From NCBI RefSeq assembly GCF_011682045.1, contig NZ_VVIW01000006.1, positions 1-64,000 on the forward strand: a DNA stretch of 64,000 nt. Reading direction: 5' to 3'. Under the pieces are notes generated by a model, which had not been told where the DNA came from, did no database searches, and saw nothing but the letters and a program-made list of their open reading frames with translations. A program made the translations under genes and the position numbers. This DNA is from Massilia aquatica. GTDB taxonomy: Bacteria; Pseudomonadota; Gammaproteobacteria; Burkholderiales; Burkholderiaceae_D. Shown piece after piece: positions 1 to 64,000 of the stretch (position 1 is the first letter of the stretch; each line of letters begins with the position of its first letter).

Positions 1-389
1 CGCTGCGCGTGAGCGCACCGGTGGCAGCGACGACCGCGCCGGCCGACCTGCTGGCGCGCGCGCGCCGCCAGTCCGACCTGGGCGACATGCAGGGCGCCGC
101 CGCGGCCTGCCGCGAGCTGCTGGCGGCCGACCCCGATTCGGCCGACGCCTATTTCATCCTCGGCATGGTCAGCGAATGCGAACAAAAGATGGACGCCGCC
201 GGCGACTACTGGCGCCGCTGCGTCTACCTCAAACCCGACCACTACGATGCGCTCTGCCACCTGGCCCTGCTGGCCGAGCAAAGCGGCGACCGGACGCAGG
301 CGGCCGCCTTCAAGCAGCGCGCCGCGCGCGTGTACCAGCGCAGCAAGGGCAGCGATCGCGATAGCGCACCGCGCAAGGATGCCCGATGA
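1..389 (+). CDS. wspC: WspC-type CheR methyltransferase, C-terminal TPR part (5' end outside window)
   Basis: The reading frame is open from the first base, so the gene begins before the window. The visible part is a tetratricopeptide-repeat region (segments ...AYFILGMVSE..., ...YDALCHLALLAEQSG...) followed by a basic tail. CheR proteins of Wsp systems carry such C-terminal TPRs after the methyltransferase domain, which is not visible here. The stop overlaps the next start in an ATGA, and the following genes are wspD, wspE, wspF and wspR in the order known from Pseudomonas. The expected role is methylation of the WspA receptor to set sensitivity. Identity rests mainly on context. A GTG at 9 could start a short TPR protein, but upstream openness and the operon order make a truncated wspC more likely. 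Confidence 0.75.
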   Translation, partial: LRVSAPVAATTAPADLLARARRQSDLGDMQGAAAACRELLAADPDSADAYFILGMVSECEQKMDAAGDYWRRCVYLKPDHYDALCHLALLAEQSGDRTQAAAFKQRAARVYQRSKGSDRDSAPRKDAR

Positions 390-1072
390 GCAGCAGCCCG
401 GATACCCTGCACGCGCTGGACGACCAGGATTGCTGGAACCGGATCGGCGTGGCCGGCGACATGAGCTGCCCCAAGCTCGAACAGCATGTCCACTGCCGCA
501 ACTGCGAGGTGTACGCCGGCGCGGCCAGGCGCAGCATGCAGCGCCCGGTGGACGCGGCTTACCGCGAGGACTGGGCCGCGCTGCTGCGCCAGCCGCAGGC
601 CGCGCGCGCGCAGCACGACAGCTCGGGCCTGGTGTTCCGCCTCGGGCGCGAGTGGCTGATGCTGCCGACCCGCATCGTGTCCTCGGTCGCACCGCTGGCG
701 GCCAGCCACTCGCTGCCGCACCGCAGCGGCGGCGGCCTGACCGGCATCGTCAACGTCGGCGGCACCCTGGCGCCCTCGATCGCCCTGGCCACCCTGCTCG
801 GCATCGACGAAAACGACGCCCCGCAACAGGGTGGCCGCCACGTGTTCGCGCGCCTGCTCGTCATCGATTGGGAAGAACAGCGCTTCGCCCTGCCGGTGGC
901 GGACCTGCACGGCATCCTGCGCTACGGCGCGGCCAGCGTGGGCGCGCCGGCGGCCACCCTCAATAAAGGCTTGCAGCGCTTCATCACCGGCGTGCTGACC
1001 CACGGCGACATGCGCATCGGCGTGCTCGACGCGCCGCTGATCGGCCACCAGCTGGCAAGGCTGCTGCGATGA
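386..1072 (+). CDS. wspD: WspD, CheW-like coupling protein
   Basis: A 228-residue CheW-domain protein. It should bridge the membrane receptor WspA and the kinase WspE in the cytoplasm. The N-terminal ~45 residues hold a cysteine-rich segment (CW...GD.SCP...HCRNC) of the kind seen in WspB/WspD proteins. The CheW fold follows at about residues 75-225 (V.RLG.EWL.LP...; a second half with RFALPV.DLHGILR). The start is fixed by the ATGA overlap with wspC, and the stop overlaps the wspE start in another ATGA, so translation is probably coupled. wspB, the other coupling protein, would lie upstream of the window. Confidence 0.9.
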   Translation: MSSSPDTLHALDDQDCWNRIGVAGDMSCPKLEQHVHCRNCEVYAGAARRSMQRPVDAAYREDWAALLRQPQAARAQHDSSGLVFRLGREWLMLPTRIVSSVAPLAASHSLPHRSGGGLTGIVNVGGTLAPSIALATLLGIDENDAPQQGGRHVFARLLVIDWEEQRFALPVADLHGILRYGAASVGAPAATLNKGLQRFITGVLTHGDMRIGVLDAPLIGHQLARLLR

Positions 1073-3345
1073 GCACCGGCAGCGGCGACCTCAGTCAATT
1101 CTCGATGCTGGACCTGTTCCGCATGGAGGCGGACGGCCAGACCCAGGTTCTCACCGACGGCCTGCTCTCCATGGAGCGCGGCGGCGGCGACGCGTCCACC
1201 CTTGAAGCGATGATGCGCGCCGCCCACTCGATCAAGGGCGCGGCCGCGATTGTCGGCCTGGACGTGGTGGTGCAGCTGGCGCACGGCATGGAAGACGCCT
1301 TCATCGCCGCCCAGCACGGCCAGTTGCAGCTCACGCCCGCGCGCATCGACGTGCTGCTGGCCGGGGTCGACCTGATGCTGCAGTTCTCGACCCTGGACGA
1401 AGCCGGCCTGCCGGCCTGGCTGGACCAGCATGGCGCGCGCATCGGCGCCACCATGAACAGCATTGCCGGGATTGCGCAGATCCAGTCGGCGCCGCTGCCG
1501 GACCTGCCGCCGCTGCCGGCTGCACCGCCGCCGCCGGCCATGCCGGTGATGGAAGCGTGCGCGCCGCCGCGCGCCGCCCTGCCCGACGAAGCCGCGCCGC
1601 AGCGGGTCCAGGGCGCGCCCAAGGTAGTCCAGAACTTCGACCGCCTGCTGGCCCTGGCCAGCGAATCGCGCATCAACGCGCACCAGATGCACCCGTTCAT
1701 CGCGTCGCTGCAGCGCTTCAAGCGCAACCAGGCGACCCTGTTCCAGGCACTCGAACAACTGCACGACGCGGTGGTGCGCGGGGGCGATGCGGCCCTGATC
1801 GAACAATCGGCCCTGGCCGGGCAAAAAGCGCATCCGCTCAAGCAGTTCATGCTCGAACACATGGCCGACATCGAAAGCTACGAGCGGCGCCTGCTGGGCG
1901 TGTCGAAAAACCTGGTGGACGAAGTGCTGACCTTGCGCATGCGCCCTTTCCGCGACGGCGTGCAAGCCTTTCCGCGCATGGTGCGCGACCTGGCGCGCAG
2001 CTTGGGCAAGGAAGCGCAGCTGGTCATCGAAGGCGAAGACACGCTGGTCGACCGCGACATCCTGGCGCGCATCGAAAGCCCGCTCAACCACATGCTGCGC
2101 AACGCCGTCGACCATGGCATGGAAAGCCAGTCCGAACGCATCGCCGCCGGTAAACCAGCGCTCGGGACCATCGTACTGGAAGCGCGCCACCGCGCCGGCA
2201 TGCTCAGTATCGAAATTTCCGACGACGGGCGCGGGGTGGACATCGAACGCATCCGCCGCCAGGTAGTCGAGCGCAAGATGGCCAGCGCCGCCATGGCCGC
2301 CGCCATGTCGCAGCCGGAACTGATCGAATTCCTGTTCCTGCCCGCCTTCAGCCTGAAGGAAACCACCAGCGCCATCTCCGGGCGCGGCGTGGGCCTGGAC
2401 ATCGTGCACCAGACCATCCGCGAGCAAAATGGCACGGTACGTATCGAGTCGGTGCCGGGCGCTGGTTTTCGCACCTTCATCACCCTGCCGCTGACCCAGT
2501 CGATCGTGCGCGCGCTGGTGGTCGACGTGCAGGGCGAAGCCTACGCGATCCCGATCGTCAAGGTGGAACGGGTGCTCAAGGTGCCGCAAAGCGAGATCCA
2601 CACCTTGGAGAACAAGCAATTCTTCGACTTCGGCGGCGAGCACCTCGGCCTGGCGTCGGCGGCCCAGGTGCTCGAACTGGGCCAGATCGGCGCCGGCGCT
2701 GGCGAGCTGCCGGTGGTGGTGATCGGCGCGGCCCAGCGCCGCTACGCGCTGGTGGTCGATGCGATCCGCGGCGAACAAAGCCTGGCGGTGCAGGCGCTCG
2801 ACCCGATTTTCGGGAAGATGCGCGACATCAGCGCCGGCGCCCTGCTCGACGACGGCGCCCCGGTCCTGATCCTCGACGTGCCCGACCTGCTGCTGTCGAT
2901 CGACAAGCTGCTGCACGAAGGCGGCCTGCACCAGCTGGGCGCGCGCGGCGGCCCCGAAAAACGCAAGGTCAAGCGCATCCTGGTGGTGGACGACTCGCTC
3001 ACCGTGCGCGAAATGGAACGCAAGCTGCTGCAGGGACGCGGCTACCAGGTCGACATCGCCATCGATGGCATCGACGGCTGGAACGTGGTGCGCAGCGGCG
3101 ACTACGACCTGTTAATCACCGACGTCGACATGCCGCGCATGGACGGCATCGAACTCGTTGGCCTGGTCAAGAAGGATATCCACTTGTACAAACTGCCCGT
3201 CATGATCGTCTCCTACAAGGACCGACCCGAAGACCGCGCGCGCGGCATGGGCGCCGGCGCCGACTACTACCTGACCAAGGGCAGCTTCCACGACGAGACC
3301 CTGCTCGACGCCGTGTTTGACCTGATCGGAGAGGCCGGCCTATGA
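1069..3345 (+). CDS. wspE: WspE, hybrid CheA-type histidine kinase/response regulator
   Basis: A 758-residue hybrid chemosensory kinase. The HPt domain is at the N-terminus with phospho-acceptor His53 in RAAHSIKGAA. After a Pro/Ala-rich linker (about residues 145-180) come the dimerisation helices and the ATPase domain (N box NHMLRNAVDHGME, G boxes DDGRGVD and GRGVGLDI). A CheW-like domain lies at about 480-610 and a receiver domain at the C-terminus (VVDDS..., phospho-site in LLITDVDMP). In Wsp systems WspE phosphorylates WspR (a diguanylate cyclase) and WspF (a methylesterase). All key residues are present. It overlaps wspD and wspF by 4 nt each, so the four genes form one tightly coupled unit. 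Confidence 0.95.
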   Translation: MSTGSGDLSQFSMLDLFRMEADGQTQVLTDGLLSMERGGGDASTLEAMMRAAHSIKGAAAIVGLDVVVQLAHGMEDAFIAAQHGQLQLTPARIDVLLAGVDLMLQFSTLDEAGLPAWLDQHGARIGATMNSIAGIAQIQSAPLPDLPPLPAAPPPPAMPVMEACAPPRAALPDEAAPQRVQGAPKVVQNFDRLLALASESRINAHQMHPFIASLQRFKRNQATLFQALEQLHDAVVRGGDAALIEQSALAGQKAHPLKQFMLEHMADIESYERRLLGVSKNLVDEVLTLRMRPFRDGVQAFPRMVRDLARSLGKEAQLVIEGEDTLVDRDILARIESPLNHMLRNAVDHGMESQSERIAAGKPALGTIVLEARHRAGMLSIEISDDGRGVDIERIRRQVVERKMASAAMAAAMSQPELIEFLFLPAFSLKETTSAISGRGVGLDIVHQTIREQNGTVRIESVPGAGFRTFITLPLTQSIVRALVVDVQGEAYAIPIVKVERVLKVPQSEIHTLENKQFFDFGGEHLGLASAAQVLELGQIGAGAGELPVVVIGAAQRRYALVVDAIRGEQSLAVQALDPIFGKMRDISAGALLDDGAPVLILDVPDLLLSIDKLLHEGGLHQLGARGGPEKRKVKRILVVDDSLTVREMERKLLQGRGYQVDIAIDGIDGWNVVRSGDYDLLITDVDMPRMDGIELVGLVKKDIHLYKLPVMIVSYKDRPEDRARGMGAGADYYLTKGSFHDETLLDAVFDLIGEAGL

Positions 3346-4364
3346 AGATCGGGATCGCCAACGACGTCGCCATGGCGGCCGAAGCGCTGCGCCGGGTGGT
3401 GGCCAGCACCAGCGAGCACCAGGTCCTGTGGATCGCGCGCAGCGGCCTGGAAGCGGTGCGCATGTGCGCCGACAACCGTCCCGACCTGGTGCTGATGGAC
3501 CTGAACATGCCGGAACTGGACGGGGTCGAGGCGACCCGCCAGATCATGGAAAGGACGCCCTGCGCGATTTTGGTGGTCACCGGCCAGCCGCAGGACAATG
3601 TGAGCCAGGTGTTCCGCGCGCTCGGCGCCGGCGCGCTCGATGTCACCGCCACCCCGCTGCTGGCGCGCGACGGCGGCGGCGGCGACGCGGCCCTGCTGCA
3701 CAAGATCAAGACCATCGGCAAACTGATACGCGTCAGCGGCGCCGAGAGCGCATCGGCGCATGCGCCCGAGCGGCCCGACGCCAGGATCAAGCACCTGCTG
3801 GCGATCGGATCGTCCACCGGCGGCCCGATCGCGGTGGCCAAGATCCTGGCCGGCTGGAACCCGGCGCCCGGCACCGCCATCGTGGTGGTCCAGCACATCG
3901 ACGAAAACTTCGCCGCCCATTTTTCCAAGTGGCTTGGCGAGCAGCTCCTGATGCCGGTGCGCGTGGTCGAAGACGGCGACCCGCTCGAAGCGGGCTGCGT
4001 GCAGATCGCCCGCACCAACGACCACCTGGTCATGAGCGCGCGCCACCGCCTGCACTACGACGACGTGCCGCGCGACTACGCTTACCGGCCGTCGGTCGAC
4101 GTGTTCTTCCACTGCGTGGCCCGGCACTGGGAAGGCGACGCCACCGGCGTGCTGCTGACCGGCATGGGGCGCGACGGCGCCGCCGGCCTGCTGGCCATGC
4201 GCCAGGCCGGCAAGAGCACCATCGCCCAGGACCAGGCCAGCAGCGCCGTGTACGGCATGCCGCGCGCCGCCGCTGAAATAGATGCCGCGCAGCAAATTTT
4301 ATCCTTAGAAAACATTGGGCGGGCATTGCGCAGTAGAATTGGGTCGAAACCGGCCGGGAACTAA
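3342..4364 (+). CDS. wspF: WspF, CheB-type receptor methylesterase
   Basis: A 340-residue protein with an N-terminal receiver domain (acceptor Asp53 in LVLMDLNMPE) and a C-terminal CheB methylesterase domain. The catalytic triad signatures are visible: Ser in IGSSTGGP, His in VVVQHIDENF and Asp in GMGRDGA. It should demethylate the WspA receptor. Loss of WspF in Pseudomonas locks the system on and causes wrinkly, high c-di-GMP colonies. The reading frame here looks intact. The acidic pocket at the N-terminus reads ND rather than DD (GIANDVAM), which is common in WspF. The 43-nt gap to wspR is the only non-overlapping junction in the cluster. Confidence 0.94.
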   Translation: MKIGIANDVAMAAEALRRVVASTSEHQVLWIARSGLEAVRMCADNRPDLVLMDLNMPELDGVEATRQIMERTPCAILVVTGQPQDNVSQVFRALGAGALDVTATPLLARDGGGGDAALLHKIKTIGKLIRVSGAESASAHAPERPDARIKHLLAIGSSTGGPIAVAKILAGWNPAPGTAIVVVQHIDENFAAHFSKWLGEQLLMPVRVVEDGDPLEAGCVQIARTNDHLVMSARHRLHYDDVPRDYAYRPSVDVFFHCVARHWEGDATGVLLTGMGRDGAAGLLAMRQAGKSTIAQDQASSAVYGMPRAAAEIDAAQQILSLENIGRALRSRIGSKPAGN

Positions 4365-4407
4365 GATTTCACCTGAGTGCCGGATACTACCGAAAAGCAT
4401 ATGACCG

Positions 4408-5430
4408 ATGTCTGAAGTTTACAAAACCTACATGCCGGAACCGGCCATTTTCAAGGTGCGGGTCCTGATGGTGGACGACCAGGCGATCATTGTCGAGGCG
4501 GTGCGGCGCATGCTGGCCGATCAAACCGACATCGAATACCACTACGTGCTCGATTCCTCACTGGCGCTTGAGACCGCCGAACAATTGCAGCCGAGCCTGA
4601 TCCTGCAAGACCTGGTCATGCCCGGCATCGACGGCTTCGGGCTGATCGCGCAGTACCGCGAGCGCGAGAGCCTGCGCCACGTGCCGGTGATCGTGCTCTC
4701 GGCCAAGGAAGATCCCAAGCTCAAGGCGCACAGCTTTGCGGTGGGCGCCAACGACTACATGGTCAAGCTGCCGGACCGCCTGGAACTGCTGGCGCGGGTG
4801 CGCTACCACTCGGCGGCGCACATCAGCCGCTTGCAGCGCGACGAGGCGTTCCGCTTCCTGCGCGAGAGCCAGCAAAAACTGGCCGAAGCGAACATCGAAC
4901 TGCAAAAGCTCGCCGCCCTCGACGGCCTGACCGGGATCGCCAACCGGCGCCGCTTCGACGATGTCATCAAGCTCGAATGGCAGCGCGGCCAGCGCGAACA
5001 GAAGCCGCTCTCGCTCTTGATGTGCGACATCGACTGCTTCAAGGCCTACAACGACAGCTTCGGCCACCTGGCGGGCGACCTGTGCCTGAAAAAAGCGGCG
5101 GCCGTGCTGACCGAAAACCTCAAGCGTCCGGCCGACCTGGCGGCGCGCTACGGCGGCGAAGAGTTCGCCATCATCCTGCCCGAAACCAGCCTGGCGGGCG
5201 CGCACGTGGTGGCCGACGCGGTGCGCAGCCACCTGGAAAAGCTGGCGATGGAGCATCCCCAGGCGGCGGGCGGCATCGTCACCATGTCGATCGGCGTGGC
5301 CAGCGTGGTGCCGTCGCGCGGCGACAGCGCCGAGAACCTGACCGCGCGCGCCGACAAGGCCCTGTACGCCGCCAAGACGGCCGGGCGCAACCGCGTGTGC
5401 GTGGCGCAAGCAGACATTCCTCCCACCTGA
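4408..5430 (+). CDS. wspR: WspR, receiver-GGDEF diguanylate cyclase
   Basis: A 340-residue response regulator that makes cyclic di-GMP when phosphorylated by WspE. The receiver domain spans about residues 17-135 with acceptor Asp68 (LILQDLVMPG). A helical linker (EANIELQKL) leads to the GGDEF domain. The active site reads GGEEF, preceded at the canonical spacing by the inhibitory-site motif RPAD, so both catalysis and product feedback should work. The start at 4408 gives the conserved N-terminus. A 4-codon frame (ATG at 4401, stop at 4413-4415) overlaps it in another frame. This is the output of the Wsp surface-sensing cascade and is likely co-transcribed with wspC-F. Confidence 0.95.
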   Translation: MSEVYKTYMPEPAIFKVRVLMVDDQAIIVEAVRRMLADQTDIEYHYVLDSSLALETAEQLQPSLILQDLVMPGIDGFGLIAQYRERESLRHVPVIVLSAKEDPKLKAHSFAVGANDYMVKLPDRLELLARVRYHSAAHISRLQRDEAFRFLRESQQKLAEANIELQKLAALDGLTGIANRRRFDDVIKLEWQRGQREQKPLSLLMCDIDCFKAYNDSFGHLAGDLCLKKAAAVLTENLKRPADLAARYGGEEFAIILPETSLAGAHVVADAVRSHLEKLAMEHPQAAGGIVTMSIGVASVVPSRGDSAENLTARADKALYAAKTAGRNRVCVAQADIPPT

Positions 5431-5442
5431 ACAAGGACATCC

Positions 5443-5754
5443 ATGAGCATGATTCACAACGTCGCCATCAGCAAAAAATCGAACATCTACTTCGACGGCA
5501 AATGCGTCTCGCATACGCTGTTGCTGGCCGATGGCAGCAAAAAAACGGTGGGCGTGATTTTTCCGTCGCAGCTGACCTTCAACACGGCCGCGCCCGAAGT
5601 GATGGAAATCGTCGCCGGCAAATGCCGGGTCAAGCTGGCCGGCAGTGATGCGTGGCAGGACTACGCCGCGGGCGAGCGCTTCAGCGTCGGCGCCAACACC
5701 TCGTTCGAGATCGACACCACCGACACGCTCGACTACGTCTGCCACTTCGGCTGA
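5443..5754 (+). CDS. ppnP: Pyrimidine/purine nucleoside phosphorylase, cupin family
   Basis: A 103-residue single-domain cupin matching the PpnP (YaiE, DUF1255) family over its full length. Conserved features include the GK.VSHT start of the barrel, VGVI.P and the C-terminal YVCHF. The E. coli homologue cleaves nucleosides phosphorolytically to free base and ribose-1-phosphate. It begins 12 nt after the wspR stop with an AAGGACA ribosome-binding site, so it probably rides on the wsp transcript. That may be chance or may reflect a link to nucleotide turnover; nothing in the sequence decides. Confidence 0.9.
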   Translation: MSMIHNVAISKKSNIYFDGKCVSHTLLLADGSKKTVGVIFPSQLTFNTAAPEVMEIVAGKCRVKLAGSDAWQDYAAGERFSVGANTSFEIDTTDTLDYVCHFG

Positions 5755-5763
5755 CCCGGGCGA

Positions 5764-5785
5764 ACGCACGCCGCTTGGCGTGCGT
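5764..5785. terminator. Hairpin between convergent genes
   Basis: ACGCACGCC-GCTT-GGCGTGCGT forms a perfect 9-bp stem with a 4-nt loop, between ppnP (+) and the GH3 gene (-). There is no long T-run on either side, so it is either a weak bidirectional terminator or an RNA 3'-end protecting hairpin. Confidence 0.55.
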
Positions 5786-5796
5786 CCCCGATAGCA

Positions 5797-8700
5797 TTAC
5801 CGCACGAAGCGGATCTGGCGCAGTTTGTACTGCACGCCCTGCTGGTCTCCCCACTTCGGCAAGGTGCCGAACGGCATACCGATGTTGCGCAGGTCAAAGC
5901 ACGGATCGGCCGCCGCAATCAGGGTGCTGACCTTGACCGAGACCGGCGTCCAGCCACCGGGCGCCGGACGGCCGAAGACATAATCGCCCGACTTGCAATT
6001 GGTGCCCGGGCTTTCCATCTTGACCGCCAGCCCGCCTGTATTGGCGCCATAGCTGGCGACCTTGATCTCGAACTGCAGGGTGCCATTGGCGAAGTTGCTC
6101 AGGTTGACGGGCGTGCCGGTGATCATCACCAGGCCATCGCCACCGTCGGCGGCGAAGTGCATGTCCAGCCCATCGGCGGGCGTGATGGCCGCCTTGACGT
6201 GGCTGCCGTTGGACGAGTAGGTGGTCAGCGCCAGGTCGCCCGTCAGCTTGCCCGCGTCGAGCACGCCGTAGCCTGGTCCCGCCAGGGGCGGCGCGAACAC
6301 CACCGGTTCCGGCACCAGGGCCGCGCAGGTGGCGGCGTCGGCATCCTTGGCCGCACCCGGCACCCAGCGGATATTGGCGAACGAGGCCACGAACGCCTTC
6401 TCGGTATAGACCAGGAACGGCGTATCGACCAGGGTGAAGTCGGCGCCCTTGCCGGCAAAGCAGGACAGCGGCACTTTCACGCTGCGTTTCGTCTCCAGCG
6501 GCAAGCCCTTGAACACACTGGTGGCGTCCACTTCGCCCGCGCACGGGTGCTTGCAGTCGACCCGCATTTTCACCGCCCCGGCCGGCGCCTTGTGCACGAT
6601 GGTGTCGAACACCAGCGCCGCGTCGGCGTTGAGGTAGCTTTCGCGGTCGGCCGTGCTTGCCGCTTGCGCGTAAAACTGGCCGGCGCCGCTCCAGCTGATT
6701 TTCTTGGCGTCCTGCTGGACATTGATCTGGGTGGTCTCGGCTTTGACGTTGGGCAAAGTCGTGACCGCGTTCAGGTCGGCGCCCAGCGGCAGCGACCAGG
6801 CGCTCGGGTCGCCGATGCGGGTCGTGTAGGGCGCCTGGTCGGCCGAGCGGAACACCTCCAGGTCGCTACTGGCCTGGCTGCCGTTGCCGGCGCCCTGGGC
6901 GCAACCGAGGGCCGGCGCCGTCTCATCGAGTTTGGCCAGTGTGCTGTCGTCCGCGTAGCGCATTCCGAAGCCATAGGCAAACAGCGGATCGTAGTTGGCG
7001 TCGCCCTTATTGGCCATCTGGCAGGCCGTTCTGGGCCAGGAAAACGACAGCTTGCCGTGCATGTCCAGGTTGACGTCGCCATTGTCCTTGCGGAACAGCA
7101 CATCGGTGACACCCTTGCCTTCGGTGCCGGGCAGCCAGGCCACCACGAACGCGCTCGAGCGGTTCAGTTCCTTGTTGACCCAGACCGGACGGCCGGTGAC
7201 CAGCACGGTGACCACCGGCACGCCCTTGCCGCTGACGGCGTCGAGCACGGCCAGGTCTTCCGGATAGCGGCGCGCGTGCTCCAGCGTGCCGCTCCTGCCG
7301 ATGTCGCCCACCCCTTCGGCGTACGGGGTTTCGCCGATGACGGCAATGACCGCCTTGAAGTCGGCTGGCTTGACGCCGGCGCCGTTCGGGCTGAACACCA
7401 CATTGGCTTCGCCAGCCACCGATTTGATCGCCGTCAGGATGCTGTCGGCGTTCGGGAAGTCGGCATTGGTGTTGGCCGTGCCCTGCCAGGTGAGCGACCA
7501 GCCGCCGGTCTGGTTCGACAGGCTGTCGGCGCTCTTGCCGACTACCAGGATCTTGTCGCCGCGCTTGAGCGGCAGCACCTTGTTGTCGTTTTTGAGCAGC
7601 ACCAGCGACTTTTGCACCGCTTCGCGCGCCAGGGCCCGATGCTGCAGACGGCTGGCATCGGTGAAAGGGCGTTCGAGCGGCGCCTTGGCCGTCATGATGC
7701 CGGCCCGGAATTTCACGCGCAGGATACGGGTGACGGCGTCGTCAATGCGCGCCAGTGGAATGTCGCCCTTGTTGACCGAGGCGATGGTGTTCTCGATAAA
7801 CTCTTTCCACTTGTCCGGGACCATGATCATGTCGATCCCGGCGTTGATGGCTTGCGCGCAACTGCCGTCGCTGCAACCCGGCACCTGGGCGTGGCCGTTC
7901 CAGTCGCCGATGACAAAGCCGTCGAAGCCCATCTTGGTCTTGAGCACATCGGTCAGCATCTCTTTGCTGCCGTGCATCTTGCCAACCTTGATGTTCAGGC
8001 TCTCATTGTCCCAGCTGTTAAACGAGGCCATCACGGTCTGGGCGCCGGCGCCGAGGGCGTGGTAATACCCCTGGCCGTGGATGTTGATCATGTCGTTGCG
8101 GCTGGCCATGTTGACGCCCTGATCCCGGCCCTGGTCGGTGCCGCCGTCGCCCATGAAGTGCTTGGCCGTGGAGATCACGTTGCCGCCGCCGGCAAAATCG
8201 TTCTGCAAGCCCTTGACCATTTCACGCGCGTATTTGGTGACGATCAGGGGATCTTCGGAATACCCTTCGTAGGTGCGGCCCCAGCGGTCGTCGCGCACCA
8301 CGGCCAGGGTCGGGGCGAAGGTCCAGTCGATCCCGGTGGAGTACACCTGGGCGGCCACGGCCGCGCCGATGCGGCGCATCAGGGCCGGGTCGTTGGCGGC
8401 GCCCAGGCCAATGTTATGCGGGAACATGGTGGCGCCGAACACATTATTGTGGCCGTGCACCGCGTCGGTGCCCCAGATCACCGGGATCCTGACCTTGGCA
8501 TCGGTGGCCATCGACGCTTTCCAGTAGGCGTCGGCCAATTTCAGCCAGTCCGCCGGCGCGGCCAGCTTGTTATTGCCCGGAAAAGAGCCGCCGCCGTTGA
8601 GCACCGAGCCGATGTAGTACTGGCGTACCTGGTCCGGGGTAATGCTCTTGATTTCGGGCTGGGTCATCTGGCCGACTTTTTCGGCCACGCTCATCCCGGC

Positions 8701-8922
8701 CACGATGGCGGCGATGGACGTTTCCATGGCCGGGTCTTTCTTGATGTCGCTCGCGACGTTGGGGAAGTCGCTGTACTGCTTGACCGCGTCGACGACGACC
8801 GGCGGCGGCGGCGTGGGGGTATCCGGCTTGGCCGGGTCGCTGTCGCTATCGCAGGCGGCCAGCATGGCGCTACAGACTGCCGCTGCCAGGAGCGTGCGGA
8901 TCGGGGTACGTAACTTGAGCAT
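5797..8922 (-). CDS. GH3 family exo-beta-glucanase, lipoprotein
   Basis: A glycoside hydrolase family 3 protein of about 1041 residues. The start is placed at the ATG at 8922, which has an AGGAGA site upstream and a lipoprotein signal (LLAAAVCSAMLAAC, then an Asp/Ser/Pro-rich tether). The GH3 N-terminal barrel holds ...KHFMGDGGTDQGRD... and the nucleophile segment FVIGDWNGH. The GH3 C-terminal domain follows (SLVLLKNDNKVLPL). A long extra C-terminal region (last ~350 residues) resembles the ExoP-type galactose-binding-like domain. The family releases glucose from beta-1,3/1,4-glucans or cellodextrins. It is likely anchored in the envelope. A short GAAGCGCTTC palindrome upstream suggests control by a LacI-type regulator. 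Confidence 0.88.
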   Translation of the reverse strand: MLKLRTPIRTLLAAAVCSAMLAACDSDSDPAKPDTPTPPPPVVVDAVKQYSDFPNVASDIKKDPAMETSIAAIVAGMSVAEKVGQMTQPEIKSITPDQVRQYYIGSVLNGGGSFPGNNKLAAPADWLKLADAYWKASMATDAKVRIPVIWGTDAVHGHNNVFGATMFPHNIGLGAANDPALMRRIGAAVAAQVYSTGIDWTFAPTLAVVRDDRWGRTYEGYSEDPLIVTKYAREMVKGLQNDFAGGGNVISTAKHFMGDGGTDQGRDQGVNMASRNDMINIHGQGYYHALGAGAQTVMASFNSWDNESLNIKVGKMHGSKEMLTDVLKTKMGFDGFVIGDWNGHAQVPGCSDGSCAQAINAGIDMIMVPDKWKEFIENTIASVNKGDIPLARIDDAVTRILRVKFRAGIMTAKAPLERPFTDASRLQHRALAREAVQKSLVLLKNDNKVLPLKRGDKILVVGKSADSLSNQTGGWSLTWQGTANTNADFPNADSILTAIKSVAGEANVVFSPNGAGVKPADFKAVIAVIGETPYAEGVGDIGRSGTLEHARRYPEDLAVLDAVSGKGVPVVTVLVTGRPVWVNKELNRSSAFVVAWLPGTEGKGVTDVLFRKDNGDVNLDMHGKLSFSWPRTACQMANKGDANYDPLFAYGFGMRYADDSTLAKLDETAPALGCAQGAGNGSQASSDLEVFRSADQAPYTTRIGDPSAWSLPLGADLNAVTTLPNVKAETTQINVQQDAKKISWSGAGQFYAQAASTADRESYLNADAALVFDTIVHKAPAGAVKMRVDCKHPCAGEVDATSVFKGLPLETKRSVKVPLSCFAGKGADFTLVDTPFLVYTEKAFVASFANIRWVPGAAKDADAATCAALVPEPVVFAPPLAGPGYGVLDAGKLTGDLALTTYSSNGSHVKAAITPADGLDMHFAADGGDGLVMITGTPVNLSNFANGTLQFEIKVASYGANTGGLAVKMESPGTNCKSGDYVFGRPAPGGWTPVSVKVSTLIAAADPCFDLRNIGMPFGTLPKWGDQQGVQYKLRQIRFVR

Positions 8923-9026
8923 CTTGTTTGTCTCCTGATTGAATGACTGGCGCCTCCGGCCGTGCTCACGCACGCTTGGGGCTACCTTGGCAAGGACCCG
9001 CCAACAATCGCGAAAAAACGAAATTG

Positions 9027-9036
9027 GAAGCGCTTC
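9027..9036 (-). promoter_or_regulatory. LacI-type operator-like palindrome upstream of GH3 gene
   Basis: GAAGCGCTTC is a perfect 10-bp palindrome with a central CG, 105 nt upstream of the glucanase start. The central GCGC core flanked by purine/pyrimidine arms is typical of LacI/GalR operators for sugar genes. No clear -35/-10 pair was found around it, so its exact position relative to the promoter is unknown. Confidence 0.35.
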
Positions 9037-9141
9037 ACTCGCAGGTTCATTATTTAACAGAATTGACGAAAAAGATAATGTTTTCTGAACATTTGCGACC
9101 TTGGCCGGTCGCTTTGGAAGCGCCAGGCGCGGGCCTGGCGC

Positions 9142-10182
9142 CTAGATAAATACAGGCTCGGTGTCGAGGGCGACGCCGAAGCGTGCCAGCACGTCGTCCT
9201 GGATGGCGCGCGCCAGCGCCAGCACCTCGGCGCCGCTGGCGCCGCCACGATTGACCAGCACCAGCGCCTGCTTTTCATACACGCCGGCCGCGCCCAGGCT
9301 GCGCCCTTTCCATCCGCACTGGTCGATCAGCCAGCCGGCCGCCAGCTTTTCACTGCCGTCGGCCTGTTGGTGATGCACCAGCGCCGGGTGGGCGGCCAGC
9401 AAGGCGGCGCAGTGTTCGCTAGCGACCACCGGATTCTTGAAAAAGCTGCCGGCGTTGCCGATCTGCGCCGGATCGGGCAGCTTGCGGCGCCGGATCGCCA
9501 CCACCGCGTCGCTGATCTGCTGCGCCGTCGGCGCCGCCAGTCCGCCCGCCGCCAGTTCCTGCGCCAGCTCGGCGTACTTCAGGTTCGGCGCCCACGCGCG
9601 CGGCAGCGCGAAGGTGACGTCGACGATCACCAGCCCGGCCCCGTCCGCATGCTTGAAGACGCTGTCGCGGTAGCCGAAGCGGCAGGCCGCCGCGTCCATC
9701 GTGCGCAGGGCGCCGCTGGCGACATCGAACACGCTCAAGGAATGGAACAGGTCCTTGACTTCGGCCCCGTAGGCGCCGATATTCTGGATCGGCGAGGCGC
9801 CCACCGTGCCGGGAATGAGGGCCATGTTTTCCAGCCCGCCCAAGCCTTGCGCGAGCGTCCATTGGACGAAGCCGTGCCAGTTTTCGCCGGCGCCGGCGCG
9901 CACCAGCACGCTGCCGCTGTCCCCTGCCCCGGCGTCTCCCGCCAGTTCGCGCCCTTTGATCGCCATGTGCAGCACCAGACCGTTGAAGTCGCCGGTGAGC
10001 ACGATGTTGCTGCCGCCGCCGAGCAGCAGGCGCGGCATGGCCGCCAGCGCCGGGTCGGCCAGCACCTGCGCCAGTTGCCCGACCTGCGTCACCCGGAGGT
10101 AGGCGCGCGCGCGCGCGTCGATGCCGAATGTATTGACGCTGCGAAGGGAAAAGTCGGGCGAAATGACGAGGTCTGGTTGCAT
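9142..10182 (-). CDS. murB: UDP-N-acetylenolpyruvoylglucosamine reductase
   Basis: About 346 residues, full-length type I MurB. It reduces UDP-GlcNAc-enolpyruvate to UDP-MurNAc with NADPH and FAD in the cytoplasm, an essential peptidoglycan precursor step. Motifs: NTFGI near the N-terminus, the FAD-binding [23 protein letters not shown] and the catalytic-serine segment [10 protein letters not shown]. The start at 10182 (MQPDLVI) is preferred. An in-frame ATG at 10203 would add seven residues, and neither has a strong ribosome-binding site. The gene stands alone between the glucanase and divergent yajQ. Confidence 0.95.
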
Positions 10183-10298
10183 GAATGGTCGTTGTAGGGG
10201 CATTTAGGGGAAAAAACCGGTTCAGTTCAGGGGCGCCGCCCCCCGTTGTCCGTTAAAATATCGGCATTCTACATTTTGCAAGTAAAAAGGATCCCATT

Positions 10299-10784
10299 AT
10301 GCCGTCGTTTGATGTCGTCTCCGAAGCAGACATGATTGAAGTGAAAAACGCCGTCGAGCAGTCGAACAAGGAAATCACCACCCGTTTCGATTTCAAAGGC
10401 AGCTCGGCCAAGGTCGAACAGAAAGAGTGCGAATTGACGGCTTTCGCCGATTCCGATTTCCAGCTCTCGCAAGTGCGCGATGTGCTGACCAACAAGCTGG
10501 CCAAGCGCAAGGTCGATGTGCGCTTCCTCGATGAGGGCAAAATCGAGAAAATCGGCGGCGACAAGGTAAAACAGGTCATCAAGGTGAAAAACGGGATCGA
10601 AACCGACGACGCCAAGAAAATCGTCAAGGTTATCAAGGATAGCAAGATGAAGGTCCAGGCCAGCATCCAGGGCGAATCGGTGCGCGTCACCGGCGCCAAG
10701 CGCGACGACTTGCAGGCCGCCATGGCGATGCTGCGCAAGGATGTGCCGGACATGCCGCTGGAATTCAATAACTTCCGCGATTAA
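10299..10784 (+). CDS. yajQ: YajQ-family cyclic di-GMP-binding protein
   Basis: A 161-residue YajQ/DUF520 protein matching the family end to end ([19 protein letters not shown]..., ...[10 protein letters not shown]..., C-terminal LEFNNFRD). Xanthomonas and Pseudomonas homologues bind c-di-GMP and control transcription through partner regulators. The E. coli protein has been reported to bind nucleotides and tRNA. The two tandem alpha/beta halves are recognisable. It is divergent from murB and monocistronic. With WspR and two GGDEF-EAL proteins nearby it adds a putative receptor to the c-di-GMP genes of this region. Confidence 0.95.
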
Positions 10785-11022
10785 GCAGTACGGCGCGCCG
10801 ATCGGGCGCTTTCGTCGTTCAACCGGCGCTATTGAGCGGGATTTCCGCCGGCTTCGCCGGCGCGCGCCGCACTGGACGCGCGGACATACCGCGGGGTATT
10901 GTCCCGGTTTTGCTCGCTGGAACGAAGAACCCCAGGGTCGCTTGGGGTAGAATTGTAGGTGCGCAAGCTGGCCGTAGTGGCCGCGCCAGCGCACCAGTAA
11001 ACTTGGCAGTCTAAGGATAGCA

Positions 11023-12288
11023 ATGAAACGTGTTGATGATTTCCGCCTGCGTCTGGGCAACAAGGAATATGTGCCCATCATGATCGGTGGCATGGGCGTC
11101 GATATTTCGACCTCGGAACTGGCACTCGAAGCGGCGCGCCTGGGCGGGATCGGGCATATTTCCGACGCCATGGTCGAAGATGTGTCGGACCGCAAGTTCG
11201 ACACCAGCTATGTCAAAGACAAAACCAAGACCTACAAGTTCAATATTAACAATATGGACAAGGCGGTGGTGCAGTTCGACCTGGCGCGCCTGGCCGACGC
11301 CACCCGCCGCCACGTTGGCGCGACCATGGAAGCGAAACGCGGCGATGGCCTCATTTTCGTGAACTGCATGGAAAAGCTGACCATGAATTCGCCGCGCGAA
11401 ACCTTGCGCACGCGCCTGACGGCCGCGCTCGACGCCGGCATCGACGGCATCACCATGTCGGCCGGCCTGCACCTCGGTTCATTCGCGCTGATCGCCGACC
11501 ATCCGCGTTTCCGCGACGCCAAGCTGGGCATCATCGTCTCGTCGGTGCGCGCGCTGCAGATTTTCCTGCGCAAAGTGGCCAAGCTGGACCGCCTGCCCGA
11601 CTTCATCATCGTCGAAGGCCCGCTGGCCGGCGGCCACCTGGGCTTCGGCATGGACTGGGCCGAATACGACCTGCACACCATCATGGATGAAATCCATGCC
11701 TACATGCGCGCGGAAAAGCTGGAGATTCCATTGATCGCGGCCGGCGGCGTGTTCACCGGCACCGACGCGGCCGGCTTCCTCGAAAAAGGCGCTGCCGGGG
11801 TGCAGGTGGCGACCCGCTTCACCATCACCCACGAATGCGGCCTGCCGGACAAGGTCAAGCAGGAATACGTGCGCGCCACCGAAGACGACATCATCGTCAA
11901 CGGCATCTCGCCGACCGGCTATCCGATGCGCATGCTGAGAAGCACACCGGCCATCGGCGCCGGCATCCGTCCGGGCTGCGAGTCGTACGGCTATCTGCTC
12001 GATGCGACCGGCAACTGTTCTTACATCAATTCGTACAACCGCGAAGTATTGGCCAATCCGGACAGCAAGACCGTGGTGGTGATGGACAAGACCTGCCTGT
12101 GCACGCACATGCGCAATTTCAATTGCTGGACCTGCGGCCATTACACCTACCGCCTCAAGGATACGACCCACAAGCTGGCGGACGGCAGTTACCAGATGCT
12201 GTCGGCCGAGCACGTGTTCCAGGATTACCAGTTCAGCGTCGATAACCAGATCGCCCTGCCGATCCGTCAAGAAATCGCCCCTGCGTAG
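11023..12288 (+). CDS. Nitronate monooxygenase-like FMN protein with a C-terminal cysteine cluster
   Basis: A 421-residue TIM-barrel flavoprotein of the nitronate monooxygenase/2-nitropropane dioxygenase superfamily. It shows IMIGGMGVDIS at the N-terminus, EGPLAGGHLGF (the segment that usually holds the catalytic His) and IAAGGVFTGTDAAGFLEKGAAGVQVATRF for phosphate/FMN binding. It is longer than the usual ~320-360 residues. The extra C-terminus holds four cysteines in a CxC-x7-CxxC pattern (codons 12093-12135), which could bind Fe-S or zinc. The true substrate is unknown. Related enoyl-ACP reductase II (FabK)-like and PfaD-like proteins share the fold, so a role in lipid or polyketide chemistry is possible. 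It is apparently monocistronic. Confidence 0.75.
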   Translation: MKRVDDFRLRLGNKEYVPIMIGGMGVDISTSELALEAARLGGIGHISDAMVEDVSDRKFDTSYVKDKTKTYKFNINNMDKAVVQFDLARLADATRRHVGATMEAKRGDGLIFVNCMEKLTMNSPRETLRTRLTAALDAGIDGITMSAGLHLGSFALIADHPRFRDAKLGIIVSSVRALQIFLRKVAKLDRLPDFIIVEGPLAGGHLGFGMDWAEYDLHTIMDEIHAYMRAEKLEIPLIAAGGVFTGTDAAGFLEKGAAGVQVATRFTITHECGLPDKVKQEYVRATEDDIIVNGISPTGYPMRMLRSTPAIGAGIRPGCESYGYLLDATGNCSYINSYNREVLANPDSKTVVVMDKTCLCTHMRNFNCWTCGHYTYRLKDTTHKLADGSYQMLSAEHVFQDYQFSVDNQIALPIRQEIAPA

Positions 12289-12292
12289 GGGA

Positions 12293-12327
12293 CCTCGAAC
12301 AAGCTGCTGCGCGTCGCTTGTTCGAGG
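12293..12327. terminator. 12-bp stem hairpin after the nitronate monooxygenase-like gene
   Basis: CCTCGAACAAGC pairs perfectly with GCTTGTTCGAGG across an 11-nt loop, starting 5 nt after the stop codon. There is no immediate T-run (TTGATTTTT comes about 15 nt later), so intrinsic termination is plausible but not certain. Confidence 0.5.
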
Positions 12328-12469
12328 CCACGATACGACTGTTGATTTTTCCCGGCGGGCTGCTGCCCGCCGGCAACCGCAGCCAGTTCTTTTTACCAAA
12401 ACGCCCGTCGCGTCGAACCTCTTCCTCGTTTGACTGTCCAATCTTCTTCATGGTCGATTGGAGAGGCGC

Positions 12470-14857
12470 ATGCCTGCCCACGAAAACGCCCCTTTTGCCG
12501 CCCTGCTGATCGATGCGGACGACCGGATCATCACGTGGAATGGCGCGTGCGAAAAAGTGCTCGGCATCACAGCCGCCGATGCGCTGCGCCAGCCCCTGAC
12601 GGCGCTGCTCAGCGAGCGCAGCCGCCAGGCCTGGCAGCAGCGCTGGAGCGAGTTTCCCAGCGATTGCGATGCTTCCGAGGTCGAATTCCTGCGCGCCGAC
12701 GGCAGCGTCCACACCATTTTCCTCACCCTGCTGCCGCAGTACGGCCACGACGGCGCACTGACCCACCTGGTCGCCCTGCTCGACGGCACCTGCGACGAGT
12801 CCGATGCCGAAGCGGTCGGGCGCATGCCGCTCTCGAGCATTATCGATGTGCTGCCCGGCACCTTCTACGTGCTGCGCGAGGATGGCAGCTTTGCGCTGTG
12901 GAATGCAACGCTGGAACACGTCAGCGGCATGAGCCCCGACGAAGTGCGCAGCGCCAATGCGCTCGACATGTATCACCTGGCCGAAAAGCGCGTGATCGCC
13001 GCCAGCATCCGCAACGTCTTCGATCACGGCGCCCAGGCCATGGTCGAGGCCAATTATCTCGACAAGCACGGGCACGCCACGCCCTACCTGCTGTGCGGCG
13101 CGCGCATCAGCTGCCGTGGCCGCCATTACCTGTGCGGCATGGGGCTCGATATTTCCGAACGGCGCGCCCAGGAAGACCGCCTGCGCCTGCGCGAGCGCGC
13201 CCTGCACGCCACCAGCAGCGGGCTGGTCATTTCGCGCTGCGCCGGCACGGATAATCCGATCGAGTACGCCAACCCGGCCTTCGAGCGCATTACCGGCTAC
13301 AGCGCGGAAGAAGTCATCGGGCGCGATGCGCGTTTCATGGCCATGCCCGGCCTGGACGAGGACGAACGCGAACAGCTGCGCGCGGCCGTGCGCGAGCGGC
13401 GCGAAGTGAACGTGGTGTTCCGCAACCGGCGCCGCAACGGCGAACTGTTCTGGAACGACCTGACCATCACCCCCGTCAGCGACGGCACCGGCAAGGTGAC
13501 CCATTTCATCGGCGTGATCAACGACGTCACGGCCGTCAAGCAGCGCACCGCCCATCTCGAACACGAGGTGAATCACGATCCGCTGACCGGGCTGGCCAAC
13601 CGTACCCTGCTGTGGGACCGGCTGGAACAGGCGCTGCACATGGCCCAGCGGAACAAATCGCTGGTGGCCACCGTGTTGATCGACCTCAACGGCTTCAAGC
13701 AGATCAACGACAGCTATGGCCACGAGGCGGGCGATCAAGTGCTCAAGATGGTGGCGCGGCGCCTGCAATCGTCGGTGCGCGAGAGCGATACGGTGGCGCG
13801 CCTGTCGGGCGACGAGTTCGTGCTGGTGCTGGTCAACCAGCCGTCGCTGCGCTACACCCTGCGCATGATCGAGCGCCTGCGCGTGGCCATGTCGCAGCCG
13901 GTCAGCTTCGACTCGAACGATATCGCGGTCGGCGGCAGCATCGGCGTGAGCGTCTATCCGCACGACGGCACGGGCGCGCTCGACCTGGTGCGCGCAGCCG
14001 ACGTGGCGATGTACCACGCCAAGGCGGCCAGGACGGGCGAGGTGCATTTCTTTTCGATCGACATGAAGTCGACCACCCAGGCCAAGCAAAAGCTCGAAGA
14101 CGCCATGCGCGACGCACTGGAACGCCACGAAATGTTCCTGCTGTACCAGCCCAGGATCTGCCTGTGCCGTGGACACATCCTTGGCCTGGAAGCGCTGTTG
14201 CGCTGGCGCCACCCCGAACTGGGGGTGCTGGCGCCCGCCTCGTTCCTGCCCGAAGCCGAAGAAAGCGGCATGATCGTCGCCATTGGCGACTATGTGCTCG
14301 AAGAAGCCTGCGGTTTCATGCAGCGCATGGGCAGCGCCGGGTTTGCGCCGCTGCCGGTGGCGGTCAATGCCTCGGGCCGCGAATTCTCCCAGCCTCACTA
14401 TGCGGAACACATCGCCGCGACCTTGGCGACCCACAAGATTGCGCCTTCGCAGCTGGAACTCGAATTGCGCGAGGAAAGCCTGAACATCAATCCGCACCTG
14501 AGCGTGGACGTGGTGACGCAATTGCGCGACCTGGGCGTGCTGCGCTCGCTCGACGCCTTCGGCGACAGCTCGTCGAACCTGAATTTTTTGCAAAAGCTGC
14601 CGCTCACGCACGTCAAGCTGGCCAGGGTGGCGGTGCACCAGATCACGGCCGACGCGCGCAGCGGCGCGGTGGCCAAGGCGCTCATCGACGTCGGCCACGA
14701 TCTCGGCGCGCGTGTCATCGCCAAGGGGGTGGAAACACGGGTGCAGATGGAGTTTTTACGGGCCAACCTGTGCGACGAGCTGCAGGGCACGTATTTCAGC
14801 GCCCCGCTGGCCGAGCATGCCCTGCACGATATGCTGGTGGCGGCGCCGGCGGCCTGA
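12470..14857 (+). CDS. PAS-GGDEF-EAL signalling protein with a degenerate EAL domain
   Basis: 795 residues from the ATG at 12470, chosen because GGAGAGG sits just upstream. An upstream TTG at 12458 overlaps that site. Three PAS domains (about residues 8-115, 120-235, 240-360) precede a GGDEF domain with SGDEF at 446-450 and the I-site RESD at the right spacing. The EAL domain starts at E574-A-L but departs from the catalytic consensus: the DDFG motif reads D695-A-FG, and AEGVE reads AKGVE with Lys752. Both lost acids normally bind metal, so phosphodiesterase activity is unlikely. It lacks predicted membrane segments and so should be cytoplasmic. Likely a diguanylate cyclase or c-di-GMP-responsive scaffold sensing through PAS. 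Confidence 0.88.
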   Translation: MPAHENAPFAALLIDADDRIITWNGACEKVLGITAADALRQPLTALLSERSRQAWQQRWSEFPSDCDASEVEFLRADGSVHTIFLTLLPQYGHDGALTHLVALLDGTCDESDAEAVGRMPLSSIIDVLPGTFYVLREDGSFALWNATLEHVSGMSPDEVRSANALDMYHLAEKRVIAASIRNVFDHGAQAMVEANYLDKHGHATPYLLCGARISCRGRHYLCGMGLDISERRAQEDRLRLRERALHATSSGLVISRCAGTDNPIEYANPAFERITGYSAEEVIGRDARFMAMPGLDEDEREQLRAAVRERREVNVVFRNRRRNGELFWNDLTITPVSDGTGKVTHFIGVINDVTAVKQRTAHLEHEVNHDPLTGLANRTLLWDRLEQALHMAQRNKSLVATVLIDLNGFKQINDSYGHEAGDQVLKMVARRLQSSVRESDTVARLSGDEFVLVLVNQPSLRYTLRMIERLRVAMSQPVSFDSNDIAVGGSIGVSVYPHDGTGALDLVRAADVAMYHAKAARTGEVHFFSIDMKSTTQAKQKLEDAMRDALERHEMFLLYQPRICLCRGHILGLEALLRWRHPELGVLAPASFLPEAEESGMIVAIGDYVLEEACGFMQRMGSAGFAPLPVAVNASGREFSQPHYAEHIAATLATHKIAPSQLELELREESLNINPHLSVDVVTQLRDLGVLRSLDAFGDSSSNLNFLQKLPLTHVKLARVAVHQITADARSGAVAKALIDVGHDLGARVIAKGVETRVQMEFLRANLCDELQGTYFSAPLAEHALHDMLVAAPAA

Positions 14858-14899
14858 GGCCTGCGGCCCGCCGCCACCCGCGTCCGGCACCGGCTGCGC

Positions 14900-15838
14900 T
14901 CAGCCTTCGCTGGTGATGCGCTGGATCAGTGCGCCCAGCACTTCCTCGGCCAGTTCGTTCGAGACCTGGCAGGTGCCGGCGTTTTCGTGCCCGCCACCGC
15001 CGTATTCGAGCATCAGGGCGCCAATATTGGTGCGCGCGGTCCGGTTCAGGATCGACTTGCCGGTGGCGAACACGGTGTTCTGGTTCTTCAGGCCCCACAG
15101 CACGTGGATCGAGATGTTTGTCTCCGGGAACAGGGCGTAGATGATGAAGCGGTTGCCGGCGTAAATGGTTTCTTCCTGGCGCAGGTCGAGCACGACCAGG
15201 TTGCGGTGCACGCTGGCGCAGCGCCGGATCTGTTCCTTGCACTTGTCGTTGTGCTCGAAGTACAGGTCCATGCGCTCTTTCACGTCGGGCAGCGCCATGA
15301 TGTCGTCGATCGTGTGGTTTTTACAATAATCGATCAGGTCCATCATCAGCGCGTAGTTCGAGATGCGGAAGTCGCGGAAGCGCCCCAGCCCGGTCCGCGC
15401 ATCCATCAGGAAGTTGAGCAGGTCCCAGCCGTGCGGATCGAGCACTTCCTGCTGGTTGAAGCGCGCCGCGTCGCCCTTGTCGACGGCGGCCATCATGTCG
15501 TACCAGGCGGCCGGAAAGGCCGAGGCGCCGCCGTAGTAGTCGTACACCACCCGCGCGGCCGAGGGCGCTTCGGGATGGATGATGTGGTTGGCGCGCTCGC
15601 CACTGTTGCGGATCGTTTCCGATGAATGGTGGTCGAAGGCCAGGTGCACCCCGGCCGCGTACGGCAGGTTGGTGGTGATGTCGCCGTCGCTGACCACAAT
15701 TTTGCCGTCCTGCATATCCTTGGGGTGGACAAACAGGATATCGTCGATCAGGTCCAGGTGTTTGAGCAGGACGGCGCAGACCAGGCCATCGAAATCGCTA
15801 CGCGTGATCAAACGGTATTTTTTCACATCGGCAGACAT
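14900..15838 (-). CDS. DHH-family phosphoesterase
   Basis: A 312-residue DHH/DHHA1 phosphoesterase. The N-terminal motif RSDFDGLVCAVLLK, the metal-binding SDGDIT and the eponymous FDHHSSE are present, and the C-terminal GGGGHENAG is the DHHA1 signature. Members hydrolyse polyphosphate, short oligonucleotides (nanoRNases) or cyclic dinucleotide products. The sequence does not decide which, although a pGpG-degrading role would suit the c-di-GMP neighbours. The start at 15838 is supported by AAGGGGA upstream; an earlier in-frame start has no such site. Convergent with the GGDEF-EAL gene. Confidence 0.85.
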   Translation of the reverse strand: MSADVKKYRLITRSDFDGLVCAVLLKHLDLIDDILFVHPKDMQDGKIVVSDGDITTNLPYAAGVHLAFDHHSSETIRNSGERANHIIHPEAPSAARVVYDYYGGASAFPAAWYDMMAAVDKGDAARFNQQEVLDPHGWDLLNFLMDARTGLGRFRDFRISNYALMMDLIDYCKNHTIDDIMALPDVKERMDLYFEHNDKCKEQIRRCASVHRNLVVLDLRQEETIYAGNRFIIYALFPETNISIHVLWGLKNQNTVFATGKSILNRTARTNIGALMLEYGGGGHENAGTCQVSNELAEEVLGALIQRITSEG

Positions 15839-16156
15839 AGGGCATCCCCTTGGACAGGTGGAACAGCGGGCCGGCCGCGACCGGTTCGATCCTTCATCAT
15901 ACCGCGCAACCGGCCGCTGCGGGTGCTCCGATGCCGCGCGCCCTGTTCCCCCAATCATGCAGCCTGTCGCAAAGGCCGCGCAGCACGCCGGCCGGGGTCC
16001 TACAGTGACAACATCTCATCGGTATTAGCGGCCGCAAGCGTTTTTTACGGCAATGGGAGGGGCGCAGCAGGTACACTCGCCCTAAGACAATCTCACGCAA
16101 TGTCACACAGTGTTGGACAACGCGGTTTTTATACAATCGAACGGAACACATTCACC
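15839..16156. other. Intergenic region between divergent phosphoesterase and LytS-type kinase
   Basis: 318 nt without a supportable gene. The first two thirds is GC-rich; the last ~100 nt is more AT-rich and should hold the kinase promoter. I find no -35/-10 pair good enough to call. Confidence 0.5.
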
Positions 16157-17470
16157 ATGGAAGCACGCCGCCCTCCCGAGCAACCCATCGCGACCGTCCT
16201 GGCCTGGCTGCAGCGCGCCTTTGACGCCACCGCCACCTGGGTGACCCAGCTATCGTGGTGGAAGTTTTTCCTGTTCGCGGCCCTGGCCCTGATTGCCGCC
16301 TCGATCTTGCAGAACGAATTGTTCTCGGGCGGCGACGTGGTCGAGGTGCGCCCGGAACGCAAGCGCGACAAGCGCGAAGGCAATATCATTTTCGACGACA
16401 GCGGGATCAGCTACAGCCCGCCGACCAAGCGCAGGGCGCCGCCCGAGCCGGCCGAACCGCCCGAGGCAGCCGAACCGCCCGAGCCAGCCGAGCCGCCGCA
16501 GCAGTCCGACAGCGGCGCGCATGGCGGCACGCCGGCGCTGCCGAGCGTGCCGGAGATGCCCTCTGTGCCGTCTGTGCCCCCGGTGCCGGCGGTGCCGCCC
16601 ATGCCGGGCGCCGACGGCGAAGTGCGCGTCGCGCTGCCGCCACAGATCGTCGAGGGTTTGTCGAGCGCGATCGAAGCTGCCGTCGAAAATGCCGCCGAAG
16701 AAAAAGTGAAGGTGTACCACACCCAGGCATCGACCTGGTTCAAGAGTTTCGTTTCGCTGCTGGTACTGGCCCTGTTCGCCACCAAGGCGCTGGTCGGCGG
16801 CAAGAAGCGCGCCGAAGCCGAAACCCAGACCGCGAATGCCGCCGCCGAGCGCGAATCGATGCAGCGCCAGCTGTCGGAAGCGCGCATGCAGATGATGCAG
16901 GCCCAGGTCGAGCCGCACTTCCTGTTCAATACCCTGGCCTCGGTGGAATACCTGATCGAAACCGACCCGCCGCGCGCCTCGGCCATGCAGCGCAGCCTGA
17001 TCCAGTACCTGCGCGCGGTGCTGCCGCAGATGCGCGACAACGCCGTGGTCACCAACCTCGGACGCGAGGCGGACATGGTCAAGGCCTACCTGAGCCTGCT
17101 GAAGATGCGGATGGAGGAACGCCTGCAGGTCGACCTGCGCATTCCGGACGGCCTGCGCAGCGCGGCGTTTCCGCCGATGATGCTGCAGTCGATGGTCGAA
17201 AACGCCATCAAGCACGGCCTCGAATGCAAGCCGGAAGGCGGCTCGCTGTCCATCCTGGCCGAGGTGGCGCACAACAAGCTGCGCGTGATCGTCAGCGACA
17301 ACGGGGTCGGCTTCGGCGTGTTTCCCAGCGATGGCACCGGGCTGGGGCTGATGACGATCCGCGAACGCCTCAAGCTCCTGCATGGCGATGCCGGCCAGCT
17401 GCACATCGCCGCCAACACGCCGAGCGGCGTGATCGCCACCATCGAAGTGCCCTATCAGGTATCGAAGTAA
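16157..17470 (+). CDS. LytS/AlgZ-type membrane sensor histidine kinase
   Basis: A 437-residue kinase of the His_kinase (PF06580) type. A first membrane segment (about 35-57, FFLFAALALIAASIL) and a second (about 197-216, FVSLLVLALFATKALV) bracket a periplasmic region unusually rich in Pro and Glu (PEPAEPPEAAEPP, then PSVPEMPSVPSVPP). After a coiled coil comes the H box QVEPHFLFNTL, the N box MVENAIKHGLE and the G box DNGVGFG. The ATG at 16157 is chosen because it gives a sensible N-terminus; the frame is open further upstream but there without coding character. It is followed 103 nt later by a LytTR response regulator, its likely partner. Confidence 0.88.
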   Translation: MEARRPPEQPIATVLAWLQRAFDATATWVTQLSWWKFFLFAALALIAASILQNELFSGGDVVEVRPERKRDKREGNIIFDDSGISYSPPTKRRAPPEPAEPPEAAEPPEPAEPPQQSDSGAHGGTPALPSVPEMPSVPSVPPVPAVPPMPGADGEVRVALPPQIVEGLSSAIEAAVENAAEEKVKVYHTQASTWFKSFVSLLVLALFATKALVGGKKRAEAETQTANAAAERESMQRQLSEARMQMMQAQVEPHFLFNTLASVEYLIETDPPRASAMQRSLIQYLRAVLPQMRDNAVVTNLGREADMVKAYLSLLKMRMEERLQVDLRIPDGLRSAAFPPMMLQSMVENAIKHGLECKPEGGSLSILAEVAHNKLRVIVSDNGVGFGVFPSDGTGLGLMTIRERLKLLHGDAGQLHIAANTPSGVIATIEVPYQVSK

Positions 17471-17573
17471 TGCACAAGCAAGCGCAGCCGTTGAAAACGA
17501 GCCAAGGAATTGATTGATTAAAGCCCGGTTTCATTGAATAATTGGCACTCTTGCCCTTCACCAGAAACGCACC

Positions 17574-18335
17574 ATGCCTACCGCTATTATTGCCGACGAC
17601 GAAAGACTGATGCGCGACCAGTTGCGCCTGCGCCTGAACCAGGCATGGCCTGAACTGGACATCGTCGGCGAGGCCAAGAACGGCGATGAGGCGATCGAAC
17701 TGGTCAGCCAGCTCAAGCCGGACCTGACTTTCCTCGACATCCGCATGCCGGGCAAGACCGGCATGGAAGCGGCGCGCGCGATCGGCGCCGGCAGCAATAT
17801 CGTGTTTGTCACCGCCTACGACCAGTACGCGGTCGAAGCGTTCGAGCGCGGCGCGGTCGACTACGTGCTCAAGCCGCCCGAGGCCGAGCGCCTGCAAGTG
17901 ACCATCGACCGCCTCAAGTCGCGCCTGGCCAAGCCGAAGGAAGCGGTCAACGAGAGCGTCACCGCCATGCTTTCGCAGCTGGCCGAAAAAATGGCGGCGC
18001 CCAAGCCGGCCTACCTGCAATGGATCCAGGCCAGCATCGGCCAGGACTTGCGCATGATTCCGGTCGAGGACATCCTGTTTTTCCGCTCCGACGAAAAATA
18101 CACCTGCGTGCAGACCGAGCGCTTCGAGGCGCTGATCCGCAAACCGGTGCGCGACCTGGCCGAAGAACTCGATCCGGCCCTGTTCTGGCAGATCCACCGC
18201 GCCACCCTGGTCAACGTCAACGCCATCGAAGGGGTCACGCGCGACATTCGCGGGCGCCACCTGGTGCTTATCAAGGGCAAGAGCGACAAGCTCGAAGTGA
18301 GCCGCAGCTTCCTGCACCTGTTCAAGCAAATGTAA
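17574..18335 (+). CDS. LytTR-family (AlgR-like) response regulator
   Basis: 253 residues: a receiver domain (acidic pair ADDE, acceptor Asp in LTFLDIRMPG, Lys in YVLKPP), a linker, and a C-terminal LytTR DNA-binding domain (DILFFRSDEKYTCVQT..., FWQIHRATLVNVNAI, HLVLIKGKSDKLEVSRSF). It should be phosphorylated by the upstream LytS-type kinase and regulate transcription by binding direct repeats. AlgR, LytR and NatR work this way. Targets are not apparent here. A strong intrinsic terminator follows directly. Confidence 0.93.
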   Translation: MPTAIIADDERLMRDQLRLRLNQAWPELDIVGEAKNGDEAIELVSQLKPDLTFLDIRMPGKTGMEAARAIGAGSNIVFVTAYDQYAVEAFERGAVDYVLKPPEAERLQVTIDRLKSRLAKPKEAVNESVTAMLSQLAEKMAAPKPAYLQWIQASIGQDLRMIPVEDILFFRSDEKYTCVQTERFEALIRKPVRDLAEELDPALFWQIHRATLVNVNAIEGVTRDIRGRHLVLIKGKSDKLEVSRSFLHLFKQM

Positions 18336-18339
18336 ACCC

Positions 18340-18369
18340 GCGCCGCGCCTTTCGCGGCGCATGCTTTTT
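18340..18369 (+). terminator. Intrinsic terminator after the LytTR regulator
   Basis: GCGCCGCG-CCTTT-CGCGGCGC forms a perfect 8-bp GC-rich stem followed by ATGCTTTTT, 5 nt after the stop codon. Confidence 0.8.
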
Positions 18370-18542
18370 CGTTCCATGCACCACCTTGCGACATGCCATG
18401 ACATCCCGTACCCCGCCGCGCCCGGCGCCGCGCACTGCCGCGCCGTCGCCTCCCTGTTTGTCGCGCCTCAAGACGCGCACCCACCCTGCTTTTATAATCA
18501 GCCCACGGTCCGCGTCCCGCGGGCCTTTGACGGCAGGCGCGC

Positions 18543-19790
18543 ATGGCACAACAGCGTTCTTCCCGCTTCCTGAGCTGGGGTGCGATCATGTTCGTGCTCG
18601 GTTTGCTGGGCGGTCACTCCCTCGCGCGCTTGTTCGCGTATAACCGCTGGCCGCGCTTTGCGCGCAGCCACAGCCGCGAAATCATCCAGAACGCGAGCGA
18701 AGCGATCATCTCCACCGATGACACGCAGACCATCGTGCTGGCCAACCCGTCGGCCGCGGCGATGTTCTCGACCACGGTCGAGCGCATGCAGGGCAGCCCG
18801 CTGCAGCAGTTCATCGCGCCGCTGCCAACGGTCAGCGGCGACGCCGCGCCCGCCTACTTCGGCGACGTGGCCGGCCGCGCCGGCCGCCGTGCCACCGACT
18901 ACGCCGTCACGGGCGTGCGCGCCAGCGGCGAAACGTTCCCGCTCGAAGGTTCCATTTCCAGCATGATCGAGGCCGACCGCACCATCTACACCATCATCCT
19001 GCGCGACGTGACCGAGCGCCAGCAGGTGCAGGAAAAGCTGTCGCGCTCGCATGCGCAGCTGCGCCAGCTCTCCTCGGCCCTGCAAACCGTGCGCGAGGAA
19101 GAACGCGCCCACATCGCGCGCGAGCTGCACGACGACCTCGGCCAGTTGCTGGCCTCGCTGCGGATGGACCTGAACCTGCTGCAAAAGGAGCCCGACGCCA
19201 GCAGCAACGGCCAGCGCCTGATGAACGGCATGGAAGACAACCTGCTCACCGCGATCACCTCGCTGCGCCGCATCGCCACCAACCTGCGCCCGCGCGCGCT
19301 CGACGAAGGCGGCCTGTATTTTGCGCTGCAGGGCTTGCGCGACGAATTCGTCGAACGGCACGGCATCGCCTGCTCGCTGTTCGCCGACGAAGCCGAGCTG
19401 CGCCTCGACGACGCCGCCAGCACCGCCATTTTCCGCATCGTCCAGGAAGCGCTGACCAACATCGCGCGCCACGCCGGGGCCAGCAATGTCACCATGTATG
19501 TGTACCGCATCGATGGCCAGTTGCTGGTCTCGATCCGCGACGACGGGCGCGGCATCCAGGCGGCCGACATGGAAAAAGCCCAGTCGCTCGGCCTGATCGG
19601 CATGCGCGAACGGGTGTGGGGAATGAAGGGCGAAATCACCGTCAGCGGCGACGATCCGCCCGGAACCCGCATCGATATTGTTTTACCCGTACCCGACAGT
19701 ACGCGCGACGAGGCCCCCGGCGAGCGCGCCGCGGGTGCACCGGAACGGACGCGTCCGCTGCCCCCTCACGCCCCCCGGGATTTCCCATAA
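18543..19790 (+). CDS. PAS-containing NarL/DesK-type sensor histidine kinase, orphan
   Basis: 415 residues. An N-terminal membrane segment (about 10-28, SWGAIMFVLGLLGGH) is followed by a PAS/PAC domain (NASEAIISTDDTQTIVLANPSAAAMF..., ...YTIILRDVTER). A HisKA_3 dimerisation domain (EEERAHIARELHDDLGQLL, phospho-acceptor His in ELHDD) and an ATPase domain (EALTNIARHA, DDGRGI, GLIGMRERV) follow. Kinases of this class normally pair with a LuxR-type regulator, but none lies next to it here. The cognate regulator must be elsewhere. The stop codon sits inside a strong hairpin. Confidence 0.9.
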   Translation: MAQQRSSRFLSWGAIMFVLGLLGGHSLARLFAYNRWPRFARSHSREIIQNASEAIISTDDTQTIVLANPSAAAMFSTTVERMQGSPLQQFIAPLPTVSGDAAPAYFGDVAGRAGRRATDYAVTGVRASGETFPLEGSISSMIEADRTIYTIILRDVTERQQVQEKLSRSHAQLRQLSSALQTVREEERAHIARELHDDLGQLLASLRMDLNLLQKEPDASSNGQRLMNGMEDNLLTAITSLRRIATNLRPRALDEGGLYFALQGLRDEFVERHGIACSLFADEAELRLDDAASTAIFRIVQEALTNIARHAGASNVTMYVYRIDGQLLVSIRDDGRGIQAADMEKAQSLGLIGMRERVWGMKGEITVSGDDPPGTRIDIVLPVPDSTRDEAPGERAAGAPERTRPLPPHAPRDFP

Positions 19791-19813
19791 CGCCCGCAAC
19801 GGCGGGCGTTATG
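19786..19813. terminator. 12-bp perfect hairpin spanning the kinase stop codon
   Basis: CATAACGCCCGC-AACG-GCGGGCGTTATG is a perfect 12-bp stem with a 4-nt loop, and the TAA stop (19788-19790) lies in its left arm. No T-run follows, so it may act in 3'-end stabilisation or as a weak terminator. Confidence 0.55.
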
Positions 19814-20028
19814 CGGCGTTGCAGCATTCCCTCCAGCTGAAATTTAGCGCACCTGAAGCGTGCAATTAGGGGGGATTGACGCCCTATTGCAGGGCAAAAC
19901 CAGACTGTCTCATTCTCGCCACAGTTCACTTTGTCATGGATTTGACATACGTGGAAGCTATAATTACGTCCGATTAAGAGCATCCCTGGTTAATCGACCC
20001 TTATCTGTGCAACTTTTTGGAGATTTAT

Positions 20029-21045
20029 ATGCAATGCAAACTGATGGCTGTTGTCCTGGCCGCTGCGATTCCTCTGTGCGCTTCCGCTCAATCGAGCGTC
20101 ACGATCTACGGTGTTGCTGACGCTGCGCTGGCGAAAGAAGACACGGGCGCTCCAGGCGGGAGCCGTACGGTCGTCAACTCGGGCAACCAGTCGACCAGCC
20201 GTGTAGGTTTCCGTGGCGTTGAAGATCTGGGCAATGGCCTGAGCGCTGTGTTCAATCTGGAAGCTGGCGTTGCACTCGACTCCGGCATGGGCGATACCAG
20301 CCTGTTCGGCCGCCGCTCGGTGGTTGGCCTGAAAGGTGGCTTCGGCACCGTCCTGATCGGTCGCGAGTACACCCCAATCGCTGACGTCGCTAACGCAAGC
20401 GATATCAACGGCCAGGGTTTCTACGGCACCAACTTGAATTCGTTCGGCACCAACCGTCTGACCCGTCGCATCAGCAACTCGGTCAACTACAAGTCGAACT
20501 CGATGGGCGGCGTTGTCGTCAGCGCCGGCTACGGCCTGGGCGAAACCCTGGTCGGTCCTTCGATGGATCTGATGGGTCTGGCTCTTGAATACAAAGCCAA
20601 CAACATCTACGTCGGTGCTGGTTACCACCAGGTCGAGCGTCTGGCTTCGGGCGACGACAAAGAAATGATCTTTGGCGCAGGCTTCACCGCTGGTCCAGTC
20701 GAAGTGCGCGGTAACTACATGGTTGCCAACCCAACCGGCAACGGCAACAAGTATGAGCAGGCCAATGCTGGCGTGTCGTACACCTTCGGCGCCAACAAGA
20801 TCTACGGTAACCTGCAGCAAAGCAAACTCGAAGGCGGCGCCAAGGGCAACGGCTTCTCGCTGGCTTACTCGTACGCTCTGTCGAAGCGCACCAACGTGTA
20901 CACGTCGTACGCGTCGATCCGTAACAACAACAAAGCAGCTTTCGGCATCTTCTCCGCTGGCGCTCAAGTTACTCCAGATGCGCTCAAAGGCCAATCCGGT
21001 TCCGATCCTAGCGCTTTCTCGGTCGGCGTTCGTCACTCGTTCTAA
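20029..21045 (+). CDS. Outer-membrane general porin (Gram-negative porin family)
   Basis: 338 residues, a 16-strand trimeric porin of the Burkholderiales OmpC-like type. A signal peptide (MQCKLMAVVLAAAIPLCASA) precedes the mature start QSSVTIYGVADAAL. The family landmarks RVGFRGVEDLG, VGLKGGFGTVLIGREYTP and the C-terminal GVRHSF ending in Phe are present. The ATG at 20029 is chosen because TTGGAG lies just upstream; a TTG at 20017 overlaps that site. Codon choice (more GGT, GTT, CGT, GCT) and GC content differ from neighbouring genes, as expected for a highly expressed protein. A strong terminator follows, so it is monocistronic. Confidence 0.95.
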   Translation: MQCKLMAVVLAAAIPLCASAQSSVTIYGVADAALAKEDTGAPGGSRTVVNSGNQSTSRVGFRGVEDLGNGLSAVFNLEAGVALDSGMGDTSLFGRRSVVGLKGGFGTVLIGREYTPIADVANASDINGQGFYGTNLNSFGTNRLTRRISNSVNYKSNSMGGVVVSAGYGLGETLVGPSMDLMGLALEYKANNIYVGAGYHQVERLASGDDKEMIFGAGFTAGPVEVRGNYMVANPTGNGNKYEQANAGVSYTFGANKIYGNLQQSKLEGGAKGNGFSLAYSYALSKRTNVYTSYASIRNNNKAAFGIFSAGAQVTPDALKGQSGSDPSAFSVGVRHSF

Positions 21046-21084
21046 ATTCACTGACGCGCCCACGCGCGTTTAGCTGAAACAAAC

Positions 21085-21124
21085 AACCCCGCACCTTGCC
21101 CTGGCAAGCCTGCGGGGTTTTTTT
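21085..21124 (+). terminator. Intrinsic terminator of the porin gene
   Basis: AACCCCGCA pairs with TGCGGGGTT, with an inner TTGCC/GGCAA stem, followed by seven T residues. A textbook rho-independent terminator. Confidence 0.95.
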
Positions 21125-21132
21125 ATGCTAGA

Positions 21133-21176
21133 TTGCACGTTTATGCCTATTCATGTATATTTATGCGCATTGATGC
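21133..21176 (+). promoter_or_regulatory. Promoter of the DeoR-type regulator covered by 10-bp-phased heptamer repeats
   Basis: TTGCAC (21133-21138), 17 bp, TATATT (21156-21161) make a plausible sigma-70 promoter. Heptamers TTTATGC (21140), TTCATGT (21150), TTTATGC (21160) and TTGATGC (21170) sit at an exact 10-bp period over it, and another TTTATGC lies at 21122. Direct repeats on one helix face are the typical operator form of DeoR-family repressors, so this is probably the autoregulatory site of the following gene. Confidence 0.6.
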
Positions 21177-21193
21177 TTGTTTGATTGCCCCAG

Positions 21194-21979
21194 ATGCCGA
21201 CTGATCCCCTCCTCTTGCAGGAACGCCACGCCCTGATCCTGCAACGCCTGCAAACCGATGGACGGGTGCTGGCGCCCGACCTGGCGCAATGGCTGCAAGT
21301 GTCGGAAGACACCATCCGGCGCGATCTGCGCGACCTGGCCGCCGCCGGCCTGTGCCAGAAAGTGTACGGCGGCGCCCTGCGCATGGCGCTGCCCGCCGCC
21401 CCGGGCGGCACCCCGGCCGAGCGCCGCAGCGCCCAGCCCGACCGCAAATCGCGCCTGGCGGCCGCCGCCGCGCCGCGCCTGGCCCCCGGCAGCGTGGTCT
21501 TCATCGACGCCGGCTCGACCAACCTGGCGATCGCGCAGGCGCTCGGCGAGACGCGCCTGACCGTGATCACCAACGCCCCGGCAGTTGCCGCCGCGCTGGT
21601 CGACAAGCCGCTGATCGAACTCATCGTCATTGGCGGGCGCATCCATGCCGAGACGGGCGCGAGCATCGGCGCGACCGCCCTGCGCGAACTGGAACTGATC
21701 AGCCCCGACCTGTATATCCTGGGCGCCTGCGGCGTCGATGCCCAGGCCGGCGTCTCCGCCATCCATTTCGAGGAAGCCGAATTCAAGCGCCGCGTTGCGG
21801 CCCTGAGCAAGGCGGTACTGGTGGCCACCACCAGCGACAAGGTCGGCACCGCCGCCCCGTATGCCGTACTGGCGGCGGCCAGCCTGACCGAACTGGTGGC
21901 CGAGCACGATATCGACGCGCGCCAGTTCGATGCCTTCGCCGCGCGCGGCGTGCGCGTGCTGCGCGCCGCCAGACCCTGA
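21194..21979 (+). CDS. DeoR-family transcriptional regulator
   Basis: 261 residues. The N-terminal winged helix-turn-helix (QERHALILQRLQTDGRVLAPDLAQWLQVSEDTIRRDL) is followed by the DeoR sugar-phosphate-sensing domain, which resembles ribose-5-phosphate isomerase-type folds (VFIDAGSTNLAIAQAL, TVITNAPAVAAAL, GGRIHAETGASIG). Members are usually repressors released by a phosphorylated sugar or intermediate. The start is the ATG at 21194; a TTG at 21185 is in frame but less likely. It is followed 24 nt later by an MFS transporter, the probable regulated partner. Confidence 0.9.
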   Translation: MPTDPLLLQERHALILQRLQTDGRVLAPDLAQWLQVSEDTIRRDLRDLAAAGLCQKVYGGALRMALPAAPGGTPAERRSAQPDRKSRLAAAAAPRLAPGSVVFIDAGSTNLAIAQALGETRLTVITNAPAVAAALVDKPLIELIVIGGRIHAETGASIGATALRELELISPDLYILGACGVDAQAGVSAIHFEEAEFKRRVAALSKAVLVATTSDKVGTAAPYAVLAAASLTELVAEHDIDARQFDAFAARGVRVLRAARP

Positions 21980-22003
21980 CCATCCCCTTTTCCGAAAGAA
22001 CCC

Positions 22004-23173
22004 ATGCCTGATACCGGAGCGCAACAGCGCCTTTCCACCCGCCTTGCATTTCTGGCCGCCGGCCTGGCCATGTCGGTCTGGGCGCCATTGGTGCCGCTGG
22101 CCAAGCTGCGCCTCGGCATGGGCGAAGCCCAGCTCGGCCTCCTGCTGCTGTGCCTTGGCGCCGGCTCGCTGCTGGCCATGCCGTCGACCAGTTTCATGAC
22201 GGCGCGCTTCGGCGTGCGTCCGGTGGTGCTGTGCTCGGGGTTGATTGTCTGCCTGGTCCTGCCCGGCCTGGCTTTCGCGCCCACCCCGGTGCTGCTCGGC
22301 TGCGTGCTGTTTGCCTTCGGCGCGGCCATCGGCGCGCTCGATGTGGCGATGAATATCCAGGCGGTCGTGGTGGAAAAGAACAGCGGCGGATCGCTGATGT
22401 CCGGCTTTCACGGCCTGTTCAGCCTGGGCGGCGCCCTGGGTGCGGGCAGCATGGCGCTGCTGCTGTGGCTCGGTTTGAACGCCACCGCCTCCACCGCCGT
22501 CATGGCCGCGCTGGTGGCCGCCGTCCTGGCCGGCGCCTCGTCCGGCCTGCTGCGCGAACCCGAGGCGCGCGAGCGCGATGCGCGGATCTTCGTGGTGCCG
22601 CACGGCGCCGTGATCCTGATCGGCGGCCTGTGCTTCCTGTGCTTCCTGGCCGAAGGCGCCATCCTCGACTGGAGCGCCCTGCTGCTGACCGAAGGACGCG
22701 CTGTCGCAGCCGGGGCTGGCGCCGAGGCCGGGGCAGGAAAAGGCGGCCTCGGCTACGCGGCGTTTGCGATTGCCATGACCCTGGGGCGGCTGACGGGCGA
22801 CAAGGTGGTGGGCAAACTGGGAGGGCAAAAAGTGCTGTTGCTGGGCGGCTTGTGCGCCGCTGGCGGGTTTTTCTGCACGGTACTGAGCTCGTCGGTACCG
22901 GGCATGCTGGCCGGCTTCGTGCTGATCGGCCTGGGCGCGTCGAACATCGTGCCGATCCTGTTTACCGCCGCCGGCAGCCAGAAAGCCATGCCGGTCAGCC
23001 TGGCGATCGGCGCCATCACCACGATCGGCTATGCGGGCATCCTGGCGGGACCGGCGGCCATCGGCTTCGTGGCGCACGCCACCAGCCTGCCCATGGCGTT
23101 TGCCGGGCTCGGCTGCGCAATGCTGCTGATCGCCGCCAGCGCCAGGCTGGGCGCGTCGAGCGCGCCCAGGTGA
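22004..23173 (+). CDS. MFS transporter (YbjJ-like)
   Basis: A 389-residue inner-membrane protein with about 12 hydrophobic segments. The first is LAFLAAGLAMSVWAPLVPLAKLRL, and the central loop is rich in charged residues (REPEARERD). It resembles YbjJ-type MFS carriers of unknown or sugar/acid substrate (for example FGAAIGALDVAMNIQ, SGFHGLFSLGGALGAG). It is in one transcription unit with the DeoR regulator, which suggests a small sugar or sugar-derived substrate. That is inference from context only. Confidence 0.82.
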   Translation: MPDTGAQQRLSTRLAFLAAGLAMSVWAPLVPLAKLRLGMGEAQLGLLLLCLGAGSLLAMPSTSFMTARFGVRPVVLCSGLIVCLVLPGLAFAPTPVLLGCVLFAFGAAIGALDVAMNIQAVVVEKNSGGSLMSGFHGLFSLGGALGAGSMALLLWLGLNATASTAVMAALVAAVLAGASSGLLREPEARERDARIFVVPHGAVILIGGLCFLCFLAEGAILDWSALLLTEGRAVAAGAGAEAGAGKGGLGYAAFAIAMTLGRLTGDKVVGKLGGQKVLLLGGLCAAGGFFCTVLSSSVPGMLAGFVLIGLGASNIVPILFTAAGSQKAMPVSLAIGAITTIGYAGILAGPAAIGFVAHATSLPMAFAGLGCAMLLIAASARLGASSAPR

Positions 23174-23190
23174 TTGCTTTTACGTAAAGC

Positions 23191-23841
23191 TTACTTGAGG
23201 CGGCAGGTCAGCAGCCAGAAGTATTCCAGGCGCACGATCTTGATCTCGCGCACCGACGAGGCCAGCTTCTTGCGCAGCGCGCTGTCGGACGGGTAGGTCT
23301 TGGGAATCTCGTAGCGCTCGCCATCGGGCGCGATACGGATCTGGTAGGTGTTGCCTTCCATATCGGTGCGCGCCACGGTTTCGCTGCTGCCTTCCACGTA
23401 GGCGTCGTCCAGCAGGACGATGAACATGTCGTCGCCGACCTTGCTGCGCAGTTGCGCCAGGAAACGTTCCTGCTCTTCGCGCTTGACGTGCGACCACCAG
23501 AAGCCGATGAACACGGCGGTGTAGCTGCCGATGTCGTCGGGCAGGTTCCAGGCATCCGCCACCTTGAATTGAACCTTGTCGGCTGGCAGCGCGCGCAGCT
23601 TGCCGAGCGCGATCATTTCGGGATTGATATCGGTGGCGACCACCTTGTCGGCGGTGGCGGCGATGACGGCGGTCCAGTAGCCGGTGCCGCAGGCCAGTTC
23701 GAGCACGGTGTGGCCGCGCAGGGTGTCGGCCACGTGGCCGCGCATGGCGGCCAGGTCGTCCTTGCGTTCCGGCCGGTCGTAGATGCGGTCGTGGTTGGAG
23801 GCGCTCTTGGCGTAAAACTGTGCAGATTGTTCGGTGATCAT
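23191..23841 (-). CDS. Class I SAM-dependent methyltransferase
   Basis: 216 residues with a Rossmann methyltransferase core. Motif I is VLELACGTGYWT, the acidic end of strand 2 is VVATDINPEM, and motif IV is the region around SYTAVFIGFWWSHV. The substrate cannot be read from the sequence; the fold is closest to small-molecule (ubiE-like) methyltransferases. It ends the leftward unit after cysB (31-nt gap) and may be co-transcribed with it. Confidence 0.8.
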   Translation of the reverse strand: MITEQSAQFYAKSASNHDRIYDRPERKDDLAAMRGHVADTLRGHTVLELACGTGYWTAVIAATADKVVATDINPEMIALGKLRALPADKVQFKVADAWNLPDDIGSYTAVFIGFWWSHVKREEQERFLAQLRSKVGDDMFIVLLDDAYVEGSSETVARTDMEGNTYQIRIAPDGERYEIPKTYPSDSALRKKLASSVREIKIVRLEYFWLLTCRLK

Positions 23842-23872
23842 GTTTTTCTTGAGGTAATTGACTGCTGGGCTT

Positions 23873-24814
23873 TTACAGCTCGTAAGTTTCTTTGGTGCCG
23901 CTCATGGCCGACTCGACCAGCTTGCGGTTCAGGGTCGGCGCCAGCAATTCGATGAAGGTATAAATATAGCTGCGCAGATAGGCGCCCTGCTTGACGGCCA
24001 CGCGCGAGATGTTCATCCCGAACAGGTGCCCCACCGGAATGGCGCGCAGGTTCTTGTCACGCTCGGCGTCGAAGGCCATGCCCGCTATGATACCAATACC
24101 CATGCCAAGTTCCACATAGGTTTTGATGACATCGGCGTCGATGGCTTCGAGCAGCACGTCGGGTTTGAGTCCGCGCAGCCCGAAAGCGTGGTCGATCTTG
24201 CTGCGTCCGGCGAAGGCGCCATCGTAGGTGATCAAGGGGTAGGTGGCGATTTCTTCCAGCGACACGGCCTTCGATTTGAGCAAAGGATGGTCGGGCGGCA
24301 CCACCACCATGTGCTCCCATTGATAACATGGCAAGGTGATCAATCCGTCAATGCCGGCGATCGATTCGGTGGCAATGGCCAGGTCGGCCTGGTCGCGCTG
24401 GACCATCTCGGCAATCTGGCGTGGGTTGCCTTGCAGCAGGGACAAGCGTACCTTGGGGTACTTGAGCATGAAGGCCTGCACCACTTTCGGCAAGGTGTAG
24501 CGCGCCTGGGTGTGCGTGGTGGCAATAGTGAAGCTGCCGCTGTCCTGGGCCGCGTACTCCTTGCCGATGCGTTTCAGGCTGTCGATCTCCTGCATGATCA
24601 GTTCGACGGACTCCAGCACCAGCCGGCCGGGTTCGGTCAAACCCCGGATCCGCTTGCCGTGACGGGTGAAAATGTCAACACCGAGCTCTTCTTCAAGCTC
24701 GATAATCGCTTTCGAGACCCCGGGCTGGGACGTAAACAAGGCCTTGGCCGCGTCGGTCAGGTTGTAATTCTGCCGCACGGCTTCGCGTACGAAGCGTAAT
24801 TGATGGAGGTTCAT
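23873..24814 (-). CDS. cysB: CysB, LysR-type master regulator of sulfur assimilation
   Basis: A 313-residue LysR-type regulator of the CysB/Cbl group. The start is the ATG at 24814 (MNLHQLRFVREAV). The helix-turn-helix reads NYNLTDAAKALFTSQPGVSKAI. The effector domain carries the CysB-like IATTHTQARYTLP and ITYDGAFAGRSKID. In enteric bacteria CysB activates cys genes with N-acetylserine and senses thiosulfate or sulfide as anti-inducers. Divergent placement from cysI fits this role exactly. Confidence 0.93.
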   Translation of the reverse strand: MNLHQLRFVREAVRQNYNLTDAAKALFTSQPGVSKAIIELEEELGVDIFTRHGKRIRGLTEPGRLVLESVELIMQEIDSLKRIGKEYAAQDSGSFTIATTHTQARYTLPKVVQAFMLKYPKVRLSLLQGNPRQIAEMVQRDQADLAIATESIAGIDGLITLPCYQWEHMVVVPPDHPLLKSKAVSLEEIATYPLITYDGAFAGRSKIDHAFGLRGLKPDVLLEAIDADVIKTYVELGMGIGIIAGMAFDAERDKNLRAIPVGHLFGMNISRVAVKQGAYLRSYIYTFIELLAPTLNRKLVESAMSGTKETYEL

Positions 24815-24873
24815 TGCTTTTTTGTTCTCGCAGGCCGGAAAGATACTCAAAATAAATATCTACCAGCATTTTA

Positions 24874-24952
24874 TAAGAATGCTTATGCCGGATACGCATA
24901 TAAGCAAATAAATTCTTAGTCCTTTGGAATAAAGGACGAGTTTATTACTATT
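24874..24952. promoter_or_regulatory. cysB-cysI divergent control region with CysB-like sites
   Basis: The 215-nt gap is AT-rich compared with its surroundings. ATAAG-AATG-CTTAT (24874-24887) is a palindrome, and TGCTTAT (24881) repeats inverted as ATAAGCA (24901-24907). TCCTTT-GGAAT-AAAGGA lies at 24921-24937. A candidate cysI promoter is TTGGAA (24925-24930), 16 bp, TACTAT (24947-24952). CysB sites are poorly conserved, so the assignment is from position and dyad symmetry. Confidence 0.5.
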
Positions 24953-25029
24953 AGGGCTAGTTTGGGGACAGTCTCACGCCCTTGCCCCCGAAGAAGCCCG
25001 ACCGGCACCTAAAATATTCAGGATGACAT

Positions 25030-26718
25030 ATGTACCGTTACGACCAATACGACCACCTCATTGTCAGGGAGCGCATCGCGCAATACCGCAGCCAGGTGGA
25101 GCGCCGCCTCAGCGATGAGCTGACCGAAGCCGAATTCGTGCCGCTGCGCCTGCAAAATGGCCTTTACATGCAGCGCCACGCCTACATGCTGCGCATCGCC
25201 GTGCCGTACGGCTTGCTGTCCTCAGCCCAGATGCGCATGTTCGGCCACATCGCCCGCAAGTACGACCGCGGCTACGGCCACTTCACGACGCGCCAGAACA
25301 TCCAGTTCAACTGGATCGAGCTGGAACAGACGCCCGACATCCTGACGGACCTGGCCTCGGTCGAGATGCACGCCATCCAGACCTCGGGCAACTGCATCCG
25401 CAACATCACTTCCGACGAATACGCCGGCGTGGCGGCGGACGAGATCATCGACCCGCGCCCGTACGCCGAAGTACTGCGCCAGTGGAGCACCTTCCACCCC
25501 GAATTCGCGGCCCTGCCGCGCAAGTTCAAGGTCGCCATCAACGGCGCCGTGGAAGACCGCGCCGCCATCGCGGTGCACGACATCGGCCTGACAGTCGTAC
25601 GTAGCGACGACGGCGAGATCGGCTTCAAGGTCATGGTCGGCGGCGGCATGGGCCGCACCCCGATCCTGGGCAGCGTGGTGCGCGAGTTCCTGCCGTGGCG
25701 TCACATGCTGACCTACATCGAAGCGGTCATGCGCGTCTATAACAGCTACGGCCGGCGCGACAACAAGTACAAGGCGCGCATCAAGATCCTGTTGAAAGCC
25801 ATGGGCGCCGAAGAATTCACGCGCCAGGTCGAACAAGAATGGCTCGACCTGAAAGACAGCGCATCGACCCTGACCGATGAAGAAATGGCGCGCGTGGCGG
25901 CCTACTTCACGCCGGCCGCCTACGAGACGCTGCCGAACATCGACACCCGTGCGGAACACGCCGACAACAAGGCCTTCGGCAACTGGCTGACCCGTAACGT
26001 CAAGCCGCACAAGGTGCCCGGCTATGCCATCGTGCTGCTGTCGCTGAAAAAGACCGGCGTGCCGCCGGGCGACGCCACCGCGACCCAGATCGACTTCGTG
26101 GCCGACCTGGCCGACCGCTACAGCTTCGGCGAACTGCGCGTGACGCACGAGCAGAACCTGGTGCTGGCCGACGTCAAACAGTCGGCCCTGTTCGCACTGT
26201 GGCAGGAAGCCAAGGCGCACGGCCTGGCAACGCCAAATATCGGCCTGTTGACCGACATTATCTGCTGCCCAGGCGGCGACTTCTGCTCGCTGGCGAATGC
26301 CAAGTCGATCCCGATCGCCGCCGCGATTGCGGAGCGCTTCGATGACATCGACTACCAGCACGACATCGGCGAAATCGAACTCAATATCTCGGGCTGCATC
26401 AACGCCTGCGGCCACCACCACGTCGGCTCGATCGGCGTGCTGGGTGTGGACAAGGATGGCAGCGAGTGGTACCAGGTCTCGATCGGCGGCGCGCAGGGTA
26501 ACAACGCGGCCATCGGCAAGATCATCGGACCGTCGTTTTCGGCGCTGCAAATGCCGGAGGTGATCGACCGCCTGCTGCAGGTGTACGTGCGCGAACGCCA
26601 TGAAGATGAACGCTTCGTCGACACCGCCCAGCGCCTGGGTGTCGCCCCGTTCAAGGAACATGTGTATGCCACGCCGATCAAGGCGGGCGAACTGGTTGGA
26701 GAAGACCACTATGCTTGA
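25030..26718 (+). CDS. cysI: Sulfite reductase hemoprotein subunit (nitrite/sulfite reductase family)
   Basis: A 562-residue siroheme/[4Fe-4S] reductase converting sulfite to sulfide with six electrons. Two ferredoxin-like half domains and the cluster-binding cysteines are visible (CCPGGDFCSLANAKS and ISGCINACGHHHVGSIG). The Arg/Lys-rich anion site lies near FTTRQNIQFNWI. It heads the rightward cys operon. No CysJ flavoprotein gene lies in the cluster, so electrons probably come from ferredoxin or another donor, as in other betaproteobacteria. Its stop overlaps the DUF934 start by 8 nt. Confidence 0.93.
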   Translation: MYRYDQYDHLIVRERIAQYRSQVERRLSDELTEAEFVPLRLQNGLYMQRHAYMLRIAVPYGLLSSAQMRMFGHIARKYDRGYGHFTTRQNIQFNWIELEQTPDILTDLASVEMHAIQTSGNCIRNITSDEYAGVAADEIIDPRPYAEVLRQWSTFHPEFAALPRKFKVAINGAVEDRAAIAVHDIGLTVVRSDDGEIGFKVMVGGGMGRTPILGSVVREFLPWRHMLTYIEAVMRVYNSYGRRDNKYKARIKILLKAMGAEEFTRQVEQEWLDLKDSASTLTDEEMARVAAYFTPAAYETLPNIDTRAEHADNKAFGNWLTRNVKPHKVPGYAIVLLSLKKTGVPPGDATATQIDFVADLADRYSFGELRVTHEQNLVLADVKQSALFALWQEAKAHGLATPNIGLLTDIICCPGGDFCSLANAKSIPIAAAIAERFDDIDYQHDIGEIELNISGCINACGHHHVGSIGVLGVDKDGSEWYQVSIGGAQGNNAAIGKIIGPSFSALQMPEVIDRLLQVYVRERHEDERFVDTAQRLGVAPFKEHVYATPIKAGELVGEDHYA

Positions 26719-27292
26719 GTCGCACAAAGAAATCATCAAACAGCGCGCGGTCGTCGCCGACGACTGGAGCGTGCTGCGCCTGGCCGTTGCCGACCTTGAA
26801 GCCGGCATCGTCGCCGAAGCACCGGACGCAGTCGTGGTCCCGCAAGGTAAAGTCATCGTGCCGCTGACGGTATGGCAGGCGCAGCGCGACTCCTTGGGGT
26901 CGCGCACCGAGATCGGCGTCTGGCTCGCACCCGACGAACGCGCCGAATCGCTCAAGGGCGATCTGGACAAATTTGCGGTGGTCGCCATCGACTTCCCCAA
27001 GTTCACCGATGGCCGCGGCTACTCGACCGCCTTCAACCTGCGCATGCGCATGGAGTACAAGGGCGAACTGCGCGCCATCGGCGACGTGCTGCGCGACCAG
27101 CTGTTCCAGATGCAGCGCTGCGGCTTCGACGCCTATGCCACGCGCCCGGACCGCAACATCCACGACGCGCTCAAGGGCCTGACCGACTTCTCCGAGGTAT
27201 ACCAGGCTTCGGTCGACGTCAAGGCGCCGCTGTTCCGCCGTCACGAACGCGACGTGCGCATCGACAGCAGCGACGTCGGCTACGGCATCTGA
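26711..27292 (+). CDS. DUF934 protein of the sulfite reductase operon
   Basis: A 193-residue DUF934 family protein. The ATG at 26711 lies inside the cysI 3' end, indicating translational coupling. The core GRGYSTAFNLRMR...GELRAIGDVLRDQLFQMQRCGFDAYA is the family hallmark. The gene is regularly found between cysI and cysH in proteobacteria lacking cysJ, and it has been proposed to help sulfite reductase. It has only one cysteine and no recognised cofactor motif, so its function is unknown. Confidence 0.9.
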   Translation: MLESHKEIIKQRAVVADDWSVLRLAVADLEAGIVAEAPDAVVVPQGKVIVPLTVWQAQRDSLGSRTEIGVWLAPDERAESLKGDLDKFAVVAIDFPKFTDGRGYSTAFNLRMRMEYKGELRAIGDVLRDQLFQMQRCGFDAYATRPDRNIHDALKGLTDFSEVYQASVDVKAPLFRRHERDVRIDSSDVGYGI

Positions 27293-27300
27293 GGCCGATC

Positions 27301-28035
27301 ATGACCGACACCGCCGCACCCAACTCCCTGGTTGCCCTCATCGCCGGCACCCGCGCCACATTGGCCCGCATCGCCGCGGAATACTCGCCGGCGGTGTTCG
27401 CCTCCAGCCTGGCCGCCGAAGACATGGTCCTGACCGACTTGATCCTCAAGGCGAACCTGCCGATCGGGATCTTCTCGCTCGAAACCGGCCGCCTGCATCC
27501 GGAAACGCTGGCGGTGCTGGACCAGGTCAAGGCCACCTACGGCTACGATATCGCGCTGTTCAAACCGCAGCCGGACGCGGTGGACGCATATGTGTCGCAG
27601 CACGGCCTGAACGCCTTTTACGAGAGCGTGGACATGCGGCGCGAGTGCTGCCGCATCCGCAAGGTCGAGCCGCTCGGGCGCGCCCTTGCCGGCAACAAGG
27701 CCTGGGTGACCGGCCAGCGCCGTTCGCAATCGAGCACGCGCGCCCAGCTCGACATCCAGGAAGACGACGCCGCGCACGGCATGGCCAAGTTCAATCCGCT
27801 GGCCGACTGGTCCGAAACCGATGTCTGGAACTACATCCGCGATAACAAGGTGCCGTACAACGCGCTGCACGACCAGGGCTTCCCGTCGATCGGCTGCGCG
27901 CCCTGCACGCGCGCGGTGCAGCCGGGCGAAGACGTGCGCGCCGGCCGCTGGTGGTGGGAAAACCCGGACTCCAAGGAATGCGGCCTGCACATGGTCGATG
28001 GAAAACTGATTCGCATTAAATCCGTGGCTGCTTGA
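27301..28035 (+). CDS. cysH: Adenylyl-sulfate reductase, [4Fe-4S] type
   Basis: 244 residues. It reduces adenylyl sulfate (APS) to sulfite with thioredoxin or glutathione. The CysH PP-loop-like fold is present (FASSLAAEDMVLTDLI, FSLETGRLHPET). The cysteine pairs in RRECCRIRK and CAPC mark the iron-sulfur APS-using enzymes rather than the PAPS-using enteric type, and the catalytic Cys is in KECGLH. This agrees with the cysN here lacking a fused APS kinase domain. It starts 8 nt after DUF934. Confidence 0.93.
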   Translation: MTDTAAPNSLVALIAGTRATLARIAAEYSPAVFASSLAAEDMVLTDLILKANLPIGIFSLETGRLHPETLAVLDQVKATYGYDIALFKPQPDAVDAYVSQHGLNAFYESVDMRRECCRIRKVEPLGRALAGNKAWVTGQRRSQSSTRAQLDIQEDDAAHGMAKFNPLADWSETDVWNYIRDNKVPYNALHDQGFPSIGCAPCTRAVQPGEDVRAGRWWWENPDSKECGLHMVDGKLIRIKSVAA

Positions 28036-28079
28036 GGCTCACCCCTTAGCCACAACAAAAAAACAAAGGCCTAGCCACC

Positions 28080-29018
28080 ATGACTACACTGACCGACACC
28101 CCGCGCGTACTGACCGACGTCAATGCGCGCCACCTGGATGCGCTCGAATCGGAAGCGATCCACATCCTGCGCGAAGTCGCCGCCGAATGCGCCAACCCCG
28201 CCCTCCTGTTCTCGGGCGGGAAGGACTCGGTCGTGCTGCTGCGCCTCGCCGAAAAGGCCTTCCGTCCGGGTAAATTCCCGTTCCCGCTGGTGCACATCGA
28301 CACCGGCCACAATTTCGCCGAAGTGATCACCTTCCGCGACGCCCGCGTGGCCGAGTTGAAAGAGCGCCTGATCGTCGGCAGCGTCGAAGACTCGATCAAG
28401 CGCGGCACCGTGCGCCTGCGTAACCCGCAGACCGACTCGCGCAACGCGGCGCAAGCGGTGACCTTGCTCGAAACGATCGCCGAACACAAATTCGACGCCT
28501 GCATCGGCGGCGCGCGGCGCGACGAAGAAAAAGCGCGCGCCAAGGAACGCATCTTCTCCTTCCGCGACGAATTCGGCCAGTGGGACCCGAAAGGCCAGCG
28601 CCCGGAACTGTGGGACCTGTATAACACCCGCGTACACCCGGGCGAAAACATGCGCGTGTTCCCGATCTCGAACTGGACCGAACTCGATGTATGGCTTTAC
28701 ATCCAGCGCGAAAAACTGGCCCTGCCGCCGATCTACTTCGCGCACGAGCGCCAGGTCATTCCGCGCAACGGCCTCTTGGTGCCGCTGACCGACCTGACCC
28801 CGGCGCGCGATGGCGAAACCGTCGAAACCCAGGTGGTGCGCTTCCGCACCGTGGGCGACATTTCGTGCACCTGCCCGGTGTCGTCGGACGCATCGACGGT
28901 CGAAGCGATCATCGCCGAAACCGCCATTACCCAGATCACCGAACGGGGCGCGACCCGGATGGACGACCAGACCTCCGAAGCCTCGATGGAAAAACGCAAG
29001 AAAGCAGGATACTTCTGA
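28080..29018 (+). CDS. cysD: Sulfate adenylyltransferase small subunit
   Basis: 312 residues, an ATP-PPase-type subunit of ATP sulfurylase. It makes APS from sulfate and ATP, driven by GTP hydrolysis in CysN. The PP-loop LLFSGGKDSVVLLRLA is intact, and HIDTGHNFAEVI and the C-terminal RKKAGYF are typical. Its TGA overlaps the cysN ATG by one base (TGATG). Full family length. Confidence 0.96.
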   Translation: MTTLTDTPRVLTDVNARHLDALESEAIHILREVAAECANPALLFSGGKDSVVLLRLAEKAFRPGKFPFPLVHIDTGHNFAEVITFRDARVAELKERLIVGSVEDSIKRGTVRLRNPQTDSRNAAQAVTLLETIAEHKFDACIGGARRDEEKARAKERIFSFRDEFGQWDPKGQRPELWDLYNTRVHPGENMRVFPISNWTELDVWLYIQREKLALPPIYFAHERQVIPRNGLLVPLTDLTPARDGETVETQVVRFRTVGDISCTCPVSSDASTVEAIIAETAITQITERGATRMDDQTSEASMEKRKKAGYF

Positions 29019-30337
29019 TGAACGCCCGAATTGACAATCATAGCGACACCCCGACCGAACGCGGTCTGCTGCGCTTCATCACTGCCGGTTCCGTCGACGA
29101 CGGTAAAAGCACCCTGATCGGGCGCCTGCTGTTCGACAGCAAAGGCATCTTCGCCGACCAGTTAGATGCCATGTCGCGCTCGAAGCACAAGCGCACCGTG
29201 GGCGACGCGGTCGACCTGTCGCTGCTGACCGACGGCCTGGAAGCCGAACGCGAACAGGGCATCACGATCGACGTGGCCTACCGCTACTTCGCCACGCCCA
29301 AGCGCAAGTTCATCATCGCCGACACCCCGGGCCACGAGCAGTACACCCGCAACATGGTGACCGGCGCCTCGACCGCCGACGCCGTGATCATCCTGATCGA
29401 CGTCTCCAAGGTCAAGCTGCGTGAAGACGGCGGCGTGGACCTCTTGATCCAGACCAAGCGCCACTCGACCATCGCCCACCTGCTGCAGATCGAGCACGTG
29501 GTCGTCGCCGTCAACAAGATGGACCTGGTGAACTACGACCAGGCCGTGTACGACCGCATCGTCAAGGCCTACAAGGAGTTCGCCGCGACCCTGGGCCTGA
29601 CCGACATCACGCCGATTCCGCTATCCGCCCTGACCGGCGACAACGTGGTCGAGCCGAGCGAAAAAATGGGCTGGTACCAGGGTCCGACCCTGATCTCGCT
29701 GCTGGAGTCGCTCTCGGTCTACGACGAATCGCACGCGGCCCCATTCCGCTTCCCGGTGCAACTGGTGGCGCGCCACAACGGCCACGAAGCGAACGACTTC
29801 CGCGGCTACATGGGCCGCATCGAAGCGGGCATGGTCAAGGTGGGCGACAAGCTGGTGGTCCAGCCTTCGGGCCAGAGCGCCACCGTCAAGGACATCCTGA
29901 CCCTGGAAGGCTCGCACCAGTCGGCCGTGGTGGGCCAGTCGATCACCCTGCTGCTCAATGAATACCTGGACATCTCGCGCGGCGACCTGCTGGCCGGCGC
30001 CGACCAGCCCGCGACCCTGCTCAAGACGCTCAAGGCGGACGTGTGCTGGATGTCGGACGAGCCGCTCGACATGCGCCGCAAGTACTGGATCAAGCATGGC
30101 ACCAAGCAGACCTCGGCCAAGATCACCGGCATCGACACTCTGCTCGACATCAATACGCAACAGCGCCACGCGGCTGACGGGTTGAAGCTGAACGACATCG
30201 CGCGCATCGGCCTGACCGTGCAGCAGCCGCTGGCGGCGGACGCCTATGCCGACATCCGCGCAACGGGCGCCTTCATTCTGATCGATGAAGTTACTCACCA
30301 GACGGTTGCCGCTGGTATGATCCGGCTGGACGCGTAA
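29018..30337 (+). CDS. cysN: Sulfate adenylyltransferase large subunit (GTPase)
   Basis: 439 residues, the regulatory GTPase of ATP sulfurylase. G motifs: GSVDDGKSTLIGRLL, the switch DTPGHEQY and NKMD; the EF-Tu-like beta-barrel domains follow. The length matches stand-alone CysN, with no C-terminal CysC (APS kinase) domain, consistent with direct APS reduction by CysH. The start at 29018 is defined by coupling to cysD. Confidence 0.96.
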   Translation: MNARIDNHSDTPTERGLLRFITAGSVDDGKSTLIGRLLFDSKGIFADQLDAMSRSKHKRTVGDAVDLSLLTDGLEAEREQGITIDVAYRYFATPKRKFIIADTPGHEQYTRNMVTGASTADAVIILIDVSKVKLREDGGVDLLIQTKRHSTIAHLLQIEHVVVAVNKMDLVNYDQAVYDRIVKAYKEFAATLGLTDITPIPLSALTGDNVVEPSEKMGWYQGPTLISLLESLSVYDESHAAPFRFPVQLVARHNGHEANDFRGYMGRIEAGMVKVGDKLVVQPSGQSATVKDILTLEGSHQSAVVGQSITLLLNEYLDISRGDLLAGADQPATLLKTLKADVCWMSDEPLDMRRKYWIKHGTKQTSAKITGIDTLLDINTQQRHAADGLKLNDIARIGLTVQQPLAADAYADIRATGAFILIDEVTHQTVAAGMIRLDA

Positions 30338-30390
30338 GTCATCAACCGCCAGCGCGCTTGTCAGCCGCCCGCCAGCAAAAGGAACACAGC

Positions 30391-31158
30391 ATGTCAGCAC
30401 TCGGAAAAGTCTATCTGATCGGCGCCGGCCCCGGCGCCCAGGACCTCATCACCCTGCGCGGCGCGCGCCTGCTGGCGCAGGCCGACGTGGTGCTGCATGA
30501 CGCCCTCGTGACCGACGAGATGCTGGCACTGTGTCCGCAGGCCGTCAAGATCGCGGTGGGCAAGCGCTGCGGCCAGTTGTCGACGGCGCAAGCCTTCATC
30601 AACAAGCAGCTGGTCGACAGCGCGCATAAATACGCGCTGGTGGTGCGCCTGAAAGGCGGCGACCCGATGCTGTTCGGGCGCGCCGACGAAGAATTGCGCG
30701 CGTTGGAAGAAGCCGGCATCGAGGTTGACGTCGTGCCGGGCATTACCACGGCGGTGGCGGCGGCGGCGGCAACCAGGCAGCCGCTGACCAAGCGCGGCGT
30801 GGCGCGCAGCGTGGCGTTTTTCACGTCCAGCACCGCGCCAGAACTGGAAGGCCAGACCGCCATTCCCGATACCGACACCCTGGTGCAGTACATGGGCGGG
30901 CGCGAAGCGATCGTGACAGCCCAGCGCCTGCTGGACCAGGGCCGCAGGCCGGATACGCCGGTGGTGGTGATTGAAAATTGCAGCCGCCCGGAACAGCGCA
31001 TCATGCGCCTGACCCTGGCGACGCTGGCGCACGGCCTCGGGCCCGCGCACGGCCCGGTGCTGGTGATGCTGGGCGACGCCATGAAGCTGCGCGACAGCCA
31101 GCCGATCGACACCGTGCAAGACGGCGATCGCCTGGATGGGGCGCAGTTAAGCGCCTGA
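30391..31158 (+). CDS. cobA: Uroporphyrinogen-III C-methyltransferase
   Basis: 255 residues, a single-domain SUMT. It methylates uroporphyrinogen III at C2 and C7 to precorrin-2, the first step to siroheme, the cofactor of the CysI encoded upstream. Motifs: VYLIGAGPGAQDLITLRG, VRLKGGDPMLFGRADEEL and PGITTAVAAAA. The start is the ATG at 30391 with AAAGGA upstream. It lacks the CysG N-terminal oxidase/chelatase domain, so precorrin-2 must be finished by other proteins. Confidence 0.93.
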   Translation: MSALGKVYLIGAGPGAQDLITLRGARLLAQADVVLHDALVTDEMLALCPQAVKIAVGKRCGQLSTAQAFINKQLVDSAHKYALVVRLKGGDPMLFGRADEELRALEEAGIEVDVVPGITTAVAAAAATRQPLTKRGVARSVAFFTSSTAPELEGQTAIPDTDTLVQYMGGREAIVTAQRLLDQGRRPDTPVVVIENCSRPEQRIMRLTLATLAHGLGPAHGPVLVMLGDAMKLRDSQPIDTVQDGDRLDGAQLSA

Positions 31159-31179
31159 GCACCTGAACATCCGAGGCAA

Positions 31180-31623
31180 CTAAGCGCTTGAGCGCTTGCA
31201 GGCAGGCGCCGATTGCGCGCCTGCCTGCGGTTCCATGGCGTCGATTTCCCATTGCAGCTTGTCGGCTGCGGCATAGGTTTTTTCGGCGATGGCCGACAGG
31301 CGGTTGAAAGCGCGCTGCAAGCGCGGCGAGCTGCCTGGCCCGCCGAGCGAATACAGCTGGCTGCGCACGCTGCGGATATCTTCCTTTAATGACTTGAGCG
31401 CTTCGCGCAGGCTGGCGTCGGCGTCGAGCGGTTCGTCGAGGCCCGCTTCCATGCGCTTGCGCAGCATGTCGATCTTGTATCCCATTCCCGCCAGGCGGTC
31501 GGCCAGGCGGTCAAGGCGCATGGCGGCGCGGCGTTCGTTGCCCAGTGCGATGAGCGAATTGCGGCCGTTGCGGGCGATCAGTGAAACTTCGCGGAGCAGC
31601 AGCTTCAGGAATGTGCTGAGCAT
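31180..31623 (-). CDS. Hypothetical coiled-coil protein
   Basis: 147 residues from the ATG at 31623 (a TTG at 31653 would add ten). It is mainly alpha-helical, with Arg/Leu-rich stretches (LDRLADRLAGMGYKIDMLRKRMEAG; SLREALKSLKEDIRSVRSQLYSL) that look like coiled coil. There is no signal peptide or membrane segment. I recognise no family. Upstream spacing and a weak ribosome-binding site leave the start uncertain. It lies convergent to cobA. Confidence 0.6.
   Translation of the reverse strand: MLSTFLKLLLREVSLIARNGRNSLIALGNERRAAMRLDRLADRLAGMGYKIDMLRKRMEAGLDEPLDADASLREALKSLKEDIRSVRSQLYSLGGPGSSPRLQRAFNRLSAIAEKTYAAADKLQWEIDAMEPQAGAQSAPACKRSSA
31198..31228. terminator. 12-bp hairpin downstream of cobA
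   Basis: GCAGGCAGGCGC pairs perfectly with GCGCCTGCCTGC across a 7-nt loop, 40 nt after the cobA stop and inside the 3' end of the convergent hypothetical gene. It may end the cys transcript; there is no T-run. Confidence 0.4.
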
Positions 31624-31761
31624 GATGGGTACCGGAGAGAGTAAGAGAGTCAAGAAATTTTGAGCGCAAACGCCAGCCCAGTCAAACCCTGCACACGCTT
31701 GTCACTGATCCAGAACAAACCAAGCGCAAATTCCTGCCTCCCTCGTTCCCGCCGCCAGCAT

Positions 31762-33348
31762 TCAGAGTTTCAATGCCTTCGCAACATCCTCCCAACGCAC
31801 ATACTTGAAGTTCTGCGGCCCGTCCGGCATGCGCTTGTATCCATCCTGAATCACCAGCATGCCTTGCGCATACGGCCCGCCCAGGTTCTTCGAGGTCACA
31901 TCGAGTCCATCGGTGTCGGACGTGCCATCGATTCCCTCCGCCAGGTTGAAGCCCACCTTGAAACGCCCGCGCACCTTGTACGGGGCGAGCGCATCGAGCA
32001 CCACATAACTGCTGTCGCCCTGGCTCGACACGATCAGGTAGGCGCCCTTCGCGCCTTCGTAAATCGCCATCCCCTCCACATCCGCATGCAGATCGCGGCC
32101 CACGCCAAGCACCATCTTGCGCACCGCCGGCTGGTCGCCCCGCGCCGCCAGGGTCCACACGCCGCGCTTTTCCTCGCCGATGAACAAACGTTCGTTGCGG
32201 TCGTCGGCGACGCAGCCTTCCGGCTGGCTGTCGACCCTGAACTCGCGCGCCAGTGTGCTGTTCCACGCCTCGCCGCTGCGGGCGATGCGGAACTGGCGGA
32301 ACGCCCCGCCCTTGTCATTGACGATCACCTCCAGAGCACCACTGCGCGGCTGGAACAGGCAGATACCGTACACCTCCGGAAGACCGGTTGCAAAGCGCGC
32401 CAGCTCGGCCACCTTGCCGTCCGCGTCGAAGCCGAACAGCACCACGCTGTTGTCGTCGCGCTGGCTGGCCACGGCCAGATCGAACGGTTTGCCATCCATG
32501 TTCACACCCTGGCGCAGGTCCACGTTATTGAGGCGGCCCACATCCAGGAACTGCTGCTGCTTGCCCTGCAGGTCGTACACCATCAGTCCCTGCTTCTTGT
32601 TCGTGCCCAGCACCCGCGAGCGGGTCGCGTCAGTCGGATGCACCCAGATCGCCGGATCGTCCGCCACGTCTCCAAGGCGCGCCACCGGCATGGTCTGCGC
32701 GCGCGGCTCGACCACCACCGCCCTTGATGCCGCCGGAGCGGCCGGCAGGCGGCTACCTACCTTGAGCAGACGGCGCGCCGGCGCCGCCTCGCTGTTGGCC
32801 TCATAGGCCCAGGTGCCGACGCCCTCCTCGTTCGCATACAGCGTGTGGCGCGCGTCGTCCACCTTGCACTGGCCGGCGTCCGGCGGCATGCTCAACCGGC
32901 GCACCAGTTGCGGCGTGGCGCCGTGCATCAACCACTGCTCCGCCTGGCCATCCTTGGCGGCGACGAACAGGAAGTCCAGTCCCTGCTGGTCGCGGAACAG
33001 GCACAGGCCTTCCAGGCCGAACGGCTGCTGCGGCAAAGGCGCCATCCGTACCAGCTCGCCGCGCCGCAGGTCGACCCGGATCGGCAGCGCATGCTGGGTG
33101 TCTGAGTCGAGCACCACGGCGATGCCGCTGCCCTTGATAGCGCGTACGTCGAGCTGCTTGGCGCGCATCGGCAGGCGCGCCAGCTCCTTGCCGGCGGCGT
33201 CGGTCAGCTGCAAGCCGTGCTTGTCGAGCGAGAGAGCGCCGCCGCCATCGAGGGCGATGCGGTCGGAGGCGTGCGCGGCATGACCGGCTGTAGCGGCCAG
33301 GATGCACAGCAAAGCGGCTGCGCGGGTAATCTGTTTTTGCATGCTCAT
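31762..33348 (-). CDS. Beta-propeller phytase (3-phytase family), exported
   Basis: 528 residues with a signal peptide (about 1-27, ending HAAHA-S). The C-terminal ~330 residues form a six-bladed BPP-family phytase domain: DDPAIWVHP, NNVDLRQG, LPEVYGICLF and the acidic metal-binding EEKRGVW and DVEGMAIY. These enzymes are calcium-dependent and release phosphate from phytate. The N-terminal ~170 residues resemble an incomplete second propeller, as in dual-domain phytases. It starts 1 nt after the stop of the TonB receptor gene, so the two are translated together. A PhoB-type box sits at the operon promoter. Confidence 0.9.
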   Translation of the reverse strand: MSMQKQITRAAALLCILAATAGHAAHASDRIALDGGGALSLDKHGLQLTDAAGKELARLPMRAKQLDVRAIKGSGIAVVLDSDTQHALPIRVDLRRGELVRMAPLPQQPFGLEGLCLFRDQQGLDFLFVAAKDGQAEQWLMHGATPQLVRRLSMPPDAGQCKVDDARHTLYANEEGVGTWAYEANSEAAPARRLLKVGSRLPAAPAASRAVVVEPRAQTMPVARLGDVADDPAIWVHPTDATRSRVLGTNKKQGLMVYDLQGKQQQFLDVGRLNNVDLRQGVNMDGKPFDLAVASQRDDNSVVLFGFDADGKVAELARFATGLPEVYGICLFQPRSGALEVIVNDKGGAFRQFRIARSGEAWNSTLAREFRVDSQPEGCVADDRNERLFIGEEKRGVWTLAARGDQPAVRKMVLGVGRDLHADVEGMAIYEGAKGAYLIVSSQGDSSYVVLDALAPYKVRGRFKVGFNLAEGIDGTSDTDGLDVTSKNLGGPYAQGMLVIQDGYKRMPDGPQNFKYVRWEDVAKALKL

Positions 33349-33349
33349 A

Positions 33350-35905
33350 TCAGAAAAAATTCGCTTTCAGGCTCAGTTTGAAGGTACGGCCGTACTGCTC
33401 GTACTGGACGTTATACGGTTTGCTGCCCTGGTACACATAATAGGTTTCATTATTCAGGTTGATGCCCTCGAAAACGAGCTGCACACGCTTGCTGATCTGG
33501 TAGCCGAGCGAAAAATCGACCTGGCGCTGGGCGTCCACGTAGCGGTCTTGCGAGGCGTCGAGCAGGTCGTCGGCCACTTCGAGCAGGTACGAAGACTTGT
33601 GATTGAGCGCCAGGCGGGTGCTGAGCGGACCGCTTTCGTAGCCGAGCATCAGGTTGACGATCTGCCTGGACTGCCCCGGCAGGCGGATCTGGCGCGTCAG
33701 CTGGCCGCCGCTGGCCTTGTCGAAGCGGCCGATGGTCGCCCTGGCGTCGTTGAAGCTGGCGTTGGCGCCGACGATCAAGCCGTTCCACGGCGCCGGCAGC
33801 ATGCGCAGCGACTGCGAATACGACAGCTCCAGCCCGCGCACGCGCGCCTTGTCGCCATTGGCGTAGCTGGTGGCGGTGGTGTAGCCGGCCCACGCCCCGC
33901 TGCCCGCCAGATCGGTGGTGTAGGTAAAGTTCTTGATGTCCTTCGAGTACAGGTAGGCCGACACGGCGCCGTCCGCGCCGAGCATGCGCTCGATGCCCAG
34001 GTCCAGGTTCGACGCTTCCAGCGGCTTCAGGTCCGGGTTGCCGATCACCGCTTCGGTATTGCTGGCCAGGCTCACACCCGGCGCCAGCTGGCTGAAGTTG
34101 GCCCGTACCACCGCGTTGGTCCAGGCGGCGCGCACGCTGGTCTGTTTGTCGATATCGAAGCGTGCCTGCAGGTTCGGCAGCCAGTTCGAATACGATTTGC
34201 TGCGGGCGAGCGGCGCCAGGCCATCTTCCGACACCTGCTGGCCGCGCGCGGCAAAGCTGGTGCGTTCGTGGCGCATGCCGGCCAGCAGGCGCCAGCGCCC
34301 GATATCGGCGCCGGCCTGCAGATAGGCGCTGTTGATGTCCTCGTCCATGCTGAAGTCGTCCAGGTTCGATTCCTCGGTCAGCCTGGCGCCGGCGCGGCCG
34401 AGCCCCGCCACGCGCGCGCGGATCGCGCTCGCATTCAGGCCCGGTCCCAGGTTGGCGAACGGGTAGTCGAGCGCGCCCTGGGTGAAGCCGGCCATCGCCG
34501 TGCTGCCCGCGCCCCAGTAATTGCCGCTGGTCGCTTTGCTGCTGGTGTAGCCCCATTGTTCGGTGTCGTTTTCCTTGGTGCGGCGGCTGATCTTGACGCC
34601 GCCCTTGATGTCCGCCTCGGTCTGGCCCAGCGCCAGGCTGCGGCCCAGGTCGACCTTGACGTGACGCTCGGCGTCGGCGCTGTCGCGCGCCTGCAGGGTG
34701 ATCCCCTGGAGATTGTAGCTGGCCGCGTCGGACAGACTGGCGGGGCCGGTCAGGCGCGGCACGTCGGTACCCGAAAAACGCAGCCCGGCCACGTTGGACG
34801 AGGCGCGGAAGCGCCCATCGTTGATGCTCTCGGGCGTGTCTTCGGTGGCGCGGCTGGCGCCGCCCGATGCGGCCAGTTTCCAGTCGCCCAAGCGCGCTTC
34901 GCCGCCGGTGACCGCCGACGTGATGCGCTGGGTGTACTTGCGCTGGCGCAGGCGCCGTTCGGCGCGGGCGGTAAAGGGCGTGTCCGGCGCGACGTCGTCG
35001 CCCTTGATATTGCTGATCGACAGACGGTCGCGCACTTCATCGTCGGAGAACTCGCTCACGAAGGTGCGCAGGTACAGCGACTGGCCGGCCTGCGGGCGGT
35101 AGTCGAGGTTCAGCGCCAGCGCGCGCCGTTCGCGCTCGGGCAGGTAATTGCGCATCTCCATGCCGGACAGCTTGCCCTCGTTCCAGGCGCCGCCGGTTTC
35201 CACGTTATCGGAACCGAACTTGCGGCGCTCGCCGCTGATGCCGGCCGCCACACCGAGTTTGCCGTCCAAAAAGCGGTCGGACCACAAGGCGCCCGCGTTC
35301 GGGCTGGTCTTGCCGGTATTCTGGTCGCGGCTCGCGCCTGCGTGGAACGACAGCGCGCTGCCGGGCAGGTCGAAGGCCGACAGCGACCTGACGTCGACCG
35401 AGCCGCCGAGCGAATTGGCATCCTGGTCGGGCATGAGCGTCTTGGACACTTCCAGCGAGCGAATCAGGCCGGCCGGCAGCACGTCGAGGGCGACCGCGCG
35501 GCGGCCCGCTTCCGGCGACGGCACCGAAGCGCCGTTGATGGTGACGGCGTTGTAGTCGGGACCCATGCCGCGCACCACGATGTAGCGGCCTTCGCCCTGG
35601 TCGCGCTGCACCGCCACGCCAGGCAGGCGGGCCAGCGCCTCGGCGGCGTTCTTGTCCGGCAGGCCGCCGATATCGTCGCTGCTGACGATGCTGACGATGT
35701 TATCGGCCTTCTGCTGCGCCGCCAGCGCGCGCTTCATGCTCGAACGCTGGCCGGCGATGACGACCGTCTCGGATGCAATAGCGGTCGCCTCGCTTGAGCC
35801 GGCGGCGATGTCGGCTGCGCTGGCGGCGCTTGCGCCCAGTTGCAGGATGCCGAAGGCAATGAGGGACAGGCGCGGAAGACGCTGTTGTTGTTTAACGCTG
35901 TTCAT
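33350..35905 (-). CDS. TonB-dependent outer-membrane receptor paired with phytase
   Basis: 851 residues: a signal peptide (to about residue 30, ASAASA), a TonB box-like ETVVIAGQ, a plug domain (IGGLPDKNAAEALARLPGV, YIVVRGMGPDYNAVTING) and a 22-strand barrel ending KLSLKANFF with terminal Phe. It resembles the Caulobacter/Xanthomonas carbohydrate-type receptors (TIGR01782-like) rather than siderophore receptors. Pairing with a beta-propeller phytase suggests import of inositol phosphates or their calcium complexes. The start at 35905 has about 29 nt of leader from the predicted PhoB-dependent promoter. Confidence 0.9.
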   Translation of the reverse strand: MNSVKQQQRLPRLSLIAFGILQLGASAASAADIAAGSSEATAIASETVVIAGQRSSMKRALAAQQKADNIVSIVSSDDIGGLPDKNAAEALARLPGVAVQRDQGEGRYIVVRGMGPDYNAVTINGASVPSPEAGRRAVALDVLPAGLIRSLEVSKTLMPDQDANSLGGSVDVRSLSAFDLPGSALSFHAGASRDQNTGKTSPNAGALWSDRFLDGKLGVAAGISGERRKFGSDNVETGGAWNEGKLSGMEMRNYLPERERRALALNLDYRPQAGQSLYLRTFVSEFSDDEVRDRLSISNIKGDDVAPDTPFTARAERRLRQRKYTQRITSAVTGGEARLGDWKLAASGGASRATEDTPESINDGRFRASSNVAGLRFSGTDVPRLTGPASLSDAASYNLQGITLQARDSADAERHVKVDLGRSLALGQTEADIKGGVKISRRTKENDTEQWGYTSSKATSGNYWGAGSTAMAGFTQGALDYPFANLGPGLNASAIRARVAGLGRAGARLTEESNLDDFSMDEDINSAYLQAGADIGRWRLLAGMRHERTSFAARGQQVSEDGLAPLARSKSYSNWLPNLQARFDIDKQTSVRAAWTNAVVRANFSQLAPGVSLASNTEAVIGNPDLKPLEASNLDLGIERMLGADGAVSAYLYSKDIKNFTYTTDLAGSGAWAGYTTATSYANGDKARVRGLELSYSQSLRMLPAPWNGLIVGANASFNDARATIGRFDKASGGQLTRQIRLPGQSRQIVNLMLGYESGPLSTRLALNHKSSYLLEVADDLLDASQDRYVDAQRQVDFSLGYQISKRVQLVFEGINLNNETYYVYQGSKPYNVQYEQYGRTFKLSLKANFF

Positions 35906-35939
35906 GGGTTCGCCGTTGGATGGGTGAAAAACAGGGCGA

Positions 35940-35973
35940 AGTCTAGAGGCCGATTATGTCCATCTCGTGACAG
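35940..35973 (-). promoter_or_regulatory. Putative PhoB box and -10 for the TonB receptor-phytase operon
   Basis: On the minus strand CTGTCAC-GAGA-TGGACAT (35973-35956) has the Pho-box layout of two heptamers 4 bp apart. The first matches CTGTCAT in 6/7 positions, the second in 4/7. After 10 nt comes TAGACT (35945-35940), the spacing seen at PhoB-activated promoters, which lack a good -35. Confidence 0.55.
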
Positions 35974-36114
35974 GCACAGGGCCAGCAAGGGCGTTACGGC
36001 CTTTTACGGCAGCCGGTGAGCTGAAATGCCCCCCGGTGCCGCCCCACCCCGGTGCCAGGTCTGACATGGGGTGAGCCGATCGGACTGGCGGCGCTGCGCT
36101 GTTTGCACCCCCGC

Positions 36115-36148
36115 CTGTCATCGTCCTGTCACGCGCGCGGGCTAGTAT
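36115..36148 (+). promoter_or_regulatory. Strong PhoB box and -10 upstream of the degenerate GGDEF gene
   Basis: CTGTCAT-CGTC-CTGTCAC (36115-36132) matches 13 of 14 positions of the Pho-box heptamer consensus at the correct 4-bp spacing. Ten nt later comes TAGTAT (36143-36148). This geometry is diagnostic of PhoB-dependent promoters and drives rightward transcription, starting near 36155. Confidence 0.8.
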
Positions 36149-36189
36149 CGGAACGTATCACCCTCATGCAAGGCTTTGGCCTTTCGCCC

Positions 36190-37116
36190 ATGCTCCACTC
36201 ACACCGCACTGCGCTCATCCTGGCCTCGCTGGCCCTTCTCGCCTGCTTTTTCCTGTATGCGTTCGCCGGCGTGCCCAAGCCAGCGGCCGACTGGAAGTGG
36301 ATCGATATCGCCAGCGAGGCGAGCATGGCCCTCATGGCCGGCGTGTGGTTCGTGCTGGTACTGAGCTCGCGCCCGCCGGGGCGCGTGACGGCGCTGCTGG
36401 CCGCCGGCCTGGCCGGCCTGATGCTGGGCGCGGCTGCCGACTGCCTCGACGAATTCTTCAGCGTCCCCAAAGGCCAGCTGTGGAACCACGTGATCGAGAG
36501 CGGCGTGACGCTGGCGGGCATGGCCGCCCTCACCTGCGGCCTGCTCGACTGGCGGCGCGAACAATTCATGATGAGCGAGCACCTGCACAAGCGCGAGCGC
36601 CTGTTCCGCGACCACCGCTCTTTTGACGCGCTCACCCAGGTGGGCGACGCCGACTACCTGCGCGCGCAGCTGCGCATCGAGCACGAACGCGGCACCGGCC
36701 CGGATTGTTCGCTGCTGATGGTCGATATCGACAGCTTCCACCTGATTAACCGCGCCCACGGCCAGCGCGAAGGCGACCGCCTGCTGCAGGCGGTGACGCA
36801 TACCCTGCTGCTCAACCTGCGCCGCACCGACCTGTTGTGCCGCTATGCGGGCGACCGCTTCGCGATCCTGCTGCCGGCCACCGATGGCGATACCGCGCGC
36901 GCGCTGGCCGAGCAGTTGCGGCGCGCCGTGGCGACCCTGCGCCATCACACCCACGCCAGCGGCGAGGCGCTGCAGGTGACGGTGCGCTACGCGGTGCGCC
37001 ATGTGGATATCGAGCCGCGCCAGCTGCTCAAGGAAATCAACCGCGCCCTGGAACGGCGCATGCCGCAACCCGCCCCTGGCGCGGAGGATGCCAACAGTTT
37101 CGCCGCGCCCGCGTGA
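36190..37116 (+). CDS. Membrane protein with degenerate GGDEF domain
   Basis: 308 residues from the ATG at 36190, which leaves a leader of about 35 nt from the predicted PhoB promoter. An in-frame ATG at 36166 is an alternative. Four hydrophobic segments lie in the first ~125 residues (ALILASLALLACFFLYAF, ASMALMAGVWFVLVL, VTALLAAGLAGLML, VTLAGMAALTCGLL). The C-terminal GGDEF fold is recognisable (DALTQVGDADYLRAQL, LLMVDIDSFHLINRAHG), but the signature reads AGDRF (220-224). The I-site RRTD (211-214) is intact at canonical spacing. Cyclase activity is doubtful while c-di-GMP binding remains possible. Its 3' end overlaps the AraC-type gene. Confidence 0.82.
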   Translation: MLHSHRTALILASLALLACFFLYAFAGVPKPAADWKWIDIASEASMALMAGVWFVLVLSSRPPGRVTALLAAGLAGLMLGAAADCLDEFFSVPKGQLWNHVIESGVTLAGMAALTCGLLDWRREQFMMSEHLHKRERLFRDHRSFDALTQVGDADYLRAQLRIEHERGTGPDCSLLMVDIDSFHLINRAHGQREGDRLLQAVTHTLLLNLRRTDLLCRYAGDRFAILLPATDGDTARALAEQLRRAVATLRHHTHASGEALQVTVRYAVRHVDIEPRQLLKEINRALERRMPQPAPGAEDANSFAAPA

Positions 37117-38182
37117 GCCGCTGTTGAGCCGCCTTCTGCAAGCGGGCGACCCCTGCATCGTGGCGCAGCACCAGCCGGCGCTGGTGCTCGACTACGCGCG
37201 TAGCCGCGAACTGGCAGCGCGCGCGATCCTGGCCGGCACCGGCATGGACGACCTGCAGGCGCCCGATGCGCAGCAGGCGATTACCCCCACCGAATATCTG
37301 CAACTGCTGGCCAATGTGGCGGCCGGCCTGAAAAGCCCGGAAACCAGTTTCATGCTGGGCCAGCAAATGCTGCCCGGGCATTTCGGCGCCCTGAGCCACG
37401 CGCTGATGCAGGCCCACAGCCTGCGCGAGGCGATCGCGCTGCTGGTGCGCTTCCAGATGCAGCTGTGCCCTTTGCTGGCGCCGCGCTTTTGCGAAGAAGG
37501 CGCTCTGGCCGTGTTGTACTGGACCGACAGTTTCGGCGCCGGCGCGCAGCGCGGCTTTCTGGTGGAGATGCACATGACCGCCATGACAGCCATGTGCCGC
37601 TGGCTGGGCGGCGAGCGCCTGCCGTGGCGCTACTGCTTCAACCGCACCCCGCCGCGCTACACCGAGCAGCACGAGGTGCACCTGGGCGAGCAGCTGCGTT
37701 TTCACTGTCACCTCGACGCCATGCTGATCGACGCGGCCTGGCTGGACCGCCCCTGGCCGCGCGCCAACGCGATGGCGGCGGCGGTGGCGCGGCGCGCTGT
37801 CGACGCCGCGCATGCCGCAGGCAGCCAGCGCAGCCTGCTGTGCGCCCTCTACGATTATCTGCTGGAGCACATCCGCAACGCCCCCACCCTGGAACAGTGC
37901 GCGATCGAGTTCGGCGTCAGCCCGGCCACCCTGAAACGCCACCTGGCGCGCCACGGCAGCCATTTCCAGGCCGAGCTCGACCAGGTGCGCGCGCACGTCG
38001 CCCTGCACCTGTTCCATGGCGGACGCCACGACAACGATGCGGTGGCGCGCCATCTCGGATTTCATGACGCGAACAATTTCCGAAGATCATTTAAACGTTG
38101 GACCGGCATGACACCCATGCTGTTAAGACAAGGCCTTCAAGCTTATCGCTTGCAATCGGGAGACACATCGGCCATAATCTAA
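37088..38182 (+). CDS. AraC-family transcriptional regulator
   Basis: About 364 residues from the ATG at 37088, overlapping the GGDEF gene by 29 nt. A TTG at 37124 just after that gene's stop is an alternative start. The N-terminal ~190 residues resemble the Arabinose_bd/OruR-type ligand domain (TPTEYLQLLANVAAGLKSPETSFMLGQQM). The C-terminal AraC DNA-binding domain (TLEQCAIEFGVSPATLKRHLARHG..., AVARHLGFHDANNFRRSFKRWTGMTP) is complete. Overlap suggests co-transcription with the PhoB-boxed gene. The hemP promoter lies inside its last codons. The target is unknown. Confidence 0.87.
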   Translation: MPTVSPRPREPLLSRLLQAGDPCIVAQHQPALVLDYARSRELAARAILAGTGMDDLQAPDAQQAITPTEYLQLLANVAAGLKSPETSFMLGQQMLPGHFGALSHALMQAHSLREAIALLVRFQMQLCPLLAPRFCEEGALAVLYWTDSFGAGAQRGFLVEMHMTAMTAMCRWLGGERLPWRYCFNRTPPRYTEQHEVHLGEQLRFHCHLDAMLIDAAWLDRPWPRANAMAAAVARRAVDAAHAAGSQRSLLCALYDYLLEHIRNAPTLEQCAIEFGVSPATLKRHLARHGSHFQAELDQVRAHVALHLFHGGRHDNDAVARHLGFHDANNFRRSFKRWTGMTPMLLRQGLQAYRLQSGDTSAII

Positions 38183-38200
38183 ATGAGAATTGTTCTCATT
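38150..38200 (+). promoter_or_regulatory. hemP promoter with Fur box
   Basis: TTGCAA (38150-38155), 17 bp, CATAAT (38173-38178) form a promoter inside the 3' end of the AraC-type gene. Directly downstream AATGAGAA-TTG-TTCTCATT (38182-38200) is a perfect 8-3-8 inverted repeat of Fur-box type, placed over the transcription start. Expression should be repressed by Fe-Fur. Confidence 0.85.
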
Positions 38201-38215
38201 CACTGAAAGGCAGCG

Positions 38216-38392
38216 ATGAATACCACCCAACAACCCGTGCGCGCGATTCCGGCGCCTGTCGCACCTGCGCTTCCGCTGCGCGTCAACAGCCAGGAACTGC
38301 TGCGCCAGGGCAAATCGATCCAGATCGAACATGACGGCAAAATCTACGAATTGCGGGTCACCCGGCTCAATAAACTGATCCTGACCGCCTGA
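38216..38392 (+). CDS. hemP: Hemin uptake protein HemP
   Basis: A small 58-residue protein. The core RVNSQELLRQGKSIQIEHDG followed by KIYELRVTRLNKLILTA is the HemP/HmuP family pattern, and the first ~20 residues are Pro/Ala-rich. HemP proteins are needed for heme receptor expression or heme use in Burkholderia and Bradyrhizobium relatives, probably as small regulators. The Fur box 16 nt upstream supports iron control. The ribosome-binding site is AAAGG. No heme receptor or transporter genes lie in the window. Confidence 0.93.
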   Translation: MNTTQQPVRAIPAPVAPALPLRVNSQELLRQGKSIQIEHDGKIYELRVTRLNKLILTA

Positions 38393-38461
38393 ACCACCAA
38401 CCCCCAGCCAGCCAGCGTTGCACCCGCGAGCCAGCCACCCCATTTTGACAGGAGCAACGCA

Positions 38462-38794
38462 ATGGCTATCGCTATCGATATGGCAGGACCCGCAGTTACC
38501 GCACCGGCCGGCACGCCGCCCCAGCCCGAACTGCTGGTCTCAGCCGCGCTGCACCTGATGTCCCACTACAGCGCCAACGCGGCGCAGGCCGGGCCGTGCC
38601 TGAAGCTGGCGTCGGTGATCGAGCGCCACCTGAAAGCGCTGGCCAGCCACGGCGACCTCAATCCCGTGCTGCGCGCCACCTGCCAGCAGTTGTCGGAACA
38701 GTGGGCCGCGGTGGTCGACCAGGCGCTGCCGCGCCCGTCGCGCCCGACCCTGTTCAAGCGCTTCGTGGGCGGGACGCGCCAGCCGACGCGCTAG
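38462..38794 (+). CDS. Hypothetical protein downstream of hemP
   Basis: 110 residues with a good ribosome-binding site (AGGAG, then ATG at 38462), 69 nt after hemP and probably on the same Fur-controlled transcript. It is helical in the middle (ELLVSAALHLMSHYSANA, CLKLASVIERHLKALASH) with a basic tail. No signal peptide, no family recognised. The pattern of a soluble helical protein tied to hemP suggests a role in iron or heme physiology, but this is only context. Its stop codon forms the left edge of an inverted-repeat element. Confidence 0.7.
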   Translation: MAIAIDMAGPAVTAPAGTPPQPELLVSAALHLMSHYSANAAQAGPCLKLASVIERHLKALASHGDLNPVLRATCQQLSEQWAAVVDQALPRPSRPTLFKRFVGGTRQPTR

Positions 38795-38929
38795 AGTGTG
38801 TCTGACTGAGTTGCGCGAGTCAGTTCTATTTTGATAGCGTTGATAGGTCGCTCCCGCCAAGCGGGCCGCCGAGGCCGGGAACGACGAAACAAGTGCGGAT
38901 CTCGCTACCATTCAGCCAGACACACGCTA
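38792..38929. repeat. 138-bp element bounded by 18-bp inverted repeats
   Basis: TAGaGTGTGTCTGaCTGA (38792-38809) and the reverse complement of 38912-38929 (TAGcGTGTGTCTGgCTGA) match at 16 of 18 positions. The interior (102 bp) has no supportable gene and contains smaller dyads such as CTGACT/AGTCAG. It resembles a small non-autonomous element (MITE-like) or a long imperfect hairpin terminator after the hemP unit. No flanking target duplication is evident. Confidence 0.6.
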
Positions 38930-39147
38930 AGGGGCGCACCAGGCCGATCCGGATGTTTGCAGGCCAGCGCTGCGCCCTGCTTCTGAACAGGCCGGAAAAC
39001 AGCCACGCCCCGCTTGGCGTGAGCGCGGCATAGACGATCTACTCCAGCCAGCCGGCCACTGCGCCAGCGCCACCCGCGTGCCGCCTTGGGCGCGGAACGC
39101 GACATTTGCCCGGGCCGTCCGGCAGCACCGACCCCACAGCATCGCCA
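38930..39147. other. Intergenic stretch before the LacI-type gene
   Basis: About 220 nt without a supportable gene or clear signal. Together with the inverted-repeat element and the lacI leader it makes a gap of 476 nt between coding regions (38795-39270). Confidence 0.5.
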
Positions 39148-39185
39148 TTGAAAACGTTTTCAAAATGGCTGTACCTGTGTACACT
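39148..39185 (+). promoter_or_regulatory. Autoregulatory operator and promoter of the LacI-type gene
   Basis: TTGAAAACGTTTTCAA (39148-39163) is a perfect 16-bp palindrome with the central CG typical of LacI/GalR operators. It overlaps the -35 of a promoter, TTTTCA (39157-39162), 17 bp, TACACT (39180-39185). Binding would block the gene's own transcription. Confidence 0.65.
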
Positions 39186-39270
39186 CTGGCCGGCTGTTTA
39201 TGTCGTGGGTTGTTCCAGTTATGGTAATCTCGCGGTGACAGCCGTTCCGCACCCTACCAGGACCCATCCC

Positions 39271-40290
39271 TTGACCGACCACGACAACGCTGCCCCGCCC
39301 TCCACCCTGATCGACGTCGCGCGTCACGCCGGCGTCTCGCCCAGCACCGTATCGCGCATCCTGAACGGCACTGCCAAAGTCTCGGACGACAAGCGCGCCG
39401 CCGTCATGGCCGCGATCGAGAAGATGCACTTCGCGCCGAACCAGATGGCGCAAGGCCTCAAGAAGGGGCGCTCGATGACCATCGGGATCGTGGTGCAGGA
39501 TATCTCGAGCCCGTTTTTCGACGAAACCCTGCGCGGTGTCGACGATGGCTTGAAGGGTACAGGTTACGCGTCGGTGATCGTCTCCGGCCACTGGAACGCG
39601 GTCGAGGAGACGGAACGCATCCGCCTTCTGCTGGCGCGCAAGGTTGACGGCATCATCGTGCTCTCCGGCCACCTGCCGGACGACACCATCTTGCAGTTCG
39701 CCAGCCAGCGTCCGATCGTCTCCACGGGGCGCGACATGCACACCAAAAGCGCGCTCGGTTTCAAGCTCGATAACGAAAACGGCGCCTTCATGGCGGTGCG
39801 CCACCTGGTCGAACTGGGGCACCGCCGCATCGCTTTCGTTACCGGTCCATCGCACCACCGCGATGCCGACGAACGCCTGGTCGGCTACAAGCGCGCCCTG
39901 GCCGAATCCGATCTGGAGTATGACGAGAAGCTGGTGGTGGGCGGCGACTTCCACGAATCCGGCGGCCTCTTGGCGGTGTACCACCTGTTCGAGACCAACC
40001 AGCAGTTCACGGCGGTGTTCGCGGCCAATGACCTGAGCGCGTATGGGGTGCGACTGTGCCTGTACCGCAAGGGCATCCGGGTGCCGGACGATATTTCCCT
40101 GGTCGGCTTCGATGACTTGCCGGGGTCGTCCTACACCACGCCGCCGCTGACCACCATTCGCCAGCCCTTGTACGACATGGGCCGCATCGCCACCAACGCG
40201 CTGCTGGCACTGATCAACGGCGAACCGGTGATGGCGCAGATCCCGCCGCTCGAACTGGTGGTGCGCGAAACCACGCGCCGGGTGCGTTAA
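39271..40290 (+). CDS. LacI-family transcriptional regulator
   Basis: About 339 residues from a TTG start at 39271, chosen because AGGA lies 8 nt upstream and the helix-turn-helix begins soon after (TLIDVARHAGVSPSTVSRILNG). The hinge (QMAQGLKKGRSMTIGIVV) and periplasmic-binding-protein-like core (ISSPFFDETLRGVDDGL, HLVELGHRRIAFVTGP, VFAANDLSAYGVRL) are complete. It is a sugar-type repressor or activator. No transport or catabolic genes are adjacent, so the effector is unknown. A longer frame opens upstream to 39106 but crosses the operator and promoter. Confidence 0.9.
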   Translation: MTDHDNAAPPSTLIDVARHAGVSPSTVSRILNGTAKVSDDKRAAVMAAIEKMHFAPNQMAQGLKKGRSMTIGIVVQDISSPFFDETLRGVDDGLKGTGYASVIVSGHWNAVEETERIRLLLARKVDGIIVLSGHLPDDTILQFASQRPIVSTGRDMHTKSALGFKLDNENGAFMAVRHLVELGHRRIAFVTGPSHHRDADERLVGYKRALAESDLEYDEKLVVGGDFHESGGLLAVYHLFETNQQFTAVFAANDLSAYGVRLCLYRKGIRVPDDISLVGFDDLPGSSYTTPPLTTIRQPLYDMGRIATNALLALINGEPVMAQIPPLELVVRETTRRVR

Positions 40291-40299
40291 AGGCGTCTT

Positions 40300-40665
40300 T
40301 TACAGCTGCGCCACGCAGAAATCGGTCATCGCCGCCAGCACGCTGGCGTCTTCGCCGACCGCGCCGGACACGGTGATCCGCATGGCCGGATGATCGCGCC
40401 GCAGTTCCTCGACAATCAGCGGCAGGTCGCGCAGCAAGTGCCCGCCCTGCCCCAGGAACACCGGCACCACCGTCAGGGCTGTGACGCCCTGCGCGGCCAG
40501 TTCGGCCACGCGCTCGGGCAGGCGCGGCTCCATCAATTCCAGGAACGCCAGCGAGACCGGCACCTCGGGCACGCGCGCTTGCGTCAGCTCGCGCAGGCGC
40601 TCGAACGGCGCGGCCCAGGTGGCGGCGCGGGCGCCGTGGGCAAACAGGATCAGGGCGCGGGTCAT
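40300..40665 (-). CDS. CbiX/SirB-family chelatase-like protein
   Basis: 121 residues, one half-size class II chelatase domain: ILFAHGARAATWAAPF with the metal-binding His, VTALTVVPVFLGQGGHLLRDLP with the second His, and a short C-terminus. Small CbiX proteins insert cobalt or iron into sirohydrochlorin as homodimers. With cobA and the siroheme enzyme cysI about 9-15 kb away, sirohydrochlorin ferrochelatase is a reasonable role. The ATG is fused to the lptG stop (TGATG), so it is translated with lptFG, an unexpected partner. Confidence 0.85.
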   Translation of the reverse strand: MTRALILFAHGARAATWAAPFERLRELTQARVPEVPVSLAFLELMEPRLPERVAELAAQGVTALTVVPVFLGQGGHLLRDLPLIVEELRRDHPAMRITVSGAVGEDASVLAAMTDFCVAQL

Positions 40666-41849
40666 CAGTGTCTTTCCACCCACCATAGCGCCGCAAGCGC
40701 CAATAGCAGGAACAGCAAACTCGGGGCGATCGCCGTCAGCACGGCCGGAATGTTACTGAGCAGCCCCACGGAAGCGAACAGGGTATTGATCAAAATGAAG
40801 CCGACACCGATCATGATGCCGATGAAGATCTTCAGGCTCACGCCGCCGCTGCGGGTGTGCAGGTAGGCGAACGGCAGCGCCAGCGCCATCAGCACGAAAA
40901 TGGCCAGCGGATCGAACAGCTTTTTCCAGAACGCGATCTTGAAGCGCTCGGTCTCCTGCTTGTTCTCGGCCAGGTGGCGCGTGTAGATCGCCAGTTCGGT
41001 GGCTGACATGCGCACCGGATCGGAGGCCGATACCGAGATGATCTTCGGGGTGATCTCGGACACCAGGTCCATGCTCGGCAGCTTGCGGGTGGCGACCATG
41101 CTGGTTTCCTGGCCGTAGGTACCCAGCGCCCTGGCCCCGGCTTGCGGTTTGCCGCCCGGCGGCGGCAGTTCGCGCGTGTTGGTAAAGCGTGTTTCGGTCA
41201 CGTCTTCCAGGCGCCAGGTGCTGTTGCCGGTGAAGACAGCGCGCGCCGCGGTGATCAGGGAACGCATGCGGAAGTTGGTATCGAACTCGTACAGGCGCAC
41301 ATCGAGCATCTGGCCGTCGGTGCGGAACTGGCGCACATTGAAAAAGCGCGAGCCGGTGACAAGCCCCTTGGTGCCTTCGCTGCGCACGACATCCTTGGTC
41401 CACATCCCGGAGCGGAACTCCTGCGACACGGTGGCGCCGCGCGCGCTCAGTTTGAGCTTTTCGGCCAGCGGCGCGGTGCGCGGCGCAATCAGCTCGCCGA
41501 ACACGAAGGTGATGATGACGAACACGAAACCGATCTTGAAAAGCATCCACGCCGCCATCTGGGTCGACATGCTCGACGCCCGCATGATGGTGAACTCAGA
41601 GGTCGATGCGAACTGCGCCATCGTATAGATGGTGCCGATCAGGGTCGCCACCGGCATCACCTCGTACACGTGGAACGGCACGCGCAGCAGCACATACAAA
41701 AAGGCGTGCTGGATCGCGTAGCCTTCCTTGCCCACCGACGGCAGTTCGCCGGTCAGGTCCATGAAAGCGCTCAGCGCCAGGAAGGCGACCAGCACGAAGG
41801 CGACAGCCTGCGCGATCGAGACCGCGAAATAGCGTTGAAGGACCTTCAT
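40665..41849 (-). CDS. lptG: LptG, lipopolysaccharide export permease
   Basis: 394 residues. Six membrane helices flank a large periplasmic jellyroll domain: three at the N-terminus (FAVSIAQAVAFVLVAFLALSAF..., VMPVATLIGTIYTMAQFA) and three at the C-terminus (FVLMALALPFAYL, IFIGIMIGVGFILINTLFASVGLL, LFLLLALAALWW). With LptF and the ATPase LptB it extracts LPS from the inner membrane. The start at 41849 overlaps the lptF stop by 4 nt. Confidence 0.95.
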   Translation of the reverse strand: MKVLQRYFAVSIAQAVAFVLVAFLALSAFMDLTGELPSVGKEGYAIQHAFLYVLLRVPFHVYEVMPVATLIGTIYTMAQFASTSEFTIMRASSMSTQMAAWMLFKIGFVFVIITFVFGELIAPRTAPLAEKLKLSARGATVSQEFRSGMWTKDVVRSEGTKGLVTGSRFFNVRQFRTDGQMLDVRLYEFDTNFRMRSLITAARAVFTGNSTWRLEDVTETRFTNTRELPPPGGKPQAGARALGTYGQETSMVATRKLPSMDLVSEITPKIISVSASDPVRMSATELAIYTRHLAENKQETERFKIAFWKKLFDPLAIFVLMALALPFAYLHTRSGGVSLKIFIGIMIGVGFILINTLFASVGLLSNIPAVLTAIAPSLLFLLLALAALWWVERH

Positions 41850-42985
41850 GTCGCGCCTCCCGGTGCGGCGTGATCGAGCCGGCCGCGCTTCATGGCGGCC
41901 CACAGCACCAGCGGATGGTAGCGGTGGTTGACGTTCAGGCGCCATGCGAACATGACCACGATCAGGACCGCGACGAACAGGTGCAGCGGCCACCAGGCCA
42001 TGTAGAAGTCCGATTTGCCCTGGCGGACATTGGCCTCGGCCAGCTTGGTCAGATTAATATAGGTGAAGAAGATCAGCAGCGCGATGATCAGGTTGGCCGC
42101 GCTGCCGGCGCGCGGATTGACGAAACCGAGCGGAATGGCCAGCAGGATCAGGAGCAGGCAGGTAATCGGCGCGGCGATGCGGTACAGGAGTTCCGACTGG
42201 GTGAAGCGGTTCGGCGTTGCGAGCAGCTCCTGGGTGGACATGGCGTCCGACGAGATGTCGCCATCCATCGCCGTGTTCTTGCTGGCTACGCGCATGCTGT
42301 AGCGGCCGAACTCCATCGATTGAAAATCGGCCTGGCCCGGCACACCCTGGTAGCGCCGGCCGTTCTTGAGCACCAGGAACTGGCCACCCTTGCCGTCCGA
42401 CTCGATCACGCCTTCCTTGGCGACGATGACGGAGTTGACGTTCTTTTCGATCGTGTTGACGAACACATTCTGCACCACGGTCGATTCGCCGGTGACGGCT
42501 TCGACGAAAAACACGCGGTTGCTCGACGACGATTCCTTGAACTGGCCGGGCGAGACCTTTTTCAGGTCTTCGCGTTTTTCGAAGCGCTGGACGAATTCGG
42601 TGCTTTTCATCTTGGCCCACGGCGTCACGAACAGGCTCAGGGCCCCGGTCAGGATCATCATGGGAATGCCGAAGGTGAGGATGGGGCGGATCCAGCGCGT
42701 GAGCGACAGCCCGGACGCGAACCAGACCACCATCTCGGAGTCGCGGTAGCTGCGCGTGACCACCGCCAGCACCGAAATAAAGCTGGTGAGAGTCAGGATA
42801 GTTGGCAGATAATTCAGCGTTGCGAAGGCGATCAACGCCAGCACGTCGCTCGAGGCCACCTTTCCACCCGCGGCTTTGCCGAGGATGGCGATCAGGGTCC
42901 AGGTGGCGACGATGGAAAACAGCACCGTGAAAGTCGTTCCGGCCGAACTGGCTAATTCACGTTGCAAGGCGCGTTGAAAGATCAT
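41846..42985 (-). CDS. lptF: LptF, lipopolysaccharide export permease
   Basis: 379 residues beginning [19 protein letters not shown]. Same architecture as LptG: helices around 17-40, 55-78 and 100-125, a periplasmic beta-jellyroll ([20 protein letters not shown]), then three more helices ([16 protein letters not shown]...). It is the partner of LptG in the Lpt bridge. Divergent from pepA with only 59 nt between starts, an arrangement conserved in many proteobacteria. Confidence 0.95.
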
Positions 42986-42999
42986 TCGAAAGTTATAAT
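42974..42999 (+). promoter_or_regulatory. Candidate pepA promoter
   Basis: TATAAT at 42994-42999 is a perfect -10 about 46 nt before the pepA start. The best -35 (TTGAAA at 42974) lies only 14 bp away, inside the first codons of lptF, so activation or an alternative -35 is likely. Confidence 0.35.
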
Positions 43000-43044
43000 C
43001 ACAGGTTAGGCAGTGCGCGTCACAAACACGAAACGGAGATTCAA

Positions 43045-44538
43045 ATGGACTTTAGCATAAAAGCATTCGACACAAAGAACACCATCACGTCGGCCAAAAC
43101 CGGTTGCATCGCGGTTGCGGTATTCGAAAACAAAAAACTGTCGCAGGCTGCAAAAGCCCTCGACCAGGGTGGTGACATCACGGCTGCGCTCAAGTCCGGC
43201 GACATTACCGGCAAAGCCGGTTCGACCCTGCTGTTGCGCGGTATGTCCGGCACCGGCGCGGCGCGCGTGCTGCTGGTAGGACTGGGCAACGACGAGACGG
43301 TCAGCGAAAAAAGCTTCACTTCCGCAGTGAACGCGACGCTCAAGGCTTTCGCCTCGCTGGGCGCCGCGGACGCCATTATCGCATTACCCATGACGGATGT
43401 GAAAGAGCGTGACGTTTCGTGGGCCGTGCGCACCATCGTCTGCGCCGCCCACGAGAGCGTTTTCCGCACCGACGGCCAGAAAAGCAAGAAGGACCCTGCC
43501 CCTGCCGGCGTACGCAAGATCACCCTGGCGCTTGACGCCACGGGCGAAGTCAAGACCGCGCTGGCGCAAGCGATTGCCATCGCCAACGGCATGGACCTGA
43601 CCAAGGAACTGGGCAACCTGTCGGCCAACGTCTGCACCCCGACCTACCTGGCCGACACGGCCCGCAAGCTGGCCAGGGACTACAAGTTCGACGTCGAAGT
43701 GCTGGACCGCAAACAGCTGCAGGCGCTGAAAATGGGCAGCTTCCTGTCGGTCACCAACGGCAGCGACGAAGCGCCCAAGTTCATCGTCTTGAAGCATATG
43801 GGCGGCAAGTCCAAGGATGCGCCGGTGGTCCTGGTCGGCAAGGGCATCACCTTCGACACCGGCGGCATTTCGATCAAGGCCGGTCCCGGCATGGATGAAA
43901 TGAAGTACGACATGTGCGGCGCCGCCTCGGTGCTGGGCACCTTCCGCGCGATTGGCGAAATGGGCCTGAAACTCAATGTGATCGGCGTGATCGCGGCGTG
44001 CGAGAACATGCCGTCGGGCCGCGCCACCAAGCCGGGCGACATCGTCACGTCAATGAACGGCTTGACCATCGAAGTGCTCAACACCGACGCCGAAGGCCGC
44101 CTGGTGCTATGCGACGCGCTCACTTACTGCGAGCGTTTCAATCCGGCTGCGGTGATCGACATCGCCACCCTGACCGGCGCCTGCGTGGTGGCCCTGGGCC
44201 ATCACAACACGGGCCTGTTCACGCGCAGCGACGAGGCCCACGAGAAGCTGGCCGGCGAACTGCTGGCCGCCGGCAAAGCCGCCAGCGACACCGCATGGCG
44301 CCTGCCGATCGAAGAAGTCTACAACGAGCAGCTCAAGTCCAACTTCGCCGACCTGGCCAATATCGGCACCCCGGGCGGCGCCAGCGTGACGGCCGCCTGC
44401 TTCCTCGAGAACTTTACGCGCAAGTACACCTGGGCGCACCTCGACATCGCCGGCACGGCATGGAAGTCGGGCGGCGCGAAGGGCGCCACCGGCCGTCCGG
44501 TGCCGCTGCTGTCGACGTTCCTGATCAACCGCGTGTAA
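43045..44538 (+). CDS. pepA: Leucyl aminopeptidase PepA
   Basis: 497 residues, M17 family cytosolic aminopeptidase with two metal ions. It shows [19 protein letters not shown] (metal-binding Asp and catalytic Lys), [10 protein letters not shown], the signature [14 protein letters not shown] and the C-terminal domain HLDIAGTAW. It removes N-terminal amino acids from peptides; the E. coli homologue also binds DNA. An AAACGGAGA ribosome-binding site precedes the start, and an intrinsic terminator follows. Confidence 0.97.
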
Positions 44539-44556
44539 GCGGCGTCGCAGGACGAC

Positions 44557-44585
44557 AAAAAGCGGCCTCGCGGGGCCGCTTTTTT
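44557..44585 (+). terminator. Intrinsic terminator after pepA
   Basis: AGCGGCC-(TCGCGG)-GGCCGCT stem with six T residues after it and four A residues before it. Confidence 0.92.
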
Positions 44586-44612
44586 CGTTGCGCTGGAGGC
44601 TAGTGCAGCGCG

Positions 44613-45074
44613 CTAATGGAGCGCCGTCCCCGCCGTCTCCGGCAGGTCGTTCTGATAATCGCGCGCGCCATTGCGGCGCATCAGCACCGTCAAGGTTTCC
44701 GGGTAATCGAAGCCGGCCCCGGTACGCTTGTCGAGCAGGTATCCCAGCCCCGCCGTCAGCACCGCATTGCCCACGGTGGCGCTGGCGTTGGCGCTCGATG
44801 CAACCCGGTCCTGCCCCGCCGCCACGCCATCCTTGCGGCAGTCGATGAACAGATTGCCTGCGCTCTTTTGCACGGTCACGTGCCCGGGGGACGTGACGAA
44901 CCAGCGCCCTTTGTCGTTGGTCAGCACGCAGCCGGCGCCGCCGACTTCGCGGTTATCCAGGATTGTGTGCAGCATCAGGGTCTGCTGGTTCGATTCGCTG
45001 ATCGTCGCGCAGCCGCCCAGGGCGGCCAGCAGCGCCAGCGCGCCGGTCCGTAAAAAAATCGCCATCGCATCCAT
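44613..45074 (-). CDS. Hypothetical lipoprotein
   Basis: About 153 residues. The N-terminus (IFLRTGALALLAALGGC) is a lipoprotein signal with lipobox LGGC. The mature part holds GCVLTNDKGRWFVTSPGHVTV and four further residues able to pair as cysteines (GCVLT, DCRKD). A Gly/Ala-rich helix (ATVGNAVLTAGLGYLL) may touch the membrane. No family recognised with confidence. The start may be 45074 or 45065. It lies in the same direction as creA, which also encodes an exported protein. Confidence 0.7.
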   Translation of the reverse strand: MDAMAIFLRTGALALLAALGGCATISESNQQTLMLHTILDNREVGGAGCVLTNDKGRWFVTSPGHVTVQKSAGNLFIDCRKDGVAAGQDRVASSANASATVGNAVLTAGLGYLLDKRTGAGFDYPETLTVLMRRNGARDYQNDLPETAGTALH

Positions 45075-45164
45075 CCAAGGTAGTGGTTCATCCTGCTGGT
45101 TCATGCCATTAACGGCACAAGCCCGGGATTCCTGAATACTACCCGATGCAGTCTGCTTAAAAAC

Positions 45165-45638
45165 CTACTTCAGCGGAATCGGCTGGTTGGCCGGCACCGG
45201 CACCGCGGTCACGCTGTTTTTCGGGCTGCCGTCGATCAGGCGGTCCGAATACACAAGGTAAGCGAGCGCATTGCGCTTGACGTCGACCATGCGCACCACG
45301 CGCACGTGCTTGAAGAAGATCGAGGCGCGTTCGCTGAATACTTCTTCCTGCTTCGGTACTTTGCCGCTGAAAGTAATGGGGCCGACCTGGCGGCAAGCCA
45401 CCGACGATTCGGCCTTGTCTTCGGCCAGGCCCACGGCGCCCTTGATGCCGCCGGTCTTGGCGCGCGACAGGTAGCAGCTCACGCCACCGACGACGGGATC
45501 GTCGAAGACTTCGACCACGACCTTGTGGTCGGGACCAATCAGCTTGAAAGCGGTATCGACCGAGCCCACGGTTTCCGCAGCGGCGCCAACGGCGGCAGCG
45601 GACAGCGCGAGGCTCACAGCGAGGCGGATGATTCGCAT
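45165..45638 (-). CDS. creA: CreA-family periplasmic protein
   Basis: 157 residues. A signal peptide (MRIIRLAVSLALSAAAVGAAA-E) precedes a CreA domain: VGSVDTAFKLIGPDHKVVVEVFDDPVVGGVSCYLSRAKTGGIKG is cut here by position, with DP.V.GV.CY as its key motif and NALAYLVYSD near the end. E. coli CreA is a conserved exported protein of unknown function. The start at 45638 has AGGAA upstream; a longer frame extends to 45788 without support. Confidence 0.9.
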   Translation of the reverse strand: MRIIRLAVSLALSAAAVGAAAETVGSVDTAFKLIGPDHKVVVEVFDDPVVGGVSCYLSRAKTGGIKGAVGLAEDKAESSVACRQVGPITFSGKVPKQEEVFSERASIFFKHVRVVRMVDVKRNALAYLVYSDRLIDGSPKNSVTAVPVPANQPIPLK

Positions 45639-45706
45639 AATGTTATTCCTGGAGAGTGGTACGGGAGAGTGATGCGGGAGGTAGTCGCCGCAGCAGGCGG
45701 GCAGGA

Positions 45707-45895
45707 CTAGGACACCGGTGCAAAGCGCGGCACCAGAATGCCGCCGACCTCGACCAGCTGAAAAAACACGTCTTTCGGCCGCGTCCATATTGAACCGTCC
45801 GCTGCGCGATACACGATCATCTCAGAGAGATCCGATTCAAGAGTGGCCACGCACACCAATTCGTACAGGCCACCCTTGTAGTGCCGGTATTGCAT
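45707..45895 (-). CDS. DUF1653 small protein
   Basis: 62 residues of the DUF1653 family. The pattern YRHYKGGLYELV near the start, MIVYRAADGSIWTRPKDVFF and a C-terminal PRF are typical. The function is unknown; the fold is a small beta-barrel. The ATG at 45895 overlaps the upstream stop by one base (TGATG), so it is translated with the next gene. Confidence 0.85.
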   Translation of the reverse strand: MQYRHYKGGLYELVCVATLESDLSEMIVYRAADGSIWTRPKDVFFQLVEVGGILVPRFAPVS

Positions 45896-46272
45896 CAACT
45901 CTCGGTCTTGTCTTCGGCCAGAGCTTTCTGCTTCTTCTTCAAGCCCTGGATGACCTTCAGGACACCTTCGATACCAGCGGTATCGTCGAGATCGCTAAAA
46001 GCATCAAGAACCTCATTCAGAACCCGGTTGCGCACTGCGGTTTCATCCGACGCCGGTGCGCTTGCGCGTACCGGTTCGGCCGACTCTTTCGAGGCGGCCT
46101 TTTGCGCCGAATACTTCGCTGTCGCCGCGGCTGTTTTGCCGTGCGCCAGCGCCGCTTGCCAGATTACCCAGCGACGTTGTGTTTCAAACACGAGATATTC
46201 ATCGGGTTTATCTTCGCGGCGTCGAACGATATGACCATCGCGCTGCGCCCATGCTTCAAATGCACTTCGCAT
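45895..46272 (-). CDS. Hypothetical protein coupled to DUF1653
   Basis: 125 residues. The N-terminal ~45 residues (AFEAWAQRDGHIVRR, YLVFETQRRWVIWQAALAHG) look like a small folded domain of a kind also seen in phage-like proteins. The middle is Ala/Ser/Glu-rich, and the C-terminus is a charged helix (LKVIQGLKKKQKALAEDK). There is no signal peptide. The function is unknown. It starts at the edge of an AT-rich region and forms a two-gene unit with DUF1653. Confidence 0.65.
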   Translation of the reverse strand: MRSAFEAWAQRDGHIVRRREDKPDEYLVFETQRRWVIWQAALAHGKTAAATAKYSAQKAASKESAEPVRASAPASDETAVRNRVLNEVLDAFSDLDDTAGIEGVLKVIQGLKKKQKALAEDKTES

Positions 46273-46745
46273 TTTAATCCTTTACAAATGCTGTCTTCGC
46301 ATTTCTACACTAATCAAAACACTATTGTTTTAACTAGTACCACCTTGCAGAATGTGTCATGAAGCCGTCACAAACTTTAAGGGCGTGTAACTCTTCACGC
46401 TAGGGGTTCCGACCGTTGGTTCTCACCACCACCGACCGGATTTAAGTATATTACCCGTTGCGTTATAAGAATGCAATTTTTTATTCCCCATGAGTAACAA
46501 TAGTCCAAAATCGTTGTTTTGTCTGCCTCTTGTTACATCTAATTACATCTTGCGAGTGGTTAAATCTCGGGGACAACAAAGTTTAACATCTCCACGGTAT
46601 TTTTTCGATAAAAGTGTTGATAACACAAGCGTATGCATCTTGCATACACGGCCAAAATTGTTAACTAACGGCATGTTCTTGCACGAAAGCACCATTTAAC
46701 GCGATACTAGGCGTTTTTAGCACCAATGGCACTCTGGACCCCCCT
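46273..46745. other. AT-rich intergenic region upstream of xthA
   Basis: 473 nt clearly richer in A and T than the rest of the window. It holds two notable dyads: AAAACA-CTAT-TGTTTT (46316-46331) and GTATGCA-TCT-TGCATAC (46631-46647). A 69-codon frame (46490-46699) has no family resemblance and is probably chance. It should contain the promoters of both flanking genes, but no pair of hexamers stands out. Confidence 0.6.
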
Positions 46746-47516
46746 ATGAAAATAGCAACATGGAATGTTAATTCCCTCAAAGTACGACTTCCTCACCTTC
46801 TGCAATGGCTGGAGGCGAACCCGGTCGATGTACTTTGCTTACAAGAGACAAAATTGACGGACGATAAGTTCCCGATTTCTGAAATTAAAGCTGCCGGGTA
46901 TGAAGTCGCCTTCAGCGGTCAGAAAACCTATAACGGCGTCGCAATATTATCTAAATTACCACTAAATGACATTATAAAAAACAACCCATTATTTCCGGAC
47001 GAGCAGCAACGGATACTCGCGGCCACGATCGGCGGCACGCGTTTTATCTGCGCCTACGTACCGAATGGGCAGGCGGTCGGAACCGACAAATACGCCTATA
47101 AACTCGCCTGGCTGGCAGCGCTGCGGGAGTGGCTTGCCGATGAAGTCAGCGCGCATGCCGAAGGCGGCCTGGCGATCCTGGGCGATTACAACATCGCCCC
47201 CGAAGACCGCGACGTACACGACCCGCTTGCATGGACCGGCCAGGTGCTCTGTTCCGACAAAGAGCGGGCAGCCTTGACGGCGCTGACCGACCTGGGTTTG
47301 ACCGATGCGTTCCGCCTGTTCGAGCAGGCTGACAAATCGTTCAGCTGGTGGGATTACCGGCAGCTCGGCTACCAGAAAAACAAAGGCCTGCGGATCGACC
47401 ACATATTGCTGTCGGACGCATTGAAAAAGCGCTGCACCGCATGCGCGATCGACCGCATTCCGCGCAAGTGGGAGCAACCATCGGACCACGCCCCAGTCAT
47501 CGCCACCCTCGACTGA
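46746..47516 (+). CDS. xthA: Exodeoxyribonuclease III
   Basis: 256 residues, ExoIII/AP endonuclease family. It cuts at abasic sites and digests 3' ends in base-excision repair. Motifs: MKIATWNVNSLKVRL, VLCLQETKLTD (catalytic Glu), GDYNIAPEDRDVHDP (Asp/Asn), GLRIDHILL and the terminal SDHAPVIA (catalytic His). The first ~80 codons are AT-rich with codons such as TTA and ATA, while the rest is GC-rich like the neighbours. This change of composition near 46,990 suggests a recombination joint within the gene; the protein still looks intact. Confidence 0.95.
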   Translation: MKIATWNVNSLKVRLPHLLQWLEANPVDVLCLQETKLTDDKFPISEIKAAGYEVAFSGQKTYNGVAILSKLPLNDIIKNNPLFPDEQQRILAATIGGTRFICAYVPNGQAVGTDKYAYKLAWLAALREWLADEVSAHAEGGLAILGDYNIAPEDRDVHDPLAWTGQVLCSDKERAALTALTDLGLTDAFRLFEQADKSFSWWDYRQLGYQKNKGLRIDHILLSDALKKRCTACAIDRIPRKWEQPSDHAPVIATLD

Positions 47517-47522
47517 CAACAT

Positions 47523-47784
47523 TTCCTGACCGGGGTCAGACCTTAATGCCGCTAACTTAAAGCTCCGTCATTCCCGCCATTGGCAGAAATGACTTCCCGC
47601 GAAGGCGGGAATCCATAGCACCTTTGCTAAGCATACGTGCTATGGCGGGAACGCACAGCGTTCCCGCCTTCGCGGGAAGGACGGTTTTGAGTTTTGTGGT
47701 CGTCAAACCGCCTAACTTAGCGGCATTAGGGTCAGACCTCCGAATCGAAACATTTCGAGTCGGAGGTCTGACCCCGGTTAGGAA
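47523..47784. repeat. 262-bp nested palindromic repeat
   Basis: Outer arms: 47523-47543 and the reverse complement of 47764-47784 match at 20/21 (core CCGGGGTCAGACCT). Inside, TAATGCCGCTAACTTA (47544) repeats inverted at 47713-47728 (15/16). A separate stem GGGTCAGACCTCCGA pairs perfectly with 47760-47774. The centre holds two REP-like palindromes (47594-47611 and 47661-47678) in inverted orientation, joined by CCATAGCAC/GTGCTATGG. The right edge touches the stop codon of the six-PAS protein gene (47786-47788). Probably a composite of mobile palindromic units. Confidence 0.75.
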
Positions 47785-47785
47785 A

Positions 47786-50700
47786 CTAGTTGTTGGAGAG
47801 GTGGTGGCGGGCTTCGTCCGCGGGCCGGGGCTGGGCGAACAGGTAGCCCTGTGCGTACTGGCAGCCGTGGCCGTTCAGCAGCGCGTACTGGGCTTCGGTT
47901 TCGACGCCTTCCGCCACCACCGATAACTGCAGGCTGTTCGACAGCGCCATGATGGCCGCCACGATCGCGCGGTCTTCGGCGCTGCTTTCGAGGTCCTTGA
48001 TGAAGGCGCGGTCGATCTTGATCTTCTTGACCGGGAAGCGCTTGAGGTACGCCAGGCTCGAATAGCCGGTGCCGAAATCGTCGATCGACAGACGGATGCC
48101 CATCGCGTTGATCTGCCCCAGGATCTCCATGGTCTGTTCGCCATGCTGCATCAGCGCCGTTTCGGTGATTTCGAATTCGATCAGGGCCGGGTCGATCCCG
48201 GTTTCGTCGAGCACGCGCCGGATCGATTCGATCAGCCCGCGATGCATAAACTGGCGCGGCGACAGGTTGACCGCCAGCGGCACCGCCACCCTCCCCTCGC
48301 GCTGCCACGCCATGCTTTGTTCGCAGGCGCGCCGCATCACCCATTCACCAACCGGCACGATCAACCCGTTTTCTTCCATGATCGGGATGAAGTGATCCGG
48401 CAGCACCAGCCCGCGCCCTGGTCGGCGCCAGCGCAGCAGCACTTCCATGGTGTGCACGCGGCGCGTGCCGATGTCGATGATCGGCTGGTAGAACAGCTCG
48501 AATTCCTCGTCCGCCAGGGCGCCGCGCAGCGCGCTTTCGAGCTCGAAGTGCTGCGCCGCCGCCAGGTTCATGCGCTCGGTGAAGTACTGGTAATTATTGC
48601 GGCCGTTCGCCTTGGCGTGGTACATCGCCGCGTCGGCGTGCCGCATGAGGGTCGCCACATCGCCGCCGTCGTCCGGATACAGACACAGGCCAATCGATGG
48701 CGTGATGTGCAGCAGGCGCCCGTCCACCGGGAACGGCAGCGCCAGCACGTCGATGATCTTCTGCGCCACCTGGCTGCTTTCCTCAAGCCCGTCGATACCC
48801 GGCACCAGCACCACGAATTCGTCGCCGCCGAGACGCGCCACGGTGTCGCTCTCGCGCACCGCGTGGCACAGGCGCTGCGCCACTTCCTTGAGCAGGCGGT
48901 CGCCCATCAGGTGCCCGAGCGAGTCGTTGATGGTCTTGAAACGGTCAAGGTCGATGAACATCACGGCCAGCTTGCCGCCGGAGCGCTTGGCGCCGAGCAT
49001 GGCGTGGTCCAGCCGGTCCGACAGCAAGGCGCGGTTGGGCAGGCCGGTCAGGCTGTCGTGATAGGCCATGTGGTTCACGCGCGCTTCGGCCTGGCGCCGT
49101 TCGACGATCTCGCCCTGCAGCAGCGCGTTGGCGCCGGCCAGTTCGGCGGTGCGCTCGAGCACCCGCACTTCGAGTTCGTCGCGCGCGCGCAGCACCGCTT
49201 CGCCGGCCTCGCGCCGCGCGGTCACGTCGTCGACCAGCCACACCGAGCGCCCGGTGGCATGCGCCAGGTCGAACGGACGCCCGGACAGGCGCGCCCAGAA
49301 GCTGCTGCCGTCCTTGCGCACCAGCCGGTATTCGGCCATGTGCACGCGCCCCGCGTGGAAGTCGCGCGTGGTCTCGGCGCGCGCCAGGTCCCAGCTGGCG
49401 CGGTCCGGATACAGCGCCCGCACCGACAGCCCCGCCACTTCGCCCGGCCCGTAGCCGAACAGTTCTTCCATCTTGGCGTTGCAGCGCAAATTCAGGCCGT
49501 TTTCAACCACCGCGATGCCGAGCACCGCGCTGTCGAGGATGGCCTGGTTTTCCAGCAGCGCGTTGCGCAGCGATTCTTCGGCGCGCTTGGCGTCGGTGCG
49601 GTCTTCGATGATCCAGATCGTACCCTGCGCCGGGTCGGCCGGATTGACCACGTAGGCGATCAGCTGCGCCCACAGCACGCTGCCGTCCTTGCGCGCCATG
49701 CCCACTTCGGTGTGAAAGGGTTTACCGACCGAGAGCAGCGGGCCGGCGGCCGCGCCGATGGCGGCGTAGGCCTCGTCGCTCGGGTACAGGGCGCGGCCGG
49801 GCAGGCCCAGCCCCTCGCTGCCCTGGTAGCCGAACATGTCGGCAAAGCCGCGGTTGTAGCGCGTGATGATGCGGTTCTTGGTGAACAAGATGCTGACCGA
49901 GGCGTTGGTCATGATGGCCTGCACCTCGACCAGGGTCTGGCGCGCTTCGGTCACGTCTTCCAGGATCCAGATAGTGCCTTGTTCGCGCCGTTCGGCATCG
50001 ATGGTCTGGGCCCGCACGCGGCACCAGATCAGGGTGCCGTCGCGCTGGCGGAACTGGTACTCGGGGGTTTCGAAGGGCAGGCCGTTGCCGAGCAGGGGCC
50101 CGGCCGCGCGCCCGAATTCTTCGTACGCCTCGGGCGACGGGAACACGTCCACCGCCGGCCTGCCGGTCATTTCTTCACGCGTGTAGCCGAACATCTCGGC
50201 CATGCGCGGGTTACAGGACAACATGATCCCGTTGCGGCTGAACAGGATGCCGACCGAGGCATTGTCCAGGATCGCCTTCTGCTCGAGCAGCACCTGGCGG
50301 GTCGCTTCCTCGGCCGCCTTCTGGGCGCTGCGGTCGTCCACGATCCAGATCGTGTCCTGCTTGCCGCGCCCGGCGTTGATGGCGTAGATGTAGACGTGCC
50401 CCCAGAACGCGCTGCCGTCCTGGCGCAGCATCTCGATGTCGCTCTGGTAGGGTTTGCCGGCGCGCAACAGCGGCTGCGCCTCCTGCTGCAAGGCGTCGTA
50501 GGCGGCGCTTGACACAAACAGTTCGGCGGCCGCGTGGCCCAGCCCCGTCTCGCCGCCAAAGCCGAAGCAGCGCCCGAACTGCTGGTTATAGCGCAGGATG
50601 CGGTTGTCGCGCTGGAAGGCGATGCCCAGCGGGGCGTTGTCCATGATGGCCTGCATTTCGAGCAGGGCGCGGCGCAGGCGCGTTTCGTTCTGGTGCAGGT

Positions 50701-51406
50701 CGTCGATGTCTTCGATGATCCAGATGGTGCCGTGCGACTCATCGCGCGTATCGACCGCGCGTCCGTACAGGCGGCACCACAGCAGCACGCCGTCCTTGCG
50801 GCGCATACGCAGTTCGCCCGCGTACGAGCCGCCGGCGGCCAGCCGCGGTCCCGCCTCGCTGCTCATCTGGTCGTAGCTGCGCTGGCTGGGGAACACAGTG
50901 ACGGTGGCCCGGCCCACCAGTTCATCGGCGCTGTAGCCAAAGATCTCGGCGGCGCGGATATTACATTCATGGACGACCCGCTTTTTGCTGAGGATGATGC
51001 CGACCGCCGCGTTTTCGAGAATGGCCTTCTGTTCCATCACCGTCTTGCGCAGCGCGGCCTGGTCGCGGTCGTAGCGGCGGATGTCGGTAAATACAAACGT
51101 GGCGCCGCCGCCGGGCAGCGGCTTGGCCAGCACCTGGACCGCAATCGGCTGGCCGTGCGCGTGCAGCGCGCTTTCCCACAGCTGGTCGGCGCCGTCGCCG
51201 TCATTGAGGCGCAAAAAGGCGTCGTGACGCGCGTCAAGCGCGAACAGGTCGAGCAGGGGTTGGCCGGCGGGAGTGGCGCCGAGCAGCGCGCACAAGGCCG
51301 CGTTGGCGGCATGGACGATGCCGTCCGCGTCGCAGGCACAGGCGGGCGATCCGATTAACTGGAGCGCTTCAGCGACGAAATCAGGCTTGGTTGTTAAGCG
51401 ATCCAT
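47786..51406 (-). CDS. Six-PAS GGDEF-EAL protein
   Basis: About 1206 residues from the ATG at 51406 (an in-frame start at 51448 is possible). Six PAS domains come first. Numbers 2-6 are near-identical in design, each opening with a helix like LLEQKAILDNASVGILFS and closing with TIWI(I/V)(E/D)D, a sign of internal duplication. After a coiled coil, the GGDEF domain is canonical (RESD I-site, LGGDEF). The EAL domain reads EVLLRW instead of EALLRW but keeps DDFGTGYSS, KIKID and AEGVET, so phosphodiesterase activity is likely. No membrane segments. It probably integrates redox or ligand signals into c-di-GMP turnover. Confidence 0.92.
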   Translation of the reverse strand: MDRLTTKPDFVAEALQLIGSPACACDADGIVHAANAALCALLGATPAGQPLLDLFALDARHDAFLRLNDGDGADQLWESALHAHGQPIAVQVLAKPLPGGGATFVFTDIRRYDRDQAALRKTVMEQKAILENAAVGIILSKKRVVHECNIRAAEIFGYSADELVGRATVTVFPSQRSYDQMSSEAGPRLAAGGSYAGELRMRRKDGVLLWCRLYGRAVDTRDESHGTIWIIEDIDDLHQNETRLRRALLEMQAIMDNAPLGIAFQRDNRILRYNQQFGRCFGFGGETGLGHAAAELFVSSAAYDALQQEAQPLLRAGKPYQSDIEMLRQDGSAFWGHVYIYAINAGRGKQDTIWIVDDRSAQKAAEEATRQVLLEQKAILDNASVGILFSRNGIMLSCNPRMAEMFGYTREEMTGRPAVDVFPSPEAYEEFGRAAGPLLGNGLPFETPEYQFRQRDGTLIWCRVRAQTIDAERREQGTIWILEDVTEARQTLVEVQAIMTNASVSILFTKNRIITRYNRGFADMFGYQGSEGLGLPGRALYPSDEAYAAIGAAAGPLLSVGKPFHTEVGMARKDGSVLWAQLIAYVVNPADPAQGTIWIIEDRTDAKRAEESLRNALLENQAILDSAVLGIAVVENGLNLRCNAKMEELFGYGPGEVAGLSVRALYPDRASWDLARAETTRDFHAGRVHMAEYRLVRKDGSSFWARLSGRPFDLAHATGRSVWLVDDVTARREAGEAVLRARDELEVRVLERTAELAGANALLQGEIVERRQAEARVNHMAYHDSLTGLPNRALLSDRLDHAMLGAKRSGGKLAVMFIDLDRFKTINDSLGHLMGDRLLKEVAQRLCHAVRESDTVARLGGDEFVVLVPGIDGLEESSQVAQKIIDVLALPFPVDGRLLHITPSIGLCLYPDDGGDVATLMRHADAAMYHAKANGRNNYQYFTERMNLAAAQHFELESALRGALADEEFELFYQPIIDIGTRRVHTMEVLLRWRRPGRGLVLPDHFIPIMEENGLIVPVGEWVMRRACEQSMAWQREGRVAVPLAVNLSPRQFMHRGLIESIRRVLDETGIDPALIEFEITETALMQHGEQTMEILGQINAMGIRLSIDDFGTGYSSLAYLKRFPVKKIKIDRAFIKDLESSAEDRAIVAAIMALSNSLQLSVVAEGVETEAQYALLNGHGCQYAQGYLFAQPRPADEARHHLSNN

Positions 51407-51576
51407 GTCCCCACGACGGCGTAAGTCCGCCGCCTCTGCGATGGGCAACGGAGAGCTTGATCATAAACCACAATTGGCCGCAAATTACCGGAAAAGCCGG
51501 GAAAACCCAAAAAACAGAAACGCCCACCACGCGCGGGGCGGGGTGGGCGCTTTGCAACAACGCTCAGGGAGGGCTT

Positions 51577-52775
51577 TTAAGGGCCCTGGAAGGCGTCGCT
51601 GGGTATGCGCACCCACCCTTCCATCAGCACGCGCGCGCTGCGGCTCATGACGGCCTTGGCGACGCTCCAGTCGCCGCCGACCTGGGTCGCTTCGGCGCCC
51701 ACGCGCAGGGTGCCGGACGGATGGCCGAAGCGCACCGCGTTGCGCCCTCCCCCGCCGGCCGCCAGGCTGACCAGGGTGCCGGGAATGGCGGCCGCGGTGC
51801 CGATGGCCACCGCAGCGGTGCCCATCATCGCGTGGTGCAGCTTACCCATCGACATGGCGCGCACCAGCAGGTCGATGTCGCCGGCCGCCACCGCTTTGCC
51901 GCTCGACGACACATAACCGGCCGGCGGCGCCACGAAGGCCACCTTGGGCGTGTGCTGGCGCGTGGCCGCTTCGTCGACATGCCCGATCAATCCCATGCGC
52001 ACGGCGCCGTGCGCGCGGATCGCCTCGAACATGGCCAGCGCTTTCGGGTCGCCATTGATCGCGTCCTGCAGCTCGGTGCCGGTGTAGCCGATCGCCTCGG
52101 CATTGACGAAAATCGTCGGGATGCCGGCGTTGATCATGGTGGCCTTGAGCGTGCCCAGTCCCGGCACGTCCAGGTCCTCGACCACCTGCCCGGTCGGGAA
52201 CATGGCGCCGCCGGCGCCCTCTTCTTCGGCCGCCGGGTTCATGAATTCGAGCTGCACTTCAGCGGCCGGAAAGGTCACGCCATCGAGTTCGAAGTCGCCC
52301 GTTTCCTGCACCGCGCCACCCGTCACCGGCACGTGCGCGATGATGGTCTTGCCGATGTTGGCCTGCCAGATGCGCACCAGCGCCATGCCGTCGTGCGGAA
52401 TGCGGGCGGCGTCGACCAGCCCCGCGCCGATGGCGAACGAGCCAACGGCGGCCGACAGGTTGCCGCAGTTGCCGCTCCAGTCGACAAAAGCCTTGTCGAT
52501 GGCGACCTGGCCGAACAGGTAGTCGACATCGTGCTCCGGCTTCGCGCTTTTGGACAGGATCACCGTCTTGCTGGTGCTCGAGGTGGCGCCGCCCATGCCG
52601 TCGATCTGCTTGCCGTAGGGGTCGGGGCTGCCGATCACGCGCAGCAGCAGCGCGTCGCGCGCGGCGCCAGGCACCTGCGCGGCCTCGGGCAGGTCTTGCA
52701 GGCGAAAGAACACGCCCTTGCTGGTACCGCCGCGCATATACGTGGCGGGAATGCGGATTTGAGGTAGGTGCGCCA

Positions 52776-52776
<1 letters not shown>
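51577..52776 (-). CDS. prpF: 2-methylaconitate cis-trans isomerase PrpF
   Basis: About 399 residues. PrpF isomerises the 2-methylaconitate made by AcnD so that aconitase can hydrate it in the 2-methylcitrate cycle. Motifs: IPATYMRGGTSKGVFF, DWSGNCGNLSAAVG and HHAMMGTAA. The start is one of two tandem ATGs (52779, 52776) after GGAGG; the second overlaps the acnD stop by one base. A longer reading frame through acnD is not coding. Last gene of the prp operon. Confidence 0.94.
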
Positions 52777-55373
<2,597 letters not shown>

Positions 55374-55396
55374 GTCAGTCCTTCTTGCTTGCTAAT

Positions 55397-56563
55397 TTAC
55401 TTGCGGTCGGCCAGCGGCACGAAGGTCAGGTCGTCCGGGCCGACGTAGTTGGCGCTCGGGCGAATGATCTTGTTGTCGATGCGCTGCTCGATCACGTGGG
55501 CGGCCCAGCCGGAAGTGCGCGAGATCACGAACAGCGGCGTGAACATGGCGGTCGGCACGCCCATCATGTGATACGACACAGCCGAGAACCAGTCCAGGTT
55601 CGGGAACATCTTCTTGACTTCCCACATGACGGTTTCCAGGCGTTCCGCGATGTCGAACATCTTGGTCGAACCGGCGCCTTCGGACAGCGAACGCGCCACT
55701 TCCTTGATCACTTTATTGCGCGGGTCGGACACGGTGTAGACCGGGTGGCCGAAGCCGATCACGACTTCCTTGTTGGCGACGCGGTTGCGGATGTCGGCTT
55801 CGGCTTCGTCCGGGTTTTCATAACGCTTCTGGATGTCGAGCGCGACTTCGTTGGCGCCGCCGTGTTTCGGTCCGCGCAGCGCGCCGATGGCGCCGGTGAT
55901 GGCCGAGTGGATGTCCGAACCCGTGCCAGCGATCACGCGCGCGGTGAAGGTGGAGGCGTTGAACTCGTGTTCCGCGTACAGGATCAGCGAGGTGTGCATC
56001 GCCTTGACCCACGCCTCCGGCGGCTTGAAGCCGTGCAGCAGGTGCAGGAAGTGGCCGCCGATGGATTCGTCGTCGGTTTCGGTCTCGATGCGGCGGCCGT
56101 TGTGGCTGAAGTGGTACCAGTACAGCAGCATCGAACCGAAGGAGGCCATCAGGCGGTCCGCGATGAAGCGCGCGCCCGGCACGTTGTGGTCGTCCTTTTC
56201 CGGCAGCACGCAGCCGAGGGTGGAGACACCGGTGCGCATCACGTCCATCGGGTGGCTCGACGCCGGCAGCGCTTCGAGCGCGTTCTTGACCGCCTGCGGC
56301 AGGCCGCGCATCGATTTCAGATGGGCCTTGTAGCCACGCAGTTCGCCGTCGTTGGGCAGTTTTCCGTGCACCAGCAGGTAGGCGATTTCTTCGAACTCGC
56401 AGCTGTCGGCCACGTCCAGGATGTCGTAGCCGCGGTAATGCAGGTCGTTGCCGGTTTTGCCGACCGAGCACAGGGCGGTGTTACCGGCGGTGACGCCGGA
56501 CAGCGCGACCGATTTTTTCGGCTTGAAGGGAACGGCGTCGGCCGGGGTGGTGATGTCAGTCAT
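55397..56563 (-). CDS. prpC: 2-methylcitrate synthase
   Basis: 388 residues, a citrate synthase-like enzyme condensing propionyl-CoA with oxaloacetate. Catalytic regions: [10 protein letters not shown] (His), [16 protein letters not shown] (His) and the Asp-containing helix after [15 protein letters not shown]. The PrpC-type substitution pattern ([24 protein letters not shown] at the start, cut here to its key GYDI) separates it from GltA. 32 nt downstream of prpB. Confidence 0.95.
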
Positions 56564-56595
56564 GTGAGCTCCGCGATTCTTCTGAATGAGTGTGA

Positions 56596-57480
56596 TTACT
56601 TTTCTTTACCCTGGGCGAACAGCGAGTCGAGCTTTTGCTCGTACTCGTGGTAGCCGAGGTAGTCGTACAGCTCCATGCGGCTTTGCATGGTCGCGACGAC
56701 GTTTTTCTGGGTGCCTTCGGCGCGCAGCGTCTTGTAGAAATTCAGGGCGGCCGCGTTCATGGCGCGGTAGGCGCCGCAGCAGTACAGGGCGATATCGACC
56801 TTGTGCGCGCGCAGTTCATCGAGCGTGAACAGTGGCGTGGCGCCGAATTCGGTCAGGTTGGCCAGAATCGGCACCTTGACCGCGTCGCGCACCTGGCTGT
56901 ACATCTCGAGTTTGGTGATCGCTTCCGGGAAGATCATGTCGGCGCCCGCTTCGACGTAGGCGCAGGCGCGGTCGATGGCGGCGTTCAGGCCTTCGACGGC
57001 CAGCGAATCGGTGCGCGCCATGATGACGAAGCTCTCGTCATGACGGGCGTCGACGGCGGCCTTGATGCGGTCGACCATTTCTTCCTTGCTGACGATCTCC
57101 TTGCCCGGACGGTGGCCGCAGCGCTTGGCCGAGACCTGGTCTTCCATGTGCACCGCTGCCACATCGGCGCGGATCATGTGGCGGATGGTGCGCGCGATGT
57201 TGAAGGCGCCGCCCCAGCCGGTGTCGATGTCGACCATCAGCGGCAGGCCGCAGGTATCGGTGATGCGCTGGGCATCGGTGATCACGTCGTCCATGGTGCT
57301 GATGCCGAGGTCCGGCATGCCGAGCGAGTTGGCGGCCACGCCGCCGCCGGACAGGTACACGGCCTTGTAACCGGTTTGTTCGGCCATGCGCGCGGTGTAG
57401 GCGGTGATGGTGCCGACGACCTGCAACGGCGACTCTTCCTGGACTGCGCGGCGGAACATCGCGCCTCGTGATTCTCTCAT
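56596..57480 (-). CDS. prpB: 2-methylisocitrate lyase
   Basis: 294 residues, isocitrate lyase superfamily. It cleaves 2-methylisocitrate to pyruvate and succinate. The catalytic segment [11 protein letters not shown], the metal site DIDTGWGG and HMEDQV are present. The start is the ATG at 57480 with GAGGAGA upstream; the longer frame to 57555 runs over the sigma-54 promoter. First gene of the prpB-prpC-acnD-prpF operon. Confidence 0.96.
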
Positions 57481-57528
57481 TGCGTTTTCTCCTCGGGTAC
57501 TGCGTTGGAATGACAATGCTGTTTGCAT

Positions 57529-57544
57529 TGCAAGCGCCGTGCCA
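57529..57544 (-). promoter_or_regulatory. Sigma-54 promoter of the prp operon
   Basis: On the minus strand TGGCACG-GCGC-TTGCA matches the -24/-12 consensus (TGGCACG, 4 nt, TTGCW) perfectly. Transcription would begin near 57518, about 38 nt before prpB. The divergent gene encodes a sigma-54 activator, as expected. Confidence 0.92.
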
Positions 57545-57603
57545 CTCCCGGCCACCTTGGCCCGGCTTATAAAACATCTTTATATTCAATGCCTTGGGCG
57601 AGT

Positions 57604-57687
57604 TTGAAACACGCTAGGCTATTCAGCCCGCGTTTCACCACGTTTCAATATGAAACACGTGAAACGCAACTGGAGTAAAATTGAAAC
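57604..57687. promoter_or_regulatory. PrpR-type binding-site cluster between prpB and prpR
   Basis: Six copies of TGAAAC or its inverse GTTTCA lie at 57605, 57632, 57642, 57651, 57660 and 57682. The central pair GTTTCA-ATA-TGAAAC (57642-57656) is a perfect dyad. They lie 60-140 nt upstream of the -24 element, a normal distance for an enhancer-binding protein, and the last abuts the prpR start, which suggests autoregulation. Confidence 0.75.
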
Positions 57688-59316
<1,629 letters not shown>

Positions 59317-59470
59317 GAAACGCATCGCATTTGCGCAAACCGGATCAGAATTCATATATCAAAGCATAGAATTATTCGTTCCATCGCCGTCACCGCACGC
59401 CTATGATCCGCCCTTTTTCCGCCGGAGCGGCCGCCCACAAGGACGCCGCACCCGGCTTTCGGAGGTTCTT

Positions 59471-60847
59471 ATGTCATCCGCACCGCAGCCTGCCCTGTTT
59501 TCCCTGATCGGCAATACCCCGCTGATCGAAGTGACCCGCATCGACACCGGCCCGTGCCGCCTGTTCCTCAAGCTCGAATCGCAAAACCCCGGCGGCTCCA
59601 TCAAGGACCGCATCGGCCGCGCCATGATCGACGCGGCGGAAGCCGACGGCAGCCTGAAACCCGGCGGCGTCGTGGTCGAAGCCACCGCCGGCAACACGGG
59701 CCTCGGCCTGGCCCTGGTGGCGCGCCTGAAAGGCTACCGCGTGGTGCTGGTCGTGCCCGACAAAATGGCGATCGAAAAAATCCTGCATCTCAAGGCCCTC
59801 GGCGCCGAAATCCACCTGACCCGCTCCGACGTCGGCAAAGGCCATCCGGAGTACTACCAGGATGTGGCGGCGCGCCTGGCGCGCGAGATTCCCGGCTCGT
59901 GGTTTGCCGACCAGTTCAACAACCCAGCCAACCCGCTGGCGCACCAGAGCACCACCGGCCCCGAACTGTGGGAACAGAGCGGCCACGATCTCGACGCCAT
60001 CGTGGTCGGCGTCGGTTCGTCCGGCACCCTGAGCGGCCTGTCGCGTTACTTTGAAACGGTGCAGCCGGACCTCGAATTCGTGCTGGCCGATCCGGAAGGC
60101 TCGATCCTGGCCGACTACATCAACACCGGCGTGCTGCGCGACGATGCCGGCTCGTGGGCGGTGGAAGGCATCGGCGAAGACTTCATTCCCGCCATTGCCG
60201 ACCTGTCGCGCGTAAAAAGCGCCTACACCGTCAGCGACGCGGACAGCTTCGGCAGCGCGCGCATGCTGCTGCGCGAAGAAGGCATATTGGCCGGATCGTC
60301 GAGCGGCACCCTGCTGGCCGCCGCGCTGCGCTACTGCCGCGCGCAGACCACGCCGAAGAAGGTGGTCACGTTCGTGTGCGATACCGGCACGCGCTACCTG
60401 ACCAAGGTCTACAGCGACGGCTGGATGGTCGACCAGGGCCTGCTCCAGCGCCCGACGCTCGGCGACCTGCGCGACCTGATTGGCCGCCGCTTCGACGATG
60501 GCGACGTGGTCACCGTGGCGCCGACCGACACGCTGCTCACGGCATTTAACCGCATGCGCAGCGCCGACCTGGCGCAGCTGCCGGTGATCGACAACGGCCG
60601 CCTGGCCGGCATCCTCGACGAGTCCGACCTGCTGCTGCACGTGACGGGCGACGCCACGCGCTTTCGCGACCAGGTCGGCACGACCATGACCGCCGAACTG
60701 CAAACCCTGCGTCCGTCGGCCGGCATGAGCGAACTGCGCGATATACTCGACCGCGGCCTGACCGCCGTCATCAGCGAAGACGACCATTTTTATGGCCTGA
60801 TTACCCGCTTCGACCTTCTTAACCACTTGCGCAGGACCTTATCGTGA
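59471..60847 (+). CDS. Cystathionine beta-synthase
   Basis: 458 residues: a PLP fold-type II domain (PLP Lys in NPGGSIKDRIG; phosphate loop in EATAGNTGLGLAL; AGSSSGTLLAAAL) followed by two C-terminal CBS domains (from about 330 onward, VVTVAPTDTLLTAFNRMRSADLA... and MTAELQTLRP). The architecture and the partner gene downstream indicate cystathionine formation from serine and homocysteine. Plain cysteine synthases lack CBS domains. GGAGG lies upstream of the ATG at 59471. It overlaps the next gene by 4 nt (GTGA). Confidence 0.9.
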   Translation: MSSAPQPALFSLIGNTPLIEVTRIDTGPCRLFLKLESQNPGGSIKDRIGRAMIDAAEADGSLKPGGVVVEATAGNTGLGLALVARLKGYRVVLVVPDKMAIEKILHLKALGAEIHLTRSDVGKGHPEYYQDVAARLAREIPGSWFADQFNNPANPLAHQSTTGPELWEQSGHDLDAIVVGVGSSGTLSGLSRYFETVQPDLEFVLADPEGSILADYINTGVLRDDAGSWAVEGIGEDFIPAIADLSRVKSAYTVSDADSFGSARMLLREEGILAGSSSGTLLAAALRYCRAQTTPKKVVTFVCDTGTRYLTKVYSDGWMVDQGLLQRPTLGDLRDLIGRRFDDGDVVTVAPTDTLLTAFNRMRSADLAQLPVIDNGRLAGILDESDLLLHVTGDATRFRDQVGTTMTAELQTLRPSAGMSELRDILDRGLTAVISEDDHFYGLITRFDLLNHLRRTLS

Positions 60848-62058
60848 ACAAACCCGTGAGCAAACCCGTGAACAAACCCGTGACCGACTCGATCGGCAAA
60901 AAACATCTTTCCACGCGCGTGATCCACGGCGGCCAGTCGCCCGATCCGTCCACCGGCGCGGTGATGCCCCCGATTTACGCCACCTCTACGTACGTGCAGG
61001 AGAGCCCGGGCGTGCACAAGGGCCTCGATTACGGGCGCTCGCACAATCCGACCCGCTGGGCGCTGGAGCGCTGCGTGGCCGACCTGGAAGGCGGCGCGCA
61101 GGCGTTTGCCTTTGCCTCGGGTCTTGCCGCCATTTCGACCGTGCTGGAACTGGCCGACGCCGGTTCGCACATCATCGCCGGCGACGATATGTACGGCGGC
61201 ACCTACCGCCTGTTCGAGCGCGTGCGCCGGCGCAGCGCGGGCCACGACTTTACCTACGTCGACCTGACCGATCCGGCCAGGCTGCTGGCGGCGATTCGTC
61301 CCGAAACGCGCATGGTGTGGGTGGAAACGCCGACCAACCCGATGCTCAAGCTGGCCGACCTGAAAGCCATCGGCGACATCTGCCGCGAGCGCGGCATCAT
61401 CTCGGTGTGCGACAACACCTTCGCCAGCCCAATCGTCCAGCGTCCGCTGGAACTGGGGATGGACATCGTGGTCCACTCGACCACCAAGTACATGAACGGC
61501 CACTCGGACGTCATCGGCGGCATTGCGGTGGTCGGCGCGGGCGAGCACCAGGCACAATGGGCCGAGCAGCTCGGCTTTTTACAAAATTCGGTGGGCGCGA
61601 TCCAGGGTCCGTTCGACAGCTTCCTGGTCCTGCGCGGCATCAAGACGCTGGCGCTGCGCCTGGAACGCCACTGCGCCAGCGCGCTCGATCTGGCGCAGTG
61701 GCTGGAAAAAGAGCCGAAGGTCGGCCGCGTTTTCTATCCTGGCCTGGCCTCGCATCCGCAGCACGAACTGGCCAAGCGCCAGATGAACGGTTTTGGGGGC
61801 ATCATCTCGATCCAGCTCGATACCGACCTGGCCGGCGCGCGCCGCTTTCTGGAGCGCTGCGAAGTCTTCACCCTGGCCGAGAGCCTGGGCGGCGTCGAGA
61901 GCCTGATCGAGCACCCTGCCCTGATGACGCATGCGACCATTCCGGCGGCGCAGCGCGCGCTGCTCGGCATCAGCGACGGGCTGATTCGCCTGTCGGTCGG
62001 CGTGGAGCACGTGGAAGACCTGCGCGACGACCTGCGCGCCGCGCTCGCGGCCATCTGA
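60844..62058 (+). CDS. Cystathionine gamma-lyase (trans-sulfuration PLP enzyme)
   Basis: 404 residues of the Cys/Met metabolism PLP family. PLP Lys lies in HSTTKYMNGHSDV; YGRSHNPTRWALE and GDDMYGGTYRLFE are the neighbouring active-site pieces. It should split cystathionine to cysteine, 2-oxobutyrate and ammonia, completing reverse transsulfuration with the upstream enzyme. Cystathionine gamma-synthase or beta-lyase activity cannot be excluded by sequence alone. It starts with GTG inside the upstream stop; the N-terminus is a threefold NKPV/SKPV/NKPV repeat that offers further in-frame GTG starts. Confidence 0.9.
   Translation: MNKPVSKPVNKPVTDSIGKKHLSTRVIHGGQSPDPSTGAVMPPIYATSTYVQESPGVHKGLDYGRSHNPTRWALERCVADLEGGAQAFAFASGLAAISTVLELADAGSHIIAGDDMYGGTYRLFERVRRRSAGHDFTYVDLTDPARLLAAIRPETRMVWVETPTNPMLKLADLKAIGDICRERGIISVCDNTFASPIVQRPLELGMDIVVHSTTKYMNGHSDVIGGIAVVGAGEHQAQWAEQLGFLQNSVGAIQGPFDSFLVLRGIKTLALRLERHCASALDLAQWLEKEPKVGRVFYPGLASHPQHELAKRQMNGFGGIISIQLDTDLAGARRFLERCEVFTLAESLGGVESLIEHPALMTHATIPAAQRALLGISDGLIRLSVGVEHVEDLRDDLRAALAAI
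60847..60882 (+). repeat. Three 12-bp tandem repeats at the gamma-lyase start
   Basis: AACAAACCCGTG, AGCAAACCCGTG and AACAAACCCGTG follow one another in frame and encode NKPVSKPVNKPV. Each unit ends in GTG, a possible start codon. Confidence 0.85.
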
Positions 62059-62082
62059 GCCCGGCGGGCGCCGGCGCAGCCA

Positions 62083-63672
62083 TCAGTGGCTGCGCACCTG
62101 GCCGGCCGCCTGCTGCACGTGCACCAGCACGAACTGGCCGGCCTTGAGCGGGGCGAAACCGACAGTGATGTTGAGCACACCGTGCTCCACATCGTCCTGG
62201 GTGGTCGTCTCCGGCCCGCAGCTGACAAAAAACGCTTCGTGCGGTGCCTTGCCCTGGAACGCGCCCTGGCGGAACAGGCCGACCATGAAAGCGTGGATGC
62301 TCAGGCGTACCTGGGCCCATAGCTGGTCGTCGTTCTGTTCGCACAGTACCCAGCGCGTGCCGCGCACCAGGCTCTCTTCGATATACAGCGCGGTGCGCCG
62401 CACCGGAATGCATTTGCCCTGCGCGCCATCGGGGTCGTCGCTGTGCAGGGTGCGCGCGCCCCACACGATGCGTCCGGCCGACGGCATGCTGCGCAGGCAG
62501 TTGATGCCGAGGGGGTTGAGCATGCCGTTGTCGCTGTCGGACACCGGCACGCTCAGTTCCGGCACGCCGATCAGGGTGGCGTCCATGCCGACCGGCGCTT
62601 TCCAGACGCCGCGCTGCTGGTCGGTGCGGGCGATGATGCCGGCCACCGCGCCGCACGGGGCCAGGCGCGTGAGCCGGCCGCCGCGCTGGTCGACCGGCTG
62701 CAGCAGGCGCGGGAAGAACAGCGCCGCATTCCTGCTGCTGGTGCCGAGTGCGGCCACGCCTTCGAGCGCGTTGTCGACGCTGCGCCAGGCCGGCGGCGGG
62801 TCGACCAGCAGCATGGCGCGCCGCAGTTCGCAGTAAGCGCCCGCTTCGGCCACCAGGGCGCTGTGCACGCCCGCGTCGAGCAGGTCGCCGCCGTTGTCGA
62901 GGTAGGGAGGAAGACACAGCAGGTTGAACAAATCGGCGCGGTCGAGCGCATACAGGCCGGCCTTGTGCGCCATTTTGCCGCTGCCGATGAAGTCCGCCAG
63001 CGTGAGCGGCAGTTCGTCGGCGGCGTGGTCAAGCACCATCACGCCGCTGTTGCTGGCGGCGCCGCACTCCCAGGCATCGCCGTGCTCCGGCGCGCGCGCA
63101 TGGCTGGCGGGGCGCTCAAGCGGCAGCGCGCCGCTCATAGTCACCAGGCGCGAGATGCTGCGCAAGACCAGGTCGACCCGGCGCGGATGGCTCGCGCCGA
63201 GCGAGAGATTGCGAAACAGCTCCACCTGGCCGGTGGCGCTGTCGCGCACCGACAGGTTGAAGCTGTCCGGGTCACCCGAGAGCAGCTCGTGGTCGACGCG
63301 CACCTGCAGCGCATTGCCCCACGTACCCGGGTCGCGCGCCTGCAGGGTCAATGCCCCGGCGCGCAGGATGGCGTGGCTGCGCACCACGCCGTCCACCGGT
63401 GCCGGGGCGTGGTACAGGCGCACGATGACGGCCTTGGCGCCGCCGTTCAGGAAGAAATCGCGCACCGCGAAGCCGAGCGCACTGTCCTCCCACAAGCCGC
63501 CGAACAGGCGCTCGAACTGGGCGAAGCTGGCGATGCTGACCGGTTCGTCCACCGGCCCGCGCAGGGCGCGCCCAACAAACGCGGTGATCGAGGTGGCCAC
63601 ACCGGCAATCGGGTGCACCGCTGTGGGAAGCTGCTCGGTGACGGTGCTGGCGTAGCTCATTGCGGCATGCAT
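62083..63672 (-). CDS. Contractile tail sheath protein (orphan)
   Basis: 529 residues from the ATG at 63672 (AGGAGA upstream). The N-terminus TAVHPIAGVATSITAFVGRALRGPV is typical of phage and contractile-injection-system sheaths. The C-terminal sheath domain (VWGARTLHSDD, RRTALYIEESLVRGTRWVLCEQNDDQLWAQV, GLFRQGAFQG, EAFFVSCG) is well conserved and nearest in style to Afp/PVC-like sheaths. No tube, baseplate, spike, chaperone or ATPase gene is adjacent: downstream lies the gamma-lyase in convergent orientation, and upstream a terminator closes an unrelated gene. It is either a remnant or part of a dispersed system. Confidence 0.88.
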   Translation of the reverse strand: MHAAMSYASTVTEQLPTAVHPIAGVATSITAFVGRALRGPVDEPVSIASFAQFERLFGGLWEDSALGFAVRDFFLNGGAKAVIVRLYHAPAPVDGVVRSHAILRAGALTLQARDPGTWGNALQVRVDHELLSGDPDSFNLSVRDSATGQVELFRNLSLGASHPRRVDLVLRSISRLVTMSGALPLERPASHARAPEHGDAWECGAASNSGVMVLDHAADELPLTLADFIGSGKMAHKAGLYALDRADLFNLLCLPPYLDNGGDLLDAGVHSALVAEAGAYCELRRAMLLVDPPPAWRSVDNALEGVAALGTSSRNAALFFPRLLQPVDQRGGRLTRLAPCGAVAGIIARTDQQRGVWKAPVGMDATLIGVPELSVPVSDSDNGMLNPLGINCLRSMPSAGRIVWGARTLHSDDPDGAQGKCIPVRRTALYIEESLVRGTRWVLCEQNDDQLWAQVRLSIHAFMVGLFRQGAFQGKAPHEAFFVSCGPETTTQDDVEHGVLNITVGFAPLKAGQFVLVHVQQAAGQVRSH

Positions 63673-63853
63673 GGGATCTCCTGTTTCATTCTCTATATTC
63701 ACGGCTGCATTAAACTGCGGCGATATAGCTATTAGATGCCCTTTGAAAACGTTATCTTTGACATTGATCAATGGTACAAGCGGACTCTTCAATAGTTTTG
63801 AGAAACGGGCTTGACATCGCTGGAGGAAAACCGGGTCGCATTCCGGTGTCCAT

Positions 63854-63885
63854 AAAAAAAGCCCGCATGGTCTGCGGGCTTTTTT
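63854..63885. terminator. Bidirectional intrinsic terminator
   Basis: AAAAAAA-GCCCGCA-TGGTC-TGCGGGC-TTTTTT: a perfect 7-bp stem with T-runs for both strands. On the minus strand it ends the gene that enters from the right (stop at 63901), separating it from the sheath gene. Confidence 0.93.
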
Positions 63886-63900
63886 GATTGCTGCTGGTGC

Positions 63901-64000
63901 TTATTCGATTTCGACCGTTTCCGGTGCCGCCGGCGGCGGCGCGGCGTCGGACTCGGGGAATTCGAGCGTGACCGCATCCTTGTCGTCCATGTCGACCGTG
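63901..64000 (-). CDS. C-terminal fragment of an unidentified gene
   Basis: An open minus-strand frame enters from the window edge and ends at TAA (63903-63901) just before the terminator. The visible 32 residues are acidic and Pro/Ala-rich and end PETVEIE. Nothing in this tail identifies the protein. It is called a gene because of the reading frame, codon bias and directly following terminator. Confidence 0.6.
   Translation of the reverse strand, partial: TVDMDDKDAVTLEFPESDAAPPPAAPETVEIE

Follow-up and report, generated by a model that had tools for sequence, protein, structure and literature searches.

A four-gene phytate module in Massilia aquatica and its relatives appears to be governed by paired two-regulator promoters

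In the window, by which we mean the whole 64,000-nt stretch of Massilia aquatica DNA analysed here, two gene units diverge from one intergenic region: a TonB-dependent receptor and a beta-propeller phytase on one strand, and a GGDEF-like membrane protein and an AraC-type regulator on the other (Table 1). These identities had been proposed in an earlier, sequence-only reading of the same DNA, and Pfam and TIGR profiles confirm all four. The receptor gene ends 1 nt before the phytase frame. The phytase is a beta-propeller phytase by its PF02333 score, which is over the cut-off, and its enzyme activity is predicted from that match. The Pfam match spans residues 201–526; the N-terminal third (residues 30–200) lies outside it, is matched in part of the relatives (the best stretches run from 28 or 29 to 528), and may represent a second, incomplete propeller.

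The GGDEF-like protein is laid out as four hydrophobic segments followed by the GGDEF domain. The regulator matches both PF12625 (94.0 bits) and PF12833 (HTH_18; 56.4 bits) over their cut-offs, an architecture also found at two distant loci, L187 and L188. Judged from the reading frame, its start is likely ATG 37088, so that the two genes would overlap. A candidate start for the AraC gene is found 30 nt or less from the GGDEF stop codon in 71 of 78 relatives, as one would see in a single transcript.

Table 1. Genes and intergenic features of the phytate module in the window
Feature	Coordinates	Strand	Remarks
Beta-propeller phytase, 528 aa	31762..33348	-	PF02333, E 1.7e-78, 264.7 bits, cut-off 21
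TonB-dependent receptor, 851 aa	33350..35905	-	TIGR01782, 597 bits, cut-off 310; PF00593, PF07715
Leftward -10 hexamer, TAGACT	35940..35945	-	10 nt past Pho box
Leftward Pho box, CTGTCAC-GAGA-TGGACAT	35956..35973	-	Predicted promoter of TonB receptor-phytase unit
Site A, TGAGCTGAAATGCCC	36017..36031	+	1 mismatch; 44 bp from left Pho site
Site B, first copy, TGAGCCGATCGGACT	36072..36086	+	1 mismatch; 44 bp before right Pho site
Site B, second copy, TGCGCTGTTTGCACC	36095..36109	+	1 mismatch; 21 bp before right Pho site
Rightward Pho box, CTGTCAT-CGTC-CTGTCAC	36115..36132	+	Predicted promoter of GGDEF-AraC unit
Rightward -10 hexamer, TAGTAT	36143..36148	+	10 nt past Pho box
GGDEF-like membrane protein	36166..37116	+	PF00990, E 1.7e-28; family start favours ATG 36190
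AraC/XylS-type regulator, open frame	37001..38182	+	PF12625, E 1.6e-26; PF12833, E 3.9e-15

A scan with the GGDEF-like protein found 243 relatives, of which the best 80 were used; these belong mostly to Massilia, Duganella, Janthinobacterium, Pseudoduganella, Rugamonas, and Undibacterium, with a few from farther away (Methylobacillus and Chitinimonas). All four genes stand in the same arrangement at 75 of these 80 loci, in at least eight named genera. Among the exceptions, the DNA of L013 and L016 ends close before the gene, L072 has no AraC match and its contig ends soon after, and L065 has the GGDEF and AraC genes with no receptor or phytase in the retrieved DNA. In the fifth, L053 (Janthinobacterium sp. 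PC23-8), the receptor and phytase were not found and the AraC protein is matched in its C-terminal part only. The four-gene arrangement also occurs in distant families of the class.

Linkage was also followed in draws of whole genomes. Among 116 genomes of the family, that of the window included, the same 15 have both a phytase match at E 1e-70 or better and a member of the GGDEF family, the latter detected by its N-terminal part and thus free of motif bias, where they lie 3.3–4.4 kb apart on opposite strands; a weak sixteenth phytase match (G150, E 1.7e-21) has no GGDEF partner. Among 323 genomes of the class, nine have the phytase at E 1e-30, four have the GGDEF family, and three are common to both; in the fourth GGDEF-family genome (G563, locus L188), a divergent phytase and receptor lie beside the GGDEF and AraC genes. 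In an order-wide draw, 4 of 150 genomes have a member of the GGDEF family.

In promoters activated by PhoB, the Pho box takes the place of the -35 region. The sequence-only reading had proposed divergent promoters of this type over both units; its letters and positions for the two boxes and their TANNNT hexamers, with 10-nt spacers, agree with ours, and the proposal is backed by the genome pattern scan and by conservation in relatives, as set out below. According to sections of PMC4415409, the Escherichia coli Pho box consists of two 7-nt repeats with 4 nt between them, its most conserved motif is CTGTCAT, and phytases are listed among the common Pho products. Two CTGTCAY-like 7-nt repeats set 11 nt apart are present on both sides of the intergenic region. 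One should not lean on the boxes by themselves, since the bare 7-4-7 box (three mismatches or fewer) has 13 matches in the window against 11.2 expected from shuffles; the left box, a three-mismatch match, could be chance if taken singly. The full promoter pattern was defined as TGTCAY-N5-TGTCAY-N10-TANNNT, with the same pattern read backwards as its control.

At two mismatches or fewer, the full pattern marks 45 sites in the 7.47 Mb genome, against four for the backward control. Only three sites genome-wide are perfect: one before pstS, one before ppk, which diverges from it, and the one before the GGDEF unit here. The receptor-phytase promoter is among the 45 with two mismatches. The pst region itself holds two divergent promoters (pstS and ppk) with the 7-4-7-10-6 geometry of the window pair, and the -10 hexamer is spaced by 10 nt in the pstS, ppk, GGDEF, and receptor promoters alike. 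In a profile search of the genome, the pstS candidate lies at C22:56838 (394 bits), and the best PhoB candidate (C22:61337-62002) starts 3.6 kb past it, within the pst region; its 294.4 bits narrowly miss the TIGR02154 cut-off of 296.2, and the next best candidate scores 211.3.

Eighteen genes downstream of Pho-pattern sites, chosen by eye, were scanned with Pfam. Ten belong to families concerned with phosphorus (ppk, two GDPD, Ppx/GppA, PhoD, PhoX, two phospholipase-C-type phosphoesterases, a metallophosphoesterase, and a phytase-like protein). For six others, including a porin, a TonB receptor, an acyltransferase, and a periplasmic binding protein, the family shows no plain tie to phosphorus, and the remaining two match no family. 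Judged by gene content, the set is a Pho regulon, in agreement with the Pho-box description in sections of PMC4415409. Several of the remaining sites sit within long frames and may be chance matches. The two other perfect bare boxes of the genome were judged unconvincing, C88:56522 because it falls within a match to a response regulator and C66:221133 because TANNNT is missing at the 10-nt spacing.

Conservation was assessed in 76 intergenic regions, that is, those of 75 relatives plus the window, which as cut are 119 to 1206 nt long; L013, L016, L053, and L065 were left out for want of an adjacent receptor, and L045 because its receptor match begins at residue 197. At three mismatches or fewer, the right promoter is found in 73 regions, the left in 74, and both in 71, whereas shuffles match in 1.4% (right) and 0.5% (left) and the backward pattern in 0% and 1.3%. 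The check that the sequence-only reading had suggested for its proposal, conservation of both boxes across related genomes, is thus positive. The 33 promoter columns average 0.94 bit (right, 43 non-redundant rows) and 0.97 bit (left, 46 rows), against 0.09–0.13 and 0.16–0.35 bit in their flanks; because the rows were anchored on the pattern at three mismatches or fewer, this column conservation is in part a product of the selection, and the comparison with shuffles is the sounder one. The right promoter is absent even at four mismatches in L029, L078, and L087, each of which shows one CTGTCAC half-box by eye, and the two Chitinimonas regions have the left promoter at four mismatches only. Taken together with the genome scan, these patterns make PhoB control of both promoters well supported, and we predict with high confidence that PhoB binds the boxes.

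The intergenic regions hold a second conserved cis element, TGAGCYGNNNNSACC, which the sequence-only reading had overlooked. At two mismatches or fewer it occurs in 76 of 76 regions. When at most one mismatch is allowed, 150 copies run the same way as the GGDEF gene and 1 runs the opposite way. Two or more such copies are present in 67 of the 76 regions, compared with 0.02 per region in shuffles, a figure that should be taken as a guide since the motif was derived from the same regions. The second copy at site B in the window has its counterpart in L008–L012, the other regions with paired B copies.

The spacing of these sites was surveyed in the 71 regions with both promoters at three mismatches or fewer. 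In 63 of 68 regions, site A is separated from the left Pho site by 33–34, 43–44, 54–55, or 65–66 bp; in the rest the distance is 6 or 15 bp. In 68 of 71 regions, site B precedes the right Pho site by 22–24, 34–37, 43–46, 55–57, or 65–67 bp; in the rest the distance is 39, 49, or 77 bp. Off-phase cases are site A at 6 and 15 bp and site B at 26, 39, and 49 bp. A test for 10.5-bp periodicity over the distinct distances, which followed sight of the pattern, gave p = 0.0016 for site A and 0.0001 for site B. Sites A and B are one single copy in 5 of 68 regions. The promoters of this module resemble E. coli-type Pho promoters in their 7-4-7 repeat box, but differ from them in forming a back-to-back pair that serves a phytate module, and in the additional conserved site that lies upstream of each one, in most cases on a constant face of the helix.

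The loci that were set aside can be read in the same way. L045 has both promoters at one mismatch and two perfect second elements, and L013 has the right promoter at one mismatch. L016 has one second element at one mismatch and no promoter within the short DNA before its gene, and in L065 there is a three-mismatch Pho promoter match while the second element was not found. In Massilia atriviolacea, tandem repeats (L010:5979-6588; a 128-bp unit in 4.8 copies with 99% matches) lie between the left promoter and site B and swell the intergenic region to about 1.2 kb.

Where else the element occurs bears on what reads it. The upstream side was checked for 44 of the 45 Pho-pattern sites of the genome (C88:56506 was left out), and TGAGCYGNNNNSACC was not found within 150 bp upstream of the 42 sites other than those of the module. 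Perfect copies, sought genome-wide as further AraC targets, are not enriched (10 against 27 for the control); the three copies of the window, having one mismatch each, are not among these 10. Six phytase loci of the class without GGDEF or AraC matches (L189–L194) were also inspected. No element precedes the receptor in any of the four in which a receptor was found. L189 and L194 contain one copy each, located beside the phytase and within the receptor gene, respectively, whereas L190 and L191 contain no copy at all. Among three distant loci with the module, L186 has a Pho match (two mismatches) and one element copy, on the GGDEF side only, and L187 has two copies, one of which overlaps the apparent right -10. 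L188 has all four module genes with no element near the gene starts; its only Pho match (7869-7901, one mismatch) was rejected as a promoter, as it lies inside the GGDEF coding region. Over these loci, the presence of the element thus largely follows that of the GGDEF and AraC genes.

AraC-type proteins with two HTHs would read a 15-bp asymmetric site made of two boxes a turn apart, and the 15-bp asymmetric element, likewise with two boxes a turn apart, fits such a protein. By association, then, the reader of TGAGCYGNNNNSACC is probably the local AraC-type protein encoded in the same operon. Of the two products of the right-hand unit, this is the one that the element and its phasing suggest to be the more informative. 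It should be kept in mind that the sites have one absolute orientation, so that A and B face their own promoters differently, which a simple activator model leaves unexplained.

We favour the reading, to which we give a probability of roughly 0.6, that the four-gene phytate module is under two keys, PhoB and the local AraC protein, with the GGDEF-like protein as a partner. In phosphate starvation, phosphorylated PhoB would occupy the Pho box that replaces the -35 region of each divergent promoter, and with both boxes occupied both units would fire. The right-hand unit would supply the AraC protein together with its membrane-bound GGDEF-like partner. The AraC protein would bind the TGAGCYGNNNNSACC sites, mostly on one helix face relative to each Pho box, and would aid PhoB and RNA polymerase both at the receptor-phytase promoter and at its own, so that the two regulators would form an AND gate with a feed-forward loop. 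What the sequence shows is the boxes, the sites with their spacing and conservation, the gene linkage, and the altered active-site residues; binding by PhoB and by the AraC protein, activation, and the role of the GGDEF-like protein are inferred from these. Weighing against the reading are the irregular promoters or elements of L029, L078, L087, L065, L186–L188, and the Chitinimonas regions, the off-phase sites, and the single orientation of the element. By such paired two-regulator promoters, soil bacteria appear to switch on the uptake and breakdown of phytate, in which plants store phosphorus.

In this scheme the GGDEF-like protein would be a conserved partner without enzymatic function, which most likely serves as a sensor or an anchor and sets AraC activity. 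That it acts on the AraC protein is a tentative suggestion to which we give somewhat less than even odds. It is modelled on the PdeR-DgcM-MlrA system of E. coli, in which, according to passages of PMC5052742, a transcription factor is controlled through its direct contacts with GGDEF/EAL-type proteins; MlrA is MerR-like and its partners are active enzymes, whereas here the regulator is AraC-type, the partner looks inactive, and the contact is putative. The signal for the second key could be phytate, inositol phosphates, a metal, or c-di-GMP. A more specific version, which we regard as doubtful, holds that evolution has fixed a GGDEF membrane protein devoid of cyclase activity in the role of dedicated sensor-partner of the AraC protein, the whole making an AND gate with PhoB; its outward acidic residues could bind metal or a calcium-phytate complex, it would release or activate the AraC protein by direct contact, and the inputs of the gate would be phosphate starvation and the presence of phytate. 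Near-invariant acidic residues do exist (D47, E51, D92, D95, E96, and E111), and by the positive-inside rule these should lie near the outward-facing ends of the hydrophobic segments.

The sequence-only reading had described this protein as a degenerate GGDEF membrane protein and had suggested that phosphate starvation directly ties phytate use to c-di-GMP signalling. The description is sound, for the motif is AGDRF and key active-site residues are changed; the suggested tie is not supported, as the altered motif throughout the family makes synthesis of c-di-GMP very unlikely. The fold is retained (PF00990, 99.8 bits), and 42 distinct PDB sequences, most of them named GGDEF or cyclase proteins, were matched by sequence at E 1e-5. 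Because CRYAGDRF was among the search peptides for the 81 locus proteins, the universality of the motif in them was set aside as proof. Instead, homologues were found with the N-terminal part alone, in a search with the N-terminal 150 residues that scored the 8000 candidates sharing most words, which gave 112 rows (the window plus 111 homologues). Arg replaces the motif Glu in 110 of the 110 rows with letters at that position (two further rows are gapped), and the family variants keep it; the protein thus lacks one of the two acidic motif residues of an active diguanylate cyclase. The Lys of DxxFK, carried by solved relatives, is His in 107 of 112. At the distant locus L188 the motif reads SGQRF and no DxD remains, yet the Arg is retained; this is constraint rather than decay. 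Given Arg for Glu across the family, the GGDEF-like protein very probably makes no c-di-GMP, and a non-enzymatic role is to be expected with little reservation.

A protein that makes no c-di-GMP may still bind it, at the mostly kept RxxD I-site. One can envisage a receptor akin to PopA, a degenerate GGDEF effector that passages of PMC5052742 describe as a c-di-GMP receptor, which would relay the level of c-di-GMP to the AraC protein or to cell adhesion; phosphate starvation would then be tied to c-di-GMP by reading rather than making it. As in PopA-type effectors, the GGDEF fold lacks a working motif and RxxD is mostly kept (Arg in 105 and Asp in 111 of 112 rows, and by eye also in distant L187 and L188), but here the protein is a membrane protein with an N-terminal part of its own and a link to nutrient uptake, and its c-di-GMP binding is putative. 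We consider this receptor role rather unlikely. Against it, the RxxD Arg is replaced by Ser, His, or Gly in 10 of the 81 locus proteins, some Undibacterium and both Chitinimonas included, at loci with all four genes intact, and where PleD numbering places the second I-site Arg, the most frequent of the listed variants carry His or Gln.

It is also conceivable that PhoB alone drives both units and that the TGAGC element is read by some other regulator, be it a repressor or a global protein. The link between the AraC protein and the element is, after all, by association; L188 has the GGDEF and AraC genes without the element; and L053, despite its C-terminal-only AraC match, keeps the GGDEF gene, its Pho promoter at one mismatch, and a perfect site B upstream of 6982, which also counts against the two-key model. 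A global regulator is made unlikely by the absence of the element upstream of the 42 other Pho-pattern sites and by the lack of enrichment of its perfect matches in the genome; the phytase loci without the GGDEF-AraC pair have no copy before the receptor in the four where a receptor was found; and phasing with both Pho boxes suits a co-activator. On balance we think control by PhoB alone improbable, and prefer two keys.

Much less credible still is that the GGDEF-like protein makes c-di-GMP or a related nucleotide in phosphate starvation. AGDEF variants are active in other proteins, the fold is kept, and D187, N195, and D204 are found in 110, 107, and 107 of 112 rows, but the Arg and His substitutions described above, and the state of the motif in L188, speak strongly against it. 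Finally, the view that the boxes are unremarkable and conserved merely through close kinship, for which one might cite the unenriched bare box and the pattern-anchored rows, we regard as already refuted, given that the flanks are little conserved beside the pattern, shuffled and backward patterns almost never match, the regions vary widely in length, and across the genome the pattern points to genes of phosphorus metabolism.

Soils store a large amount of phosphorus as phytate, and to our knowledge how bacteria decide on its use is not well known. If true, the two-key reading would provide a ready-made two-input switch, with one named input (starvation) and one local, and would give a job to a protein family that our sources name 'diguanylate cyclase'. 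We propose, from the sequence comparisons, that the larger finding is the conserved two-key promoter pair together with the altered GGDEF-AraC partnership, both tied to phytate use.

Two known systems come close in part. In Pseudomonas fluorescens, as given in sections of PMC3032545, PhoB drives the c-di-GMP phosphodiesterase RapA of the RapA-LapD system via a Pho box, so that there, as is predicted here, phosphate starvation reaches a protein of the c-di-GMP families through a Pho box; RapA, however, is an active phosphodiesterase, whereas the present protein has an altered GGDEF motif, shows no Pfam domain other than GGDEF, and is encoded beside an AraC regulator and a phytase. The Caulobacter PhoB regulon, in the portions of PMC11208175 that list it, includes TonB-dependent receptors and a phytase, as is predicted here, but GGDEF and c-di-GMP are absent from the main text of that paper. 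Among the papers listed from the open-access literature, judged by titles and the openings of abstracts, we recognised no description of a GGDEF-AraC-phytase module or of the second element.

Some other sites of the Pho pattern in this genome deserve mention. Within the window, a Pho promoter with one mismatch (TGTCATGGATTTGACATACGTGGAAGCTATAAT, 19932-19964, forward strand) precedes a Gram-negative porin (PF13609) that runs from 20029 and is perhaps a phosphate-starvation porin. On C35 of this genome (L150:540-2597), a one-mismatch Pho promoter lies before a PF13449 'phytase-like' protein of putative function, and on C10 (L144:389-1144), a two-mismatch Pho site lies before a PF13444 acyltransferase, which we take to resemble the enzymes of ornithine-lipid synthesis.
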